From Halosolutus gelatinilyticus (GTDB taxonomy: Archaea > Halobacteriota > Halobacteria > Halobacteriales > Natrialbaceae), in contig NZ_CP095492.1 of NCBI RefSeq assembly GCF_023028105.1, positions 186,001-250,000 on the forward strand: a stretch of 64,000 nt of DNA, written 5' to 3'. The notes under the pieces were generated by a model. It was not told the origin of the DNA, ran no database searches, and was given only the letters and a program-made list of their open reading frames with translations. Both the position numbers and the translations under genes were made by a program. Positions 1 to 64,000 of this stretch are shown piece after piece; the stretch's first letter is position 1; the number at the start of each line of letters is the position of its first letter.

Positions 1-90
1 GCTCGAACAGGACTGACGTTTGTCGTTCGGACGGCGCTCGCACGAGTGGGAGAGCCACTCGATACGCTGCGACCTGTCGAACGCCGGTAG
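1..90 (+). CDS. Possible C-terminal tail of a gene entering the window
   Basis: Reading frame 1 is open from the first base to a TAG at 88-90 and would encode about 29 residues rich in Arg and hydrophobics. It has no recognisable motif. It could be the end of a gene lying to the left, or chance in GC-rich DNA. I cannot assign a function. Confidence 0.2.
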   Translation, partial: ARTGLTFVVRTALARVGEPLDTLRPVERR

Positions 91-479
91 CGTCTCCGTC
101 GGCGGGGTCGGGCCGAGGCACGCCTGTCGACGACCGGAGCGGGGCACCGATCGTTTTCGAGACGACCTGGCCGCTGAGACGGTTTGATCGCCGGGGGAAG
201 CCAGTTACCGCCGTGACTCGAACTGTTATTGGTCGTATTAGGACGATAGTTGCACGATAGTTCACTGGTGAGGGTCAGGTGCCATCGGGGACACCGATAT
301 ATAGCAGGCGGGATAGTTCGAAACGTGAGACGAACGATCACTGGCGAAGCAAACCGGAAGGATCGTCGCTACCCGGCTGACGTCACCGACGAATCGCTCC
401 CACATTGGCGTCCGACGCGGTCGACCACGGGAGTGGTCGCGGACGCATCGGGAGAGCGATGTAGGGGGTGAAATTGTAG
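91..479 (+). promoter_or_regulatory. Upstream region with TATA-like box and Shine-Dalgarno for the hydrolase gene
   Basis: There is no convincing gene in this stretch. A TATA-like element GATATATAG lies at 296-304. A purine-rich Shine-Dalgarno-like run GGGGGTGA lies at 464-471 and is followed, after an 8-base spacer, by an ATG at 480. The Shine-Dalgarno placement argues that the biological start of the next gene is at 480 and not at the in-frame ATG at 551. A short open frame at 250-471 looks like chance. Confidence 0.4.
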
Positions 480-550
480 ATGCAGCCCCACGAAGCGACG
501 CTCTACGCAGGATCGGTGACCGAAGATATCACCCCGACGGTCCCGTCGAG
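480..550 (+). other. Displaced N-terminus of the hydrolase (frameshift)
   Basis: From the ATG at 480, with a well placed Shine-Dalgarno, the frame reads residues ending ...TEDITPTVP. It then hits TGA at 552-554. The family normally starts with a short strand plus D-I-T-P and then a G-Y-G segment. Here D-I-T-P-T-V-P is in one frame, and V-E-M-S-G-Y-G continues in the next. Adding one G within 543-546 (CCG TCG to CCG GTC) would join them seamlessly. This is a single-base loss or an assembly error. Confidence 0.6.
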
Positions 551-1828
551 ATGAGTGGGTACGGCAACAGGACCGGCCTCTCTACCGGCGTCCACGATCC
601 TCTCAAGGCGACCGCGCTCGTGCTGGATGACGGTGCAGTCGCCGTCGGGATCGTGTCCGTCGACCTGTTGAACGTCTCTCGGGAGCTCACGCGCAGCGTC
701 CGCCGGTCGCTGGAGGAGCGGGGCGTCCGCCTCGATCAACTTGTGCTCGCGGCGACGCACACCCACGCCGGCCCCCACGTACCCGCCAGAGCGCTCGACG
801 TCAGCCCCGTGCTCAGCGCCGACACCGACGTCAGCGATACCGTCGATCGAATCGAGCGGAGACTTGTCGACGCGCTCGCCAGCGCCGCCGAACGGGTCGA
901 ACCGGCCGGCCTCCGGATTGGTCACGCCCGCGAGACGGACGCGCCGCGAAACCGCCGCGCCGCCGGCGGCATCGGCGGCAACGTCCGGATGCCCGCCGGT
1001 CCGGTCGATCCGGAAGTGACCGCGCTACTGATCGAGACGGCTAGCGGAGAGCGGACCGTCGTGTACAACTTCGCGTGCCATCCGGTGTGTACGACCGGCG
1101 ATGAGACGCTCCTGTCGGCGGACTGGCCGGGATACGCCCGGCGACGGATCGAACGCGAGCACGCCGACGCGACGGTCCTCTTCCTGAACGGCGCCGCGGG
1201 CGAAATCAATCCGAGTGGAATGGACCCCGAACGATCCGGCGACGCCGTCTATGAGTACATGGAGCGGATCGGAACGACCGTCGGGGAGGCCGTCCTCCGC
1301 GCGATCGACGACGCGGAGTCGTCGGACGATGCGATCCGGCGGGCGCCGATCTGGGTCGACGAGGCGCGCGTTGGGCTGCCGGTCAAGTCCACACCCCCCG
1401 TCGAGGAGATACGGAAACACGTCGCGTCGCTGGACGAGCAGCTCGAGCAACTCGAGCGCGCTGGCGACGAGGTCGGCCGCGAGAAGGTCTTCCGGGACCG
1501 GCAGTACGCTCGCACGTTGCTCGCGATCGCCGAGTGGGACGCGACATCGCTACCGACCCACATCCCGTACGTGGAGGTTGGCGATCTCGGCGTGCTCGGT
1601 ATCCCGGGGGAAGCACTCGTTCGACACGGCCTTGACCTCAAGGCCGAGGCGCGTGTTTCGACGCTCATCCCGGCCGGATACGCGAACGACTACGTCGGCT
1701 ACGTGCCGACGCTGGCGGACCTCGAGTCGATCGGGTACGAAGTCCGGACGGCGAAGATCGCTCCCGAAGCGATTGTCGAGTTCCGCAGGGCGACGCGACG
1801 ACTCGTCGGTGCCGACGACGCCCTCTAA
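551..1828 (+). CDS. Neutral/alkaline ceramidase-like amidohydrolase (5' frameshift)
   Basis: The 425-residue frame resembles the N-terminal catalytic domain of neutral/alkaline non-lysosomal ceramidases and the stand-alone bacterial and archaeal hydrolases of that family. Visible hallmarks are a G-Y-G-N-R-T-G start, G-V-H-D-P-L, a T-H-T-H-A-G-P metal-binding stretch near residue 72, N-F-A-C-H-P near residue 172 and F-L-N-G-A-A-G-E-I-N-P near residue 209. These match the zinc-site and oxyanion-loop regions of the family. It has no signal peptide, so it probably acts in the cytoplasm on an amide bond of an imported compound. The ceramidase substrate should not be assumed. The true start is probably at 480, out of frame by one base, so as read the protein lacks its first strand and may be inactive. 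It heads a cluster with a peptide-type ABC importer, a hydroxyacid dehydrogenase and a PLP enzyme. Confidence 0.75.
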   Translation: MSGYGNRTGLSTGVHDPLKATALVLDDGAVAVGIVSVDLLNVSRELTRSVRRSLEERGVRLDQLVLAATHTHAGPHVPARALDVSPVLSADTDVSDTVDRIERRLVDALASAAERVEPAGLRIGHARETDAPRNRRAAGGIGGNVRMPAGPVDPEVTALLIETASGERTVVYNFACHPVCTTGDETLLSADWPGYARRRIEREHADATVLFLNGAAGEINPSGMDPERSGDAVYEYMERIGTTVGEAVLRAIDDAESSDDAIRRAPIWVDEARVGLPVKSTPPVEEIRKHVASLDEQLEQLERAGDEVGREKVFRDRQYARTLLAIAEWDATSLPTHIPYVEVGDLGVLGIPGEALVRHGLDLKAEARVSTLIPAGYANDYVGYVPTLADLESIGYEVRTAKIAPEAIVEFRRATRRLVGADDAL

Positions 1829-1877
1829 TTCAGCGATCCGCCGTCTTCGGTCGTCAGTGAGAACGAGAGAGCGGCGG

Positions 1878-2513
1878 TTACAGCAGGTACGGCGAGGCGA
1901 CCCAGAGGAGGCACAGCGCCGTCGGGATGGCCGCGACGTAGTACGACTCGCGGCGGGTGACGTCGCTGATGTGCTCGACGACGGTCGCCCAGATGTGCCC
2001 GCTGTACAGCACGAACGGGACTGCCAGCAGGACGCCGATCGCGAGCGCCGGATCGGTCGTCGCGCCATCCATGTAGGTCTGGTAGACCTCGTAGGAGCGC
2101 TGGAATCCTGAGAACGACAATTCTGCGGGCGGCGTCGCGTCACGAAGCGCGTAGAGCAGTCCCGCGTTCCGCACAAGTCCGGCGCCGATCAACGGGGCCA
2201 TCCCCCAGCCCGTAAGACGGAAGAGTAGACCCGGCGGGAAGTACCCCTCGAAGAGTCGAGCGACGACGTAGATCGCGACCGTGACGGCGCCCCAGATGAG
2301 GAACGGCACTGCCAGGTCGGTAACTGTGAGTACCCAGATAGGGGCCGAGACGCGCTCGTAAGCCTCGTCGAGCAAGAACACGTTGCCGAGGTGTTGCAGG
2401 GCGAACGCCAGCCCGACGCAGAGCACGATCAGGCTCTGGGTCCGGATGCCGGGGTACTTCGACTGTCGCTCGACGAACGCTTGCGGGTTGGTAACCAGTC
2501 GTGAATCCATCAC
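1878..2513 (-). CDS. Yip1-family integral membrane protein
   Basis: This 211-residue protein has about five hydrophobic segments (roughly residues 25-45, 60-85, 95-120, 150-170 and 190-210) and the overall layout of archaeal YIP1-domain proteins. No catalytic motif is visible and the function is unknown. It lies convergent to the hydrolase gene, with only about 50 bases between the stop codons, and shares its upstream region with the divergent small membrane protein at 2618. The start is ambiguous between two adjacent Met codons at 2513 and 2510. Confidence 0.6.
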   Translation of the reverse strand: MMDSRLVTNPQAFVERQSKYPGIRTQSLIVLCVGLAFALQHLGNVFLLDEAYERVSAPIWVLTVTDLAVPFLIWGAVTVAIYVVARLFEGYFPPGLLFRLTGWGMAPLIGAGLVRNAGLLYALRDATPPAELSFSGFQRSYEVYQTYMDGATTDPALAIGVLLAVPFVLYSGHIWATVVEHISDVTRRESYYVAAIPTALCLLWVASPYLL

Positions 2514-2617
2514 CGGAAACTGCCGTATCCAACGTAGTATACATTACGGTCGCAGGAACCGCCGGAACTGCCGCTCCGGTGAAAACAGTTATCGTGGTCG
2601 ACCGTCAGCAGTCAGGT

Positions 2618-2863
2618 ATGGCAACACAGAGCGTCGCCGACGAACTGACGCTGGGAGAGCGCGCGATTGACACCGCCAGGGAGTACGCGATCGTCGTCTA
2701 TCCGCTGGCGTTCGGGGTCGCGCTGCTGGTCCTGGGCATGATCTTCCAGGCTACGGGAAAGTACGTCGAGGCGGGCGTCGCGGGCGCGATCAGCCTGATC
2801 GTCTGCCTGATCACGGTCGTCGTGTACGTGATTTTCTGGCTCCTTGGTCGGTACGGACACTGA
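2618..2863 (+). CDS. Small two-helix membrane protein
   Basis: The 81-residue product starts at the ATG at 2618 (M-A-T-Q-S-V). A longer frame beginning at 2501 would add 39 residues with no protein-like character and would overlap the divergent gene. After a short amphipathic N-terminus there are two hydrophobic helices, at about residues 23-43 and 52-75. It has no homology I can name. Its position between the hydrolase and ABC genes may be fortuitous. Confidence 0.55.
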   Translation: MATQSVADELTLGERAIDTAREYAIVVYPLAFGVALLVLGMIFQATGKYVEAGVAGAISLIVCLITVVVYVIFWLLGRYGH

Positions 2864-2956
2864 TCCGCGCTCCCGGAAATCGTCGTGATGGTCGCTGCAG
2901 CCGTTACGTCCGAGTACGACGTAGTCCATCACGGTAGTCCATCAACTAACCGAAAC

Positions 2957-2989
2957 TGTTAAGTATCGTCTCTCATACCAGTATATCCC
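2957..2989 (+). promoter_or_regulatory. TATA-type promoter of ABC binding-protein gene
   Basis: CGAAAC followed by GTTAAGTAT at about 2951-2966 fits a haloarchaeal BRE plus TATA box. It is centred about 27 bases before the ATG at 2990, so the transcript would be essentially leaderless. Confidence 0.5.
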
Positions 2990-4888
2990 ATGGGAGAGCA
3001 TCACAATCCGGGAGATAGTATTCCTTCAGTTCGAGGTCCGCGAATCAGTCGGCGGCAAATGATCGGTGCAACCGGCGCAGGCGCCGCCGGGATGCTGGCG
3101 GGTTGCTTCGGGAGTAGCAGCGGCGGCGACTCCAGCGAGTTCGTCTCCGCGATCCTCGGGACGCAAGAGGACCTGCAGTTCAATCCGCACAACCTCACGC
3201 TCACTCCCGACTGGTCTTCGAATTACGCGGTATACGTGACCGGGGCGATCGACGTTCGAACGCACGGAGAGTACCTTCCGGTTGGCGTAACCGACTGGAC
3301 GATCGAGAACCAGCAACTGCGGGCCACGATGCAGGACTCCCTGACCTGGCACAACGGGGATCCGGTCACCGCAGAGGACTACGCTCGGAGCTTCAAGCTG
3401 GCGGTGCTCGCGAACGAACCGATCTCGCAGTACATCGACGACGCCCGGGAAGACGTATACGCCGAGGACGATACGACTCTCGTCATCGACATGGACGACA
3501 CGTACAACCCGGCGGGCCTCCTGAGCAATTCGCTTGTCGGGGTTCTGATCTTCGCCCACGAAGAGCTCTACGGCGGCATCATCGATCAGTACGAAGACGC
3601 CGGCTCGGAGGACCAGATCAGTAACGTCCAAACTGAGCTCGTCGAGATGAACGTCCGCGGCGAGGACCTGGAACCGTACGCGTGCGGCCCCTTCGAACTC
3701 GACGAGATCGATACGCAGGGAGCGCGGTTCACCGTCTACGAGGATTACCCCTGGTCCGATATCCAGCAAAATCTGGAGGAAAACTATGACGTCGATCTCT
3801 CGGATTATCCCGACGAACTGGACTACGAGAGCCAGTTTAGCCGCTTCTTCTCGGAACGGCCGAGCCTGGATCAGGCGGCTATCAACGGGGAAATCGACGG
3901 TACCGACGGCATCGAGATCGACGACCAGAACGAACTCGAGAACGCATACCCCGACGATGCCGACTACATTCCGATCATCTCCGGGTGGACCGACGCATTC
4001 GTCTTCAACTGGCGGAACGGCGAACACGCCGACATGTGGCGCGACGCCCGCGTGCGGAAGGCGTTCGCCCACATCATCGACTTCGAGGGGGTCACCCGAC
4101 AGTATCACGGGAGCTGGGGTGAGATCGACAACAACTTCGACGGGATGTCCCCGCCCATGACGTCGTCGGTCAGCGACGGCTTCCACGACAGCCTGACGAC
4201 CTACGAGCAGGATCACGACCGGGCCGCCGAACTACTCCGGGAGGCCGGCCTGACGAAGGAAGGCGGCCAGTGGTACAAGCCCAACGGCGAACAGTTCGTC
4301 GCCCCCTGGAAAGCGCCGTCGAACGTCCAGTACCAGCAGGACGGGATGGAGTACGCCGCGTCAAACCTCTCGGAGTTCGGCATCGAATCCAACGTCGAAA
4401 CCGTCGAAGGGACGACGTACTTCGGCGAGACCATCCCGCAACTCGACTACGAACTCGCCCGCGGGTACATCGGCTTCTCCAACGTCGTCACGGGCTGGCG
4501 GCTCACCTGGCTCCGCTACGACGCGGAGAACCAGAGCGAGGAGCCGTTCTCGTACTATCTGCAAGAGCCCTATGGCGAACCCGGTCTCGAAGTGCCGCCA
4601 ATCGGCGAGCCCGACAGCAGCGACACGATCGAGGTCGACCCCGTGGCGCTGTTCGAAGAGCTACAGCACACGACCGACGAGGCGCGCGTGACCGAGATCT
4701 CCGAGACGCTCTCCTGGGCGTACAACCAGACGGTGCCCAAGCTCCCCGCCGGCGCGGGGGCTTACCCCTGGTACATGAACAGCTCGTGGAGCTATCCGGA
4801 TCAGCTCGGCGAGGATCGCCTCTCGGGTCTCATGCCGTTCACGTACTCGCTCCCGCAGATCGGCGCTATCTCCGCCCCCGACGAGTAA
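2990..4888 (+). CDS. Dipeptide/oligopeptide ABC transporter substrate-binding lipoprotein
   Basis: This 632-residue family-5 extracellular solute-binding protein is the capture component of a Dpp/Opp-type importer. The N-terminus carries a Tat signal (S-R-R-Q-M-I-G, residues 20-26), a short hydrophobic stretch and a lipobox ending A-G-C near residue 39, so it should be folded before export and lipid-anchored outside. A Gly/Ser/Asp-rich linker follows. The mature part has the class C fold pattern, including a W-H-N-G-D-P-V-T-A-E-D-Y motif near residue 121 that is typical of the family. It is followed by cognate permease and ATPase genes in the same direction. A second promoter appears to precede the permeases. 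The substrate cannot be told from sequence; 'peptide' is the family default. Confidence 0.9.
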   Translation: MGEHHNPGDSIPSVRGPRISRRQMIGATGAGAAGMLAGCFGSSSGGDSSEFVSAILGTQEDLQFNPHNLTLTPDWSSNYAVYVTGAIDVRTHGEYLPVGVTDWTIENQQLRATMQDSLTWHNGDPVTAEDYARSFKLAVLANEPISQYIDDAREDVYAEDDTTLVIDMDDTYNPAGLLSNSLVGVLIFAHEELYGGIIDQYEDAGSEDQISNVQTELVEMNVRGEDLEPYACGPFELDEIDTQGARFTVYEDYPWSDIQQNLEENYDVDLSDYPDELDYESQFSRFFSERPSLDQAAINGEIDGTDGIEIDDQNELENAYPDDADYIPIISGWTDAFVFNWRNGEHADMWRDARVRKAFAHIIDFEGVTRQYHGSWGEIDNNFDGMSPPMTSSVSDGFHDSLTTYEQDHDRAAELLREAGLTKEGGQWYKPNGEQFVAPWKAPSNVQYQQDGMEYAASNLSEFGIESNVETVEGTTYFGETIPQLDYELARGYIGFSNVVTGWRLTWLRYDAENQSEEPFSYYLQEPYGEPGLEVPPIGEPDSSDTIEVDPVALFEELQHTTDEARVTEISETLSWAYNQTVPKLPAGAGAYPWYMNSSWSYPDQLGEDRLSGLMPFTYSLPQIGAISAPDE

Positions 4889-4972
4889 CGAGGCCACCAG
4901 TTCGTCTCGTCGGCGTGAGAGGGGTATATTTCCCGTCCGTACTGCCGTACGGTACCACAACACATATAGGAA

Positions 4973-5109
4973 TACGCGATCCTACAGAAACTATCCCACA
5001 CCATGGATTTCAATAGCATGTCCGGCGATCACGATCGGCGTTTGCCGATCGAAGGGCGTCCGGAACGGTGTATCGACCAGAACGCGCGATCGGAGCTCAC
5101 CTAGTGGAC
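4973..5109 (+). promoter_or_regulatory. Internal promoter and 33-codon leader ORF before the permease genes
   Basis: A TATA-like CATATAGG lies at 4973-4980. About 25 bases downstream, an ATG at 5003 opens a 33-codon frame ending in TAG at 5102-5104. The TAG overlaps a GTG (5104-5106) in frame with the permease, and an ATG follows at 5110. The layout suggests a leaderless upstream ORF translationally coupled to the permease gene. The peptide itself has no recognisable features, so this may be coincidence. Confidence 0.35.
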
Positions 5110-6117
5110 ATGGTATCGACACGCTACTTCGTCAAGCGAACCGGGATGGCGTTCCTGACGTTCTACGCCGTGATATCGTTTACGTTCGCGATGATTCGAC
5201 TGATGCCCGGTAGTCCGGTCGATCGTCTCCGAGCGCAGCTCGCAAGTGCCGGTCAGGATCCGAGTGCAGTTGCGCGTCAGGTAGAGCTCTACGCGTCGAT
5301 AAACCCCGAACAGCCGCTCTGGCAGCAGTACGTGGACTATATAACGAGCGTCGCGACCGGCGATCTCGGCACGTCGACGTGGTACAACGAGCCGGTCGCG
5401 CAGATTCTCGGCAACGCTATGCCCTGGACGATCTTCATCTCGATCGTCTCGATCATACTGATCTACCTGATCGGGATCACCACAGGAGCGTTCATGGCGT
5501 ACGCGGAGGGGAGCCGGTTCGACGTGTCCTGGTCGGGAACGTCGATTCTCCTGACCTCCGTGCCGTTCTACGTCGTCGCCGTCGTCCTCCTGTGGCTCCT
5601 GGGATACAACCTGAGCCTGTTCCCGACGAGCGGACACTACGGCTCCGGCATCGAGGAAGGATTCAACCCTCAGTTCATCTGGAGCGTCATCGGCCACGGG
5701 GCGCTTCCGATCGCCTCGCTGGTCATCGCCGGGTTCGGCATAGTCGCGCTCCAGATGCGTGGAAACGCCATCCAGGTGCTCGGTGAGGATTATCTCCGCG
5801 TCGCCCAGCTCCGCGCGCTGCCACAGCGGCGGATCGCGCTCCGGTACGTCGCTAGAAACGCGTTCCTCCCGATGTACACGTCGTTGATGATCTCGCTCGG
5901 CACGCTGTTCGGGAGTTCGATCATCCTCGAGTACATCTTCCAGTACCCCGGCGTCGGGTACTTCATGTACCAGAGTATCAGTGCCCGGGACTACCCGTTG
6001 ATGATGGGGACGTTCCTGTTCATCACGGCCGGCGTGATCGTCGGAGTGTACATAGCGGACCTCACGTACGGGTTCATCGACCCGCGAGCAGGAGGTGGTG
6101 ACCGTGAAGCGTTCTGA
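5110..6117 (+). CDS. ABC transporter permease, DppB type
   Basis: Inner permease subunit with six predicted membrane helices, starting with a basic N-terminus and a long first helix (residues 10-32). A conserved extracytoplasmic segment contains R-L-M-P-G-S-P near residue 31, typical of DppB/OppB, and the C-terminal half has the EAA-loop region around G-E-D-Y-L-R-V-A. The start at 5110 (M-V-S-T-R-Y-F-V) is preferred. A GTG at 5104 would overlap the stop of the leader ORF, and an upstream GTG at 5068 would add an unlikely tail. It overlaps the following DppC-type gene by about 14 bases and should form the channel with it. Confidence 0.88.
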   Translation: MVSTRYFVKRTGMAFLTFYAVISFTFAMIRLMPGSPVDRLRAQLASAGQDPSAVARQVELYASINPEQPLWQQYVDYITSVATGDLGTSTWYNEPVAQILGNAMPWTIFISIVSIILIYLIGITTGAFMAYAEGSRFDVSWSGTSILLTSVPFYVVAVVLLWLLGYNLSLFPTSGHYGSGIEEGFNPQFIWSVIGHGALPIASLVIAGFGIVALQMRGNAIQVLGEDYLRVAQLRALPQRRIALRYVARNAFLPMYTSLMISLGTLFGSSIILEYIFQYPGVGYFMYQSISARDYPLMMGTFLFITAGVIVGVYIADLTYGFIDPRAGGGDREAF

Positions 6118-7195
6118 AAAAGACACGTCGACCGACGGTGGAAGCGTTGCCCCGCAGCAGTCGCTGTTCGAGACGACCGCGGACGTCGAGCGGTCCCGGG
6201 CAGAACGGTACCGGGCGCTGATCGACGAGTACGTCTTCGCCCCGGGGCGGATCATCTGGAAAGACTGGCGCGCGCGGATCGGGATCACCATCACGACGCT
6301 GTTCGTGCTGATTGGAACCGTCGGCGTGGAGCTCGTCGATAGACCGTACGCAGGCGCCGGGCCGGAACTCGTCGGCCCGTTCGACTCGGCTTACATGACC
6401 GTGATCTTCGGAATCCCGTTCTGGGAGTATCCCCTGGGCACCGACTCCTTGGGGCGCGGCGTCTTCGCCCAGATCGTCCACGCGACGCCAGCGATGCTCG
6501 AGATGATGTTCGCGGGAGCGATCTTCTCGATCGTCCTCTCGGTGGTCTGGGGACTGCTCTCGGGATACAAGGGCGGATCGGTAGACCAGGTCATGATGGC
6601 GATCGCGGACATCGTCATGACGCTCCCCGCGCTCCCGCTGGTCGTCGTCCTCGCGGCGATCCTCCAGCCGACGGAGCCCTGGGTGATTGGCATCATCCTC
6701 GTGGTCAACCGCTGGGCGAGCTTCGCGCGGTCGCTTCGCTCCGAGGTGCTGAAACTGCGCCACGAGCCCTACGTCGAGGCGTCGCGCACGATCGGGATCT
6801 CGACGCCCGCGATCATCACGAAGGACGTCCTCCCGAACGTCATGCCGCTCATCGTCGTGAACTTCGTTTCGACTGCGCGAAACGTGATCATGGCCTCGGT
6901 CGGGCTGTACTTCCTGGGGCTCCTGCCGAACACCGGGTTCAACTGGGGCGTCATGATGGACAACGCGTACGGCCAGGGAGCGATCTACACGAAGTCGTTG
7001 TTCCACTGGTTCTACCCGCCGATGATCACGATCATCTTCCTGTCACTGGGGCTGTTGCTCCTCGGACAGGGACTCGATCGGATCTTCAACCCCCGGATCC
7101 GGGCCCGCCACGCGGAACACACGCGCAGCGACGACGAGTCCGACGCCAAACAGGACGAAGACGTTACGGTGCCTGACGTACAGGGAGGGATATAA
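6104..7195 (+). CDS. ABC transporter permease, DppC type
   Basis: Second permease subunit, about 363 residues. An unusually long cytoplasmic N-terminus (about 60 residues) precedes the first helix. The DppC hallmarks are present: an L-G-T-D-S-L-G-R-G-V motif near residue 110 and an EAA-like loop with E-A-S-R-T-I-G-I near residue 222. GTG codons at 6095, 6098 and 6104 are all possible. GGAGGTG at 6091-6097 is a Shine-Dalgarno correctly spaced only for 6104, so that start is used. It overlaps the end of the DppB gene, which implies coupled translation. Confidence 0.88.
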   Translation: MKRSEKDTSTDGGSVAPQQSLFETTADVERSRAERYRALIDEYVFAPGRIIWKDWRARIGITITTLFVLIGTVGVELVDRPYAGAGPELVGPFDSAYMTVIFGIPFWEYPLGTDSLGRGVFAQIVHATPAMLEMMFAGAIFSIVLSVVWGLLSGYKGGSVDQVMMAIADIVMTLPALPLVVVLAAILQPTEPWVIGIILVVNRWASFARSLRSEVLKLRHEPYVEASRTIGISTPAIITKDVLPNVMPLIVVNFVSTARNVIMASVGLYFLGLLPNTGFNWGVMMDNAYGQGAIYTKSLFHWFYPPMITIIFLSLGLLLLGQGLDRIFNPRIRARHAEHTRSDDESDAKQDEDVTVPDVQGGI

Positions 7196-7197
7196 TC

Positions 7198-8277
7198 ATG
7201 ACTGTGAGCGAATCGACCGACGCGATCCGAAACGAGGCCATCGAGACCGACGACCCGATCCTCAAAGTGCGGAACGCGAGCGTGACCTTCGACATGGACA
7301 GGGGCGTCTCGCGAGTCCTCGACGACGCGAATCTCGACATCCAGCGCGGCGAGATCATCGGCATCGTCGGCGAGTCCGGCTCCGGCAAGTCGATGTTCGC
7401 CTCGGCGCTACTCGACGCGGTCGTCGATCCCGGCGTGCTCGGCGGATCGATCGAGTACAAGCCGACCACTGACGAGTCGATCGACGTTCTCGAGGTCAGC
7501 ACCCGGGAACTCAAGCAGATCCGATGGTCGGAGATCTCGATGGTGTTCCAGGGAGCGATGAGTTCGTTCAACCCCTCCATGACGGTCCGCGGCCACTTCG
7601 AGGAGACGCTCGACGCCCACAACGCCGCGCACGAGGCGGGGATGGACCGGGCCTACGAACTGCTCACGGACCTGTACCTCGAACCCGAGCGCGTGATGGA
7701 CTCGTACCCTCACGAACTCTCCGGCGGGATGCGCCAGCGCGCACTGATCGCGCTGAGCATGGTACTTAAACCCAAAGTGCTCGTGATGGACGAGCCGACG
7801 GCCGCGCTCGACCTGCTGATGCAGCGGTCGATCCTCCAGTTGCTCACCAACCTCAAGGAGAAGTACGACATCACGATGGTGTTCATCACCCACGACCTGC
7901 CGCTGGTCGCGGAACTCGCCGACCGGATCGCGGTGATGTACGCCTTCGAGTTCATCGAGGTGGCGCCGACGGAGGAGATACTCAGCGACGCCTCCCACCC
8001 CTACACGCGCGCGCTGCTCAACGCGACGCCGAACATGAGCACGCCGCTTTCGGAGATGCGGCCCGTCGAGGGATCGGCGCCGGATCCAGTCAATGTGCCC
8101 CACGGCTGTTCGTACCACCCGCGGTGCGACCTGGCGACCGAAGAGTGCCGAGAGTACGATCCCGGGTACCACGACGTCGGGGACGGCCACCACGCGAAGT
8201 GCTTCCACTGGGAGCAGGCGAGAGAGGAGATTCCGTTCACGATGCCCGAGACCAACACTGGAGGTGACGACGAATGA
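7198..8277 (+). CDS. ABC transporter ATP-binding protein, DppD type
   Basis: This 359-residue ATPase has Walker A G-E-S-G-S-G-K-S near residue 59, signature L-S-G-G-M-R-Q-R near residue 174, Walker B V-L-V-M-D-E-P-T near residue 192 and a switch His in I-T-H-D. The C-terminal oligopeptide-transporter extension has the Cys-rich pattern C-x-Y-H-P-R-C, C and C that is found in DppD/DppF and is proposed in some members to hold an iron-sulfur cluster. It starts 2 bases after the DppC stop and overlaps the next ATPase by 4 bases (ATGA). The two ATPases should form the heterodimer that powers the importer. Confidence 0.92.
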   Translation: MTVSESTDAIRNEAIETDDPILKVRNASVTFDMDRGVSRVLDDANLDIQRGEIIGIVGESGSGKSMFASALLDAVVDPGVLGGSIEYKPTTDESIDVLEVSTRELKQIRWSEISMVFQGAMSSFNPSMTVRGHFEETLDAHNAAHEAGMDRAYELLTDLYLEPERVMDSYPHELSGGMRQRALIALSMVLKPKVLVMDEPTAALDLLMQRSILQLLTNLKEKYDITMVFITHDLPLVAELADRIAVMYAFEFIEVAPTEEILSDASHPYTRALLNATPNMSTPLSEMRPVEGSAPDPVNVPHGCSYHPRCDLATEECREYDPGYHDVGDGHHAKCFHWEQAREEIPFTMPETNTGGDDE

Positions 8278-9674
8278 GTTCCGATCGCGGCGACGACGTT
8301 GTGGTGTCGCTCGAGGACGTCGAGGTCCACTTCGAGGAGGAGTCAGGCGGCGGCTTCCTGAACCTGTTCTCGGAACCAGACACGGTCCACGCCGTCGACG
8401 GCGTCTCGCTGGACATCCACGAAAACGAGATGATCGCCCTGATCGGCGAGAGCGGCTGTGGCAAGACGACGCTGGGCAAGACCGCGATCGGTCTCCAGCG
8501 ACCCACGGGCGGCTCCGTGAAGTATCGCGGACAGGACGTCTGGGACGCCAAGGACGGCGAGGGCGAGATCGACATCCCGTTCCGGGAGATCCGCAAGTCG
8601 CTGCAGATCATCCACCAAGATCCGGGCGGCGCCCTGAATCCGAACCGCAAGGTGATAGCCAACCTCGAGTCGCCGCTCAAGAAGTGGGAGAAGCACCTCT
8701 CCAAGGCGGACCGCGCTGCCCGGGTGTTGGGGCTATTAGAGCGCGTCGGCATGACGCCGCCGGACGACTATGCCTACCGCTACCCGCACCAGCTCTCGGG
8801 CGGCGAGAAACAGCGGGTCGCGCTGATCCGGGCGCTGCTGATGAACCCCGACCTCATCCTGGCCGACGAGGCCATCAGCGCGCTCGACGTCTCCCTGCGC
8901 ATCGAGATGATGGACCTCATGCACGAGCTCCAGGACGCGTTCGACACGTCGTTCCTCTTTATCTCTCACGACTTCTCGAATGCCAGGTACCTCACCGAGA
9001 AGGTCGGCGGTCGAATCGGCGTGATGTACCTCGGCGAACTGGTCGAGATCGGCCCGGCCGAGAAGATCACGAAGAACCCCCAACACCCCTACACGAAGGC
9101 GTTGGTGTGGGCGACACCCGACTTCGAGTCGATGAACCGGTCTGACGAGATGCCGATCCGCAAGATCGACATCCCGGACCCGGTCGATCCGCCCAGCGGC
9201 TGCCGGTTCCATACCCGCTGTCCCGCGGTGATCCAGCCCGACGACCTCGACCTCAATCAGGAGGTGTGGGGGAAGGTCCTCGACTGCCGCAAGGACCTCG
9301 AAGCGGACGAGATCGACCTCGCGGAACTCGAGCGACGCGTCACAGACGACGCCGGTATCGAGGCCGAGGATGACGAGACACCGAACGTGCCGGAGGGCGA
9401 TCTCGTCGGCGAGATCCGTCGCGAGTACGGCATCGAAGACCCGCTCTCACAGCAGCGCGCGGAGGACGTGCTGAGCGACGGACTTCGGGCGTACGTTCGG
9501 GGAGACGAAGAGGCCGCCGTAGATCGGCTCCGGGAGCTGTTCACGACACCGTGTGAAGAGATCACGCCGCCCCGGGAGCCGGTCGGAACGGAACACGTCG
9601 CAGCGTGCCTGCTCCACAGGGAGGAGTACACTGACGGCGCCGCCGAGACGACGTCCGGAGTGGCCGACGACTGA
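8274..9674 (+). CDS. ABC transporter ATP-binding protein, DppF type, with long acidic C-terminus
   Basis: This 466-residue partner ATPase has Walker A G-E-S-G-C-G-K-T near residue 59, Q-loop I-H-Q-D-P, signature L-S-G-G-E-K-Q-R, Walker B L-I-L-A-D-E-A and I-S-H-D. It is over 100 residues longer than a standard DppF. Between the Cys-containing C-R-F-H-T-R-C region and the last Cys motif (A-A-C-L-L-H) lies an acidic insertion of roughly 110 residues, rich in Asp and Glu. The function of the insertion is unknown. The ATGA overlap with the previous gene shows tight coupling. It is the last gene of the importer. Confidence 0.9.
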   Translation: MSSDRGDDVVVSLEDVEVHFEEESGGGFLNLFSEPDTVHAVDGVSLDIHENEMIALIGESGCGKTTLGKTAIGLQRPTGGSVKYRGQDVWDAKDGEGEIDIPFREIRKSLQIIHQDPGGALNPNRKVIANLESPLKKWEKHLSKADRAARVLGLLERVGMTPPDDYAYRYPHQLSGGEKQRVALIRALLMNPDLILADEAISALDVSLRIEMMDLMHELQDAFDTSFLFISHDFSNARYLTEKVGGRIGVMYLGELVEIGPAEKITKNPQHPYTKALVWATPDFESMNRSDEMPIRKIDIPDPVDPPSGCRFHTRCPAVIQPDDLDLNQEVWGKVLDCRKDLEADEIDLAELERRVTDDAGIEAEDDETPNVPEGDLVGEIRREYGIEDPLSQQRAEDVLSDGLRAYVRGDEEAAVDRLRELFTTPCEEITPPREPVGTEHVAACLLHREEYTDGAAETTSGVADD

Positions 9675-9725
9675 CGGCGCCGAGGGGTACCTTTACGGTC
9701 ACCGCCCCCGATTGCTCGGATTAGC

Positions 9726-9947
9726 ATGAAAGAACGGTTCTGGGAGATTATGTGCGCCGGGATGCCGGTCTGGGGCCTTCTCTTCGGACTCTGCGTGGTG
9801 TTTTTTGTCTTTACGCTCCTCTCGCTGTACCTGACATCACCCGACGAGGGGACCTACGAGATCATGATCATCAACATCGTCCTGATCGTCCCGATGCTAG
9901 GCGTGCTAGGGTACACGATTCGGAAGTGCCGTAGCGGCGACTTCTGA
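9726..9947 (+). CDS. Small two-helix membrane protein
   Basis: The 73-residue product has two hydrophobic helices (about 13-36 and 46-62) joined by a short acidic loop, and a basic C-terminus (R-K-C-R). It begins 51 bases after the importer's last ATPase and could be cotranscribed. The family is not recognised. The good hydrophobic periodicity and the tidy ATG make a real gene likely. Confidence 0.6.
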   Translation: MKERFWEIMCAGMPVWGLLFGLCVVFFVFTLLSLYLTSPDEGTYEIMIINIVLIVPMLGVLGYTIRKCRSGDF

Positions 9948-10038
9948 GCGGGCAGGAGTGGAACCTCTGGAGGGACGGAGACGGACAGACGGACGAACCG
10001 ACCAGCACACTTATACGACGTATCGAACATTACGAGGT

Positions 10039-11046
10039 GTGAACATCCTCGTCACACTACCGGCGGGTCCACAGCGTGACGTTCTCTTCCCGTCGGACGT
10101 CGCATCTCGGCTCGAATCGGTCGGTATCGTGGACTGGAACGACGACGACCAGCTCACGTCCGCGGAACTGCGCGAGCGCCTGCGCGGTGTCGACGTCTGC
10201 GTCACCGGGTGGGGCAGTCCGACGCTCTCGGCCGACGTGCTTGACGGCGCCGATTCGCTCGAACTGATCGGCCACGTCGGCGGAAGTGTCACCTCGATCG
10301 CGTCGCCAGCGGTGTACGAACGCGGGATCCCCGTCGTCAGCGCCAACCGCGCCATGGCGCCGTTCGTCGCTGAGGGGATCCTCGCGTATATGCTTACGGC
10401 GCTGCGCGACACAACCGGCTTCGACGCTGCGATGAAGAACGGAGCGTGGCCGGGGACCTGCGAGCGGACGGAGACGCTCTTCGGGTCGTCGATCGGGTTC
10501 GTTGGCCTCGGTGACGTCGGCGAGGAGCTGCTGTCGCTGCTCGCGCCGTTCGATCCGACGGTGCGAGTGTACGACCCGTACGCGAGCGCCGAGGACATCG
10601 CGGCGTTCGAGTTCGCCACGATGGCGGCGCTCGATACGGTACTGGAGTCGTCGGACGTGGTATCGATCCACGCCTCGAAGACGCCGGAGACGCTCCACAT
10701 GCTCGACGCAGAGCTCCTGTCGATGCTCCCAGACGGTTGCCTGCTGGTGAACGCGGCCCGTGGTGCAATCGTCGACGAAGACGCGCTCGTCGACGAGCTA
10801 CGGACGGGCCGCATTCGGGCCGCACTCGACGTGTTCGAGGAGGAGCCGCTCCCCGAATCGAGTCCGCTTCGGGACCTCGACGACGTCGTGCTCGGACCGC
10901 ACGTCGCCGGGGCACCAACTCGGTACAGGTTGGCCGAAACCGTGATCGACGAGATAGAGCGGTTCGACGGCGGCGAGCCGCTGGAAAACCGGGTCTCGCG
11001 CGAGCGGTACGAACACATGACCCAGGACTGGCTGGAAGCCGAGTGA
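10039..11046 (+). CDS. D-2-hydroxyacid dehydrogenase (NAD-binding)
   Basis: This 335-residue enzyme of the D-isomer-specific 2-hydroxyacid dehydrogenase family (phosphoglycerate/glyoxylate reductase type) interconverts a 2-oxoacid and a D-2-hydroxyacid with NAD(P). The Rossmann motif G-F-V-G-L-G-D-V-G lies near residue 153. An acidic residue follows at the end of the second strand (V-Y-D-P-Y), which favours NAD. Near the C-terminus are the N-A-A-R-G-A-I-V-D segment and G-P-H-V-A-G with the catalytic His. The GTG at 10039 is chosen: it encodes V-N-I-L-V-T-L-P, the usual family start, and sits about 25 bases after a TATA-like TTATACG at about 10012. The N-terminal 27 residues of the longer open frame are not protein-like. 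Confidence 0.85.
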   Translation: MNILVTLPAGPQRDVLFPSDVASRLESVGIVDWNDDDQLTSAELRERLRGVDVCVTGWGSPTLSADVLDGADSLELIGHVGGSVTSIASPAVYERGIPVVSANRAMAPFVAEGILAYMLTALRDTTGFDAAMKNGAWPGTCERTETLFGSSIGFVGLGDVGEELLSLLAPFDPTVRVYDPYASAEDIAAFEFATMAALDTVLESSDVVSIHASKTPETLHMLDAELLSMLPDGCLLVNAARGAIVDEDALVDELRTGRIRAALDVFEEEPLPESSPLRDLDDVVLGPHVAGAPTRYRLAETVIDEIERFDGGEPLENRVSRERYEHMTQDWLEAE

Positions 11047-11106
11047 CCGGCCCACAACCGTTTCCTTTATCACCCGGCCCGGAAATGTGTCGGACGTGAT
11101 CGCTGC

Positions 11107-12339
11107 ATGAGCGGTGAAAGCGAGCAGCTCGACGACACAGACAGCATCTATGACGAACTCGGCGTACCGCCGGTCATCAACGCCGCGAGCACGAAGACTC
11201 GCATCGGCGGGAGCCTCATCCGTCCTGAGGCGGTCGAGGCGATGTCCCGGGCGGCGGAGTCGTTCGTCCGCATCTCGGACCTCCAGGCCCGCGCCAGCGA
11301 ACTCATCTCCGAGGTCACCAACGCAGAGGCGGGCTACGTCGCCAGCGGCGCCGCTGCGTGTCTCACGCTCGGGACGGCCGCCTGCATCGCGGGCGAAGAC
11401 CTCGGCACGATGAGCCGCCTCCCCCACGCCGGAGACGCCCCGAACGAGGTCGTGATGCCGCGATCGCACCGCAACGGGTACGACCACGCGATCCGACTCG
11501 CCGGCGCCCGCATCGTCGACGTCGGAAACAACGACAACCACCTCGGCACCGGGTCGAAGAACACGGAGCTGTGGGAGATCGAGGACGCGATCACAGAGGA
11601 CACGGCTGCCGTCGCGTACATGCAGAAGTCGTACTCCCAGCCGGACTTGTCCGACGTCGTCGACGTCGCCCACGAGCACGACGTGCCGGTGATCGTCGAC
11701 GCGGCCGCGGAGCTGCCCCCGACGAGAAACCTCTCGCGGTTTATCGACGAGGGCGCCGACCTCGTCGTCTTCAGCGGGGGCAAGGCGATCCGCGGCCCCC
11801 AGACAACGGGAATCCTCGCTGGCAAGCAAGAACTGATCGAGTCGGCCGCCATGCAGCACCTCGACATGCACGTTGCCGAAGAGGTGTGGGAACCGCCGAC
11901 CGACCTGATCGACCTCGACCGCTTCGGCGGCGTGCCCCGTCAAGGCGCCGGCCGGCCGCTGAAGGTCGGCAAAGAGGAACTCGCGGGCCTCATCCGTGCG
12001 ATCGAACTCTTCGTCGAGGAGGACCACGACGTTCGCACGCGCGAGTGGGCGGACCGGGCTGAACTGATGGCTGACGAGTTCCGCGACGAGAACGGCCTGA
12101 CGGTCACGGTCACCGAGGGAGAGAAGACCGCCGTCGCGCCCGAAGTGTTCGTCCGAATCGACCCCGACATCGCGGGGATCGACGCCGAGACCCTCGTCGG
12201 TGAACTCCGCCGGGAGAACCCGCGCGTGTTCGTCGGTCCCGACCACCTCCACGAGTCGGCGTTCACCGTGAATCCGATGTGCCTCACCGACGACGAGGCC
12301 GAGTACGTCGCCGAGCGGATCAAGTTATATCTCAGTTGA
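11107..12339 (+). CDS. SelA-like PLP-dependent enzyme (aminotransferase class V fold)
   Basis: This 410-residue protein belongs to the SelA/DgaE-like group. That group includes selenocysteine synthase but in most organisms is formed by D-glucosaminate-6-phosphate ammonia-lyase-type and other amino-acid lyases. Visible landmarks are P-V-I-N-A-A-S near residue 20, a Gly/Ala-rich substrate loop (A-S-G-A-A-A-C), I-V-D-A-A-A-E near residue 197 with the Asp that holds the PLP ring, and F-S-G-G-K-A-I-R-G near residue 222 with the probable Schiff-base Lys. There is no sign of selenoprotein machinery nearby, so a catabolic lyase or deaminase role is preferred. It follows the hydroxyacid dehydrogenase by 60 bases. 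Together they could convert an amino acid or amino sugar acid to a 2-oxoacid and reduce it. Confidence 0.8.
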   Translation: MSGESEQLDDTDSIYDELGVPPVINAASTKTRIGGSLIRPEAVEAMSRAAESFVRISDLQARASELISEVTNAEAGYVASGAAACLTLGTAACIAGEDLGTMSRLPHAGDAPNEVVMPRSHRNGYDHAIRLAGARIVDVGNNDNHLGTGSKNTELWEIEDAITEDTAAVAYMQKSYSQPDLSDVVDVAHEHDVPVIVDAAAELPPTRNLSRFIDEGADLVVFSGGKAIRGPQTTGILAGKQELIESAAMQHLDMHVAEEVWEPPTDLIDLDRFGGVPRQGAGRPLKVGKEELAGLIRAIELFVEEDHDVRTREWADRAELMADEFRDENGLTVTVTEGEKTAVAPEVFVRIDPDIAGIDAETLVGELRRENPRVFVGPDHLHESAFTVNPMCLTDDEAEYVAERIKLYLS

Positions 12340-12343
12340 CGGG

Positions 12344-12472
12344 ATGGATTCGTTACTGAACCCGTTCGACGATCCGACGCAGTCGCGAGTCGTTCGGCTG
12401 ATCGATAGTACCAGGGTCGACCCTTCGGAGATCGGTGCGTACCGGGAGCCGCCCAAACGTATCGCGGATTGA
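12344..12472 (+). CDS. Short ORF of 42 codons
   Basis: An ATG 4 bases after the PLP-enzyme stop opens a 42-residue frame with acidic, haloarchaeal-like composition. It has no known domain and could be the N-terminal scrap of a decayed gene. It is coupled only by proximity. Confidence is low. Confidence 0.22.
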   Translation: MDSLLNPFDDPTQSRVVRLIDSTRVDPSEIGAYREPPKRIAD

Positions 12473-12586
12473 TCGGGATTGCTGTTAGCGATGTCCGTAT
12501 CCCCGCGAATCGGGCATCGACAGACGGTATCACTGGGCTTATTGTTCGCCGAGTTGGATCTTGGGATGATACCGAGGGGGTAACCG

Positions 12587-12771
12587 GTATCTGCCAAAAC
12601 CGTTCGGGAAATCGCCACAGAAGAGGGGTAGATCCCGTGGAACTGGCGCCGCTGTATGACACCGCCGATCTGGATGCGCCCAACGTGTTGTTTCGGTCCG
12701 ACGCCGAAAATCGGAGCTGCGTCCCGGTTGATCCACGACGGCACCGAAAGCGCGCGAAGGCGGGTCAGTAG
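12587..12771 (+). pseudogene. Remnant of a HalOD1-domain protein
   Basis: Two frames together spell the core of the haloarchaeal HalOD1 output domain. V-R-E-I-A-T-E-E-G is in one frame, ending at a TAG. Then V-D-P-V-E-L-A-P-L-Y-D continues in the next frame, followed by A-D-L-D-A. The join needs one extra base in the G-run just before GATCCC, near 12630. No start or upstream half is visible. The function is lost. Confidence 0.5.
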
Positions 12772-12818
12772 CGAGCGCGCACTGGTGCGGAGTCTTACAG
12801 TGGTAGCGAGGCACAAGT

Positions 12819-12836
12819 CCACGACTTTAGTCGTGG
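12819..12836 (+). repeat. Hairpin typical of IS200/IS605-type (TnpB) element ends
   Basis: This is a perfect 7-bp inverted repeat, CCACGAC-TTTA-GTCGTGG. In haloarchaea this kind of hairpin marks the terminus or guide-RNA scaffold of IS1341/TnpB elements. It directly abuts a TnpB gene fragment. Confidence 0.55.
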
Positions 12837-12845
12837 CATGAAGCC

Positions 12846-13185
12846 GACAACTGGGATGAACAGTTCGTCCGTGAGGACGATATTCGAGACAGCGAACTCG
12901 CGCGTCGAGACGGTGGCCGGGACGTCCGTCTCGTCATCAAGCGATCTGTACTGTCCAAGACGAGTACGACGGCGTACTGGCCATCGACACGGGCGCACGG
13001 TGGGTCGCCGCCTGTGCCTTCCTCTCCGACCGCAAGACTACGTTCTACAGCGAGAGAGTCCGTCATATCCGTGAACACTACAAGCAACTGTAGAACCCCA
13101 TCAGGAAGGGAACACCTCGACATGGCCAGTAAGTCGCGGAACGCACCGGTGACGCGGAAGCGCGGAAGGTGGTATGAGGGTGGCA
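12846..13185 (+). pseudogene. Decayed TnpB (IS1341-type) fragment
   Basis: The plus strand encodes pieces of a TnpB/IS1341 protein in shifting frames. D-N-W-D-E-Q-F-V-R-E-D and L-V-I-K-R-S-V come first. Then, after a shift near 12955, comes Y-D-G-V-L-A-I-D-T-G-A-R-W-V, which is the RuvC-I region with the catalytic Asp, ending H-Y-K-Q-L-stop at about 13092. Past that stop the same frame still reads T-G-D-A-E-A-R-K-V with two more stops. Only the middle of the gene survives, so it is inactive. Confidence 0.6.
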
Positions 13186-13245
13186 AACGAATCCCGTAGC
13201 GGATGGAACCCGGTATTTATACGGGATTCGCAGAAAGGACGGGGT

Positions 13246-13437
13246 ATGCCAGACGCGAAAGTCGATCTCGCCGTTTTCGTGTACAACCTCGCCGTCATTG
13301 TCAGCGGCGTCTTCGTCGCGGAGCAGTTCGAACCCGGGGATCAATGGCTATTGGTCGGCGTGGCCTTCGTTCTCGCGCTGTTCTGGACTGGGTACTTCCG
13401 ATACAGTATGCTGTCACGGTTCAACCAAGCCGAGTGA
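13246..13437 (+). CDS. Small two-helix membrane protein
   Basis: The 63-residue product starts at the ATG at 13246 (M-P-D-A-K-V-D). A TATA-like TATTTATA at 13214-13221 lies about 28 bases upstream, which fits leaderless transcription. A longer frame from 13174 would place the promoter inside the gene. Two hydrophobic segments lie at about residues 7-26 and 34-52. No family is recognised. Confidence 0.6.
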   Translation: MPDAKVDLAVFVYNLAVIVSGVFVAEQFEPGDQWLLVGVAFVLALFWTGYFRYSMLSRFNQAE

Positions 13438-13896
13438 GCCATCACAGCGGTGTATCTCCGAAGCTAGTCACGGCAACGATCCTCGAGTCGTTAGATGTGC
13501 CTGTGCTCGCTACCACCATCTGACGGCGTTCCATTGACAGTGATCGCCCGTCGGACGATCGTCCGTCAAGAGGTCAAACCCCGCGATCGGGTAGCACCCG
13601 TTGTCTCTTCCCGTGACAGCTCGAAAACGGGGCACTGTCTAAGCACCTCCGCTGGCGCCTGTCCCATCGTCTCAACTTCTGCAGTACGACGATTCGATAT
13701 ATCAGTATTCGATTTATTATGTGTTGTTCCGATCGTTCTCTGGAGATAGAAGCGCCGAAAACCGAAATTGGCCGATATGACTGTGACGAACAGTACTTTA
13801 GATTAGACCAGTGATCACAACTAGATTTATTATCATAAACGCCGTACGGTCATCCTAGTTGACAGAAACCGCAGATTCCGGGGCCATACCCAGGGT
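13438..13896. other. Gene-free stretch between small membrane protein and integrase remnant
   Basis: No convincing coding sequence is present on either strand. The last 130 bases (13765-13896) are AT-rich with several TATA-like stretches (for example TTTATTATC at about 13826). They probably served the integrase gene now decayed downstream. Confidence 0.3.
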
Positions 13897-14240
13897 ATGG
13901 CCCTCGAAGACATCCTTACAGAGTGTCTCAAAACCAAGTCAAACGTCTCGCCGAACTATCGGCAGAACTTCGAGCCGTCGTCACCGATTGAATCGGTTTT
14001 TACGCCAATTGGGACGTCACCACGACCGGGGTGGTCTCGAAGCGCACACTCGCGGGGTACGCCGGCTACCTCCCCGCCGCGTCGAAGCGAAGCGATCGGA
14101 CGAGGCCACCGGCAGGATCACCCCTCGACGGCGTGGACGTACTACGACTACATCTCCGCATTCCTCTCGTGGGCCATCACCTGGGACTATCTCCCGGAGA
14201 ATCCGGCCGAGAAAGCGGTCGCTTGTGACAGTATATCGGA
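13897..14240 (+). pseudogene. N-terminal remnant of a tyrosine recombinase/integrase
   Basis: Pieces of the core-binding (SAM-like) domain of a haloarchaeal phage-type integrase are spread over three frames: L-E-D-I-L-T-E-C-L, then V-V-T-D-stop-I-G-F with the TGA at 13989-13991 where a Trp is expected, then S-K-R-T-L-A-G-Y, then T-A-W-T-Y-Y-D-Y-I-S-A-F-L-S-W ending in E-N-P-A-E-K-A. The catalytic domain is absent. The first open frame runs on into the nucleotidyltransferase gene downstream. That 362-residue read-through is an artefact of decay, not a designed fusion. Confidence 0.65.
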
Positions 14241-14304
14241 CGAGATACAGGCTGTTGCCGCCATCTATTTATACGTAGTTGCACAAGAACAGACAGTGTC
14301 CGAT

Positions 14305-14985
14305 ATGACGAAACAAGATATAACAATCTGCATCGATGCTTATCCGAATGCAGATACCGATATCTTTCGTATCGCGGTCGCAGACGACGTTCTCCGGCTC
14401 CTAGCCGACGCTCACGAAACGGAGTTTACGATCCCGGATCTTGTCGACGCGACAGGCGTCACTCGGTCGACGGTTTGGCGGGCCGTCAACCTCCTCGATA
14501 GCATCGGTACCGTTCGGATTCGAGAGACACCGCAACGAAACTACGTCTCGATTAACCCAGATCGACTCCAGAAAGACGATCCACTGCTCGCTATTGCCCA
14601 ATCGGAGTTCCACGCGCCGATTCGAGCGTTCATAAACCGCGTCCAAGAGGCAGTTAGCGACGCCGACAATATCACTGCTGTTCTCGGCATCATCGTGTTC
14701 GGAAGCGTCGCCCGAGGCGAAGCTGACCGGCAGAGTGACATCGACCTGTTCGTCGTCGTTGACGGTGACCGGACGAGTGCTCGACGTGTCGTTACGGATA
14801 TTGTCGCCGATCTCAGTGAGCAACGATTTGATGGTGACCGATTCGATTTCGAACCGTACGTCGAGTCCGCGGAGAGTGCACGTCGGGTAGGCCCGAAGCT
14901 CCGCGAAATCTTTACGGAGGGCGTGACTGTGTACGGCAGTGACCGACTCCAACCCATTCGGAAGGCGGTGATCGCCGATGAGTAG
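14305..14985 (+). CDS. MNT-type nucleotidyltransferase antitoxin with winged-helix N-terminus
   Basis: The 226-residue protein starts at the ATG at 14305, about 30 bases after a TATA-like TATTTATACG at 14265-14274. Residues 15-75 form a helix-turn-helix (D-L-V-D-A-T-G-V-T-R-S-T-V-W). Around residue 130 is the minimal nucleotidyltransferase signature: G-S-V-A-R-G-E followed by D-I-D-L-F with the two catalytic Asp. In MNT/HEPN systems this enzyme neutralises the HEPN ribonuclease, in studied cases by adding AMP to a Tyr. Its stop overlaps the HEPN gene's start by 8 bases. The DNA-binding half suggests self-regulation of the operon. Confidence 0.8.
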   Translation: MTKQDITICIDAYPNADTDIFRIAVADDVLRLLADAHETEFTIPDLVDATGVTRSTVWRAVNLLDSIGTVRIRETPQRNYVSINPDRLQKDDPLLAIAQSEFHAPIRAFINRVQEAVSDADNITAVLGIIVFGSVARGEADRQSDIDLFVVVDGDRTSARRVVTDIVADLSEQRFDGDRFDFEPYVESAESARRVGPKLREIFTEGVTVYGSDRLQPIRKAVIADE

Positions 14986-15478
14986 TACGCGAATCGAACA
15001 CCTCATCGACAACGCACAGGCGGCGTTCGACCGACGACCGGAAGAAATCGAACTCGGCCTGGACGTGGCAGACGCGGCCCTCCTCCAGTTGCGGAAGGCC
15101 TGTCGGTTGCTCGCTGGTGCCGAAGCCCTGCACGACGCCGGATACTATACGCTCGTTATCGAAGCCTCGTTTGTCGCGATCGAACGGACGGTCGAGTTCC
15201 GACTCCTCGAGCGCGGTACGATGGAGCCGGCTGATCTTCCCGGAACACATCCGGGCGTGTACCGGGAGGCAGCTGCAGTTGGCATTTTTGCTGAATTCGT
15301 GGCCGAGGATCTCGCCGATCTCTGGCGCGACCATCGAGCGAAAACGTACTATCAGGACGGTCTCGCCTCAGCAGAACGGGCCCACGCGATGTATGCGCTG
15401 GCCAGCGAAATCCACGCCTTCGTCACTGGACGGTCCTCTCAGGGTCACGAGTGTCTCTGCACCGAACCGAATCCATAG
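14978..15478 (+). CDS. HEPN-domain toxin partner
   Basis: This 166-residue, mostly helical protein has the layout of haloarchaeal HEPN proteins paired with MNT nucleotidyltransferases. Near residue 117 it carries R-D-H-R-A-K-T-Y-Y. In the well studied HepT toxins the active motif is R-x4-H-x-Y. Here the His position is Lys (R-x4-K-x-Y), while the Tyr that would receive AMP is kept. It is likely an RNase toxin, or a derivative with weakened activity. It overlaps the nucleotidyltransferase gene by 8 bases, confirming a two-gene unit. Confidence 0.75.
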   Translation: MSSTRIEHLIDNAQAAFDRRPEEIELGLDVADAALLQLRKACRLLAGAEALHDAGYYTLVIEASFVAIERTVEFRLLERGTMEPADLPGTHPGVYREAAAVGIFAEFVAEDLADLWRDHRAKTYYQDGLASAERAHAMYALASEIHAFVTGRSSQGHECLCTEPNP

Positions 15479-16207
15479 AACGATCGCTCGACGGGTGTCC
15501 CGGAACGTCCGATTGATTCTTGGCCAACGAGAGCTACCCTAGGTAACTAAGCTACCTTCCTCACCTATTATAAAGAAGATACCTTATCTACCTATTGTTC
15601 AGATCGTGGACGTCAGAGCACCTATCCGCGCCGATATCGGAAATTTCGATGCCGAAACGGCCTCCGACCAGGCGGATGACGTGATAAAATCGATGTCGGC
15701 TTCGAATTCAGTACTCCCTGAATAAGGTTCAACTCGTTCGAACGAGTGGAGAGAAGTGCCGAGTCGAGATGTGCCTCTGACAACAGTTCTGTCTCGACTC
15801 GGCGAATGCACAGAGCGATTCGATCGGTTTTGTTCTTGGATGTGACTGGTAAGCGTCGATCGGATATCGGACCGCGGCATGATGTGAATCCGTTCGTCAG
15901 AGGTGATCCATTCGAGCAAGCCAACGGTACACATCCGCTGGACGGTTTGCGGTTCCAGACGAGCTAGTCAACCGGAAATCAATGGAGCGTCCCGGCCGCG
16001 CTACCGACTCGCTTCGATGGAATCGATCGCGTACTAACCACTGAGAACGGTGAAATAGCTCCGAAGCGTTGTTATCCACACTGACTCGGGCGTTCGGGCG
16101 GGGAGATGTGGCGAGCATTCGGGACCGACGCCGATCCACGGCGACCGGTTCGACGATACGAATGCCCCAACGTTCGAGACGACCGATTGATTCTAACTCC
16201 GGAAGAG
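15479..16207. other. Gene-free, decayed stretch
   Basis: No intact gene was found. Open frames on the minus strand (about 15600-15930) have no recognisable family and shift frame into each other, so they may be scraps of a lost gene. AT-rich DNA at 15538-15600 contains repeated ACCT/AGGT motifs and a TATA-like TATTATAAAG at about 15566. Confidence 0.25.
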
Positions 16208-16695
16208 TGGCTAGTAACGGCTACGTCGGGGTGACCGGCCACCGCTTCGCCCGTCTCCTCCTCGTATCCGGGGGCGACGTTGACGACACCATCAGGAATG
16301 ATGTCGTCGCCGAACTCCGCGAGTCGGAGCGCGGACAGCGGCGTCTGTTCCCGGCTTAAGTACCGAGCAGTTTCCCGCCGCGAGCTTCCACGAGGCCATC
16401 CAGAGGGGGAAGTTCCACGGAATGATCTGCCCAACGATGCCGTAGGGTTCTTTGACGATCTGTCCGTATCGCGAGCCCACGGTCACCGTTTCGCCCGCGT
16501 TCTCGCGGACGATGTCGGCGAAGTATCTGAACCGCTCGGCCGCACCTCGAACGTCCAGGGCCGCTTCCGAAATCGGTTTGCCGTTATCGAGGTTTCGAGC
16601 GACGAAGAAACGTTTCGAATCCGCGGTGTAGTAGGCTTCCCAGACGTCCGTGCAGTAATCGTCTCCTCGAACGCCGTCGAGGCGGCCGAGCCGTA
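16208..16695 (-). pseudogene. Aldehyde dehydrogenase fragment
   Basis: Read on the minus strand this is the N-terminal third of an NAD-dependent aldehyde dehydrogenase. It has L-D-N-G-K-P, then E-P-Y-G-I-V-G-Q-I-I-P-W-N-F-P-L and W-K-L-A-A-G-N, then after a shift near 16352 T-P-L-S-A-L-R-L-A-E and P-D-G-V-V-N-V. The N-P-W/F motif that binds the cofactor is present, but the catalytic Cys/Glu half is missing. Both ends are cut. It lies only a few bases from the end of the tungstate-binding gene. Confidence 0.7.
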
Positions 16696-16701
16696 GTCGG
16701 G

Positions 16702-17598
16702 TCAGCTCTCGTTTGCGGGACTGTACTGCTCAAAATTCGGATCTTCTGAGAGCCCGTCCGGGTAGAATACCTGTTTGCCGTCGATCGTGTAGTCTTCGAT
16801 GATTCTCTGGCCTTCGATTCCGGTAAGAAATCCCGTGTACAACATCGCGAGTTCGTATTCGACGTTCGGATGTCTCGCCGGATTGACTACAATGATCCCG
16901 TACGGATTGTCCAGCGTCGGATCACCGCCCGTGACCGGTCCCTCCACGAAGCGTTCGAGATCGAGGTCGTCTCGCATATCGATGTAGTTTCCGCGAACGG
17001 TAAGCAGGTACGCCCTCCGCTGACCGGCCTGAACGAGCGTCTTTCCCATCCCTTGTCCCGTCTCTAAATACCACTCGCCGGTAGGCGACGTTCCGATCGC
17101 GTCCCAGAGCTCCAGTTCTTTCACGTGCGTTCCGGAGTTGTCGCCGCGGGAGAGAAACGCCGCTTCCGTCTCCGCGATTCGAGCGAACGCTTCGTGCGCG
17201 GTCGTCAGCTCTTCGATCCCCGCCGGATCGTCCGGCGGGCCGGCGACGACGAAGTCGCCGAACGTAAAGTCGCGCCGATTAATCCCGTGTCCGGATCGGA
17301 TGAACTCGTCCTCGAGCGACCTGGCATGGGCCATGACGGCGTCGACGTCCCCGCGTTCGCCGTGAGCGATCGTCTCCCCGGTCCCCCCGGAAACGGCCCG
17401 TACAGTTGCCCCGTATCTCGACTCGAATTCCGCGTGAAGAACGTCCAGAAGGCCGGAATCGTATGTACTGGTCGTCACGCCAACGGTGAGTTCACCGACG
17501 CTGGGCGCACCGTCGCCACTCCGCACTCTCAAACAGCCCGACAACGACACCGTCGCGACTCCGGCACCAGCGAGGAATTCACGACGTTGTATCCCCAT
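16702..17598 (-). CDS. tupA: TupA-like tungstate ABC transporter substrate-binding lipoprotein
   Basis: The protein is about 298 residues from the Met at 17598. It has a Tat motif (R-R-E-F-L-A-G) at residues 5-11 and a lipobox S-G-C near residue 21. The mature part shows the TupA signature: T-T-S-T-Y-D-S-G-L-L near residue 45, G-T-G-E-T-I, N-R-R-D-F, S-R-G-D-N-S-G-T-H near residue 150 and T-G-Q-G-M-G. These residues form the oxyanion pocket in the family. Met codons at 17625 and 17631 are alternative starts closer to an AT-rich promoter-like stretch. No TupB permease or TupC ATPase lies in the window, so the protein is either an orphan or serves a distant transporter. The divergent neighbour is a broken MocA-like gene, which fits a Mo/W cofactor theme. 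Confidence 0.82.
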   Translation of the reverse strand: MGIQRREFLAGAGVATVSLSGCLRVRSGDGAPSVGELTVGVTTSTYDSGLLDVLHAEFESRYGATVRAVSGGTGETIAHGERGDVDAVMAHARSLEDEFIRSGHGINRRDFTFGDFVVAGPPDDPAGIEELTTAHEAFARIAETEAAFLSRGDNSGTHVKELELWDAIGTSPTGEWYLETGQGMGKTLVQAGQRRAYLLTVRGNYIDMRDDLDLERFVEGPVTGGDPTLDNPYGIIVVNPARHPNVEYELAMLYTGFLTGIEGQRIIEDYTIDGKQVFYPDGLSEDPNFEQYSPANES

Positions 17599-17840
17599 AG
17601 ATATCGCAAGACGGATCGTTCGCATATTCATATTTTGGAATACGCAATCCCCCGTGACCGAGATCGGCATCAGCAGCCTGCAAGTGGGATCGTTCTCCGA
17701 TCGATTTCGACGCGGAGTGATCGCCGACAAGAGTCTGAATCACTGATGAGATATTTGTACGCGATTCACGTACGAGTCGTATGACCAGCCGACCGTCGAT
17801 CCGATGTCCCTCGTGATCTCGCTCGGCGGAGTCACACGAT
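17599..17840. promoter_or_regulatory. Divergent promoter region between tupA-like and MocA-like genes
   Basis: An AT-rich stretch at about 17625-17645 (ATATTTTGGAATACG) is suitable as a minus-strand promoter for the tungstate-binding gene. On the plus strand, GAGATATTTGTACG at about 17748 could be a TATA element, but it lies some 90 bases before the MocA-like ATG. No clear operator was seen. Confidence 0.3.
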
Positions 17841-18501
17841 ATGCGAATGAGTTCCAACGACCTCCCCTGCTACGGGCCTGAAACAATCGCTGCTGCGCTT
17901 GAGGAGACCGATCCTGCCGAGCCGACGATCGTCGGCGTCGTCCTCGCCGGCGGGACGAGTTCGCGGTTCGAGTCGGCGAACAAGCTACTCGCTGAACTCG
18001 ACGGTGAGTCGCTGATCCGGCACGCGACGCGAACGCTCGTAGACGCGGCCCTCACGGAGGCCGTCGTCGTCCTCGGATACGAGGTGGAAACAGTCTGTCC
18101 CGCTCTCCAGGTTCGACGCGCGGACTGTCCGCAACCCCGACTACGGCGAGGGACTGTCGCCGTCCGTCGAGACGGCGATCCGTATCGTCGGAACGCTGGA
18201 GACGGACGCAGTGGTGTTTCTTCCCGGAGATATGCCGACCGTCGATGCAGCCACTGTCGAGCTCCTCGTCGACGCGTATCGAGCGGAGCTGGGGACGGTG
18301 CTGGCCGCCGCCTTCGACGGCCGCCGCGGGAACCCGGTGCTATTCGACCGCAGCCACTTCGATGCGCTTCTCGACGTCACGGGCGACGTCGGGGGTCTCC
18401 CCGTATTGGCGGCAAGCGACGATAGCGCTCTCATCGAAACCGGCGATCCCGGCGTTTGCATCGACGTCGACACGGCCACTGATTTACGACGCCAGCGGTG
18501 A
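17841..18501 (+). pseudogene. MocA-like molybdenum-cofactor nucleotidyltransferase, frameshifted
   Basis: The first frame has the NTP-transferase signature V-V-L-A-G-G-T-S-S-R-F near residue 34, a Lys downstream (N-K-L-L), then L-G-Y-E-V-E-T-V. After about 18105 the homology moves to another frame, reading N-P-D-Y-G-E-G-L-S, V-V-F-L-P-G-D-M-P (metal-binding Asp), G-N-P-V-L-F and G-D-V-G-G. Everything needed for a roughly 215-residue MocA/MobA-type enzyme (CTP or GTP transfer to molybdopterin, or a related substrate) is present. Only a one-base shift breaks it. It is either a young pseudogene or a sequence error. Confidence 0.7.
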
Positions 18502-18745
18502 GTTCGATCGGCACCGGCGGGCAACCGCAGGTCTTCGATCGGGCTTCGACATCGCCTCGACGATCCTGGGGACATCCTCGACACGATACGGATCTGCTCG
18601 TTGCGATCGGTGGACGTAGAACGCGACCTGTTGCTCGAACCCCACCTCGTCGATCTCGCCTGCGCCGTACTACTCGCGGAGTTCGTCGATTGGGTCTGGA
18701 TCCGACGACGCTTGTGCCTGCCAGAGGCAACTATTTCTGAGTCCA
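18502..18745. other. Decayed stretch with a weak minus-strand protein remnant
   Basis: On the minus strand around 18550-18720, two pieces separated by an in-frame TAG read D-P-I-D-E-L-R-E then Y-G-A-G-E-I-D-E-V. They recall a short SHOCT-like helical motif. Nothing else is recognisable. Confidence 0.2.
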
Positions 18746-19028
18746 CTAGTCGATGTTGCGGCTGCCGCCCTCGATCTCACACTTCAACTTGTCCATGGAA
18801 CAGCCTGAATCCGGACTGTTCGTGGGCGACTCGTTGGGCGTGTGCTCGCTGTTCGGCGGTCGGATCTTCGAGCGTGATTTCGAGGATATCGCCGCCGATC
18901 TGCGATTTGAACGTGTCCGGCGAATCGGTAGCGACGATTTCACCGTCCTGAATGACCGACAGACGATCGCAGAGTGCGTCGGCCTCCTCCAAGTCCGAGG
19001 CTTTTACAGTAATATTCCTCAACCGCAC
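18746..19028 (-). pseudogene. C-terminal fragment of an ABC-2-type transporter ATPase
   Basis: The minus strand reads E-E-A-D-A-L-C-D-R-L-S-V-I-Q-D-G-E-I-V, the region after Walker B of DrrA/NodI-like ATPases, then S-P-D-T-F-K-S and I-G-G-D-I-L-E. Walker A, the signature and Walker B are missing. The last residues shift frame near 18780. It is non-functional. Confidence 0.6.
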
Positions 19029-19259
19029 GCTAGCACTTCCTGCTCAGCGAGCGAACGGGATGAGGCCGGGCGGCTTACGTGCCCGACCCGGGCAGACGCG
19101 CCGACCTGATTTGGTTTGGGTTTGGAAATCCACGTGTCTCACAAAACCGCCCAGCATACCAGAACCCCGCTACAAACGATAGACGGTAAAGGTTCTCGAT
19201 TTTCTTTCCTAGTGCTAACAGTGACCAAATATAAATGACGTATCTCCGTATCCCAGAAC
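19029..19259 (+). promoter_or_regulatory. Promoter region of GntP-family permease
   Basis: There is no gene here. A TATA-like AAATATAAATG at about 19225-19235 lies some 28 bases before the ATG at 19260, which fits a leaderless transcript. AT content is raised over 19160-19240. Confidence 0.45.
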
Positions 19260-20651
19260 ATGGAATTCGCCGTCGTGCCCATGCAATTGGGGGGACAGGC
19301 GCCGCTCATATCGCTCGCAGTGGGAGTCGCAGCGATCGTGTTTCTCCTGGTCGTTCTCGATCTGCCGCCGTTCGTCGCGCTCGTTATCTCAGGATTCGCC
19401 GTTGGCACCGTTTCGCCCGCGATTCCCTTCGCCAATGTCCCCGCTGACTACGCCTCTGCATTCGGCGAGGGGATGGCCGACATCGGCATCCCAATCCTGA
19501 TGGCGGCGGTCATCGGAAAGGCGATGATCGAGAGCGGTGCAGCGGATCGGATCGTGCGCGGGTTTAACGCACTCTTCGGAGAGGGAAAGACCGAACTGTC
19601 GCTTTTCGGCAGTAGCTTCGTAATCGCGATCCCGGTGTTCTTCGACAACGTCTTCTATCTGCTCGCTCCCCTTGCGCGGGCGGCTCGCTCCCGAACGGGC
19701 AAGAATTACACGCTGTATATCGTCGCCGTCGGCGCCGCCGGCGCGGTCACCCACGGTTTCGTCCCGCCAACGCCGGGCCCGCTGCTCGCAGCGACCGAAC
19801 TCGACGCTAACCTCGGGACAACGATCCTTATCGGTCTCCTCACCGGACTTCCGACAGCAACCGTTGCCGGTCTCGGGTACGGATACTGGATCAATCGGCG
19901 TATCGACATTCCGCTGCGCGACGCGATGGGAACTACAGTCGACGAGATAGAAGAGAAAGTTCAAACACCGACCAGTGCCCTCCCCGGACTGTTCGAGTCC
20001 TCGCTTCCGATTCTCCTCGCAGTCCTCCTCGTGGGTGCGAACACCGCCGTCGAAACGTTTGTCGGAGAAAACACGCCAGCGGCTTCCGTCACCAGCTACA
20101 TCGGCGATCCGAACTTCGCGCTGACGGTCGCCGCGCTCGCGGCGGCGTTCACGTTCTATCGCGTAACCGATTTCAGCGACGAATCGTTTTCGGACGAACT
20201 CACGGACGCGCTCCAGAGCGGCGGCAATATCGCCGCGATCACCGCTGCTGGCGGTGCCTTCGGCGCGATGCTCGCCGAAGCAGGTGCAGGCGAATACATC
20301 GCGGGCGGACTGGAAAACATCGGGCTGGGCCTTCTCGTGACGGCGTGGGTGATCGCCGCCGGAGTGCGCGTTGTGCAGGGATCGGCGACTGTCGCGATCG
20401 TCACCACGGCCGGAATAATGGCGCCGTTTACGGGCGAGTTGACGGTCAACGCCGCCTATCTCGTCATGGTGATCGGCGCAGGGGCGACGTTTTGTTCGTG
20501 GTACAACGACAGCGGCTTCTGGATCGTCAAGGAGATCGGTGGACTTACGCAAGCAGAAACACTCAAGACGTGGACCGTGGCGACGATCTTGATCGGTGTC
20601 GGCGGACTGATCAGCACGCTTGTCTTCGCGACGATCCTTCCGTTCGCGTGA
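19260..20651 (+). CDS. GntP-family permease (gluconate/sugar-acid : H+ symporter type)
   Basis: This 463-residue membrane protein has 12 or more hydrophobic segments, the usual length for GntP. Family features are the P-V-F-F-D-N-V-F-Y region near residue 124, T-H-G-F-V-P-P-T-P-G-P near residue 161, the second-half V-Q-G-S-A-T-V-A near residue 366 and N-D-S-G-F-W near residue 418. It would import a sugar acid such as gluconate, or a related hydroxy acid, across the membrane. No sugar-acid kinase or dehydrogenase is adjacent. The hydroxyacid dehydrogenase at 10.0 kb is the nearest possible partner and is too far to infer linkage. Confidence 0.88.
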   Translation: MEFAVVPMQLGGQAPLISLAVGVAAIVFLLVVLDLPPFVALVISGFAVGTVSPAIPFANVPADYASAFGEGMADIGIPILMAAVIGKAMIESGAADRIVRGFNALFGEGKTELSLFGSSFVIAIPVFFDNVFYLLAPLARAARSRTGKNYTLYIVAVGAAGAVTHGFVPPTPGPLLAATELDANLGTTILIGLLTGLPTATVAGLGYGYWINRRIDIPLRDAMGTTVDEIEEKVQTPTSALPGLFESSLPILLAVLLVGANTAVETFVGENTPAASVTSYIGDPNFALTVAALAAAFTFYRVTDFSDESFSDELTDALQSGGNIAAITAAGGAFGAMLAEAGAGEYIAGGLENIGLGLLVTAWVIAAGVRVVQGSATVAIVTTAGIMAPFTGELTVNAAYLVMVIGAGATFCSWYNDSGFWIVKEIGGLTQAETLKTWTVATILIGVGGLISTLVFATILPFA

Positions 20652-20764
20652 ACTCTCGATTTATCGAATGTGCAACACTACGTGAGGAACAGGGGGAATA
20701 CTACGAAGTCGTTCCGGCAGATGTCACAATAGAGCGATTCAACTCTGGGCCGAACATCGTCAAG
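20652..20764. other. Gap after GntP gene with an unassigned short open frame
   Basis: The plus strand from about 20672 to the TGA at 20780-20782 reads a protein-like string (E-Q-G-E-Y-Y-E-V-V-P-A-D-V-T) that I cannot place. It may be the tail of a lost gene cut by the transposase fragment that follows. Confidence 0.2.
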
Positions 20765-21040
20765 GCACTCCTCGGTGGATGACACGTTCACGAATATCGT
20801 CATTGAAGCGGTTGTGTCACGTCCGAGAGAACTGACTCCTCAGAAATTCGGTCGATTCCGAGCACGGTTGCGAGTTCTGGGGAGTCGTTCGAGGGCGGGA
20901 TAACTATCCCCGGTGATTTCCCGGTAGAGGAAGAGCGTAAGCATCCCGTGAAGGAGTACGGGGCGGGATGCCACTCTGGATACCCGTCTTCGATCGTCTC
21001 GATTTGAAGCTCAAGATCGGTGAGTGTAGTACAGAAGTCC
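20765..21040 (-). pseudogene. N-terminal remnant of a haloarchaeal transposase
   Basis: The minus strand encodes L-T-D-L-E-L-Q-I-E-T-I-E-D-G-Y, H-P-A-P-Y-S-F-T-G-M-L and F-L-Y-R-E-I-T-G-D-S-Y, then shifts to E-L-A-T-V-L-G-I-D-R-I and S-E-E-S-V-L-S, then to F-N-D-D-I-R-E. This is the helical N-terminal region of a DDE transposase common in haloarchaea. No DDE residues remain and no inverted repeats were found. Confidence 0.5.
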
Positions 21041-21112
21041 GTACCTCTATGAGGTATTTGCGGATTTCAAGGGCGGTGACAAAAGCATCGGCCGATCGGC
21101 GGCCGCGCTGTT

Positions 21113-21508
21113 TTATCGGAGCGGCGTACTCGTTGGAATCGATTTCCACGCCCGCCTAACTGCGAGAGCGGATACAACGAAGATTACTACAGCGTTCACT
21201 GGGTGAATCGCTGCAACGAGCGAACCGTACCTCGCTGCTGTCATATATTGAAACGCGACCAGTAGAAACAACCCGATTGGAGCAACTTTCAGAGATCGAG
21301 GGAGCCGGCCTATCAAGGCCAATACGACCAATATGAAGAGCATGGGCACGAAGGCGTGGACGAAGGTCGTGTGAAGGGACCAATTCGACGGATCGATGAA
21401 TACCGCCATTCCTGCGATGTATATCTGCACGAGGACACAGATTACAAAGAAGCCTGCGAGTATGAGATACCCGTAGCGTCCCAGCTGAACCCACATTGGT
21501 TCCGCCAT
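21113..21508 (-). CDS. DUF6220-type four-helix membrane protein
   Basis: The 131-residue protein has four hydrophobic helices (about 10-35, 47-66, 74-92 and 98-116). It has the H-x3-F-V-H-A-F pattern in helix 2 and the H-P-V-N-A motif before helix 4 that mark DUF6220 membrane proteins of haloarchaea. The conserved His residues could bind heme or metal, but this is unproven. Its ATG immediately follows the stop of the halocyanin-like gene (TAG-ATG with no gap), so the two are cotranscribed. A role in electron transfer at the membrane is a guess from this pairing. Confidence 0.72.
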   Translation of the reverse strand: MAEPMWVQLGRYGYLILAGFFVICVLVQIYIAGMAVFIDPSNWSLHTTFVHAFVPMLFILVVLALIGRLPRSLKVAPIGLFLLVAFQYMTAARYGSLVAAIHPVNAVVIFVVSALAVRRAWKSIPTSTPLR

Positions 21509-22150
21509 CTACTCACCCGAGTTGCTTGTAGTAGCCGCCGAATTTCCGCTCTCCACGATGACGGCGCCTCTCATTCCAGCCGATTCCTGTGGATCGCAGT
21601 AGAGCGTGGTTCCGGTGGCATCAAACGCGTACTTGAAGCTCGCTTGTTTCTCGGGGTCGCCACTATCGCATAGATCGTCTTTTGCGGCGACGTTGTGAGA
21701 GCCGCTGCCGATCCATCCCCACTTGACGGCCGTTCCCGATCGAACACGAATCGCAACTGGTGCGTACGTCATCTCGTCACTATCTGGTCCTACCTCAACG
21801 GTGACCGTGCTGGACCCAGTTTTGTCGGTGATGCCGTTGCAGTTGTTCGTCTCTGAAAGCCACTCTTCGACGCTCTGTTGGCTATTTCCGTTTTCCCCGC
21901 CATTTTGATCGGGACTCCCTTCAGATCCAGTATTGATACAACCCGCAAGTAATTCGGTAGCTGCGAGCCCTCCCGCCGATTTAAGCGAATTGCGCCGGTC
22001 GACTCCGGTAGTACAGGTACGGCGTTCGTGCTTCCCAGTATTACGGGACGCGGTTATCGATGATTCCCGGTCTGGCTCGCAGCCGTCATCCAGTTCTTGA
22101 TTCACACCCCACAGCAGGAGCCAATTCTCTGTAAAAGTGGTATCGAACAT
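21509..22150 (-). CDS. Halocyanin-like blue-copper lipoprotein with altered copper site
   Basis: The protein has up to 213 residues. A Tat-like R-R-N-S-L-K-S stretch and lipobox L-L-A-G-C lie near residues 51-71, preceded by an unusual 50-residue tail. No closer ATG or GTG exists, so the start may be decayed. The C-terminal half is a plastocyanin/azurin-like cupredoxin domain with G-S-H-N-V-A (first His ligand) and L-Y-C-D-P-Q-E-S-A-G-M. In halocyanins the latter motif is C-x-P-H-x4-M. Here the second His is Gln (codon CAG) while Cys and Met remain. Copper binding may be changed or lost. It is coupled to the downstream membrane protein and divergent to an HTH-10 regulator. Confidence 0.75.
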   Translation of the reverse strand: MFDTTFTENWLLLWGVNQELDDGCEPDRESSITASRNTGKHERRTCTTGVDRRNSLKSAGGLAATELLAGCINTGSEGSPDQNGGENGNSQQSVEEWLSETNNCNGITDKTGSSTVTVEVGPDSDEMTYAPVAIRVRSGTAVKWGWIGSGSHNVAAKDDLCDSGDPEKQASFKYAFDATGTTLYCDPQESAGMRGAVIVESGNSAATTSNSGE

Positions 22151-22189
22151 GTACGTAGTGTTTATGATTCACTCACACAACATCCAGAT

Positions 22190-22828
22190 ATGCCTCGGGC
22201 AACGATCAAAATCAAACCGCCTGGCGACCAGTTCGACGATTTCTTCAGGAAACATCCCGACGACGAGTTCGAGGTGCTCGCCTCCTTTGGGACTGAATCA
22301 GGTATATGCGTGCTTATGGAGGTTGAAACGCAGAATGCCGAAGCCATCATCGAGGATTTCGAGGAGGCCCCGCATGTACAATCATACGACGTACTCAATT
22401 GCACTGAACAATCGTTGCTGATCCAACACGTCATGCAGCAACCGACACCATATCAGATGCTCCATTCCACGGAAATTCTCCCGAACTATCCCCTCAAAAT
22501 TCAGAACGGGTGGGTAATTGTCGAGACGTTTACTTCTCAAGAGCAACTCTCACAGCTCAAAGCAGCTTTTGAAATGAACGACGTAACCTATGACGTCGTC
22601 TCGATCACTTCTATAGCCGATCCGACAACTCTTCTCACCGATCGGCAGCGACGGGTAGTTACCAAAGCGTTCTCCCATGGATATTACAATAGTCCTCGCG
22701 AGTGTTCGCTTACCGACTTAGCGGCGGAACTCGAGATCAGCAAATCCACTGCTAGTGACATCCTTCATCGCGCCGAGGGCCACATCATCTCAGAGTTTAT
22801 CGCTGCATCAGGGATGAACGTCGACTAA
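22190..22828 (+). CDS. HTH-10 (bacterio-opsin activator-like) transcriptional regulator
   Basis: The 212-residue regulator starts at the ATG at 22190, 25-30 bases after a TATA-like GTTTATGATT. The N-terminal 150 residues form the sensor-like region typical of this haloarchaeal family. The C-terminus carries the HTH-10 domain: L-T-D-R-Q-R-R-V-V near residue 155, G-Y-Y-N-S-P-R-E and L-A-A-E-L-E-I-S-K-S-T. It lies divergent to the halocyanin/DUF6220 pair and is the obvious candidate to control it. The ligand is unknown. Confidence 0.85.
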   Translation: MPRATIKIKPPGDQFDDFFRKHPDDEFEVLASFGTESGICVLMEVETQNAEAIIEDFEEAPHVQSYDVLNCTEQSLLIQHVMQQPTPYQMLHSTEILPNYPLKIQNGWVIVETFTSQEQLSQLKAAFEMNDVTYDVVSITSIADPTTLLTDRQRRVVTKAFSHGYYNSPRECSLTDLAAELEISKSTASDILHRAEGHIISEFIAASGMNVD

Positions 22829-23141
22829 ACGAATTATCGAATCGTAGACGAGCCCTTCGGAGGCGGTGGTGCCCATCTCGGCCTTCTGTGCGTCCGCCGG
22901 TGTTGGGTGCTTGGAAAGTACCCATTGCTTGTCGAGTCGACCTTCCGGAACTGGTTGGTGAGCACCGCGCTTGTCAAGTTCGTGGTAGGGTGCAACGACT
23001 AGGTCTGCTGCTGCTGTTGACGCTTTAATCAAGACATTATCATTAGATCCGACAGCAGTGAGTGACGTGTATGTAGTTTACCAAAGTAGATTGATGTGTG
23101 TTGAAACTGTACCCGGCCGTAACTGTGGAATCGGGAAAGTG
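22829..23141. other. Gap with an unassigned minus-strand open frame
   Basis: A 74-codon minus-strand frame (22808-23032) reads protein-like at its N-terminus (A-A-A-D-L-V-V-A-P-Y-H-E-L) but overlaps the end of the regulator gene and has no family I recognise. It may be a fragment. Nothing else was seen. Confidence 0.25.
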
Positions 23142-24773
23142 TTAATCCGGCTCTCCCTTTCCTTTCAGTTCGATCTGCTCGTCAGTGACGCGCTCGATCT
23201 GGTCGGCCTGGATGGAGAGATCGCCTTTGTCGACGTTGCCCCAGTTGAATTTCGCCCGAATCCGATCAGTGATGCTCGGATGGGCGTCGATGTAGATCAT
23301 CGCTTCTGCTTCTTCCGCCTCGGTGACCCGTCCGATAGATTCTCCTGACGCATCGACAACCGTTTTACCGATCTCGGCGTCAGTAAGATCGACCGGGGTC
23401 GTTGTTTCATTTTGCTCGTCGACAGTGATTTCCTCAGTTTCGGGCGCTTCAGTTCCAGTCATTTCGGATGCTTCGGTCTCACGTTCGTCGGCAGATTCAT
23501 CGTCAGTAGCGGGTTTGACCTCGGTGCCCTCGCTCTGGACCGTTCCCATCCCTTTTTCCTCGTCGACCGCTATCTCCTCGGCTTCAGGCACCTCGGCCTC
23601 ACGCTCGTCGGCGAATTCGTCGTCACGAGCAGGTGTGGCCTCGGTGTCCTCGCCGTGAATAGTTTCCATCTCTACGTCTTGCTTGTCGACCCTCGCTTCA
23701 CCGACGTCGGGTGCTTCGGCTTCACTCGGGTTGGCTGGTTCGTCGGCAGCGGCGCGTTCAGCCTCGGAATCCTCGCTTTGGATCGGTTCGAACTCCTCGC
23801 TCCGGAACGTTTCCATCTCTAAGAGATCGCCGCCCGTGACATCAGCATGGAGACGCTTTCGCTCGATGACTTCGTCTTCGATAATCTGTTCACGCTCGAA
23901 GTACGTTTGTATCCGGTCGTCTTTGTTTATCTCGCTTTCAATATCGAACTCTCTCATAACCTCTTTCGGCGAACGGCCCGTGCCGAGAAGCCCGCTTTCA
24001 ACGAGTTTTCGGTGGAACCCGCTGACGTCGATATCATGATCTTCGATGGTATCGGTCTCGGTGATATCCATGTCCTCGACGTGGCTCTCTACCGTGAACT
24101 GCTCGACGAGTTCTAGGGTGACCGACCACGTCTCCTCGATATCGATTTCGGGATGGTACGGAATCTCGTCGGTGAAAAGCGTCCCTGTAGCCGTCTGTCC
24201 AGGTTCGCCTTCCAGTCCGTCGCGCATATCGAGATATCGATCCGCGTCGAATACCTCTCGAGTATCTAAATCCTGGTTTACGATCAACTCACAGCCCGTA
24301 CACTCGCGTCCGATGAATTCGACGTCCAATACACGCTGATCGATCACTTCGCTGCCTACGAGCTCGCTCTCGATCGTCGTCTCTTCAACAACAACGCTCT
24401 CGACGACGGTCGTCTCCGTGACCGTGCTCGTTACAGGTCTTCCCGCTAACAATCGCTCCTCGAATTCGTCCGCGTCCATGTCCGCTCGAGTGATCGCCCT
24501 GTCGCGTTTAACGATCTCAAACGGATTCGCCTCCTGCTCGCCGTGATAGAGGACGACGTAATTCCATTCGTCAATCATCTCGAGAAACGGATCCCACTCG
24601 AGTTGTTCGTGCGCCTCGCCCACGCCATCTGCTGGAATGATGTGGAAACGCTCCGTCTCTTCAGTACTCGTAATATCTTCTACTGGTACTGCATCATGGG
24701 CCTCTCCCCAGTTTCGGATTATCTTGCTGTCGGTCGATATACGGCTAGCATTATGGTGGTTAGTGTTATCCAT
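23142..24773 (-). CDS. Large acidic repeat protein with PRC-barrel-like C-terminus
   Basis: The product has about 543 residues from the Met at 24773. A longer frame from 24926 adds a basic, atypical tail. Residues 1-330 are a mixed region with many V-V-E-T-T/E-S repeats and one C-T-G-C motif near residue 158. Residues 335-455 hold at least three imperfect acidic repeats of about 36 residues. Each contains a D-E-x-A-(D/N) element, E-A-(E/P) runs, V-D-(E/K) and an E-(S/D)-T-E cluster. The last 85 residues resemble a PRC-barrel: D-A-E-I-G-K-T-V-V-D-A-S-G-E-S-I-G near residue 463, then I-Y-I-D. It has no signal peptide. Homologues in haloarchaea are of unknown function, perhaps stress-related. 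It probably acts in the cytoplasm. Confidence 0.7.
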   Translation of the reverse strand: MDNTNHHNASRISTDSKIIRNWGEAHDAVPVEDITSTEETERFHIIPADGVGEAHEQLEWDPFLEMIDEWNYVVLYHGEQEANPFEIVKRDRAITRADMDADEFEERLLAGRPVTSTVTETTVVESVVVEETTIESELVGSEVIDQRVLDVEFIGRECTGCELIVNQDLDTREVFDADRYLDMRDGLEGEPGQTATGTLFTDEIPYHPEIDIEETWSVTLELVEQFTVESHVEDMDITETDTIEDHDIDVSGFHRKLVESGLLGTGRSPKEVMREFDIESEINKDDRIQTYFEREQIIEDEVIERKRLHADVTGGDLLEMETFRSEEFEPIQSEDSEAERAAADEPANPSEAEAPDVGEARVDKQDVEMETIHGEDTEATPARDDEFADEREAEVPEAEEIAVDEEKGMGTVQSEGTEVKPATDDESADERETEASEMTGTEAPETEEITVDEQNETTTPVDLTDAEIGKTVVDASGESIGRVTEAEEAEAMIYIDAHPSITDRIRAKFNWGNVDKGDLSIQADQIERVTDEQIELKGKGEPD

Positions 24774-25069
24774 ATCCGGAAAACTCCTCGTGGCTGATTC
24801 ACAAAAACGCCGACTTCTGTTCCTCTCAGAAATATTGTCTAAACGGATGAAACGGCGACCTGGATTTCTGAGATCCGGCCGGTACAGACCTGATCTCTTT
24901 GACAGGAGGATACGATCTCCGATCATTGGGCCTTACGGTAATCCCATGTTTTCTAGTTTAGTAATCGAGAGATGGTTATTGTTAATATTATGGTAAAAGA
25001 TTTATTTTATATCCTTCACGTGGTTAAATACATCGCGTGATAGTTTCCTACCTTCGTCGACGTCTATCC
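24774..25069. other. AT-rich intergenic region
   Basis: No gene is present. The stretch 24945-25035 is strongly AT-rich (TTATTGTTAATATTATGG, TTTATTTTATATCC) and could hold the promoters of the acidic protein (leftward) and of the small decayed gene at 25070. Confidence 0.35.
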
Positions 25070-25262
25070 ATGCGCAAATTCGTGCGGACGTTGTTAGGGA
25101 CACTCAGAACCCGCACAGTCGGCACTGCGGCACAAGTCCGTCGAGACAACGCACGAGGCATACAGCGATCTCCACGCTGGGGACGTGGCTCAGTCGATCG
25201 ACGAAGTTCGGGAGTAATTCGCCTACCCGGGAGATTATCCCTTTCTAACCGGAAACTGTTGA
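25070..25262 (+). pseudogene. Small decayed gene of unknown family
   Basis: An ATG at 25070 opens M-R-K-F-V-R-T-L-L-G-T-L. After a shift near 25130 another frame reads S-V-E-T-T-H-E-A-Y and D-V-A-Q-S-I-D-E-V-R-E, hits TAA, then continues F-A-Y-P-G-D-Y-P-F-L-T before a TGA. The composition suggests a former protein of about 63 residues. The family is unknown. Confidence 0.3.
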
Positions 25263-25364
25263 CCTGTGGATTTACAGGAATTTATTTGTTTAGCTCTTGT
25301 TGATAGGATTTCAACGCTCTGTCATACAATAACACCCTAATAGGGTCGCGGCCAATCACTCCTC

Positions 25365-27383
25365 GTGGACTCGTGGAAATCGATCGTATCCGATTTCGAT
25401 GGTAGACCAGCCATCATCACCCTCGGTACTCTGTACGTCGTGTTCGCCATCTGGTTAGGCTATCGGGAAATCATTGGAGGGGATTCTGTTTTAGCGGCGC
25501 TGATCTTCGCTTTCTTTGTCGGCGGCCCAGGCGTTGTTCTCATTTGTGGCGGGTATTGGTTGCCCCGAACAGATATTAAACCTGAATTCTATCCGACGAT
25601 CACAACATGGAGTCTCAGCGCGGTCATTATTATGGGTGCCCTCCTCGGGACCTACCACTTCTTGTCGGCTACAAGTATCAATACCCCCATTCGGGCGATC
25701 TTAACTGTCACAGCATTTGTTCTCGTCCCCGCGTTTGCCGGAGGAGTCAACGATGCGCGATCGAAATCTCGAGAGATTGAGCTCGAGCGAACCCTTGATC
25801 TCCTTCACAAAAGCGAGCGCATCGCTGATGTGGGCGGGTGGGAGATTTATCCGGACACGATGGACGTGTACTGGACCGACCATCTCTACGAACTTCTGGG
25901 AGTCCCCCCCAACGAAGAACTCCCGCTCGATGAAACCATTAACGCCTACCACGAGGACGACCAATCGATGATAGAAAGCGTCATCGAAGATGCGTTCGAT
26001 ACAGGTGCTCCTTTTACCGTGGAGGCTCGCTTTCGCCCTCCCGGCGGCGAGTTCCGCTGGATTCGGGTGCAAGCGGATTCAGAGATGAAAGACGGCGAGG
26101 TCGTTGCAGTCCGTGGGGCACTCCAGGATATTACTGAGCGGAAAAAACGCGAGGAGTTACTCAAACGCCGCACTCGACAACAACAAGCTGTGGCCGACCT
26201 CGGCCAATTCGCGTTCGAAAGCAACGACCTGGACGAACTCATGCACGAAGCATCTCGTCAAGTAGCGGCCGTTCTCGATACTACGTACTGTAAAGTGCTT
26301 GAGCTCGATGATGAGGATCAGGAATTCCTGCTTCGCGAAGGCGTCGGCTGGCAGGAAAGCATTGTCGGAGAGACAACGGTCCCAGCCGTCGAAGCCCGAT
26401 CTCATGCTGCATATACGCTGACAACTAATCGCCCTATTATCGTCGAGGACTTCGAGACCGAAACACGGTTTAACGGTCCCCAGTTGCCGACGAGTGACAC
26501 CATTCGCAGTGGTATTAGTACCATCATCGGCCCGCCAGACGACCCCTGGGGCGTGTTGGGTACTCACGACACCACTTGGAAAACGTTCACCGACGAAGAC
26601 ATCGCCTTCGTCCAAAGCGTTGCCAATGTCCTCGCTGAAGCGATCGAAGGGCAACAGTATCAGCGAGAACTCGAACAGTTGGTCGCCGATCTCGAGGAGT
26701 CGAACGAGCGCTTAGAGCAGTTCGCCTACGCCGCCTCACACGATCTGCAAGAACCTCTTCGTATGGTCTCGTCGTATCTCCAACTTATTGAACGTCGATA
26801 TGACGACGAATTAGATGAGGATGGACGAGAGTTCCTCGAGTTCGCTATTGATGGGGCCGACCGGATGCGCGCGATGATTGATGGATTACTTCAGTATTCA
26901 CGGGTCGAGACACAAGGAAAGCCGCTCGAACCGATCGATCTCAACGATGTGGTTTCGGACGTTTGCCACGATCTTGATGTTCGGATTACTGAGAGTAACG
27001 CTGACGTGCAGGTCGAGGACTTATCCCGCGTTGTAGGGGATGAACATCAATTACGGCAAGTGTTCCAGAACCTGCTGAAAAATGCGATCGAGTATAGCGG
27101 GGACACACGGCCTCGGGTACGGATTTTTAACGAGCGAAACGGCACGGGGTGGACTGTGGCAGTTCAAGACGAAGGCATCGGGATCGATCCTGCCAACCAA
27201 GACGAGATCTTCGAGGTGTTTCACCGTTTAAACGCGCGAAACAATCGGTCCGGGTCCGGAATCGGGTTAGCGCTCTGTGAGCGGATCGTCGAGCGCCACG
27301 GCGGCGAGATTTGGGTCGAGTCGGAACCAGGCAAGGGATCCACGTTTTCGTTTACGCTGCCGGCGGCAATGGACCACGAGTAA
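25365..27383 (+). CDS. Membrane-bound PAS-GAF sensor histidine kinase
   Basis: The 672-residue kinase starts at GTG 25365. Four hydrophobic helices (about 17-35, 42-65, 80-100 and 108-128) anchor it. They are followed by a PAS domain (about 150-265, with the W-T-D-H-L-Y-E-L-L-G and D-I-T-E-R-K ends), a GAF domain (about 285-430) and a coiled segment. The HisKA box A-S-H-D-L-Q-E-P has the phospho-accepting His near residue 459. The ATPase has N-L-L-K-N-A-I-E (N box), D-E-G-I-G-I (G1) and G-S-G-I-G-L-A-L (G2). All catalytic boxes are intact. No response regulator is adjacent, which is common for haloarchaeal kinases of this type. The signal is unknown. Confidence 0.92.
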   Translation: MDSWKSIVSDFDGRPAIITLGTLYVVFAIWLGYREIIGGDSVLAALIFAFFVGGPGVVLICGGYWLPRTDIKPEFYPTITTWSLSAVIIMGALLGTYHFLSATSINTPIRAILTVTAFVLVPAFAGGVNDARSKSREIELERTLDLLHKSERIADVGGWEIYPDTMDVYWTDHLYELLGVPPNEELPLDETINAYHEDDQSMIESVIEDAFDTGAPFTVEARFRPPGGEFRWIRVQADSEMKDGEVVAVRGALQDITERKKREELLKRRTRQQQAVADLGQFAFESNDLDELMHEASRQVAAVLDTTYCKVLELDDEDQEFLLREGVGWQESIVGETTVPAVEARSHAAYTLTTNRPIIVEDFETETRFNGPQLPTSDTIRSGISTIIGPPDDPWGVLGTHDTTWKTFTDEDIAFVQSVANVLAEAIEGQQYQRELEQLVADLEESNERLEQFAYAASHDLQEPLRMVSSYLQLIERRYDDELDEDGREFLEFAIDGADRMRAMIDGLLQYSRVETQGKPLEPIDLNDVVSDVCHDLDVRITESNADVQVEDLSRVVGDEHQLRQVFQNLLKNAIEYSGDTRPRVRIFNERNGTGWTVAVQDEGIGIDPANQDEIFEVFHRLNARNNRSGSGIGLALCERIVERHGGEIWVESEPGKGSTFSFTLPAAMDHE

Positions 27384-27559
27384 GGCTCTATAATGCCGCT
27401 CGATCAGCGCTGCAGCCGATCTCGATACCTACTTTGAAACTCACCGCTCGAGTCGATTGCGCCACTGTGATCCCCGACGCTGCTTAAAAGTGAGATCGTT
27501 GCGAGTGAGAACTACTGTATAACATTGACGGAGACACAACGTCCGACCCTTTACTCTCG
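27384..27559. other. Short gap after the kinase gene
   Basis: No gene or clear signal was seen between the kinase stop and the decayed HTH gene. Confidence 0.3.
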
Positions 27560-27893
27560 ATTATCACCGTAGCAGGAGACATGTCCGCTCGAGATGTGGC
27601 TTGAGTTTTTCGCGTCGTTTCAGCATTCGCTTCGGATTTTAGTGCTACACGAGACATCACGATCGACAAGGCGAGCAGTCTCGCGCATACTCGTTGGATT
27701 ACTGTTCTACAATTGCCTGAATCAACTCAAGCCGAAGCGGTGTGAGGTTGGAAACGAGGTCGTCACAGGTTCCAAACTGGAGGATCGACCGTTCGGCACC
27801 TTCATCTGCAACTCCTTCTTCCGAATCCGTGACGAACTGTAGTGTGTCCTCACGGAGCTGTTCTCGATCGCCGATAGCGATGTATAGCGCCGT
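27560..27893 (-). pseudogene. Decayed HTH protein of the HVO_A0114 type
   Basis: The minus strand reads T-A-L-Y-I-A-I-G-D-R-E-Q-L-R and L-Q-F-G-T-C-D-D-L-V-S-N-L-T-P, then I-V-E-Q and a TAA at 27699-27701. One base later the homology resumes as P-T-S-M-R-E-T-A-R-L-V-D-R-D-V, the helix-turn-helix core, and then degenerates. No start codon is present directly after the toxin gene. It is a dead regulator. Confidence 0.5.
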
Positions 27894-27895
27894 TA

Positions 27896-28405
27896 TTAGT
27901 TGAATGACTCGAGTTTCCGAACGAGTTTTGTGTACAAATTTGGTGCACAGTACCAGCCTTCTTCGATCATTGAATCAATTGTCTCACGCGCTTCGGAGAC
28001 GGTAATGTGTCCCTGCTTAGCGCACAAGAGAACGATGTAGGCTGTCCCCCGAGTCTCGATACCTTCGATTTCTGCAGCCGTTCTCCCATAGGCTTCGTCC
28101 ATGACGGCGATCGCATCAAGTGATGCAGCACATCCAAGGACTGCCACATCAGCGTCACTCAAATTTGGGTTTTGTTCTAACCGGCCCACAAGCTGAGAGT
28201 CATCAACTGCGATGACTTCAAAAAGCCCAGCATCAATACACTGCTCGATACGACGAGCATCGGTATACCCCCCTTCAAGACCGGTGGTAACGACCTCCGA
28301 GTGAATTTGTTGAGGAAGATGACACTCTCCATCGAGGTTGGAGACGAGATGGAGTTGATCGACCTTTGCGAGGTAAATTAGCGGCGTCGCGTCGAAAACC
28401 CACAT
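27896..28405 (-). CDS. DUF3368/PIN-like toxin
   Basis: The 169-residue protein has the DUF3368 (PIN-fold) pattern. The N-terminus is V-F-D-A-T-P-L-I-Y-L-A with the first catalytic Asp, an E lies in the helix that follows, then L-S-D-A-D-V-A-V-L near residue 81 and V-M-D-E-A-Y-G-R near residue 100 complete the acidic site. It would act as an RNase toxin needing Mg2+. Its ATG abuts the stop of the upstream UPF0175 gene, giving a classic antitoxin-toxin order. Confidence 0.8.
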   Translation of the reverse strand: MWVFDATPLIYLAKVDQLHLVSNLDGECHLPQQIHSEVVTTGLEGGYTDARRIEQCIDAGLFEVIAVDDSQLVGRLEQNPNLSDADVAVLGCAASLDAIAVMDEAYGRTAAEIEGIETRGTAYIVLLCAKQGHITVSEARETIDSMIEEGWYCAPNLYTKLVRKLESFN

Positions 28406-28696
28406 TCACAGTTCCTCGAGATCGTCTTCGAGGTGATCGCCCGATACCCACGTGATGTCATGATCCTTTGCGAGCTGGGCAAACTCCCAGACGGACATCT
28501 CTGCAAGTTGGGCGGCCTTCGTGAACGAAATTTCATCAGCAGCGAGCCGTTTGAGCGCTTGCTCTTGACGCCACTCTTCGAGCCCTTCCGAGAGGAGTTT
28601 TCGTACTGCTGTGCTCCGATCTAGCCGTTCTTCTTCGAGGTATTCTTCCAGTTTCCCCTCGAGATCATCCGGAACCCGAGTCGATATCGTTCCCAT
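28406..28696 (-). CDS. UPF0175-type antitoxin with ribbon-helix-helix N-terminus
   Basis: The 96-residue product starts at the ATG at 28696 (M-G-T-I-S-T-R-V-P). Residues 3-45 look like a ribbon-helix-helix DNA-binding arm. Residues 50-80 carry the UPF0175 helix pair F-T-K-A-A-Q-L-A-E-M-S-V-W-E-F. It probably binds the downstream DUF3368 toxin and represses the operon. AT-rich sequence just upstream (about 28705-28725) offers a TATA box. A longer frame extending to 29347 is an antisense artefact of the neighbouring UspA region. Confidence 0.8.
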   Translation of the reverse strand: MGTISTRVPDDLEGKLEEYLEEERLDRSTAVRKLLSEGLEEWRQEQALKRLAADEISFTKAAQLAEMSVWEFAQLAKDHDITWVSGDHLEDDLEEL

Positions 28697-28749
28697 GGTG
28701 TATGCTATGTTTGCAATGTATACAAGCGTTTCGCTCATTCTGGTTGCCC

Positions 28750-29727
28750 TCGCTTCCATCGTTCGAGATGGTTCAGGGAGGAAACGCGATTCATCACCGA
28801 GGAACGGGCGGCGGAGGAGCGCGACTACCAGGTGCTCGTTCCCCTCGCGGACCCGAGTAACGCCGAGCAACTGATCCGCGCGGGAAGCGCGATCGCCCGC
28901 CGCGAGGACGGCGAACTCCTGCTGACGAGCGTGGCGACGGTGCCCGAACAGACGCCGCTGTCCGAAGGTCGGCACTATGCGGACGAGCAGCGCGACCTCC
29001 TCGACGGGGTGCTGGAGTACGTTCCTGACGACGTCCCCGTACACCAGACCGTGACGATCGGCCACGACGTCGGAACGAGCATCAACGACGTCGCGTACCG
29101 GCGCGATAGCGATCTCATCGTCCTGGGGTGGCGGGGGAGGCGCAAACGGTTCTCGGACTACGCACTCGGCTCCAACATCGACACCGTCGTCGAGAACGCG
29201 CCGTGCGACGTCGCCGTGGTGAAGACCGACGGAGCGACAGCGTCGAGTCGTGTCCTCGTGCCCACGGCCGGCGGACCTCACGCGGACCTCGCGGAGCATT
29301 TCGCGACCGCGTACGCGGACGTCGGTGCCGACGTCACGCTCTTTCACGTCGTAACCGACGGCGTCGGCGACGCCGCCGAGTCGTTCTTATCGGAGCGCCA
29401 GGAAGCGTTGGCCGCGGACGGCGGCGTCGACCGACGTCGATACCGCGATCGCGTCGGAGGACGATATCGACGACGCGATCCTCGAATACGCCCGCGACGG
29501 AGGGTTCGACACGATCGTCATCGGGGCGACCGGCGAGGGCATCCTCCAGCGCGTCCTGTTCGGCGAGATCCCGGAGACGATCGGCGAGGAGTTCGACGGA
29601 ACGGTCGTCATGACGCGGAAACACCGCCCCGTCCAGTCGGCCCTGAAACGGTTCGTTCGGAAGTGGGTCGGAAAGGGCGCGCGAGCGACCGATCTCGGGT
29701 CGTCGACGTCGGGCACCGACGCCTGAC
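28750..29727 (+). pseudogene. Cytoplasmic UspA pair of a transporter, beheaded and frameshifted
   Basis: From about 28750 the plus strand reads E-E-R-D-Y-Q-V-L-V-P-L-A-D-P-S-N and two UspA-like domains. The first ends with V-L-G-W-R-G-R and F-S-D-Y-A-L-G-S-N-I-D. The second ends with V-I-G-A-T-G-E-G and E-E-F-D-G-T-V-V. A frameshift near 29425 separates them from T-D-V-D-T-A-I-A-S-E-D onward. In haloarchaea such UspA pairs form the C-terminus of APC-family permeases. Here no membrane part or start codon precedes. The left edge coincides with the toxin-antitoxin module, suggesting that insertion of the module removed the transporter half. Confidence 0.65.
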
Positions 29728-29754
29728 TCCGCCGCGCCGTCTTAGGCCGATCCG

Positions 29755-31089
29755 TCAGTCGGTCGTCTGTGCGTGTGCCTGCTGGCCGCCGGCGCCGCTC
29801 TCGGCGAGGTCCGATCGGTGCAGCCAGTAGAGGGCGGCGAAGATGACGGTCGCGATCGCGTTCAGCACCAGTTTGTAGTCCACCTCGATCGAAACGTCCG
29901 CGACGGTCGCGCTCGACTGCGGCGGAACGAGCCCCAGTCCGGCGAAGAGGAAGTGGACGACGACCCCCACGACGACCGCGGAGACGAAGATCATCCCGGA
30001 GAGGACGGCAGCGAACGTCGTGCCGTAGTACTCCCGGTAGGCGTCGACGATCGGCGGGACGATCAGGTCGGCGTAGATATACGAGAGGACGCTCCCGAAC
30101 GGGAGGCCGTTCGTGTAGAGCACGGCCGCGAAGGGAACGTTTCCGACCGAACAGACGAACGTCGCGACGCCGATGAGCGCGCCGACCGCGGACGTCCAGA
30201 GGATGTACGTCGGCACGCCCAGGACCGGTCCCGAGAACACCGACGTCCACACGCTGCGGGGGATGAACCCGGCGACCAAGCCAGCGAAGACGAACCCGAT
30301 CGCGATCTCGTCCCAGAGCATTCCCCACTCCTTCCACTGTTTGTCGGCGAGCGCTTTCCACCCCGAGAGCGACGTCGCCTGCTCGCGGATCGTCGTCTCC
30401 GCCTCCTCGGGGTCGAAGCTCTCCATGCACGACTTCGAGCAGAAGTAGTAGGTCCGCCCGTCGACCTCCGTGGCGTACTCGGTTTCGTCGGGGTCGACCT
30501 CCATCCCGCAGACGGGGTCCCGCACCGTCTCGGTTCCCTCGTCCCGAACGGTTTCCCGGGCCGTCTCGATCACGCCGTCAGGGACGGCGTAGACGAACCC
30601 CAGCGCCATCAGTCCGATGAGGAGCAGCCCGCCGACGAAGTCGGCCACGACGAACTGCCAGCCCAACAGGAGGAACATCACGATCCCGATCTCGACGACG
30701 AGGTTCGTCGAGGCGAACATGAACGCCCCCAGCGAGGCCGACGCGGACGCACCCTTCTTGAAGAGGTTCTTCGCGGTGGCGATCGCGCTGTAGGAACACG
30801 ACGAGGAGACGAACCCGAACAGCGAGCCGTAGCCGAGTTCCCGCGGGCCGTGTCCTTCCAGCAGGTCCGAGACCGCCTCGGTCGAGGTCCACGCCTCCAC
30901 GCCGCCGGCGATCGCGAAGCCGACGACCAGCGCCCACCACGTGATCCACGCCATGGCGATCGTCGTCGTGACGAACTCGCGCGTCCCGTCGACGAAGAAC
31001 TGCGCGAGCGGTTTCGGCGTCGTACCGATGCCGATACCCACTACCGCGAGCGCGACGACTACCAGTATCGGGTACTCCTCGCGGTCCAT
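29755..31089 (-). CDS. DUF318-family permease with inserted YHS domain
   Basis: This 444-residue membrane protein belongs to the PF03773 (DUF318/ArsP-like) permeases. It has two blocks of four to five helices, each with family motifs: S-S-S-C-S-Y-S-A near residue 95 and F-V-C-S-V-G-N-V-P near residue 312. Between them, at about residues 195-240, sits a YHS metal-binding domain, D-P-V-C-G-M-E-V then Y-Y-F-C-S-K-S-C. A C-terminal helix follows. DUF318 members export metalloids or metals, and the YHS domain could present the metal to the channel. No ArsR-type regulator is adjacent. Confidence 0.85.
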   Translation of the reverse strand: MDREEYPILVVVALAVVGIGIGTTPKPLAQFFVDGTREFVTTTIAMAWITWWALVVGFAIAGGVEAWTSTEAVSDLLEGHGPRELGYGSLFGFVSSSCSYSAIATAKNLFKKGASASASLGAFMFASTNLVVEIGIVMFLLLGWQFVVADFVGGLLLIGLMALGFVYAVPDGVIETARETVRDEGTETVRDPVCGMEVDPDETEYATEVDGRTYYFCSKSCMESFDPEEAETTIREQATSLSGWKALADKQWKEWGMLWDEIAIGFVFAGLVAGFIPRSVWTSVFSGPVLGVPTYILWTSAVGALIGVATFVCSVGNVPFAAVLYTNGLPFGSVLSYIYADLIVPPIVDAYREYYGTTFAAVLSGMIFVSAVVVGVVVHFLFAGLGLVPPQSSATVADVSIEVDYKLVLNAIATVIFAALYWLHRSDLAESGAGGQQAHAQTTD

Positions 31090-31379
31090 ATCCCCGAGTA
31101 CGGCGCGGTCACTTAATGGGATTGGGACTGAGATAGCGGGGGTTCGATCGCCGGTCCAGTTTCGTTAGTTAAGCGATCGCCCGGAGAGATTTCGAATCGA
31201 CAACTCCATCCGCTGGAGCTTTCGGAGACGAAACGCCGGTTCGATCGCGTCCTGTCAGAGGGCTCCCTCTCCTACTGCAGGCGGTCTCTATTCCTTTCGC
31301 GTGTGACCGGACGGATTCCTCGTCGGGCGGCTCGGTTCGTCCGAGTCGCCCCTGCTCCGCCCGCGATCGGCCAGTCGAG

Positions 31380-32708
31380 TTACAGCTGCTTTTCTACCTC
31401 CCGGAGTCCTTCCTTGATCGACTGTCGCTCGAAGTACACGCCCTCGACGGTGAAGACCAGAACGGCGATGACGACGACGAGCCAGAACACCGACGGCATC
31501 TGCGAGTAGAGGTACCAGAGGAGCATGACGAAGAACGCGCCCGAGCCGATCGTACCGACGAGCGGGGGAACCGGGTTGATGTCCGCCTCGTCGCGTTTGG
31601 CCAGCGCCGTCGCGCTCATCGCGCCGAAGACGGCGATGAAGGCGAGCGAGGCGAACTCCACGACGGATTCGAGGCTCCCGAGCGTGGTAAACGCGGCAGT
31701 GAAAAAGCCGATGACGAGGACGGCACGCGCCGGGGCGGCCTGCGCATCCGGATCGCCCATCCGATCGGGGAGGATGCCGTCGGAGATGAGGTTCTTGGCG
31801 AAGATCGCTTCGCTGAACAGCGTCGAGTTGATGGCACTCGCCGTCGAGATGAGCCCGGCGATCCCGACGGCGAGCGCGAGCCACTTCGAAATCACGAGGC
31901 CGCCGTAGAGCAGTGCCGCTTCGGGCTGGGCGGCGACTACCTCCTCCGGAAGCAAACTCGTGATGACGAACCCCACGAGGATGTAGATGAACGCCGCGAT
32001 CGGGATCGAGATGAACGTCGCTTTCGCGAGCGTTTCGTCGGGATCGTCGAACTGCTCCTGATCGTAGAACAGCAGCTGCCACCCCTCGAAGGAGACGAAC
32101 CCGATGGACGCAGCGAGGATCGGGTTGAAGTTGTGACTCGAAAGCGATCGTACGAGCGACGAGAGGCCGGGCTGGAGCAGCTGATTATTGAAGCCGAACC
32201 AGAGTGCGATGAAACCGAAGGCCGCGATCACGCCGGCCTGGATGAACACGAGATACCGTTCCACGGCGGCCGTCGAGCCGGCCCCGAGGAGATTGATTCC
32301 GACGAAGACGGCGATGACGCCGATCGAGAGGAACTGCCGACTCGGCAGCCCCCAGACGTACTCCACGCCGAGCATCATCTGGGTGTACGCGCCGAACGCG
32401 TAGGCGTACATCGCCATCGTCCCGATGTAACCCACGACGAGCGTCCAACCGACCACGCCCGCGATCCTCGTCCGGCCGGTGAGTTCCTCGATGAACGTCA
32501 CCGAGCCGCCGTTCTCTTCGGTCAGATCGTTGAGCTTGATATACGAGTAAGCACAACAGAGGACGACCACGGTCGCGATGGAGTACGCGAACCAGGTCAG
32601 CACGCCCGCGGCCGCCACGACGATGCCGATCGCCGCGTAAATCCCTCCGCCGACGATGCCGCCGACGCCGAGGGCGACGGCCGTCCCCACGCCGAAGTCC
32701 TGGCTCAT
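31380..32708 (-). CDS. APC-superfamily permease coupled to a solute-binding protein
   Basis: This 442-residue amino acid/polyamine/organocation-type secondary transporter has about 12 helices. Helix 1 carries G-V-G-G-I-V-G-G-G-I-Y-A-A-I-G, the unwound substrate-binding segment of the family. The protein ends in a short amphipathic tail after the last helix and lacks the UspA domains often found on haloarchaeal homologues. The start at 32708 is fixed by a 4-base ATGA overlap with the upstream binding-protein gene. A longer frame running to 33281 is an artefact. The tight coupling suggests that the lipoprotein delivers substrate to this permease. Confidence 0.85.
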   Translation of the reverse strand: MSQDFGVGTAVALGVGGIVGGGIYAAIGIVVAAAGVLTWFAYSIATVVVLCCAYSYIKLNDLTEENGGSVTFIEELTGRTRIAGVVGWTLVVGYIGTMAMYAYAFGAYTQMMLGVEYVWGLPSRQFLSIGVIAVFVGINLLGAGSTAAVERYLVFIQAGVIAAFGFIALWFGFNNQLLQPGLSSLVRSLSSHNFNPILAASIGFVSFEGWQLLFYDQEQFDDPDETLAKATFISIPIAAFIYILVGFVITSLLPEEVVAAQPEAALLYGGLVISKWLALAVGIAGLISTASAINSTLFSEAIFAKNLISDGILPDRMGDPDAQAAPARAVLVIGFFTAAFTTLGSLESVVEFASLAFIAVFGAMSATALAKRDEADINPVPPLVGTIGSGAFFVMLLWYLYSQMPSVFWLVVVIAVLVFTVEGVYFERQSIKEGLREVEKQL

Positions 32709-34282
32709 GATCGGACCCTCACGACCTCGTCCTCGCCCGCGAGTCTGGGGTTGACTTCGGCGATCGGATGCACCTCGAAGTTTCGCACTCGTTGGGCCGT
32801 GGCGAAGCTGTTCTCGAACGAGCAAATGGGGAGAACGACGCGATCGGTGAGCAGTTTCGTGATCGCCGTCTCGTAGCGCGATCGCCGGCGCTTGCGGTCG
32901 GTCATCGATCGCGCCTCGGACAGCGGTTTCATGATTTCGTCGTCGGTGGAGAAGATCCCATTCGTTACTCCCAGCATGTTCTCGTGGAACGTCGGGTAGA
33001 GAAACGAGTCTGGATCGGCCGTGCCGGCGATCTCGCCGACGAACACCGAGTAGTCGCGCTCCGAGCCCGAGACGTACGATTCGAGGTAGCGCTTCCACGG
33101 TTTCGCGGTCACGAGCGCACCGTGGCCGGCGTCCCGAATGCCGCCGGCGATCGCCTCGCCGAGTTCCTTCCACGTCGGGTCTTTCGACGTCAAGATCCTG
33201 AGGCGCCCGGGCGTCTCGTCGGCCTCCCGAAACAGCTGTTTCGCCCGGTCCGTACTTTTCCGGTTGGGAATTTCCTTCCACTCCCCGATCGGCATGTTCC
33301 AGTCGTTCGCGATCCGTCCCGGTAAGGGGCTGTACACCCGATTTCCAACGGGTTTGATGAACTCGTCGACGGCTTTGTCCACGTCGATGCAGTAGCTGAT
33401 CGCCTCCCGGACTTTCGGGTCGGTCGTCGGTCCCTCGTTCAGATTACACCCGAAGTAGTAGGTTCGGTACCCGTTTTGCCGGTACACGTCCGCGTCGGTC
33501 ACGTCGCGGATGTCGTCCGCAATCTGCGGATTTACCGGCTCGATCGCCTCGCTTCGCCCGGTTCGGAGGCTCATCATCTGGGTGAGCGGCGACTTGACGT
33601 ACACCATCGTTAGCTGGGCAATCTCCGGCTCCGGTCGGCCCCAGTACTCGCCCCAGCGGACGAGCTGGGTCTTCTGTTCTTCGGAGAACTTTCGCACCTC
33701 GAACGGCCCGCTCCCGATCGGTTTCTTCGCGAACGCCGCCCGATCGGCTTCCCGAGCCTCCTTGGGGACGATCGGCCGTGTGAGCGCGTACGAAACGGTC
33801 GGAAACGGATGCCGAAGGTGAAACCGTACCGTGTGATCGTCGAGGGCCTCCACCGACTCGATCGCGTCGACCTCCCAGGCTGGCGCCGTTCCCTCTTCGA
33901 CCGGCGCCTCGAACGAGTACATGACGTCCTCAGGCCTGACGCGGCGATCGTTCTGAAAGCGCGCCGCCTCGTCGATCGTCACGTCGATCCGCCGTCCGTC
34001 GTCGGCCGTCGTCGGCCGGCCAGCCGCGATCTTCGGAACGGTCTCGGTGTCCGGACCGTAGGCGTAGAGCCCGTCGAAGATCCGGTTGATCGCCTGCTTC
34101 GAACCGACGTACTTCGCCTCGATCGGATCGAGCGTAACCGGCGGTCTGAGGGTCCCGATCCGAAGGTGCGGACCCGGCGGCGTTCGAGCGAGGGCCGAAC
34201 AGCCCGCGAGCGCCGCGGCGCCCGCGGCACCGATTCCCGCGAGTAAATCTCGCCGGTTCGTCGAGTGGGTATCTCCGTCCAT
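32705..34282 (-). CDS. Family-5 extracellular solute-binding lipoprotein next to APC permease
   Basis: The 525-residue protein has Tat motif N-R-R-D-L-L-A-G at residues 9-16 and lipobox L-A-G-C near residue 28. The mature part is a SBP_bac_5 (peptide/nickel class) fold: T-L-D-P-I-E-A-K-Y near residue 50, the V-R-P-E-D-V-M-Y-S-F motif near residue 117 and S-G-P-F-E near residue 196. Such proteins normally feed ABC permeases, but here the next gene, overlapping by 4 bases, is an APC secondary transporter and no ABC subunit is in the operon. It may serve as a high-affinity receptor for that permease, or dock with an importer elsewhere. Confidence 0.85.
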   Translation of the reverse strand: MDGDTHSTNRRDLLAGIGAAGAAALAGCSALARTPPGPHLRIGTLRPPVTLDPIEAKYVGSKQAINRIFDGLYAYGPDTETVPKIAAGRPTTADDGRRIDVTIDEAARFQNDRRVRPEDVMYSFEAPVEEGTAPAWEVDAIESVEALDDHTVRFHLRHPFPTVSYALTRPIVPKEAREADRAAFAKKPIGSGPFEVRKFSEEQKTQLVRWGEYWGRPEPEIAQLTMVYVKSPLTQMMSLRTGRSEAIEPVNPQIADDIRDVTDADVYRQNGYRTYYFGCNLNEGPTTDPKVREAISYCIDVDKAVDEFIKPVGNRVYSPLPGRIANDWNMPIGEWKEIPNRKSTDRAKQLFREADETPGRLRILTSKDPTWKELGEAIAGGIRDAGHGALVTAKPWKRYLESYVSGSERDYSVFVGEIAGTADPDSFLYPTFHENMLGVTNGIFSTDDEIMKPLSEARSMTDRKRRRSRYETAITKLLTDRVVLPICSFENSFATAQRVRNFEVHPIAEVNPRLAGEDEVVRVRS

Positions 34283-34798
34283 TATTTGATTTGAGCGGCA
34301 TCGCTCGGGTTCTCGGTTCGAGATCGACTCGGATGGGATCGCGACAGCCGGTCGGACGCCCCCGGTCGCGGTCGCGTCCGTCGGTCCGCGATCGTCGTGG
34401 CCACTTTCCCGTTCGTCGTCACGCGTCTCGGCGGCGTGCCGCGGGACGCCGCGAAATTACGGCCCGAGCAAACACCATTTCGCTTCGACGTACGAGAACG
34501 ACGATAGCCAGGCTTCTGCTTGCTATTGTCGACCGAGATGACCGATTCCGAACGGCCGTCGGATCCGTTCGTTCGGCGTGAGCTGCCGCGCGCCGGGGCG
34601 GTAGATCGTGGTTCCTCCCGGACCGGTGCGCCGACGAACGTCGCCGTGGCGGACGATCCGCGGCCCGGATCGGTCGGTCGCCCGGTGTGAGAGCGCAGGC
34701 CGAATCCCTATCCCACCGACCGACCCAACGACGGCTGTGCTCGGGTGTTCGAGTATTCGTCTCTCTCGACGCTTCGGAAGACGAATGGCTCCAGACGC
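34283..34798. other. GC-rich intergenic region
   Basis: About 515 bases lie between divergent transporter genes. No coding pattern was recognised on either strand. The open frames are Arg/Ser/Pro-rich shadows. An AT-rich TTATTTGATTTGAG at 34283-34296 lies right at the start of the binding-protein gene. No clear operator was seen. Confidence 0.3.
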
Positions 34799-36088
34799 AT
34801 GCAAGAACTGAACGTCGCCCTCGTCTCGATCGGCGGACTGACGGTGCTGTTGAGCCTCGCCGCCGGGCTTCTGGAGGACCGGTCGTACCTCCCGTCCGAG
34901 CCGATCGCGGCGACGGCACTCGGGGTCGTTCTGGGTCCGTCCGGGTTGGATCTCCTTCACCTCTCGGGCTTGGGGGAACCGCTCGCGGTCCTGGAACAGC
35001 TCGCCAGGCTCACGATGGGACTCGCGGTGATGGCCGCGGCGCTCAGGCTTCCCGGACGGTACTTCCGGGCGAACGACCTCGCGATGACGGTCGTCCTCGT
35101 TCCCGGACTGGTCGCGATGTGGCTCGTCAGCGGCGGGCTCGTCTACGCGTTGCTCGACGTCCCGCTCTGGACCGCGCTGCTCGTCGGGGCGATCGTCACG
35201 CCCACCGATCCGGTGCTGGCGGGAACGATCGTGACGGGCGACATTGCGGAGCGGTACATCCCCGAACCGATTCGCAACCTGCTGACCGCCGAGTCCGGCG
35301 CCAACGACGGTCTGGCGTACTTGCTCGTCTTCCTCCCGGTTCTGGTCCTCGAGCATTCGCCCGGCCGAGCGCTGGCCGCCTGGCTGTTCGAGACGTTGCT
35401 GTGGGAAGTCGGCGCGGCCGTCGCGATCGGGGCTGCCGTCGGCGCGGCCGTCGGCTGGATCGAGCGCGAGTCCAGCGAGCACGCCCTCCTCGAAGAATCG
35501 TCGCTGCTCACCATCACGATCGCGTTCTCGTTCGCCGTCCTCGGCGGCGTCAAGCTGCTGGGAAGCGACGGCGTCCTCGCGGTGTTCGTCGCCGGATTGT
35601 TGTTCAATCGCTTCGCCCAGGCCAGGGACCGACTCGACGAGCAGAAGGTCCAGGAAGCCATCCTTCGACTGTTTACGTTCCCGGTCTTCGTCGCCTTCGG
35701 TCTGGCGCTCCCCTGGGAGCAGTGGCTCGCACTCGGCTGGACCGGCGCGGCGCTCGCGGTCGGAATCCTCCTCCTGCGTCGCCTGCCGATGGTCTTCGTC
35801 TTCGATCGGTTCGTCGATTCCGTCGACGATCGCGGCGCGCTCTTCGCGGGTTGGTTCGGCCCGATCGGGATCGCAGCCCTATTCTACGTGACGGTCGCCC
35901 ACCGCCTGATCGGGAATGAGATCCTCTGGACGGCGACCAGCCTCGTCGTTGCGAGTTCGGTGCTGGTCCACGGTCTCACGGCCTCTCCGCTGACGAAGCT
36001 GTTCGGCCGGACGACGGATCGGGACCGATCGCAGTCGGCGGCCGACGGGAGCGAGCCGGAGCCGGAATCCGCGTTCGCCGACGGGTGA
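34799..36088 (+). CDS. CPA1-family Na+(K+)/H+ antiporter
   Basis: The 429-residue membrane protein has about 12-13 helices and the cation/proton antiporter hallmarks: T-P-T-D-P-V near residue 136 and E-S-G-A-N-D-G near residue 165. The latter contains the N-D pair thought to bind the ion. Met at 34799 (M-Q-E-L-N-V-A) is taken as the start because the additional upstream residues are not membrane-protein-like. It ends with a short acidic cytoplasmic tail and would expel Na+ in exchange for protons. Confidence 0.88.
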   Translation: MQELNVALVSIGGLTVLLSLAAGLLEDRSYLPSEPIAATALGVVLGPSGLDLLHLSGLGEPLAVLEQLARLTMGLAVMAAALRLPGRYFRANDLAMTVVLVPGLVAMWLVSGGLVYALLDVPLWTALLVGAIVTPTDPVLAGTIVTGDIAERYIPEPIRNLLTAESGANDGLAYLLVFLPVLVLEHSPGRALAAWLFETLLWEVGAAVAIGAAVGAAVGWIERESSEHALLEESSLLTITIAFSFAVLGGVKLLGSDGVLAVFVAGLLFNRFAQARDRLDEQKVQEAILRLFTFPVFVAFGLALPWEQWLALGWTGAALAVGILLLRRLPMVFVFDRFVDSVDDRGALFAGWFGPIGIAALFYVTVAHRLIGNEILWTATSLVVASSVLVHGLTASPLTKLFGRTTDRDRSQSAADGSEPEPESAFADG

Positions 36089-36204
36089 CGGCCGCCACCA
36101 GCGACGTCGAGACGAAAACGCCGAGGACGTAGGCGAAGGCGGCCCCCGACGAGCTTCGCAGTCGCACGCCGGAGGCTTTTGCTGCCCGTTCCCGTAGGCC
36201 GACT

Positions 36205-37299
36205 ATGTGCGCCCTTAGCCAGTGGGAGTGGGACGCTCACCGGATCATCTGGATCGGTCTCGGACTCGTCGTCGCCCTGGCGATCGGGTTCGCGCTCTTC
36301 TCGTACCTGGGGACCCTCCTCTTCGCGATCTTTCTCTACTACGCCACCCGGCCGCTCTACCGCCGGCTCGATCGCCACCTGAACCACCCGAACGTGACGG
36401 CGACGGTTACGATCCTGCTGATCGTCGTTCCGATGGTGGCCGTCGTCTGCTACGCCGGGCTCGTCGCCCTCCAGGAGCTCAACCAGTTCCTCGCCGGGAG
36501 CGACATCGGCGCCTACCGATCGGCGCTCGATCCGTACCTCGCGATCGCCCGGCAAGGGAACGTCGATCGGCTTCGGGAAGCCCTCGCGTCCGACACGGGC
36601 CGGTCGGTCGCGTCGGTGCTCCGACAGGGACTTCCGGACGTCCTCAATCGTCTCTCGACGGTCGCCGGCGTCGCCGTCGGCGTGCTCGCGCGGTTTTTTC
36701 TCATGCTCACGTTCCTCTTTTACCTGCTGCGCGACGACGGACGACTCCGCCAGTGGTTCGTTCGCAGCGTCGACGGCGACGAGGATCTCGTTTCCTTCCT
36801 CGACGGCGTCGACGACGACCTCGAGACGATCTTCGTCGGTAACCTCGCGGTGGTCGGGGTCGCCGCCCTCGTCGCCGCCGGCACCTACGTCGGCCTGAAC
36901 CTGCTCGCCTCGGGGCAGGTCGTCGGCACGCCCGCGCTGCTGGCCGTCCTGATCGGCATCGGAACGCTGATCCCGGTCGTGGGAATGAAGATCGTCTACG
37001 TCCCGTACGGCCTGTACCTCCTCGCGCTGGCGCTCGCGACCTCGACGCCGCTCTGGCAGCCGATCGCGTTCTTCGCGCTCTCGCTCACCGTCGTCGACAC
37101 GATCCCGGACTTCTTCGCCCGATCGCTGCTCTCGGCGCGCAGCGGGATTCACATCGGGCTCGTCCTCCTCGGCTACTTTCTCGGGACGCTGGCGTTCGGC
37201 TGGTACGGCCTGTTCCTCGGCCCGATCGTCGTGGTGCTCGCCGTTCACTTCGCCCACGAGCGGTTCCCTCGCCTCGCGACCAGTGCCCTCTCCTCGTAA
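36205..37299 (+). CDS. AI-2E-family transporter (PerM/TqsA-like)
   Basis: The 364-residue protein has the AI-2E pattern: two N-terminal helices, a short third, a long amphipathic soluble stretch (about 85-150), and four or five C-terminal helices with G-T-L-I-P-V-V-G near residue 253 and F-F-A-R-S-L near residue 300. Members export small molecules or act as Na+/H+ antiporters in some halophiles. It follows the CPA1 gene by 116 bases in the same direction, so an ion-homeostasis role is plausible but unproven. Confidence 0.82.
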   Translation: MCALSQWEWDAHRIIWIGLGLVVALAIGFALFSYLGTLLFAIFLYYATRPLYRRLDRHLNHPNVTATVTILLIVVPMVAVVCYAGLVALQELNQFLAGSDIGAYRSALDPYLAIARQGNVDRLREALASDTGRSVASVLRQGLPDVLNRLSTVAGVAVGVLARFFLMLTFLFYLLRDDGRLRQWFVRSVDGDEDLVSFLDGVDDDLETIFVGNLAVVGVAALVAAGTYVGLNLLASGQVVGTPALLAVLIGIGTLIPVVGMKIVYVPYGLYLLALALATSTPLWQPIAFFALSLTVVDTIPDFFARSLLSARSGIHIGLVLLGYFLGTLAFGWYGLFLGPIVVVLAVHFAHERFPRLATSALSS

Positions 37300-37453
37300 G
37301 TCGAGCGTCGACCGGAGCAGCCCCTGGTTTTTCGAGGCGACTCGATCGGTCCCGCGTGCGATGTCTCGACCGTCGACGGACCCGCTTCGGTTTCGGATCG
37401 CGGTCCGATCATCCCTCGGGGACCGTCTGACTTCGATACGCACTCGAGTGGGG

Positions 37454-37497
37454 CTGACAGGGACTCAGTACTTGTCAGTCGGGATAGCGCTAATAAG
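37454..37497 (+). promoter_or_regulatory. Promoter and candidate operator of the rdfA-like operon
   Basis: A TATA-like CTAATAAG at 37490-37497 lies about 30 bases before the ATG at 37527. Just upstream is an inverted repeat, CTGACA (37454-37459) and TGTCAG (37473-37478), with a 13-base spacer, positioned where a regulator could act. Confidence 0.4.
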
Positions 37498-37526
37498 TCT
37501 GGGTACCGAATTGCGTAGCCAATACA

Positions 37527-38282
37527 ATGTGTAAAGTCGACGACCTCATCGAGCGCTACGATCTCACGCCATCGCGTGACGGGTACGAGACGCTCGATGA
37601 GTATCTGCTCGCCCGGTGGAAAGGCGTCGACGGACTGGAGAGCGAGGGGTATCAGGCCCTAACCGAGTGGTTCAATAAACAGGTGCTCAGGGGCGTATAC
37701 GACGAGCAAGGTCGCGATATCGCGGCGTACAGGATCGATGCCGAGTACGAGATCCTGACCGGCGATCGCGATCTCCGTCACGACGAGTTGGCGGCCGACC
37801 TCGCGGCGGATTCTATCGACACCGACGAGCTGGAGGACGAGTTCGTCTCCTGGAGCACGATGCGGCGCCACCTGAACGGGTGTCTCGACGGCGAAAAAGA
37901 ACCGGCGAGATCGACGTCCGACTGGGAACTCGAGAGCGTTGAGGTCGCTCGGTCGAAAACGAGAGAGAAAGCGCGAGCGGCATTGCACTCGCTCTCGTCG
38001 AAGGGGCGCCTCCCGGGGGCGGCGAGCGCCGACGTCGATATCCAGGTCAAGTTGACCTGTCCGGAGTGCCCCACTCGGATCCCGATCGAAGACGCCGTCG
38101 AACGAGGCTACATCTGTAAGGATCACGGTCGGACCGTTCCGCGAGAGTCCGACGGCGACGAAGCGCCCAGCGGCGTGCAACAGGCGATACTTCCTCCTGG
38201 ACTGGCTCAGATCGGCGTCTCGCTCACCGACGACTTGGTTTACACGCTCGATTTCGTCGCTGCGATGGGTGGCGCGATATGA
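37527..38282 (+). CDS. rdfA: RdfA-like rod-determining factor
   Basis: The 251-residue protein matches haloarchaeal RdfA, a factor reported to be needed for rod shape in Haloferax. The N-terminus has C-K-V-D-D-L-I-E-R-Y-D-L and G-Y-E-T-L-D-E-Y-L. The middle has W-S-T-M-R-R-H-L-N-G-C-L, and a C-x-x-C (C-P-E-C near residue 174) with a later Cys (Y-I-C-K) may bind zinc. The C-terminus is fairly hydrophobic. It overlaps the following SMC-like gene by 4 bases (ATGA), the arrangement known for this pair. The assignment relies on recognised sequence pattern and context. Confidence 0.78.
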   Translation: MCKVDDLIERYDLTPSRDGYETLDEYLLARWKGVDGLESEGYQALTEWFNKQVLRGVYDEQGRDIAAYRIDAEYEILTGDRDLRHDELAADLAADSIDTDELEDEFVSWSTMRRHLNGCLDGEKEPARSTSDWELESVEVARSKTREKARAALHSLSSKGRLPGAASADVDIQVKLTCPECPTRIPIEDAVERGYICKDHGRTVPRESDGDEAPSGVQQAILPPGLAQIGVSLTDDLVYTLDFVAAMGGAI

Positions 38283-40066
38283 CTTGGGCCCTCTCGCTCG
38301 CTAACATCGCCGGGATTCGAGAGGGACGAGCAGAACTTTCTCGCGGCGTAAACGCGATCCGAGCCAGTAACTGGCAGGGTAAATCGAGCTTTTTAGCCGG
38401 CATCGAAACGGCCATGGGAACAGCAACTCCCCTCACGGAAGGCGAGGAACGCGGGCACGCCGTGTTAGAGACCTCGGACGACGCGTACCGGGTCGAACTG
38501 CGGCGCGAGAACGGTCGCGTGGTGAGTTCCGGGTCGCCGTTTTTGACCGATGAATACGGTCGCGTCTGCGCCGAACTGTTCGCGTTCCTCGACGAAACGA
38601 ATCCCGTTCGGCAAGCCGTTAGAAACGGAGACAACCTTGAGGACGTGTTGACTCGGCCCCTGGATTTCGAGAACATCGACGAACGGATCGCCGAGTTGCA
38701 ACGCGAACGGGAGCAAGTCGACGCCGAGCTAGAGCAAGCCGAAACGGCAGCCGAACGCCTCCCCTCGCTCGAATCGACGGTGGCCGCGCTCGAATCGGAT
38801 CTCGAGGATCTTCGCGACCGACGCGAGGAACTCGACGCGGCAGGCGCCGCGGGCGATGACGAATCAGGCAACAAACTGAGCGAGGCGCGAGCCGACCGCG
38901 ATCAGTTGGAACGTCGGATTCGCCGACTCGAGGAGACGCTTCGGAGCGCGCGCGAACGACGATCGACGCTCCGAGAGGAGCTCGACGCGCTCGACGTCGA
39001 CGAGAGCGACGAGTTAGAGGCGTCGCTCTCGACGGCGCGGTCGGAACTCCGCGATCGCGAGCGGGATCTCGAACTCTTGCAGTCGATTTACGAGGCGAAC
39101 AAGCGGATGTTGGACGAGGATCGGCTCGATCTGCTCGCCGGCGTCTCCCGATCGCTGACCGACGACGCGGCCGACTGCTGGATCTGTGGCCAGGAGACGA
39201 CTCGCGACGCGATCGAATCGTCGATCGCCGAACTCGGCGAGCGCGTTCGGACGTTGCAGGACGATGCGGAGTCGTACCGCGATCGCGTCGACGAACTCCA
39301 ATCACGAATGAGTGCGATCGAGAGCCAGCGGAAACGGAAGCGTCGTCTCGAGTCGGATCTCAGGGAGGCAGAAGAGACGATTTCTACAAAGAACTCGCAA
39401 CTCGAAACGGCGCGCGATCGACGCGACGAACTTGAGACGGAGATCGACGACCTCGAGGAGAGCGTGCAGGAAGCCACCGACGAACGCGCCGAGGTCGAAA
39501 GCGAGATCAAATACCTCGAAGCCGAGTTGGACGACGCGTCCGACGAACTCGACCGAGCGGACCGACGCGCATCGAAACGACCGCAACTCGAGGACGCGCG
39601 CGCCGAGATTTCCGACGAACTGACGACGCTTCGCGAGCGCAAGGAGACGATCGAGCGCGAAACCCGCGAGACGTTCGAACGCGAGATGCGGGAGCTCGTC
39701 GACGAGTTCGAAATCGGCTTCGAAGTCGCCCGATTAACCGGGTCGTTCGAGCTCGTTATCGCGCGAGAAGGGCGGGAAACGACCGTGGATGCGCTCAGCG
39801 AGGGCGAAGTCGAACTGGTCGGGCTCGTGGTGGCGCTCGCCGCTCACGAGGCGTTCGAGGTCGACGACCTGGTGCCCGTTATTCTGTTGGACGGACTCGG
39901 GAGTCTCGCCTCGGATAACCTGGCGAGATTCGCCGAGCTCATCTCCGAGCGGGCGCCGTTCATCGTGCTGACCGCCTATCCCGAGTCCGAGTCGATCGGC
40001 GGACGGGAGATCGATCCAGCGGGGTGGGACGTCGTCTCCCGAGAGCTCCACGCGGGAAGCGACTGA
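38279..40066 (+). CDS. Archaea-specific SMC-related protein (Sph type)
   Basis: The 595-residue SMC/Rad50-like ATPase has a P-loop-like segment A-S-N-W-Q-G-K-S-S at residues 29-37. A long coiled coil (about 135-480) is broken near residue 300 by C-W-I-C-G-Q, a CxxC zinc-hook-like turn. The C-terminal half-ATPase has L-S-E-G-E (signature-like) near residue 505 and V-I-L-L-D-G-L near residue 537 (Walker B). It lacks the size of true SMC. Proteins of this family accompany RdfA in haloarchaea and are linked to cell shape or chromosome organisation. The 4-base overlap with rdfA implies that they act together. Confidence 0.82.
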   Translation: MTWALSLANIAGIREGRAELSRGVNAIRASNWQGKSSFLAGIETAMGTATPLTEGEERGHAVLETSDDAYRVELRRENGRVVSSGSPFLTDEYGRVCAELFAFLDETNPVRQAVRNGDNLEDVLTRPLDFENIDERIAELQREREQVDAELEQAETAAERLPSLESTVAALESDLEDLRDRREELDAAGAAGDDESGNKLSEARADRDQLERRIRRLEETLRSARERRSTLREELDALDVDESDELEASLSTARSELRDRERDLELLQSIYEANKRMLDEDRLDLLAGVSRSLTDDAADCWICGQETTRDAIESSIAELGERVRTLQDDAESYRDRVDELQSRMSAIESQRKRKRRLESDLREAEETISTKNSQLETARDRRDELETEIDDLEESVQEATDERAEVESEIKYLEAELDDASDELDRADRRASKRPQLEDARAEISDELTTLRERKETIERETRETFEREMRELVDEFEIGFEVARLTGSFELVIAREGRETTVDALSEGEVELVGLVVALAAHEAFEVDDLVPVILLDGLGSLASDNLARFAELISERAPFIVLTAYPESESIGGREIDPAGWDVVSRELHAGSD

Positions 40067-40448
40067 TCGGCGCCCCTCTCCTCACGAGCGGCGATTTCGA
40101 CTCGTCGAATCCTCGCACCGCGATCGACCGGCAGCCGCCGTTCCGCGGAGTGACCGCAGGACACTGCCCCCGCTTACCGGACTCGACGACGGCGGCCGGT
40201 CAATTGTCGTGTGTCTCACAAAAGTACGACTGTAAATATTCGGCACTCGTCCGGAGCGAAGCCGTCAGTACGAAGCGGACGGAAAAACCGCGAGGTGAGC
40301 GGTCCGAGGGCGTCGTCGCCGTCGCTTTCGACGAGCGCGACCCCTTGCTTGCGGCCCGGAACCGATCGATCACCTGTACAGATCGGACCGCCGAAACGCT
40401 GCGCCCATCACCACGGCGACCGGGATAACCTCCAGTCAACCGACCCAC
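40067..40448. other. Gene-free stretch after the SMC-like gene
   Basis: No recognisable protein or RNA was seen. Open frames on both strands are short and lack domain patterns. The 3' part may be the decayed front half of the TrkA-C gene that follows. Confidence 0.25.
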
Positions 40449-40652
40449 ATGTTGACGATCAACACCGCTTTTCCGGCGTCCGGAAGATCGGGACCGGTGA
40501 TACCCGCGGATGCACTGGTCGTCCGGATCGATAGGGAAAGCGAGGCCATCACGCCCACTGGAGAGACGACGATCGAACGGGGCGATTTCGTTACGGTTCA
40601 CTCGCGTACCGGGATCACTGACGACACCCTGAACGTGTTTACTGGTAGATAG
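40449..40652 (+). pseudogene. TrkA-C-like domain remnant
   Basis: The 67-codon frame ends in a TrkA-C/RCK-C-type fold: A-D-A-L-V-V-R-I-D-R, then T-P-T-G-E-T-T-I-E-R-G-D-F-V-T-V and D-D-T-L-N-V-F-T-G-R. This domain is normally the C-terminus of a K+ uptake regulator, an antiporter or a chloride channel. No N-terminal partner domain precedes it. It is most likely a leftover. Confidence 0.5.
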
Positions 40653-41396
40653 GTGCGCTACACGTATTGTCGGTGGTACGGGAAGTGGACGCGCGGCGAG
40701 AAGCCGACGGCCGAAGCCGTCGCGAAGTCGGAGGGCGATGCGTCTCTCAATCCCGCGGACGCCGTCGATCGGATCGACCGAGTTCTCTCGTCGAGGCCGC
40801 TCCAGCGAGACCTTCGCATCGGGACGGCGGAGATCAAGCGACGATTCGGCCGCGATCGGTTCAGATCTGCGTTCAAGAGAATCGTCGAAGCCGCACTCCG
40901 GGGACAGGCCGATCGCATCGAATCCCCCGGCGTTCGCGATCGTCTCCGAGGAGTAACGGCCCCCCTTCGTCAGCTCACCGTACGGATTCGACGGCAGTCG
41001 ATCGTCACAAGGACTAAGGGTCTGTCAACGCGATCTAGCTCGGCGGGTAATTCCTGCTGTGATACGAGTTGTCTGCTGGTTCCTGCCGTGATACCTAGCT
41101 GCTGCTGGCGACGGCGAAGCACGATCGTGGAGCGTCCGAGGAATCGGTTACTGCTCCAGGTCGATCGGATCTTCGACGTCACCCACGATCGACTCCAACA
41201 GATCGGTGATGGTCACCAGTCCGACGACTGCGCCGTCCTCGATTACCAGCGCGAGTTCCTGGTGTTCGGCCTGGAACTGGTCGATCGCGTCGCTCACGTC
41301 GGTATCGGGCGAGAGCGTCATCGGCGGGACCGCCGCCGCTTCGAAGTCGATACGGCCGTCGTCCTCGTCGTCGAGGAACCCGCGGCGCTCGAGTAG
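40653..41396 (+). CDS. Hypothetical protein, only the first ~115 codons plausible
   Basis: A GTG directly after the TrkA-C stop opens a 247-codon frame. The first 115 codons have haloarchaeal-like composition (Y-C-R-W-Y-G-K-W-T-R-G and R-I-G-T-A-E-I-K-R-R-F-G). The remainder overlaps the end of the opposite CNNM gene and looks like antisense. No family is recognised. It may be a fragment. Confidence 0.22.
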   Translation: MRYTYCRWYGKWTRGEKPTAEAVAKSEGDASLNPADAVDRIDRVLSSRPLQRDLRIGTAEIKRRFGRDRFRSAFKRIVEAALRGQADRIESPGVRDRLRGVTAPLRQLTVRIRRQSIVTRTKGLSTRSSSAGNSCCDTSCLLVPAVIPSCCWRRRSTIVERPRNRLLLQVDRIFDVTHDRLQQIGDGHQSDDCAVLDYQREFLVFGLELVDRVAHVGIGRERHRRDRRRFEVDTAVVLVVEEPAALE

Positions 41397-42209
41397 CGAT
41401 GGGACGTACACGATTCCCCGAAAGTCCGAGAGGCCCTCGCCGACCAGCGGATATCGAGTCTGGGGTTGCGCTTCCATCCGCCGGAGGTTCTCCTCGGCCG
41501 GCACCTCGGTCGAGAGGGCGATGACGTCCTCGGGCGGGACCATCACCTCGCGCACCGGTCGCTCCCCGATTTCGAGAGCGTTCAGCACCTCATCACGCCG
41601 GTCTTCGGACACCGCTCCCTTCTCGAGGACCTCCCCCAGCCGGTGACGAAGATCGGCCCGCGATTCGATGACGTCCGCTTCGGCTTCGAGCCAGGCGCCG
41701 GTCATCTCGATCCCGAACAGGCGCAGGGTCGCCTTCGCTACTCCGTCGCCGAAGCGGATCAGGGGAGAGATCAACCACGCGAACCAGTACAGCGGCCGCG
41801 AGCCGTACCGGCAAACCTGCTTCGAGCGCTCGACGCCGAGGTACGTCGGCGTCTGCTCGCCGTGGGTAAGGTGGACCATGTTGATGAGGAAGAACGCGAG
41901 CAACGACCCGGCACCGATCGTCGCGAGCGAGGATCCCCGGAACACCGGTTCGAAGAGCGCCGCCAGTCCCGGCTCCGCGACGATCCCGAGCGCGATGCTC
42001 GTCCCCGAGATCCAGATCTGGCACGTCGTCAGGTACACTTCGAGGTCGTCGGTCATCTCCCAGGCGCGCTGGAGGCCGGGCGTGTCGAACTCGGACTCGG
42101 GGTACTGGCGGGCGCGGGTCAGCCCGAACTCGATCGCCACGAAGTAGGCGTTGATCAGAATCAGCGCGCCGCCGGCGAGCAGGCGGGCGCTAATCTCGAT
42201 CGGCGTCAT
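41148..42209 (-). CDS. CNNM/HlyC-CorC-like membrane protein with CBS pair
   Basis: The 353-residue protein starts at the ATG at 42209. The DUF21/CNNM membrane domain (about residues 5-170) shows four hydrophobic segments, with N-A-Y-F-V-A-I-E-F near residue 22 and G-E-Q-T-P-T-Y near residue 118. A CBS pair follows (about 210-345), with R-E-V-M-V-P-P-E-D at its start and I-T-D-L-L-E near the end. No CorC-C domain is seen, so it is a short member of the family. Such proteins are implicated in Mg2+/Co2+ efflux. The upstream extension to 42293 is not conserved-looking. Confidence 0.82.
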   Translation of the reverse strand: MTPIEISARLLAGGALILINAYFVAIEFGLTRARQYPESEFDTPGLQRAWEMTDDLEVYLTTCQIWISGTSIALGIVAEPGLAALFEPVFRGSSLATIGAGSLLAFFLINMVHLTHGEQTPTYLGVERSKQVCRYGSRPLYWFAWLISPLIRFGDGVAKATLRLFGIEMTGAWLEAEADVIESRADLRHRLGEVLEKGAVSEDRRDEVLNALEIGERPVREVMVPPEDVIALSTEVPAEENLRRMEAQPQTRYPLVGEGLSDFRGIVYVPSLLERRGFLDDEDDGRIDFEAAAVPPMTLSPDTDVSDAIDQFQAEHQELALVIEDGAVVGLVTITDLLESIVGDVEDPIDLEQ

Positions 42210-42337
42210 TGTCGTCCATACCAGACGGACGCGTAAGTGACTGGGGCCGGCAGCGACGTCGGATTCGCGTCTCGCGCGAGGCCAGCCTTGCACATCCTGC
42301 CGTCCATCTTAACGGCATCGGGATGGACGATCGTAAC

Positions 42338-42598
42338 ATGGCCAGTGTTAATAAAGTCGAGACCGAGGACGAGTACATCCACGTTCGCTTCCGCGATCCC
42401 GACGAGTTCGACGAGATTCGGACGCCCGACTGGGCAGAAAATCCGGCCCACTCCGTTTCGGAGGGAAGCGAAGTGCGAATGGGGAAAGCAGAGGGCAGCG
42501 ATGACTGGAAAGTAGAGTCGGTTCTCATCCAGAAGAACGTCGGCGAAGACAAAGCCGAGGAACAGGCGAAGGAGATCGCCGAGAAGATCGAATCGTAG
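42338..42598 (+). CDS. Small conserved acidic haloarchaeal protein
   Basis: The 86-residue product starts M-A-S-V-N-K-V-E at 42338. An ATG at 42323 would add five residues. It has H-V-R-F-R-D-P-D-E-F-D then I-R-T-P-D-W-A-E-N and E-V-R-M-G-K, and ends in an acidic/Lys helix. The charge pattern and wording match a small conserved haloarchaeal family of unknown function. It has no signal or membrane segment. It stands alone between convergent and divergent neighbours. Confidence 0.65.
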   Translation: MASVNKVETEDEYIHVRFRDPDEFDEIRTPDWAENPAHSVSEGSEVRMGKAEGSDDWKVESVLIQKNVGEDKAEEQAKEIAEKIES

Positions 42599-42656
42599 TA
42601 CCGCCCGCTGGCGGTCTCGCGAACCGACGTCCCGAATTCGTGTTCGAGTCGGATCC

Positions 42657-43544
42657 TCACCTCGAATTAGACTCGTCCGTCCGCTCCGTACAGGTTAGCA
42701 CCGGGACGGGCGCGGTGCGGATGACACGATCGGCGAAACTCCCGAGCAGGACTCGATCGATACCGGACCAGCCGTGGGTTCCCATCGCGACGAGGTCGAT
42801 CGCGTTCGAGTCGGCGTACGAGGCGATCTCGTGGGGCACCGAACCGGATTCGATCGCAGTGACGACGTCGGAAACGCCCGCCTGGACCGCGGTTTCGGAG
42901 GCCTCTGCGAACAGCTCCTTGACGTTCTCCTCAACGTCCGCGGGGATTCGGGCTGATCGCGGATCGATCGTCTCGGGGAGTTCGTCGTAGACGAACAGGA
43001 GGTGGAGCGTCGCACCGGTCCGGGCCGCGACCTCGGCGCCGAGGTTGAGTGCGATCTGTGCGTGATCGCTGCCGTCTGTTGGAACGAGCACGGCACCGTA
43101 CGGATACGACCGTCGCACATCCTCCCCCGCGCGAACCGTCAGGACTGGCATTTCGCTCTCAGTAACGACATGCTCTGTGGTGCTCCCCAGTACGTACTCG
43201 CCGATTCCGTGCCGACCATGCGCGCCCATTATGACGAGTCCGACGTCACTGGTGTGGGCGTACTCGACGATCACGTCGCGGGGGTCTCCCTGGATGACGT
43301 GATCGACGACGGCGACGCCACGGTCTTCGGCGCGCGATCGCGCCTCGTCGACGATCTCTTCGCCCTCTTCTTCGAGTACGTCGACGACCTGCTCGCCGAG
43401 GCGGACGAGGCTGGGTTCGTTCGTATTCGCGACGTAGAGGAGGTGCAGTACGACGTCCGTCTCGGCGGCAACATCGATCGCGTGGTCGAAGGCCGCCGTC
43501 GCAGGATCGCTACCGTCGATCGGTACGAGGATCGGATCGTCCAT
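42657..43544 (-). CDS. Universal stress protein with two UspA domains
   Basis: The 295-residue protein consists of two complete UspA domains (about 1-140 and 148-288). Each has the ATP-binding signature G-x2-G-x9-G-(S/T): G-A-H-G-R-H-G then V-L-G-S-T near residue 107, and G-T-H-G-W-S-G then L-L-G-S-F near residue 254. Each domain starts with I-L-V-P-I-D-G-S or V-L-V-P-T-D-G-S. It probably binds ATP and acts in the cytoplasm under stress. It is transcribed alone. Confidence 0.9.
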   Translation of the reverse strand: MDDPILVPIDGSDPATAAFDHAIDVAAETDVVLHLLYVANTNEPSLVRLGEQVVDVLEEEGEEIVDEARSRAEDRGVAVVDHVIQGDPRDVIVEYAHTSDVGLVIMGAHGRHGIGEYVLGSTTEHVVTESEMPVLTVRAGEDVRRSYPYGAVLVPTDGSDHAQIALNLGAEVAARTGATLHLLFVYDELPETIDPRSARIPADVEENVKELFAEASETAVQAGVSDVVTAIESGSVPHEIASYADSNAIDLVAMGTHGWSGIDRVLLGSFADRVIRTAPVPVLTCTERTDESNSR

Positions 43545-43982
43545 ACGTGTCGTTCGGTCCGATGGGGTTTACGTGTAAGGTAACCGTGGAGCTCGTTCGA
43601 CAGCTAGATGCAGCACCACGTCTGTCCCATTTGGTTTACTCTCAGCGGGCGCTATTCAGAGTAGAGTGACGGAGTACGGCGACGGAATTCGTGGAACCTA
43701 CGGCAGAATTCAGTTATCTCGGTGAGCTCGGATAGAGGATCGAAGAGATCCCTTCGTTCCGCGGAAAAAGAACCTGAGGGGGAGAAATCCGTTGCTTTCG
43801 ATGATCTGAACAGCGCCACTGCGCCCGAAATCAATCACACAATCGCTATCAGCCAACCGCGTCTGGCGGTTGCCATCTGGTACAAAAACTACGGCCGCGA
43901 GCACATAAAACACCGTAGTACAGTACCCGAAAGCAGGACGCATAGCGGTACTCATACGCTCGAGAGCTGTACTCTCGACTGC
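43545..43982 (+). promoter_or_regulatory. Upstream region of cytochrome bd operon
   Basis: The first half is gene-free. A CACATAAAACACC TATA-like element at about 43902-43914 lies some 70 bases before the cydA ATG at 43983, leaving a leader. A direct repeat-like GAGAGCTGTACTCTC palindrome at about 43962-43976 could be an operator or a start-region hairpin. The open frame extending cydA to 43722 is not protein-like. Confidence 0.4.
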
Positions 43983-45428
43983 ATGCCCACCACAGCCTTC
44001 CTTTCTGCTGATCCGGGTTGGATGGCGTTTCTCTCCCCGGAGATTGCGAGTCGGGCACAGTTTGGCTGGACAATTACTGTTCACATCATCTTCGCAGCGC
44101 TATCTGTCGGGCTCGCTCCATTTATCATATACTTCACCTGGAAGGGAGTCTCGACCGACGACGAGCGATTCAGCAAGCTACGGTCGTTCTGGACGAACGT
44201 CTTCGCTGTCGGGTTCGTCATGGGGACAGTCACAGGAATTCCGATGAGCTTCCAGTTCGGAACGAATTTCCCGCGGTTTTCGGCAGTCGCCGGGGAACTG
44301 ATCGGTGGGCCGCTGGCCTTCGAAGCAAAGATGGCGTTTTTCCTCGAGGCCATCTTCCTCGGCGTGTTGCTGTTCGGACGCGAACGAGTAAGTGATCGGA
44401 CGTACGTCCTTTCGTCGGTACTGGTCGGCGTCGGCGCGTGGCTGTCGGGATTCTGGATCCTAGTCGTTAATGCCTGGATGCAGACCCCACGGGGATATGA
44501 GATGGTCACACGGAACGGGATGGAAATCGCCACGCTTACCGACCCGGTTGCTGCGTTCTTCACTCCACGACTACCGTGGATGTACGTCCACATGATTAAC
44601 GCGTCAGTGATATCCGTCGCGCTGCTGGTTGGAGGCGTTTCGGCGTATCTCGTGTGGAAGAAGCCGAGCTCGAAAGCGTGGACTACCGCGTTAAAGATCG
44701 CTGTACTCATCTTGCTCGTGTCGGCCCCGCTTCAGGCGATCCACGGTGACGCATACGGCCGCCACGTCGCGGACACTCAGCCACAGAAGTTCGCGGCTAT
44801 GGAGGCCCACTACGAGACGGGGCGGGCCGATCTCCACCTAGTTGCCGTGCCCACACGTCCCAGTGCGCTAACCGACCCACGCGCGGAGAACCTTTTCACG
44901 GTGAGCCTCCCGGGTATGGGATCGTTCCTCGCCAGCGGGGGTGATCCCAACGCAGAGGTGCTCGGCTTGAACGAATACGAAGAGAACCCGCCAGTTGCAC
45001 TCGTTTTCTGGTCATTTCGGATTATGGTTGGGCTCGGCTTCCTGTTCATCGGGCTCGCGCTGTGGGGTGGTTCTCTCATCTACAGGGGGACGCTCGCCGA
45101 GAACAGCCGGTTCTTGAAAGCGATGATGGTTGCGTCGCCGTTGGGCTACGCCGCGCTGCTCACCGGCTGGTACGTCACCGAGATTGGCCGTCAACCGTGG
45201 GTAATCCAAGGTGTACTGCGGACCAATGACGCGATCTCGCGGTCGCTGACGTCTTTCCAAGCGACGGCGACGCTAATCGGTTTCGTCCTCATCTACGTCG
45301 GATTGATCGCCGTGGCGTTACTCGTCTTGCGGTGGATGGTCTTAGATGAACTTCGGGAACTCAGCGTGATCGAGACGTCGCGTGACACCGATCGCGATCC
45401 CGTTCCACAGGTGGGTGACGATGACTGA
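43983..45428 (+). CDS. cydA: Cytochrome bd oxidase subunit I
   Basis: The 481-residue CydA is a quinol:O2 oxidoreductase subunit carrying hemes b558, b595 and d. It has R-A-Q-F-G-W-T-I-T-V-H near residue 23 (heme ligand His), further conserved His in Y-V-H-M-I-N near residue 202, and G-R-Q-P-W near residue 400. The quinol loop is of the short type. The start at 43983 (M-P-T-T-A-F-L-S) gives the expected N-terminus. It overlaps cydB by 8 bases. Confidence 0.93.
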   Translation: MPTTAFLSADPGWMAFLSPEIASRAQFGWTITVHIIFAALSVGLAPFIIYFTWKGVSTDDERFSKLRSFWTNVFAVGFVMGTVTGIPMSFQFGTNFPRFSAVAGELIGGPLAFEAKMAFFLEAIFLGVLLFGRERVSDRTYVLSSVLVGVGAWLSGFWILVVNAWMQTPRGYEMVTRNGMEIATLTDPVAAFFTPRLPWMYVHMINASVISVALLVGGVSAYLVWKKPSSKAWTTALKIAVLILLVSAPLQAIHGDAYGRHVADTQPQKFAAMEAHYETGRADLHLVAVPTRPSALTDPRAENLFTVSLPGMGSFLASGGDPNAEVLGLNEYEENPPVALVFWSFRIMVGLGFLFIGLALWGGSLIYRGTLAENSRFLKAMMVASPLGYAALLTGWYVTEIGRQPWVIQGVLRTNDAISRSLTSFQATATLIGFVLIYVGLIAVALLVLRWMVLDELRELSVIETSRDTDRDPVPQVGDDD

Positions 45429-46419
45429 TCTGCTCCCTGTCGACGGCTATCTCGTCGAACAGCTGCCGGATGTGTGGTTCGGCGTCGTCATGTTCGCGCT
45501 TGCGATGTACATCGTCCTGGACGGGTTTGATTTCGGCATTGGCATGCTCTATGCGACCCGCGAGGACGAAGCAGATCGGGAGACGCTACTAGCAGCGTTC
45601 GGGCCGATCTGGGACGCCAACGAGGTGTGGCTGATCGCGTTCGGGACGATGCTGCTGGCGGCGTTCCCGCGAGCGTACTCGAGGTTACTGGCCGATAACT
45701 ACCTGCTGGTACTCGGGTTCGTTCTCGCGTTGCTGTTCCGAGGCGTCGCACCGGAACTGCGCGAACAGCGCGAAGACGAGGAGTGGCAATGGACGTGCGA
45801 TGTTTCGTTCGTGGTTGGCAGCACGCTCGCCCCGCTGTTGTTCGGTGTACTCGCCGGACGATGGGTTTTCGATGCGGCAACACTGTCGATTCCGGCGCTT
45901 TTGACGGGTGTAGGACTCGTTACGGTGTCAATCGCTACCGGTGCGGCGTTCTTAGCGGCTAAGACTGATCCCGCTCTCGCCGCCGAGATGCGCGATTACG
46001 GGATCGTCGCAACGCTGGCGTATCTCGGTGGCCTGGTCGCTCTGCTCGTGACCGTCGTCATGACTGACGCTGGCAGGGTCGCGGAGACGGTTCTCTCGGC
46101 GCCGGCGGCCACGATCGCCGGCCTCTCGATCGCTGCAGGAGTGGGCGGGATCGTGTTGGCTCGTCGCGGGCGGTACCGACAGTGGCTCGCGAGTGCGCTG
46201 GCGCTCCCCGGATTATTGAGCGTCCTCGTCGCGCTGTTATTGTATCCGAATATTTACCCGCCGACCGGACTGACCGTCCGCGAGGCGGTCGTCTCGCCGC
46301 TCGCACTCAACCTCGTCACCGTACTGGGACTCCCAGTTCTCCTCCTCGTCGTCTGGTACTTCAAGTTCCTGTACACCGTCTTCAGCGGCCCAGTGACCGG
46401 TGACTCCTATAGCGGTTGA
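45421..46419 (+). CDS. cydB: Cytochrome bd oxidase subunit II
   Basis: The 332-residue CydB has about eight to nine helices. The family opening V-L-D-G-F-D-F-G-I-G lies near residue 36, followed by W-D-A-N-E-V-W-L-I near residue 66, and the protein ends W-Y-F-K-F-L-Y-T. It partners CydA in the membrane. The ATG at 45421 lies inside the end of cydA. No cydX-like small subunit or cydDC exporter is adjacent. Confidence 0.92.
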   Translation: MTDLLPVDGYLVEQLPDVWFGVVMFALAMYIVLDGFDFGIGMLYATREDEADRETLLAAFGPIWDANEVWLIAFGTMLLAAFPRAYSRLLADNYLLVLGFVLALLFRGVAPELREQREDEEWQWTCDVSFVVGSTLAPLLFGVLAGRWVFDAATLSIPALLTGVGLVTVSIATGAAFLAAKTDPALAAEMRDYGIVATLAYLGGLVALLVTVVMTDAGRVAETVLSAPAATIAGLSIAAGVGGIVLARRGRYRQWLASALALPGLLSVLVALLLYPNIYPPTGLTVREAVVSPLALNLVTVLGLPVLLLVVWYFKFLYTVFSGPVTGDSYSG

Positions 46420-46750
46420 AATTCTCATCGTTGCGGTACCGATCGGCAGTATTTCTTCCGACGGTCGAACTCTGGTTCGTCTTCTGGCGTAGGAACTTCC
46501 AATCGTCACGCAAATCGCCCCAGAGATGGCGAAACGGAACGCCGAGTCCATAACAGCAGTAGGTGGTGTTGACATCCTCCACCTTGAGCGGAGGAATCCC
46601 GATCGCGTTCGGGATATTTCACTCTGTTGAGACCCTGTTAGTTCAATACTTCCATAACTGAAACAGCTGTTAGATAGGTGTGAAGTCATCACGTGGATGG
46701 TGACGGAACCTTATTGGTATATCGCGTACTAGCACCGTCTCCTCACTATC
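46420..46750. repeat. Intergenic region containing an IS200/IS605-type end
   Basis: TCCTCC (46575-46580) and GGAGGA (46590-46595) flank a 9-base loop within GTTGACATCCTCC...GGAGGAATCCC. This is a sequence widely repeated at IS1341/IS605-like element ends in haloarchaea. No transposase gene remains. The promoter of the next gene is probably the AT-rich TATTGGTATATCGCG at about 46713. Confidence 0.45.
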
Positions 46751-47461
46751 ATGGACCAAGATGAAGAGCGTTCGATCGAAGAACCCATCCAAACGACGAT
46801 TTGCAGTGTCGACGTGCAGTTCCATGCGGCATCAGCGAGAGAACATCGATTCCTTCCCGACGATACCGGAGCACATGCTGAGCTGTTCGAGGATATGTTT
46901 TCTGAAATACACGAGGACGACGTCTTCTTCGATATTGGTGCTCATATTGGCATCAATAGCTGTGTAATTGGTCGAAAGTACCCCGAGATCGACATCGTTT
47001 GTTTCGAGCCCCGTCCTCAGACGCGTGGGAGCCTAGAGACGAACCTCGAGTTGAATGGCATCGACGCCATCGTTATGGATTGTGCCATCTCAAATTCGGA
47101 TGGGACGATAGCGTTTGACATTCAACACGACACGCCTGGTGAGATGGGCGAAGTTCGCCATTCGAAGCGGGGGACGGAAACGCCAGTTCGAACGCTCGAT
47201 GGGGTCGTCTCGGATGATGGTATCCCATCACCGACGGTGGTTATGTCGGACATCGTGGGGGAGGAAATAAATCTGCTCCGTGGCGGTTCGACGACCTTCT
47301 CGTCGCCAACGACACGGCTGGCATACATCGTAACCCACGACCAGCCATTAGAACGTCTTGGAAGTAGTAAGCAGGATGTTGAGAAACATCTAAAAAAGAA
47401 TGGGTTTGATGAGTTGAAATATACCCGAGATAATCTCCTCAAGGCCAAGAAGTCAGGGTAG
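46751..47461 (+). CDS. FkbM-family methyltransferase
   Basis: The 236-residue SAM-dependent methyltransferase of the FkbM type has motif I V-F-F-D-I-G-A-H-I-G-I-N near residue 58, acidic motif II in I-V-C-F-E-P-R-P near residue 81, and a later S-D-I-V-G-E-E near residue 163 where the family usually has D-V-E-G-x-E. The substitution around the Val/Gly there is mild. The enzyme would O-methylate a sugar or lipid-linked glycan. No glycan cluster is adjacent apart from the truncated glycosyltransferase 5 kb away. Confidence 0.8.
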   Translation: MDQDEERSIEEPIQTTICSVDVQFHAASAREHRFLPDDTGAHAELFEDMFSEIHEDDVFFDIGAHIGINSCVIGRKYPEIDIVCFEPRPQTRGSLETNLELNGIDAIVMDCAISNSDGTIAFDIQHDTPGEMGEVRHSKRGTETPVRTLDGVVSDDGIPSPTVVMSDIVGEEINLLRGGSTTFSSPTTRLAYIVTHDQPLERLGSSKQDVEKHLKKNGFDELKYTRDNLLKAKKSG

Positions 47462-47672
47462 TTCGGATAACTGTAGGGAGTGGCACTTATCGGCCAAACG
47501 CCATCGGTGGGATGGGAGCGGGCGTTTTATGCAGTTGTGATATCCGCATCATCTTCACTTACCTGAAGTCGGCTATGTGGATTCGTCATGCATGGATAAC
47601 TGCGAAATTTAGACGTCTGTGTCAATTTTGAGCCCAACTGTGCATGGGGCAAGCTACCTAGCCATCCACTAG
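47462..47672. other. AT-richer gene-free stretch
   Basis: No gene was seen. Together with the possible MITE that follows it forms a 410-base non-coding spacer. Confidence 0.3.
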
Positions 47673-47815
47673 AGTGTCATAGAACGCTTCACATACCTCG
47701 GTAGCAGCCCAAGAAACGCTATCTGAGAAGCAGCCGGCATTGATGCTATTCAGAACCAACTGTAGCAGGCCTCTCAACCGTGAGTCGAAAACCATGCCAA
47801 CCGTTCTATGACACC
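47673..47815. mobile_element. Possible MITE (143 bp, terminal inverted repeats)
   Basis: The ends are inverted repeats: 13 perfect bases GTGTCATAGAACG at 47674-47686 pair with CGTTCTATGACAC at 47802-47814, extended by further near-matches. CTA precedes the left end and follows the right end and could be a 3-bp target duplication. The interior has no coding sequence. This fits a small non-autonomous insertion element. Confidence 0.45.
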
Positions 47816-47872
47816 CTAAGTCAACCTCAGATAGAACAAAGTATTTCTGATGACCACATTATTTATTGAATA

Positions 47873-48721
47873 ATGGGCTCAAATTCACAGATAACTAACT
47901 CCGTCACTTCAAAAGATGGAACTACTATTGGCTATCGGCAACTCGGTCAGGGGCCGGGCATAGTCCTTGTTCACGGAGCTATGCAATCCTCGCAGAATCT
48001 CATCAAACTAGGAAGGATATTATCTGATCCATTTACAGTCTATATCCCTGACCGTCGAGGACGTGGTTTAAGCGATCCACACGCTAGCAGTCACAATATC
48101 CAGAAAGAATGTGAGGATCTGGATGCGCTCTTAAACAAAACCAACACTCACAATGTATTTGGGCTAAGTGCAGGTGCAGCTATATCACTACAAGCAGCAC
48201 TAATGCTGCCAGAAATACATAAAGTCGCCGTGTATGAACCTCCACTGTTTACAGAGGAATCAGATCCAATAGATTGGGGAACACGTTATGAAAAAGAACT
48301 TGCTCAGGGTGATTTGGCTGAAGCATTTGTTACGATCGGGAAGGGTACCGGTGTATTTCCGCGCATATTTCGCATCTTACCCCGATTTCTGCTAGTACCA
48401 CTTATGAATCGCGCCTTAAAAAATGAAAATGAGGATGAAAATGATGTGTCTCTCACGGATCTCATTCCGACGGTTCAATATGATCTCCAGATGGTTAGGA
48501 GTGCTCACCTAACACCGAGTGATTTCGAGGAGCTATCGACTGAAATCCTATTATTGGGTGGTGATAAGAGCCCTGAGCGCTTGCGGAAGTGTCTTGATGA
48601 ATTGGAGGCTGTCTTGCCAGAGGCAACTAGAATCGAATTCACTGGTCTCGACCATTTGGGCCCTGACAATGATGGAAAACCGAAACAAGTTGCTCAAGAG
48701 TTGCATCAATTCTTCTCATAA
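47873..48721 (+). CDS. Alpha/beta-fold hydrolase
   Basis: The 282-residue hydrolase has L-V-H-G-A-M near residue 33 (oxyanion strand), nucleophile elbow G-L-S-A-G-A near residue 97 (Ser), an Asp in G-G-D-K-S-P near residue 240 and a His in G-L-D-H-L-G near residue 262, so the triad is complete. The substrate is unknown. The gene is clearly more AT-rich than most neighbours and uses many A/T-ending codons, which suggests recent transfer. A TATA-like AAAGTATTT lies at about 47838, some 30 bases before the ATG. Confidence 0.82.
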   Translation: MGSNSQITNSVTSKDGTTIGYRQLGQGPGIVLVHGAMQSSQNLIKLGRILSDPFTVYIPDRRGRGLSDPHASSHNIQKECEDLDALLNKTNTHNVFGLSAGAAISLQAALMLPEIHKVAVYEPPLFTEESDPIDWGTRYEKELAQGDLAEAFVTIGKGTGVFPRIFRILPRFLLVPLMNRALKNENEDENDVSLTDLIPTVQYDLQMVRSAHLTPSDFEELSTEILLLGGDKSPERLRKCLDELEAVLPEATRIEFTGLDHLGPDNDGKPKQVAQELHQFFS

Positions 48722-48766
48722 GAAGTAATATTCAGTTAGACGTTCAAAACAATATAAGTCTCGCTG

Positions 48767-49330
48767 TTATACAATTACAGACTTGATGATCTTTGCCTCT
48801 ATTCGCCGAAGATGATCGCCGATCGTCCCTTGTGACAGCCCGAGTTCAGCCGCCAAATCACTCTGCGTTGCACGACGAGGGATGTCGTAGTATCCCTCCG
48901 TGATCGCTGCCCGGACGACCTCCTTTTGACGGTCAGTTAATTGCCCCGCTGGATCAGTTATGTTTATCTGATATACGCTAGTGAACGCGAAGAACTCGAG
49001 TAATATTGCTAGCCTGAGTCCGTTTAGAGACTCAGAGCCGAAGCTGTTCACTGTGTCCATTAGAGGTAGATACCCGAGTGTCAGAATAGCCGCGAACACC
49101 AAGCTAACTACGAGAATGACGAAAAACGTGAGGCTGAAGACTGTCTCTGCATTCGAGAGCCAACTCGCTATGATGAACCCGGTGACAAAAACGAACAGCA
49201 GAGCGTTAAGACCGATCAGGTTCTTCTGCGGGTCATCACTGTCGGCATGCGTCTGAATTCTTGAAATTGCTTGGTGAGCGAAGTCAGCGATGCTTCCTTC
49301 CTCGTAAGATTTCTCCCCCGGTGATACCAT
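48767..49330 (-). CDS. Membrane-anchored HTH-10 regulator
   Basis: In this 187-residue protein, residues 40-125 form three hydrophobic segments (about 41-60, 65-88 and 105-122). The C-terminal 60 residues are an HTH-10-like domain: L-T-D-R-Q-K-E-V-V, E-G-Y-Y-D-I-P-R, then L-A-A-E-L-G-L-S-Q-G-T. A DNA-binding domain following membrane helices, without a sensor or kinase part, would tether a transcription factor to the membrane. It converges on the hydrolase gene with a 45-base gap, so the pair may be a functional unit. The AT-richness resembles that neighbour. Confidence 0.75.
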   Translation of the reverse strand: MVSPGEKSYEEGSIADFAHQAISRIQTHADSDDPQKNLIGLNALLFVFVTGFIIASWLSNAETVFSLTFFVILVVSLVFAAILTLGYLPLMDTVNSFGSESLNGLRLAILLEFFAFTSVYQINITDPAGQLTDRQKEVVRAAITEGYYDIPRRATQSDLAAELGLSQGTIGDHLRRIEAKIIKSVIV

Positions 49331-49499
49331 AACCTCATATTTCCGTCATTCTCGCTTAAATCTGCCCCGAAACAATATATGATGCATAGTTTGTGGAAGC
49401 AAGTCGGCGAGCAAAGGCCATCTCCGGTGATATCCTTCTGTTGTCCTCTTTGCCCACTTTTTATCAAGGAGAAATATAGTGACAAAAGCAATGGTGGTG
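49331..49499. other. Intergenic, AT-rich
   Basis: No gene is present. AT-rich stretches around 49365-49385 and 49455-49480 may hold the promoters of the HTH protein (leftward) and of the amber-interrupted gene (rightward). Confidence 0.3.
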
Positions 49500-49800
49500 A
49501 GATATTCTTAAACGGTTGGACAGCAAACTGTTCAAGCACGGGATTGAGATGTACGATACAGCCGGTCCCCGTCCGCCGCTGCCAGAGTGGATCCTCGAGT
49601 GCTATGCAGTCCTCTGTGAATAGGAAGTCGATGAAGATATCTCTTCTTTTTCTCGAGAACAGGCCCTTGACACCCTCTTGGAAGCTCAAACAATAGAACT
49701 CGAGCCTGAAGACGTGAATCATGCACTCACTCGGCTTCTTGAGCGCGGGTATCTCTACGAGGTCGATGATAAACTGCGAGTGACAAACCCATCTGAGTAG
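49500..49800 (+). pseudogene. Small protein gene with internal TAG
   Basis: The frame reads D-I-L-K-R-L-D-S-K-L-F-K-H-G and P-P-L-P-E-W-I-L-E-C-Y-A-V-L-C-E, meets TAG at 49623-49625, and continues in the same frame E-V-D-E-D-I-S-S-F-S-R-E-Q-A, L-L-E-R-G-Y-L-Y-E-V and D-D-K-L-R-V-T-N, stopping at 49798-49800. An acidic residue (GAG) at the stop would restore a protein of about 100 residues with a winged-helix-like end. No ATG precedes the first part in frame. Haloarchaea do not use pyrrolysine, so this is most likely a nonsense mutation. Confidence 0.5.
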
Positions 49801-49901
49801 TCTCAGCTCATACACTACCGGTCAGAGTTACCGGGAATGGAATCGGTGGTCAGCCGTTGGTCCCTGAATATGCCCAGCGAGAGAGACAAGATACTGTTTG
49901 T

Positions 49902-50846
49902 AGGGCTGTCTTGAATCACTAGACGGCGTCGGGGTAAGTCAGTAAATCGAAGGAGTTGAAGCGGAACGACTTCGGTTGTCCATGACCCAAATCTCCCGCT
50001 TCACCGAGCGTTGCGTCCCGATTGCACAAAGAGTTACGGGTGAACGAGGCGAATCCGCCGCCCCGAGCGGTGGCGGCGGATTCGCCGACTATGCCCTCGT
50101 TTCGCTGCAGTGTCTCCAGGTTTACCTCGATACGTCCTATCGAATGACGATCGATCTGCTGAAGGAAATGCCACAAATAACAGAGGAAATCGGCCGAATC
50201 AAGGCCGATCTCCCCGCACCTTCTACGCTGTGTAAGGCGTTTGATCGGATCGAGATGAGCGTTTGTCGAGTGTTGCTGCGCCAGTCGGCGCAGCTACACG
50301 ATCTCCCTGAGCGCGCTGTAATCGACGCTACGTTCTATGAACGAGATCGTGTAAGCCGCCACTACTGCCAACGAACGAATTATCGCGTTTAGACGCTCAA
50401 AGTTACAAAACTCATCGATACAGCAACGCAAGCTGTGCTCGATCTTCACTGCTCGACGACGTTAGAAGGAAGTGACGCGGATCTCTGTGGGCAGATCGCC
50501 CGCCAGAATGCGGGCGATCTGCGGTCTCTGGCTGCTGATAAGGGCTATGACAAGCAACAACTCCGCGAACGACTTCGTGACCTCGACATTCGCCCACTGA
50601 TCAAACATCGGATCTTCGTTCCATACGATCATGCACACAACGCTCACATTGATGAAGATCGGTACGCTCAGCGGTCAATGACCGAAACCGTTAACTCCGC
50701 CGTCAAGCGCTCGCACGGCGTAGCCGAGCGAGCGCGTAGCTGGTAACGGGAGTTCCGTGAGATTGCTCTGATATGTGTCGTCTACAACATCAAACGTGCC
50801 GTCAAACAGTGAAATCCACCGTCTTACAGCGATTCAACAGAACCCT
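49902..50846 (+). mobile_element. Decayed IS5-family insertion sequence
   Basis: The element is delimited by imperfect terminal repeats. AGGGCTGTCTTGAATC at the left and, on the complementary strand at the right end, AGGGTTCTGTTGAATC share AGGG and TTGAATC. It contains one transposase gene broken by stops. No target duplication is evident. Confidence 0.55.
49982..50812 (+). pseudogene. IS5-family transposase with two internal stops
   Basis: A single frame carries the whole protein of about 275 residues: M-T-Q-I-S-R-F-T, the first catalytic Asp in V-I-D-A-T-F-Y, then N-Y-R-V and a TAG at 50390-50392. The second Asp lies in A-A-D-K-G-Y-D and the Glu in M-T-E-T-V-N-S, followed by a TAA after A-R-S-W (50744-50746), and R-E-F-R-E-I and I-K-R-A-V-K-Q at the end. 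All DDE residues survive, but the two nonsense codons prevent expression as one chain. Confidence 0.75.
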
Positions 50847-50964
50847 CGAGTCCGAAAAAGTCCCTGATGATGAGTGGGAATGCCAGCGCTGTGAAGCGCC
50901 CCGATATCGACTGGAACCAGACGATCTCGATAAGTGGGGCAGCAGGCTCAACCAATGGTATTAG
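50847..50964 (+). pseudogene. Zinc-ribbon-like gene tail beside the IS
   Basis: The frame that enters from the IS end reads P-D-D-E-W-E-C-Q-R-C-E-A-P-R-Y and ends in TAG at 50962-50964. One C-x2-C pair suggests half of a zinc ribbon. Its upstream part was presumably replaced by the IS. Confidence 0.3.
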
Positions 50965-51142
50965 CCTTGTCAGGCGGAATGGGACAGGCACCTTACCGAG
51001 GAGTGTCTGTGACGGTTACCCAATAAGATAGCTACTTTACCACTCAGTTCTTCCATTCATTCTCAGGGACTTAGCAGGCTTTCATTCCATCAGAGCCCTA
51101 TCGCTTTGATGACTAGTACGCTTGCAAATTTGAAGAACTCAT
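50965..51142. other. Short gene-free stretch
   Basis: Nothing recognisable was seen. It is the 3' flank of the small membrane gene that follows on the other strand. Confidence 0.3.
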
Positions 51143-51406
51143 CTAAATCTGGTTAGAACCGTTTTTCGGAAGTTCAGTGAATTTTGCCAAGACTAATACA
51201 AGGAGGGTGATGACACCGGCAGCGATCACAGAACCGTCTACGCTCAATAATGTATATATTGCAGCCATAACGATAGTAATATGTATGAGAATTAGTATAA
51301 GTATGTATTTCCTTTCTGCTCCGAGTATATGGTTTACTACGACAAATGCAAGTCCCCAGAGTAATCCAATAAGTAGTGACACTAGGTCTATCTCGATCAT
51401 AAGCAC
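51143..51406 (-). CDS. Small three-helix membrane protein
   Basis: The 87-residue (or 85 from the second Met) protein is almost entirely hydrophobic, with three helices at about 6-27, 34-54 and 58-75 and a polar C-terminus. The gene is AT-rich and isolated in the accessory region. The family is not recognised. Its upstream AT-rich DNA could be a promoter. Confidence 0.5.
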   Translation of the reverse strand: MLMIEIDLVSLLIGLLWGLAFVVVNHILGAERKYILILILIHITIVMAAIYTLLSVDGSVIAAGVITLLVLVLAKFTELPKNGSNQI

Positions 51407-51575
51407 AATACTATTTTACCCACAATAGAAATTACGATAGCGACTATTAAGCTAAATACTCGCAGCGCGTACGTACCGGCAGATGATTATCGTATGATTC
51501 AGATCAACGGAGAGAGCACGGCGGCGGTGGATTATCCTGATCAGAGTGCGTTTCGATGGGGGCAGGTGGAGTGAC

Positions 51576-52121
51576 GTGTTACTTGAAGACAAGGTGGCCG
51601 TGATCTATGGCGCGGGCGGTCAGATCGGCGGTGCAGTGGCCCAGGCCTTCGCTCGAGAGGGGGCGACGGTCTTCCTCGCTGGTCGAACGCACTCGGCGCT
51701 CGAGGAGGTCGCCGGGGAGATTCGCGCAGACGGTGGTGACGCCGAGACAACGGTTGTCGACGCCCTCGACGAGGAAGCGGTCGACGACTTCGCCGACGAA
51801 GTCGTCGAGGAAGCCGGGCGTCTCGACGTTTCGTTCAACGTCATCTCGTATGAGGACGTCCAGGAGCCGCTGACCGAGATATCGGTCGAGGACTTCCTCC
51901 AGCCGATCACGGCCGCGACGCGGACACAGTTCCTGACCGCCCGGGCGGCCGCCCGGCACATGGTCGAGCGCGGATCCGGAGTGATCCTCCACTTCGGCGG
52001 AGACGGCCCACAGACGCTCCCCGGATTGGGCGGCTTCAAGGTCGCCCTCGACGCCGTCGAGGGGCTTCGCCGACAGTGGTCGGTGGAGCTGGGTGGGATC
52101 GCGAGCAGGGTGATGGGGTGA
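51576..52121 (+). pseudogene. Short-chain dehydrogenase/reductase, 3'-truncated
   Basis: From GTG 51576 the protein reads as an SDR: Y-G-A-G-G-Q-I-G-G near residue 11 (the G-x3-G-x-G cofactor loop) and A-G-R-T at the next strand. The N-A-G-like turn and catalytic Ser/Tyr region is altered to N-V-I-S-Y-E-D near residue 88, and F-G-G-D-G-P near residue 141. Homology stops near 52095 (W-S-V-E-L-G-G), about 70 residues short of a full SDR, exactly where the opposing glycosyltransferase also stops. The Y-x3-K catalytic pair is not evident. It is presumed dead. Confidence 0.65.
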
Positions 52122-53152
52122 ACCCGCTCGAGGATGCCAACGATGTTGTGGATCAAGCTGAACCCGTGGGTGAGGGCGCTCTCAGTACTGCCGTGTTCGA
52201 CATCGTACTCGATTGACGTGCCGATCTCCTGAAAGTCGAGGCCGTCGATGTTGGCCTGATAGAGGATGTCGGTGCTCGCCCACATCCCGTCGCCGATATC
52301 CCACCCGCCGTAGATCGACTCGACCGCTGTGGCCGTGTACGCCCGGAATCCACTTTGGGTATCACGGACCCTCCGCGAGGATCGAATGCGGCCGATGAGT
52401 ACGTTCGTGAGTGCGTTAACCACCCGGAGCCCGATCGATCGAGAGAAGGGTACCTCCGTCTCTGCGCCCGCCACGTACCGACTCGCGATCACGATCTCGG
52501 CTCCGGTGTCCTCCTGGATGGCGACGAGTCGTGGGATCTCGCCGGGGTCATGCTGGCCGTCGGCGTCGATGGTGACGAGGTGGTCGGCCCTGCGCTTGTG
52601 GGCAACCTCGAAAATCGTCTTGAGCGCGCCGCCGTAACCCCGGTTTCGATCGTGGGTGATAACAGTCGCACCGGCGTCGCGGGCCCGATTGCCCGTCCCG
52701 TCTGCGCTGCCGTCGTCGACAACCAGAACTTCATCGGCAAAGCCTGCGGTTTCGCGGACGACTCCGGCGATGGTTCCCGCCGCGTTGTACGCTGGAATAC
52801 CAACGAGTACGTGGGGTTGCTCGGGGACTCCCCCGGATCGGCGGCTGATCGCGTTGATCTCGAACCCGCCCTTATTGAACGCCTCGAGCGTGCGCTCATA
52901 ATCAATTGGTGGGCTGCCTTCCGGCTGGAGGACGAGCCCCGGGTGGCCTGCGGCCCGAACCGCCGAGGAGAGGGGCTTTCGGAGCGTTATCCAGTCGGCG
53001 TCCGATTCGGGTGGCGGGACGACTTCGACGCCGAGTTCGACGGTGAGGTCGACGATTTCGTCGGCTCCAGTATCGGTGGGCGCGAGGAACACCTGGAGTC
53101 CGTGCCGACGGGCCTCCAGAACCGTCCGGTAGATCCCGTCAGCGTCCTCCAA
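52098..53152 (-). pseudogene. GT2 glycosyltransferase, truncated at its 3' end
   Basis: About 350 residues are visible. A 110-residue N-terminal extension precedes a family-2 glycosyltransferase domain with G-I-P-A-Y-N-A-A near residue 117, V-V-D-D-G-S-A-D and T-I-D-A-D-G-Q-H-D near residue 195 (the metal-binding D-x-D), R-D-T-Q-S-G-F-R, then I-G-T-S-I-E-Y. Homologues continue past E-R-V-H-P with membrane helices, but here homology ends at the SDR junction. The start is also doubtful: only a TTG at 53152 is available, and a stop lies just upstream of A-I-G-I-I-A-R. It was probably a dolichol-phosphate sugar transferase. Confidence 0.65.
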
Positions 53153-53499
53153 TCGAGCGATGATCCCGATCGCAGGGGTGGCAGTTGGTTTCTATATCGA
53201 CTGATTTAGCGATAATTTTACAAAATAGCTAGAGTTGGAGTGTTGCATACGCCCTCTGTATTCACCTATGGAAATCTTGCTACCCCACAGAGCGTGAGAA
53301 AAGGTATGGGCGCGAGAGACCGACCTGTATTCCGCGCCAGCGAGCGCGTGGTGCTGACTGATCCGAGTGCGAAGGAACCTGGGTACTGGGCATCCCAGCC
53401 CGGCTGACGCCGGAATAGCACGTGAGAGATGTTTTGGCTGGAGTGAGATGATCGATAAACAGTGGGCAGTGATCGTCGAATCATGTTCGACACCAACTC
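53153..53499. other. Gene-free stretch
   Basis: No gene was recognised. The minus-strand frame continuing from the oxidoreductase remnant loses protein character after its V-N-E-E. A short palindrome-like GGGCATCCCAGCCCGGCTGACGCC lies at about 53387-53410. Confidence 0.25.
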
Positions 53500-53885
53500 C
53501 AAAGAGCCCACCCCGATCGACTCCTCGTTGACGAGCAGGACCTTTCCGAGGAAGTCACCGTCTGCGGCGCGACGGTGGGTCTCGGAACCTTCGTCGAACG
53601 CGTAGCGATCATCGACGTACGGTTCGATCGTCCCGTCACCGCCGGCCGCCGCGATGCCGGCTAACTCCTCGCTGATGCACTCCTGTCGGCCACCGAGGAG
53701 CACGGGCAGGATGACCCACGACGCCGAGTTCGAGCGACTGCTGGTGCATGATGAGAGGTCGATATTGTCGGCCGCGCTGGACTCGGTCGTCACCACGGTG
53801 CCAAAAGGGCGATCCGCTTCGAAGGCGGTCTCGAGGTGGTCGTCGACGATCGGAGCAAAGACGAGGTCGAACCCATCGCCGCTCG
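53500..53885 (-). pseudogene. C-terminal remnant of a zinc-type alcohol dehydrogenase/quinone oxidoreductase
   Basis: The minus strand reads G-D-G-F-D-L-V-F-A-P and F-G-T-V-V-T-T-E-S, shifts frame near 53730 (H-Q-Q-S-L-E-L-G-V-V), then G-T-I-E-P-Y-V-D-D-R-Y-A-F and R-R-A-A-D-G-D-F-L-G-K-V-L-L-V. This is the Rossmann half and C-terminus of the MDR superfamily. The N-terminal catalytic half is gone. The cut at about 53885 coincides with a hairpin. Confidence 0.5.
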
Positions 53886-53888
53886 GGA

Positions 53889-53912
53889 CCCCTCGCCCTT
53901 CAGGGCGGGGGG
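53889..53912. repeat. GC-rich hairpin (IS end or terminator)
   Basis: CCCCTCGCCCT-TC-AGGGCGGGGGG forms a strong stem-loop five bases past the stop of the binding-protein gene. It resembles IS605-type element ends in haloarchaea and would also serve as a terminator-like structure for the leftward ABC operon. Confidence 0.4.
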
Positions 53913-53916
53913 ACCG

Positions 53917-55464
53917 TCACTCCGCCGGCGTGATCGACTCGAGCCCGTACCGCAATTCCGTCGGGTGGGGTTGGTAGCCGCGCACGTTGCTCGCGGTCCC
54001 GACGACGCTCGTGTAGTTCGTCAGGACCGCGACCGGCGCGTCCTCGAGGACGATCGACTGGACTTCGTGGTAGCGTTCCAGTCGTGCCTCGCGGTCGTCG
54101 AGTTCGCGCGCCTCCTCGAGCAGCGTATCGACGCGTTCGTTCTCGTAGCCGTGGTGCAGCGACGCGGCCTCCGAGTGGAACAGCTCCGCGAGCCTGTCGG
54201 GGTCGGGATACCACAGCGTGCCCCAGGACGTGAAATAGATGTCGAAGGAGCCCTGACCGACCTGATCGACCATCGCGGAGTACTCCATGACCGTCACCTC
54301 AAGGTCGATGCCGACCGCGGCGAGTTGCGCCTGCAACACTTCGGCGATCAACGGCAGGCTCCGGGCGTCGAAGGTGAGCACTTCCACGGCGAGTTCGTCG
54401 TCGTCGCGGGTTCGGACGCCGTCGCCTTCCCCGTCGATCGTCCAGCCGGCCTCGGACAGCAGCGACCGGGCGCGGTCCGGATCGTAGCGCTCCGTCTCGA
54501 GGTCCGGATTCGCCCACTCCGTCAGTTCCGGGGTGAACGGCCCGACGGCGGGATCGTCGACACCACCGAGGACCGACTCGGTGATCGCCTCCCGATCGAT
54601 CGCGTGATCGACCGCCCGCCGAACGCGGTCGTCGTCGAACGGCTCCGATTGCGTGTCGAACGTGAGGAACCTGATCCGCGGGATCTCGGGCGTGTAGACG
54701 TCGATCCCGTCGGCCGCCTCGAGCGCGCTGACCATCTCGTGGGGCAGGATGCGGGCCATCTCGAGTTCGCCGTTCTCGAGTTTCATCCGCCGCGTCTGAT
54801 CGTCGTCGACGACCTCGTAGCGGACGGTCTCTATCTCGGGCCGCGCCCCGTAGTAGTCGTCGTTGCGCACGGCCCGCAGCTCGGAGCCGGGTTCGAAGGT
54901 GTCGACGGCGAATGGGCCGGTACTCACCGGATCGGCGATCGAGCCGTCCGCATCGATGGCGTCGGAACTGAGCAGCACCGCTTCGTTGCGCGAGAGGTGG
55001 GCCGGCAACGGCGCGAACGGGGTTTCGGTCTCGACGGCGACGGTCGCCTCGGCGACGGCCTCGATCGCCTCGATCGGGACGTCCGCGAACGCGGCGGAGT
55101 CGGCGGTCCGTCGGAGCGATTCGACGGCGGCCGCCGCGTCCAGGGGCTCGCCGTCGTGGAACGTCACGTCCTCCCGGAGCGCGAACTCCCAGCGGCGTTC
55201 GTCCGACCGTTCCCACTCCGTTGCGAGCCCCGGCGTCGGATTCGCGTCGTAGTCGACGCTAACTAGCGCCTCGGTGATGCCGAGGCGGCGAAGCTGGCTT
55301 CCGCCGTCCAGCGGATCGCGGCTCGGCTTCCACGGCCCGCCGATACGGAAGTCCGCTCCGTCGTCGGGGTCGCTCGAGAGGCACCCCGCCGCGGCGAGCG
55401 TCGCGGTTCCGAGCGTCGTTTGCAGCGCGGTACGTCGGTCCATCGTGAGTTGCGTATCCTTCAT
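53917..55464 (-). CDS. Family-5 substrate-binding lipoprotein of second Dpp-type operon
   Basis: The 515-residue protein has Tat motif D-R-R-T-A-L-Q at residues 9-15 and lipobox A-A-A-G-C near residue 28. The mature fold is SBP_bac_5, with V-T-F-H-D-G-E-P-L near residue 99, S-T-G-P-F-A near residue 181 and N-P-D-L near residue 320. It is the last gene of the operon, overlapping the fused ATPase stop by one base. A start at the internal Met (residue 8) would give a more standard Tat signal. The substrate may be peptide or a metal chelate. Nickel-type members share this fold, so this is unresolved. Confidence 0.87.
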   Translation of the reverse strand: MKDTQLTMDRRTALQTTLGTATLAAAGCLSSDPDDGADFRIGGPWKPSRDPLDGGSQLRRLGITEALVSVDYDANPTPGLATEWERSDERRWEFALREDVTFHDGEPLDAAAAVESLRRTADSAAFADVPIEAIEAVAEATVAVETETPFAPLPAHLSRNEAVLLSSDAIDADGSIADPVSTGPFAVDTFEPGSELRAVRNDDYYGARPEIETVRYEVVDDDQTRRMKLENGELEMARILPHEMVSALEAADGIDVYTPEIPRIRFLTFDTQSEPFDDDRVRRAVDHAIDREAITESVLGGVDDPAVGPFTPELTEWANPDLETERYDPDRARSLLSEAGWTIDGEGDGVRTRDDDELAVEVLTFDARSLPLIAEVLQAQLAAVGIDLEVTVMEYSAMVDQVGQGSFDIYFTSWGTLWYPDPDRLAELFHSEAASLHHGYENERVDTLLEEARELDDREARLERYHEVQSIVLEDAPVAVLTNYTSVVGTASNVRGYQPHPTELRYGLESITPAE

Positions 55465-57785
55465 CAGTCGATTTCTGGCGTGTCGGTGGGGTCACTCGGC
55501 GACCTTTCGGCATCGACGGAGGCGTCGCACGCGCTCGAGTCGGCCTCGAGACGCTCGTCGCGCTCTCGGCTCGCGGTCCGGTTTCGCTCGTCCCGCCACG
55601 CATCCGCGTACAGGCAGCGCGACCGGGCGTCGTCCCCGACAGGGTCGAGGCTCGGCTCGACGCGGGAGCACTCGTCTGTGGCGACGGGACAGCGTGGGTG
55701 AACGGCGCAGCCTGACGGCGGATCGGCGGGACTGGGTGGCTCGCCGGCGAGCGCGTCCGTGGCTTGGTCCCCACCCGATCCACTGTCCGCCCGACCGCCC
55801 GGAATCGCGTCCAACAACGTCTGCGTGTACGGGTGAGTCGGCCGCGAGAGCGTCGCATGCGCCGGGCCGATCTCGACGAGTCGTCCGCAGTACATCACCG
55901 CGACGCGGTCGGCAACGTGGCGCACGACGTCGATGTCGTGTGAGATGAACAGGTACGTCAGGCCGAGGTCGGCCTGGAGATCCGCGAGCAGATTCAGTAT
56001 CGTCGCCTGGACCGAGACGTCGAGCGCGGCCGTCGGCTCGTCCAACACGAGCACCGACGGCTCGAGCGCGATCGCCCGCGCGATCGCCACCCGCTGGCGC
56101 TGCCCGCCGGAGAGCTGGCCGGGATAGCGATCGGTGACGTCGTTCGGGAGGCCGACCAGCGAGCACAGCTCCGCGATGCGATCCTTCCGGCGCGGGCGCG
56201 ACCAGCCCGCCTCGACCAGCGGTTCGGCGATCGCCGCTCCGACCGTCCGCTTAGGGTTGAGACTCGCGCCGGGGTGCTGGAAGACGACGCCGATCTCGGT
56301 CAGTTGCGCGTCCGTCCGCGAGTCGACGCCGCCGATCGGCCGCCCGTGGAGCCGAACGGTGCCGTCGTCCGGCGTCTCGAGGCCGACGATCAGCTTCGCG
56401 AGCGTCGACTTCCCGCAGCCGCTCTCGCCGACCAGGCCGACGGTCTCGCCCGGGCGCAGCGCGAGGGAGACGCCCCTGACCGCCGGAATGCGACCGTCGG
56501 TCCCGAGCAGCCGGTCGATGAGGGCGTCGGACTCCCGGAACGACTTCGCGACGCCCTCGAGAGTGACGACCGGCTCGTCGGTTCGCGTCGATCGGTCGCG
56601 TCGCGCCTGCTCGTGTTCGCGCGTCGCATCGCCGGCTGCGTCCGCCACGGACGCGGTCGCGCCCCCGTCGACGGCCACCGATCGCGGGTCGTTCGACGTC
56701 TCCGACGCGTTACGTGCAGCGTCCGCTCGCGCTCGTCGAGCGCGCATCGTCTCGAGCGACGCCTCGCGCGCCTCCGGGACGCCGCATCGGACGTCGTGGT
56801 CCGGTCCGACCGAGACGACGGGCTGGGTCGCCGTTCGACAGTCGCCCGTCGCGAACGGACAGCGATCGACGAAGGCACACCCTGCGGGCGGCGGGGATCC
56901 GTCCGACGGCGTCCCCTGGACCGTCGGAAGGCGGGAGCCGGACTCGCCGCGGCGGGGGAGACAGCCCAACAGCGCCTTCGTGTACGGGTGTGCGGGATTC
57001 GAACGGAGGCCCTCGGCCGGTCGCCGCTCGACGACGACGCCGTCGTACATGACGACGATCCGATCGCACAACTGTGAGACGACGCCGATGTCGTGGCTGA
57101 TCACCAGCATTCCCATCCCGTGCTCGGCGTTGAGAGCAGCCAGTCGCTCGAGGATCGCCGCCTGGGTCGTCGTATCCAGCGCGGTCGTCGGTTCGTCGGC
57201 GATCAGCAGCGACGGGCGACGGGCGAGTGCGATCGCGATCATGGCGCGCTGACGCATCCCGCCGCTGAACTGGTGGGGGTAGGCGTCGATCCGCTCGCTC
57301 GGACGTGGAATGCCGACCGTCCCCATGAGCTTGAGCACCTCCGAACGGACCTCGGACGAGCGTAGTCGAGAACTCGTCCCGCGTGCGAGTTCCCGGAGCA
57401 GTGGCTGGTGATCCGGATCGCGGTGGATCCGCAGCGCCTCGGCAATCTGTTCGCCGACCGGATACACCGGGTTCAGCGTCGTCGACGGATCTTGAAAGAC
57501 CATCGCGAGTTCGCGGCCGCGGAGCCGCCGGAGCGTCCGCTCGTCGGCCGTCGTCAGCTCCCGGCCGTCGTAGCGGATGCTGCCGTCGACTATCTCGCCC
57601 GGTGCCTCGAGGCGGACGATCGAGCGAGCGGTAACCGACTTCCCGCAGCCGCTCTCGCCGACCAGGCCGACGATTTCGCCGGGTTTGATCCGACACGATA
57701 CGCCGTTAACCGCGTGGACGGTCTCCGAACGGGTGTCGAATCGAACGTGGAGGTTCTCGATTTCGAGAGCGTTGTTCGCGGTCAT
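55464..57785 (-). CDS. Fused double ABC ATPase (DppD-DppF type)
   Basis: This 773-residue protein joins two peptide-transporter ATPases in one chain. Domain 1 has Walker A G-E-S-G-C-G-K-S at residues 43-50, signature F-S-G-G-M-R-Q-R and L-L-I-A-D-E-P-T. Domain 2 has G-E-S-G-C-G-K-S-T, L-S-G-G-Q-R-Q-R and V-L-V-L-D-E-P-T. Each half ends in the Cys-containing oligopeptide extension (C-A-F-V-D-R-C-P and C-A-V-H-P-R-C-P). A roughly 80-residue Ala/Arg/Asp-rich linker (about 340-420) joins them, and an acidic tail follows. The start at 57785 is set by the M-T-A-N-N-A-L-E opening. The frame running up to 58718 is antisense-like to the permease gene. Confidence 0.9.
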   Translation of the reverse strand: MTANNALEIENLHVRFDTRSETVHAVNGVSCRIKPGEIVGLVGESGCGKSVTARSIVRLEAPGEIVDGSIRYDGRELTTADERTLRRLRGRELAMVFQDPSTTLNPVYPVGEQIAEALRIHRDPDHQPLLRELARGTSSRLRSSEVRSEVLKLMGTVGIPRPSERIDAYPHQFSGGMRQRAMIAIALARRPSLLIADEPTTALDTTTQAAILERLAALNAEHGMGMLVISHDIGVVSQLCDRIVVMYDGVVVERRPAEGLRSNPAHPYTKALLGCLPRRGESGSRLPTVQGTPSDGSPPPAGCAFVDRCPFATGDCRTATQPVVSVGPDHDVRCGVPEAREASLETMRARRARADAARNASETSNDPRSVAVDGGATASVADAAGDATREHEQARRDRSTRTDEPVVTLEGVAKSFRESDALIDRLLGTDGRIPAVRGVSLALRPGETVGLVGESGCGKSTLAKLIVGLETPDDGTVRLHGRPIGGVDSRTDAQLTEIGVVFQHPGASLNPKRTVGAAIAEPLVEAGWSRPRRKDRIAELCSLVGLPNDVTDRYPGQLSGGQRQRVAIARAIALEPSVLVLDEPTAALDVSVQATILNLLADLQADLGLTYLFISHDIDVVRHVADRVAVMYCGRLVEIGPAHATLSRPTHPYTQTLLDAIPGGRADSGSGGDQATDALAGEPPSPADPPSGCAVHPRCPVATDECSRVEPSLDPVGDDARSRCLYADAWRDERNRTASRERDERLEADSSACDASVDAERSPSDPTDTPEID

Positions 57786-57787
57786 GG

Positions 57788-58708
57788 TCAGGTTCGCCTC
57801 CGCTGTCGGTCGTCGAGGTGGTCGGGATCGAGCGCGTCGCGCAGCCCGTCGCCGAGCAGGTTGAAGCCGATGACGGGCAGCATGATCGCGACGCCGGGGG
57901 CGGTGACGAGCCACGGGGCCGATCGCAGGTAGTTTCGGCCGTCGGCGATCATCGTGCCCCACTCGGGCGTCGGCGGCTGCGCACCGAGGCCGAGATAGGA
58001 GAGGCCGGTGGCGGCGAGCACGACGGTACCGAGGTTCAGCGTCGCCAGCACCAACACCGGACTGACGACGTGGGGCAACAGGTGTCGCCGGACGAGCCGG
58101 TGCCACGGCGTCCCGTAGAGCGTGGCAGTCTGGACGAACGGCCGCTCCTTGACGGCGAGGACGCTCCCACGGACGACCCGCGCGTACGAGGCCCAGCCGA
58201 CGACCGAAAGCGCGATGACGACGTTTCGAAGGCTCGGTCCGAGCACGCCGGCGATCACCAGCGCGAGCACGAGTCCCGGAAACGCGAGCTGGATGTCGAC
58301 GAGTCGCATCAACACGGCGTCGACGACGCGACCGCCCGTCGCCGCGAGCAGTCCGACCGTCGTTCCGATACCGACCCGAATAGTCGTCGCCACGAGCGCC
58401 AGCGCCAGCGAGACGCGGGCCCCGTACGCGAGCCGCGTCGCCGCGTCGCGGCCGAGCGGATCGGTCCCGAGGGGATGGGCGAGCGACGGGCCCTGCAGTC
58501 GATTCTCGAGCGCCTGGGCGGTCGGATCGTACGGAGACACGATCGGGCCGACGACGGCGACGATCACGAGGAGCCCGACCACGGCGCCGCCGAGACGGAT
58601 CGAGCCGTTCGTCCGGACGGCGGGTCGATAGCGAACGAGACGGCGACCGCGCTCGAGGAGTCCGGTCACCCCCGTCGCCGATTCGGACCCAGCGTTGCGG
58701 TCGCTCAC
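57788..58708 (-). CDS. ABC transporter permease, DppC type (second operon)
   Basis: The 306-residue permease has a cytoplasmic N-terminus, a first helix at about 40-60, L-G-T-D-P-L-G-R-D near residue 82 and an EAA-like loop with Q-T-A-T-L-Y-G near residue 193. About six helices are predicted. It overlaps the upstream DppB gene by 4 bases and ends 2 bases before the fused ATPase start, so the operon is compact. Confidence 0.9.
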   Translation of the reverse strand: MSDRNAGSESATGVTGLLERGRRLVRYRPAVRTNGSIRLGGAVVGLLVIVAVVGPIVSPYDPTAQALENRLQGPSLAHPLGTDPLGRDAATRLAYGARVSLALALVATTIRVGIGTTVGLLAATGGRVVDAVLMRLVDIQLAFPGLVLALVIAGVLGPSLRNVVIALSVVGWASYARVVRGSVLAVKERPFVQTATLYGTPWHRLVRRHLLPHVVSPVLVLATLNLGTVVLAATGLSYLGLGAQPPTPEWGTMIADGRNYLRSAPWLVTAPGVAIMLPVIGFNLLGDGLRDALDPDHLDDRQRRRT

Positions 58709-59646
58709 GATCGCTCACCCCGTTCGATGCGCGGATCGAGCGCGACGTACGCGAGATCGACGAGTTGGTTAGTGAGGACGAACGCGACGGCCGTCACGAG
58801 GACGACGCCCTGCACGATCGGGTAGTCCCTGGCGAAGACGGCGTCGACGAGCAGCGTTCCCAGCCCCGGCCGCTGGAAGACGGCCTCGACGACGACGGCT
58901 CCGTTGATGACGAAGCCGAACTGGAGCCCGACGATCGTTACGACCGGGATGAGGGCGTTCCGGAGCGCGTGCTTGTAGACCACGAGCCGTTCGCGAACGC
59001 CCTTCGAGCGCGCGGTGTCGACGTACTCGGCCTCCAGCACCTCGAGTATCGACGTTCGAACGAGTCGCGTGACGATTGCAGCCATCCCGGTGCCGAGCGT
59101 GATCGCGGGCAACACGAGGTGCTCGAGCGTCCCCGCGCCGGCGACGGGCGTCAGCCCGAGCCAGAGCGAACAGACGAGGATCAGCAGGTAGCCGAGCCAG
59201 AAGTTCGGCATCGAAACGCCGACCAGGGCGGCGATCTGGCTGGTTTGGTCGATCCAGGTATCGCGGTGGACGGCGCTTACCACGCCCAGCGGGACGGCGA
59301 GCAGCACCGAGACGGCCGTCGCTGCCAGCGCGAGCTCGAGCGTGTTCGGCAGGTGCGCGAGCACCAGCGACGTGACGGGCTCGGACTGGTAGTACGACGT
59401 GCCGAGATCGCCCCGGAGCGCGTCGGTGAGCCACGAGCCGTACTGGACGAGGAACGGTTCGTCCAGCCCGCGTTCGGCCCGAAAGCTCGCCACCTCGGAT
59501 TCCGATGGCGGGCTCTGGCGTTGCTCTCTGAGGATCGTGTACGCCGGATCGCCGGGCGTCAGAAACACGAATCCGTACGTGATCAGCGAGACGCCGAGTA
59601 GAACCGACGACAGCGATCCAAACCGGACGAAGAGGGCGCGCAGCAT
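58705..59646 (-). CDS. ABC transporter permease, DppB type (second operon)
   Basis: The 313-residue permease has an N-terminal helix (8-30), F-L-T-P-G-D-P-A near residue 28, six predicted helices, and an EAA-like loop with E-A-E-Y-V-D-T-A-R-S-K-G near residue 206. It is the first gene of the operon B-C-DF-A. Upstream AT-rich DNA that could be its promoter lies 200 bases away, so a long leader is possible. Confidence 0.9.
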   Translation of the reverse strand: MLRALFVRFGSLSSVLLGVSLITYGFVFLTPGDPAYTILREQRQSPPSESEVASFRAERGLDEPFLVQYGSWLTDALRGDLGTSYYQSEPVTSLVLAHLPNTLELALAATAVSVLLAVPLGVVSAVHRDTWIDQTSQIAALVGVSMPNFWLGYLLILVCSLWLGLTPVAGAGTLEHLVLPAITLGTGMAAIVTRLVRTSILEVLEAEYVDTARSKGVRERLVVYKHALRNALIPVVTIVGLQFGFVINGAVVVEAVFQRPGLGTLLVDAVFARDYPIVQGVVLVTAVAFVLTNQLVDLAYVALDPRIERGERS

Positions 59647-60189
59647 CGGGGTTAGTGCCGGACGGGGGCTGACGATCGCGTTCGAACGCGGTCACACGAG
59701 CGACGGGCGCAATCGGGACGTCGTCGGTTCCGCCGTCCCGAGACGTCGCAGTTGTCGTCGCGGCTGCCCGCTCGAGTGCATCTCGTTCGCAGCGGCGTTC
59801 GGCGAATAAGTGCAGCTCTCGACCGCTCGCGGCAGGTATCGTCGTTTCGAAATCGATCAGCATCTATCGTCCGTTCCATCAAACTAAGTTGTAATAGTGA
59901 AACTTTGATTGTAAAACTTCGGATTTCTCGATGCTGTGGGGCGGGTTGAGACGGATCCGATCGATCGACGTTTTTCGAATTCACGCGATGCCTGATTATT
60001 AACACTGGGATAATGATTAATAATAGTTGCTATTCCATTCCTGTCTGTGATTATATCACATTTGTGGTGTGAGTAGTCACTGTGGTCATTTTGTGAGAAT
60101 CGCTCACGCAGCCAACTGATATCAATCAATACGTTTACTAAACTCCGTTTCAGCGAAGCGTTATCTATAGTTCTCGCGTACGAACTTCT
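59647..60189. promoter_or_regulatory. Divergent control region with inverted repeats
   Basis: About 540 bases separate the dppB-like gene from the NTF2-like gene. An AT-rich TATA-like stretch at about 59880-59905 could drive the leftward operon with a leader of some 215 bases. Inverted repeats ATTATTAA (59995-60002)/TTAATAAT (60017-60024) and GTGAG (60093-60097)/CTCAC (60103-60107) could be operators. TATA-like sequence near 60160 fits the rightward gene. No protein gene was seen. Confidence 0.4.
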
Positions 60190-60612
60190 ATGAAGAACCG
60201 AGAGCAACCGGATCGAACAGACACACACGCCATGCCCGAAATTTCGATCGAAGAGGACTGTGGCAACTCGCCCAGAAAGCAGTTCCTCTCGGACTTTTAC
60301 GTCGCGTTCGTAGAGCGCAACGAGGAGGCGATTCGTTCGATGCTCACCGATGATGTTCGGTTGGCGATCATCGGTGAGGAAACACTCGACGGAAGTCAGA
60401 GCGTCGTGGACTCGATGGATCTCTTCCTCGACGGAATCTCCGAGATAACGGTCAACAACATCATCACCCACGGAGATATGGCCGCTGTGACCGGTGTCAT
60501 AACCGCCGACAGCGGAGACACCCACGCATTCTGTGAAGTGTTCGAATTCGAGGGACACACGAAGGGCGCAAAAATCGAATCTATCGACTCATACGTAGTC
60601 GAGATGGGCTAA
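60190..60612 (+). CDS. NTF2/SnoaL-like protein
   Basis: The 140-residue protein (126 from Met 15, at 60232) has the cone-shaped NTF2-like pattern: an N-terminal helix F-L-S-D-F-Y-V-A-F-V-E-R-N-E-E-A, then D-D-V-R-L, then strands ending in H-A-F-C-E-V-F-E-F and S-Y-V-V-E. Such proteins are enzymes (isomerases, cyclases) or ligand binders. No catalytic residues can be named. It is monocistronic. Confidence 0.7.
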   Translation: MKNREQPDRTDTHAMPEISIEEDCGNSPRKQFLSDFYVAFVERNEEAIRSMLTDDVRLAIIGEETLDGSQSVVDSMDLFLDGISEITVNNIITHGDMAAVTGVITADSGDTHAFCEVFEFEGHTKGAKIESIDSYVVEMG

Positions 60613-60790
60613 TAGACTGAATCCGACCGTCCGGGACGAGGGGGATCGTTCTCTGAACGCTCTCGAGAAACAGATTGCTAGTATTGATAGTTGATATGCT
60701 CGCGATCGACGTCGAATACTCGCTCGTGCAGGCGGTGCAGATGTGTGGCGTCATTGGTATGTGGGGGCGGCTCGTTCGTATCACTACCCC
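60613..60790. other. Short gene-free stretch
   Basis: No gene is present. The AT-rich region 60670-60700 may carry the promoter of the following small genes. Confidence 0.3.
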
Positions 60791-61189
60791 ATGTCGAGCA
60801 GAAAAGTTGAACGAAGCAACACGAACAGGACGGACGCGAAACCACCGACTCCCGGTCAGCCGATCGTCTCCGCGCTCTCTGAGCGCTTTGATCTTGCTGA
60901 ACACCGGCGATATCTCGCGCGATCTCGAAGCAGTGAGCTCTGGAAACGGGCCGTCAACGGCTCCCATCTCGATCGGAGAACGGACGATTTGATCGCAGCA
61001 AGCCCCGTCGCTCTCGACGAGATCGAAACGCTGGGTCTCGGTGGTAGTCCGTCCGGACCCTTCGTGCGCGGAACTGCCACGCCGGTGAACCGTACCGAAG
61101 CCGACAGCCGAATCGATCGAGGAGCGTATGACTCATCATCCGCGTTGGAATCTCGAGCGAGGATACGTCTCAGGTGTGCTGAAACATGA
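60791..61189 (+). CDS. Possible unknown protein coupled to a small membrane gene
   Basis: An ATG at 60791 opens a 132-residue frame with mixed charged composition (L-S-E-R-F-D-L-A-E-H and L-D-E-I-E-T-L-G-L-G-G). Its TGA overlaps the ATG of the next gene by 4 bases (ATGA), typical of coupled genes here. No family is recognised. The Arg/Ser content leaves room for doubt. Confidence 0.38.
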   Translation: MSSRKVERSNTNRTDAKPPTPGQPIVSALSERFDLAEHRRYLARSRSSELWKRAVNGSHLDRRTDDLIAASPVALDEIETLGLGGSPSGPFVRGTATPVNRTEADSRIDRGAYDSSSALESRARIRLRCAET

Positions 61190-61413
61190 ACGCGAAAGCG
61201 GCTGTGATGACAACCCTCGGCGCCATCGTGGCGCTTCTCGGGATGTTATGGGTAGTCCAAGGTCTCGGAATCGTCCAGATCGGTCCCGTTTTGTGCGTCG
61301 CAGACTGCGAACCGATCACCGGACGATCAGCGCAGTGGACGGTCATCGGCGCGATAGCCCTGTTCGTGGGAATCGTTGGCATCCGAGCGGGGCTGAGACG
61401 CGTAAATCGATGA
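61186..61413 (+). CDS. Small two-helix membrane protein
   Basis: The 75-residue protein has helices at about 5-28 and 48-66 joined by a loop with two Cys (V-L-C-V-A-D-C-E). It ends in a basic tail, R-A-G-L-R-R-V. The paired Cys facing one side could bind metal or form a disulfide. The family is unknown. Confidence 0.6.
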   Translation: MNAKAAVMTTLGAIVALLGMLWVVQGLGIVQIGPVLCVADCEPITGRSAQWTVIGAIALFVGIVGIRAGLRRVNR

Positions 61414-61807
61414 TGGTTCCTACTGGAGCCCCACCGCCGATCATGACCGGCTTTGAAAACTTGATCGCCGAGAGCGACCAGGGATAGCTCGCCACCTCGC
61501 TCCGTCGATCGGGACATACGGTCTCTTTCGGGCGATCTCTCGCTGTCGAAAGTAACGCCTCATCCGTGCTCGGCTCTCCCCTGCCCAGAACGTAAGACAT
61601 GACGGTCAGCCGATTTGCGCGTGCTTTCGATCTTCACATACGGCATCGTTCATCGGAGCACCCTTCCCGTCTGCCGTACTCCGTTCCGGCGTGGTCATTG
61701 GCGCGCCTGGAGTGGCGAACAGGACTTGCTATCGGTGCTGGCGGCCAAAACAGCCACTGGTAACTAATTTATATACGTGGTGCGCGTAAGGCTCTTGTCA
61801 ATCAATT
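61414..61807 (+). promoter_or_regulatory. Promoter region of the redox operon
   Basis: No gene is present. A clear TATA box TAATTTATATACG at 61764-61776 lies about 35 bases before the ATG at 61808, giving a leader of about 10 bases or none. The rest is GC-rich and featureless. Confidence 0.5.
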
Positions 61808-62338
61808 ATGAGCACTGATCACTATAATATCCCGTGCGGAGAGACTCACCGCGAGGTGCTGTCCGCTGGGACGCGTGCACCGGAGTTTACGCTCCCGACT
61901 ACGCCGGATCAGACAGTTTCACTCAGCGATTTTCACGGTCAGCCGGTCGTCCTTGCGTTCTATCCGGCCGATTGGAGTCCGGTCTGCGGCGACCAGATGT
62001 CGCTGTACAACCAGCTCCTCCCGGAGTTTCAAGCTCACGGGGCGCAACTGCTCGGAATTTCGGTCGACGGCGTCTGGTGTCACCACTCCTTCGGGGAAGA
62101 TCGGAGTCTTCACTTCCCATTGCTCGCAGATTTCGAGCCGAAAGGCGCCGTCGCAAAAGCTTACGGCGTGTATCGCGATGACGTCGGGACAAGCAAGCGG
62201 GCGTTGTTCGTCATCGACGGCGGCGGTATCATTCAGTGGAGCCACGTCTCCCCGGTCGGAATTAATCCGGGTGCCGACGGTATCCTTCGCGAACTCGAAG
62301 CCCTCTCCTCGACCATCGAGGTGGGAGAGAGTCGATGA
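61808..62338 (+). CDS. Peroxiredoxin (AhpC/TSA family, Bcp-like)
   Basis: The 176-residue thiol peroxidase has the fold opening G-T-R-A-P-E-F-T-L-P near residue 21 and F-Y-P-A-D-W-S-P-V-C near residue 51 with the peroxidatic Cys (about residue 60). The usual Thr of the P-x3-T-x2-C motif is Ser here. A second Cys in V-W-C-H-H lies near residue 90, and G-T-S-K-R-A-L-F-V-I-D follows. It should reduce peroxides in the cytoplasm with thioredoxin-like donors. It overlaps the next DsbA-like gene by 4 bases, a likely electron partner. Confidence 0.85.
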   Translation: MSTDHYNIPCGETHREVLSAGTRAPEFTLPTTPDQTVSLSDFHGQPVVLAFYPADWSPVCGDQMSLYNQLLPEFQAHGAQLLGISVDGVWCHHSFGEDRSLHFPLLADFEPKGAVAKAYGVYRDDVGTSKRALFVIDGGGIIQWSHVSPVGINPGADGILRELEALSSTIEVGESR

Positions 62339-62889
62339 GCGGTGGATCGATCCAATCGGACGTCTCCCGATTGGTTGTTCCCGTAAGTGAAGACGACCAC
62401 CGGCAGGGCCCCGACGACGCCGCCGTAACGCTCGTCGAGTACGGCGACTACCAGTGTCCGTATTGCGGTCAGGCGTATCCTGTTATCAAGGAAGTGCAGG
62501 ACCGGTTCGAAGACGACCTGCGATTCGTCTTTCGCAACTTCCCGCTCACCCACGTGCACGAACACGCCCAGCACGCCGCCGAGGCGGCCGAAGCTGCCGG
62601 AGCGCAGGGCGAAGCGGAGTTCTGGGCGATGCACGATCTGCTTTACGAGCATCAGGACGCCCTCGACGACGAGTCGCTGAGTACGTACGCCGACCAACTC
62701 GGTCTCGATTCCGAGCGGTTCCGGCGCGACGTTGAGAGCCACGCCTTCGAAGAGCGAATCCACGAACAGTTCATCGGCGGGGCTCGTTCGGGGGTCAACG
62801 GAACGCCGACGTTTTACATCAACGGTGAACGCTACGACGGGTCGTGGTCGACATCCCTGCTATCGGCTGCGATCCAACGAGCGCTCTAA
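62335..62889 (+). CDS. DsbA-family thioredoxin-like protein (cytoplasmic)
   Basis: The 184-residue protein has C-P-Y-C at residues 41-44, an alpha-helical insertion (H-E-H-A-Q-H-A-A-E-A-A-E) and the cis-Pro region G-T-P-T-F-Y-I-N-G near residue 158. It has no signal peptide or lipobox, so it acts inside the cell and is not an exported disulfide maker. The ATGA overlap with the peroxiredoxin gene suggests that it reduces that enzyme. Its sequence is close to the N-terminal half of the next protein, indicating tandem duplication. Confidence 0.87.
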   Translation: MSGGSIQSDVSRLVVPVSEDDHRQGPDDAAVTLVEYGDYQCPYCGQAYPVIKEVQDRFEDDLRFVFRNFPLTHVHEHAQHAAEAAEAAGAQGEAEFWAMHDLLYEHQDALDDESLSTYADQLGLDSERFRRDVESHAFEERIHEQFIGGARSGVNGTPTFYINGERYDGSWSTSLLSAAIQRAL

Positions 62890-62944
62890 CTTGCGAGATT
62901 CGCGTGATTATCGTCAGCGATGATACCATAAGGAGAGAAAACAG

Positions 62945-64000
62945 ATGAGCCAAGTCGAAACGCCAACGCTAACGATGCCAGTCAGCGGACGCGATCATAT
63001 CCGCGGAACCGACGAGGCTTCGGTGACGCTCGTCCAATACAGCGACTACGAATGCCCGTACTGCGGGGACGCTTACCCAGTCATCCAGCGGATTCAAAAC
63101 CGGGTCGGCACTCGGCTCCGGCTCGTGTTTCGGAACTTTCCGTTAACGCAACAACACCCGCGCGCACAACAGGCAGCGGAAGCTGCCGAGGCTGCGGGCG
63201 CGCAGGGTCGGTTCTGGGAGATGCACGATCTCCTCTATCAACACCAGAACGCACTCGCTCGGGATGATCTCGTCGGGTACGCTGAGCAACTGGATCTCGA
63301 CATCGATCGGTTCACGGACGAGTTAGACGCTGAGACGTACGAAGAACGGATCCAAGAGGACATGCTGAGCGGCGTGCGCAGCGGCGTGAACGGAGTTCCG
63401 ACCTTTTACATTAACGGTGAGCGCTACGATGGCCCACTCACGTTTGACTCGTTACTCGCGACGATCGCGAGCGCAGGAAACCTGACCGATATCGAACGCT
63501 CGATGCAACTAGAGAATCGAGAGCTTCGAGAGACGATCGACAGATCCCGCCTGGGCGCGCCCGCAGCCGGCGAAGCGGTTCGCGATCGGTTTTCTGCGGA
63601 TGAAATTTTCCAACGCGTAACGGCGACCGCCTACGAAGATGTCGAACGGAGCAAACAACTGCTGTTCTTCAGCGGCCTCGCTGCCGGTCTCAGCGTCGGG
63701 GGGACGTTCCTCGCGCGAGCAGCCATGACGACGGCCTATCCGGACGACCCAACCGGGATGGGAAACCTCCTCTATCCGATCGGCTTCGTCATTATCGTTC
63801 TCGGGAACTACCAGTTGTTCACCGAAAACACGCTAACACCGGTCACACTCGTCCTGACGCGATTCGCAAGCCTTCCACAGCTCCTTCGCCTCTGGATGAT
63901 CGTTCTCGCCGCGAACGTCATCGGTGCGGGAATCGTCGCGTATCTTCTCGCCACGACGAGCGTCTTTCCCCCGGCGACCGCCGAGACGGCCCAGCAATTC
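62945..64000 (+). CDS. DsbA domain fused to FNT (formate/nitrite transporter) domain, partial at window end
   Basis: About 351 residues are open to the window end. Residues 15-175 are a DsbA-like thioredoxin domain with C-P-Y-C at 37-40 and G-V-P-T-F-Y-I-N-G near residue 152. A charged linker (about 180-230) leads to a membrane part. Its first helix begins L-L-F-F-S-G-L-A-A-G-L near residue 238, followed by L-G-N-Y-Q-L-F-T-E-N-T-L-T-P-V, a formate/nitrite-transporter (YfdC-like) signature, and at least one more helix. The remainder lies outside the window. The fusion ties a thiol-disulfide module to a channel for small anions such as formate, nitrite or hydrosulfide. AGGAGA lies about 10 bases before the ATG. 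The gap after the previous gene is 55 bases. Confidence 0.85.
   Translation, partial: MSQVETPTLTMPVSGRDHIRGTDEASVTLVQYSDYECPYCGDAYPVIQRIQNRVGTRLRLVFRNFPLTQQHPRAQQAAEAAEAAGAQGRFWEMHDLLYQHQNALARDDLVGYAEQLDLDIDRFTDELDAETYEERIQEDMLSGVRSGVNGVPTFYINGERYDGPLTFDSLLATIASAGNLTDIERSMQLENRELRETIDRSRLGAPAAGEAVRDRFSADEIFQRVTATAYEDVERSKQLLFFSGLAAGLSVGGTFLARAAMTTAYPDDPTGMGNLLYPIGFVIIVLGNYQLFTENTLTPVTLVLTRFASLPQLLRLWMIVLAANVIGAGIVAYLLATTSVFPPATAETAQQF

Follow-up and report, generated by a model that had tools for sequence, protein, structure and literature searches.

Can a solute-binding protein (SBP) of an ABC importer family serve a secondary transporter? The question is raised by two overlapping genes of Halosolutus gelatinilyticus, located in a 64-kb stretch of its genome that was analyzed as a whole (the window). 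The original prediction described them as a family-5 Tat lipoprotein and an APC permease, sharing four bases (ATGA) and located away from ABC ATPase and permease genes. It proposed that they may form a receptor-assisted secondary transporter. Our analysis confirmed the description of the locus (Table 1). Pfam assigned both proteins to the expected families, with a second match of the permease to AA_permease (2.1e-17). The N-terminus of the SBP, RRDLLAGIGAAGAAALAGC, contains a twin arginine and a lipobox, and R10, R11, G27 and C28 are invariant across APC-linked SBPs. Within the window, no ABC genes are found within about 19 kb of the pair.

Table 1. Features of the SBP-APC pair in H. gelatinilyticus; positions are those of the window.
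Feature	Position	Strand	Size	Basis or remark
SBP ORF, family-5 solute-binding lipoprotein	32705..34282	-	525 aa	Pfam SBP_bac_5 2.4e-58
SBP Tat signal and lipobox	34199..34282	-		RR at residues 10-11, Cys28; sequence
APC ORF, ApcT-like permease with predicted LeuT fold	31380..32708	-	442 aa	Pfam AA_permease_2 1.7e-31
ATGA overlap, SBP stop and APC start	32705..32708	-	4 shared bases	
APC Gln157 codon, column of ApcT Lys158 (proton-coupling lysine)	32238..32240	-		Alignment of paired and solo permeases
APC TM7-TM8 loop (EL4), residues 255-273	31890..31946	-		Suggestive only

The pair is located on a 562-kb contig (C2). According to Pfam, it is flanked by an ArsP/YHS permease gene downstream and a divergent Na+/H+ exchanger gene upstream, neither of which is an ABC component. 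The ArsP-type permease (29755-31089) carries an inserted YHS (TRASH-like metal-binding) domain. At 27896-28735, a UPF0175 gene is directly followed by a DUF3368 gene, similar to a toxin-antitoxin (PIN-like) pair. SBP_bac_5 and AA_permease are the only transport families that Pfam identified in the pair itself; the TRAP components (DctP or TAXI SBP, DctQM) and the TTT components (TctC, TctA, TctB) are absent from the locus. The window also contains two ABC systems of the Opp/Dpp type, located at approximately 3.0-9.7 kb and 53.9-59.6 kb; both include an SBP of their own. The entire genome encodes 18 SBP_bac_5 genes, four AA_permease_2 genes and about a dozen Opp/Dpp ABC loci.

The two genes are strictly associated in the family. 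In a survey of 125 genomes of Natrialbaceae, orthologs of both the SBP and the APC permease were found in the same 22, H. gelatinilyticus included, always adjacent and on the same strand. Neither ortholog is present in the other 103 genomes, and two other sampled genomes of Halosolutus lack the pair. Adjacency is more than chance, because it is kept without exception wherever one of the orthologs occurs in the family. In the 21 further genomes, the orthologs are 58-62% (SBP) and 77-80% (APC) identical to those of H. gelatinilyticus. The 4-base overlap is found in 20 of the 22 pairs, the remaining two having an 8-base overlap and a 2-base gap. The overlap suggests that translation of the two genes may be coupled. 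The flanks are variable. A convergent downstream gene (about 826 aa) is present at 14 loci and a divergent upstream gene (about 1400 aa) at 10; the H. gelatinilyticus pair has neither. No third gene was found to accompany the pair at all loci. The differences in the flanks therefore indicate that the unit consists of two genes.

The SBP-APC pair is real and widespread in Halobacteria. An order-wide survey of 392 genomes brought the total to 43 pairs after removal of duplicates: the 22 in the family, eight additional pairs with the SBP gene first, and 13 with the APC gene first. The eight SBP-first pairs are found in other families (G176, G151, G310, G161, G383, G375, G323 and G236). Their SBPs are as little as approximately 49% identical, and the 4-base overlap recurs in these more distant pairs. 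The APC-first type occurs in Haladaptatus, Halorussus, Haloferax massiliensis, Haloarcula amylovorans, Halomarina and others. Most spacings of this type lie between a 4-base overlap and a 3-base gap (-4 to +3), and the two genes of Halomarina sp. BND7 overlap by 4 bases in the official annotation. In a few pairs (G074, G310, G323, G236 and G161), one of the two genes is interrupted by a stop or frameshift or is truncated. No SBP-APC fusion was seen among the pairs. At four loci (L139, L148, L246 and L248), a bacterio-opsin-activator-like or other HTH regulator gene adjoins the pair, often divergently. L069 (G024) has, in addition to the intact pair, a remnant of an APC permease several kb upstream (L069:3082-3615), about 50% identical over residues 201-373. 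A second SBP 5 kb upstream at this locus was considered and rejected, since only the permease remnant is present. Public records label the two halves 'ABC transporter substrate-binding protein' and 'APC family permease'; the link between them has been hidden because they are annotated as separate ABC and APC proteins.

Relatives outside the pairs show the usual arrangements. For 58 SBP relatives that fall outside the clade linked to APC permeases, we fetched the surrounding DNA. Of these, 53 have genes for permeases and ATPases of Opp/Dpp-type ABC importers within approximately 6 kb, mostly in SBP-B-C-D-F operons. Three of the 58 (L168, L230 and L231) are family-5 SBPs that are relatives of ABC-linked SBPs but stand alone, with neither ABC permease nor APC genes detected within about 6 kb. 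Two loci are hybrids (L152 in G415, L153 in G296), in which an APC gene is located 0.3-0.5 kb upstream of a full SBP-DppB-C-D-F operon on the same strand. APC and SBP-ABC genes can therefore be neighbors without replacing each other. Conversely, no ABC subunits are found in the operon of any APC-linked SBP, that of H. gelatinilyticus included. No SBP gene is found near the 20 closest unpaired APC permeases that were fetched, indicating that the fold does not need an SBP. SBP relatives from outside Halobacteria (21-27% identical) have no APC gene in the fetched flanks of up to 6 kb, in which a very distant APC gene could escape detection.

Phylogenetic analysis separated the paired SBPs from those of ABC importers. 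In the SBP tree (68 rows, PMSF), all 27 APC-linked SBPs form one clade (100/100) that contains zero ABC-linked members. Its sister clade consists of SBPs in SBP-B-C-D-F operons. Within it, SBPs of the SBP-first type form one clade and those of the APC-first type another. The SBP-first and APC-first permeases also each form a clade in the APC tree (100/100). Their joint monophyly is compatible with the data (AU p = 0.389), and the partner permeases may represent either one lineage or two. The trees thus suggest that a single SBP lineage abandoned the ABC partnership and changed its transporter partner, a direction of change that is our interpretation of unrooted trees. Protein distances of the SBPs and permeases are correlated (Mantel r 0.94 for the SBP-first type and 0.86 for the APC-first type). 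A profile of the SBP clade, applied without regard to genomic context, gave no matches between 701 and 632 bits and identified two new loci, both adjoining an APC gene. In both trees, the H. gelatinilyticus genes group with copies from other families (f14 and f5) and not with those of their own (f1), and Halalkalicoccus-type copies are the closest to both. Judging from these groupings, the SBP and APC genes were probably acquired by H. gelatinilyticus as a unit through transfer. The nearest paralogue of the SBP in its own genome is only 32% identical and belongs to its own ABC operon. Hence the pair is conserved well beyond H. gelatinilyticus, in the 22 family genomes and in other families, and its SBP does not cluster with an ABC system of the same genome. 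These two results support a dedicated SBP-APC unit.

The predicted structures are those of the respective families. The AF2 model of the SBP (pLDDT 89.7) matches best the DppA-type structure 6ofq in the PDB (TM 0.83), and the modeled fold is the standard Venus-flytrap fold of family-5 binding proteins. The model of the permease (pLDDT 85.1) has ApcT as its top match (3gi8, TM 0.86). The ligands of solved family-5 members are peptides, metal chelates, sialic acid and opines. Dipeptide specificity was considered for the SBP and rejected. R383 and D436 of DppA are missing in both the APC-linked and the ABC-linked haloarchaeal SBPs, and therefore we assign no ligand.

The SBP and the APC permease are very likely a functional unit. 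Because they have been retained together for long, through evolution and gene transfer, the pair probably works as a two-part uptake system. We moderately favor the reading that it is a two-component, binding-protein-dependent secondary transporter. In such a system, the lipid-anchored SBP would capture a scarce ligand at the cell surface. It would then dock on the outward-open, ApcT-like permease with the LeuT fold and hand the ligand over, and the permease would carry it inward without ATP. The original prediction is thus upheld with respect to a dedicated unit, while docking and the hand-over from SBP to permease are steps that we infer.

The main rival explanation is that the SBP is an orphan that serves an Opp/Dpp-type ABC importer encoded elsewhere, and that the APC permease is a co-expressed but independent transporter, which might, for instance, handle that nutrient or one related to it, or export a product. 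MppA in E. coli works with OppBCDF. Potential partners exist in the many Opp/Dpp ABC loci of the genome, the SBP is predicted to retain an ordinary family-5 fold, and at the hybrid loci an APC gene is followed by a full operon for an SBP and its ABC importer. However, ABC-linked SBPs are missing from the SBP clade, the nearest ABC-linked paralogue is distant and has an operon of its own, and genome G071 has no other SBP match at E <= 1e-40. One DppB-like gene of the H. gelatinilyticus genome (C2:501573), the only one with no SBP close by, was considered as the orphan partner and rejected. It is located in a cluster of sugar hydrolases (glycosidases) and is related to a different subfamily. This gene is part of a DppB-DppC-like pair (L242:9559-11619); the closest ATPase and SBP genes related to it are about 12-16 kb away. 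On balance, we regard service to a distant ABC importer as unlikely.

A sensory or buffering role is less probable still. The lipoprotein would bind the substrate of the permease at the surface for signaling or regulation, and the permease would transport alone. The haloarchaeal lipoproteins BasB and CosB serve chemoreceptors, and a bacterio-opsin-activator-type or other HTH gene adjoins several pairs. However, such a gene is missing at most loci, including that of H. gelatinilyticus, and no transducer gene was seen accompanying the pair. It is very unlikely that two unrelated transport genes are simply co-regulated and have stayed adjacent by descent: genes may stay neighbors in close genomes, as the downstream gene shared by 14 loci illustrates, but this pair is kept in differing contexts and families, in both orders and after transfer, with SBP identity down to 36%.

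Returning to the binding-protein-dependent transporter, the permease sequences provide clues to its energy coupling. Lys158 of ApcT is linked to proton coupling (PMC12764776), and its column is tied to the role of the Na2 site in APC permeases (PMC8399266). The equivalent residue is Gln in 30 of 30 SBP-first permeases (the one in Table 1 and those at L135-L142 and L069-L088). It is Lys in all 30 solo, all nine APC-first and both hybrid permeases. With Gln in place of the usual proton-coupling lysine, the energy coupling of the SBP-first type probably differs from that of ApcT. Glu208 in TM6 is likewise fixed in SBP-first permeases.

We also searched the permeases for a docking signature. Residues 26, 29, 31, 32, 253, 263, 267, 268 and 271, in TM1b and the extracellular lid, are common to both paired types. 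Among them, E263, L267, Y268 and L271 of EL4 are kept in paired permeases but not in most solo ones. This set largely holds in loci that were not used to find it, and does not hold as a set in hybrid or solo permeases. However, other pairs of clades share 2-26 such residues, a range that the paired permeases do not exceed, and the enrichment on the outer side has p = 0.11. The residues were therefore dropped as a docking signature, and are suggestive only, a hint for mutagenesis.

Comparison with known systems places the pair in a small group. The original prediction named TRAP and TTT as the binding-protein-dependent secondary transporters. Both belong there, and before 2025 they were the only ones known to use soluble SBPs, but the list is incomplete: TAXI-GltS (BP0403/BP0402 of Bordetella pertussis) was proposed in 2025 based on linkage and translational coupling, evidence of the kind presented here, and in addition on fusions and ligand binding (PMC12344293). 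TRAP systems, of the DctP or TAXI type, resemble the proposed SBP-APC system in combining an SBP with a gradient-driven membrane protein. Their SBP and membrane families are unrelated to those of the pair, and TRAP is a known elevator. TTT is similar in its SBP-dependent secondary transport, with families that do not occur here. TAXI-GltS is the closest parallel. Its SBP gene is translationally coupled to that of a secondary transporter, as the overlap suggests for the pair, its SBP is a lipoprotein, and the genes of the original SBP partner are absent. It differs in combining a TAXI/TRAP-type SBP with GltS, a predicted elevator, whereas the pair combines an ABC family-5 SBP with a LeuT fold, and it has fusions, unlike the pair. 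From the Opp/Dpp ABC importers, to whose family 5 the SBP belongs, the pair differs in having no ABC permease or ATPase subunits. The DppA residues missing from its SBP are not conserved in the haloarchaeal ABC-linked sister clade either. ApcT (MJ0609), like other APC amino-acid permeases, has the fold predicted for the APC partner, and it is the closest in sequence among solved structures. It has Lys158 where SBP-first permeases have Gln157, and to our knowledge it does not use an SBP.

In the open-access papers and the minority of preprints that we searched, no description of an SBP-APC system was found. LeuT folds are described as rocking (PMC10862720). Earlier SBP-dependent secondary transporters are elevators or thought to be so (PMC12344293), whereas the APC partner, whose model matches the LeuT-fold ApcT, is not expected to be one. 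We give even chances to the broader proposal that a family-5 SBP from an ABC importer lineage feeds a rocking-bundle permease with the LeuT fold, a further kind after TRAP, TTT and TAXI-GltS. The authors of the TAXI-GltS study asked why so few secondary transporters use SBPs, suggested that an elevator may be required, and pointed to further classes as the test (PMC12344293). The SBP-APC pair provides such a test. The fold predicted for its permease is not that of an elevator, homologues of this natural module are numerous in either gene order, and each half has unpaired relatives that can serve as controls. The pair is also an example of an SBP lineage that has apparently changed its transporter partner. 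If true, an SBP-dependent transporter with the LeuT fold would disprove the suggested elevator requirement.
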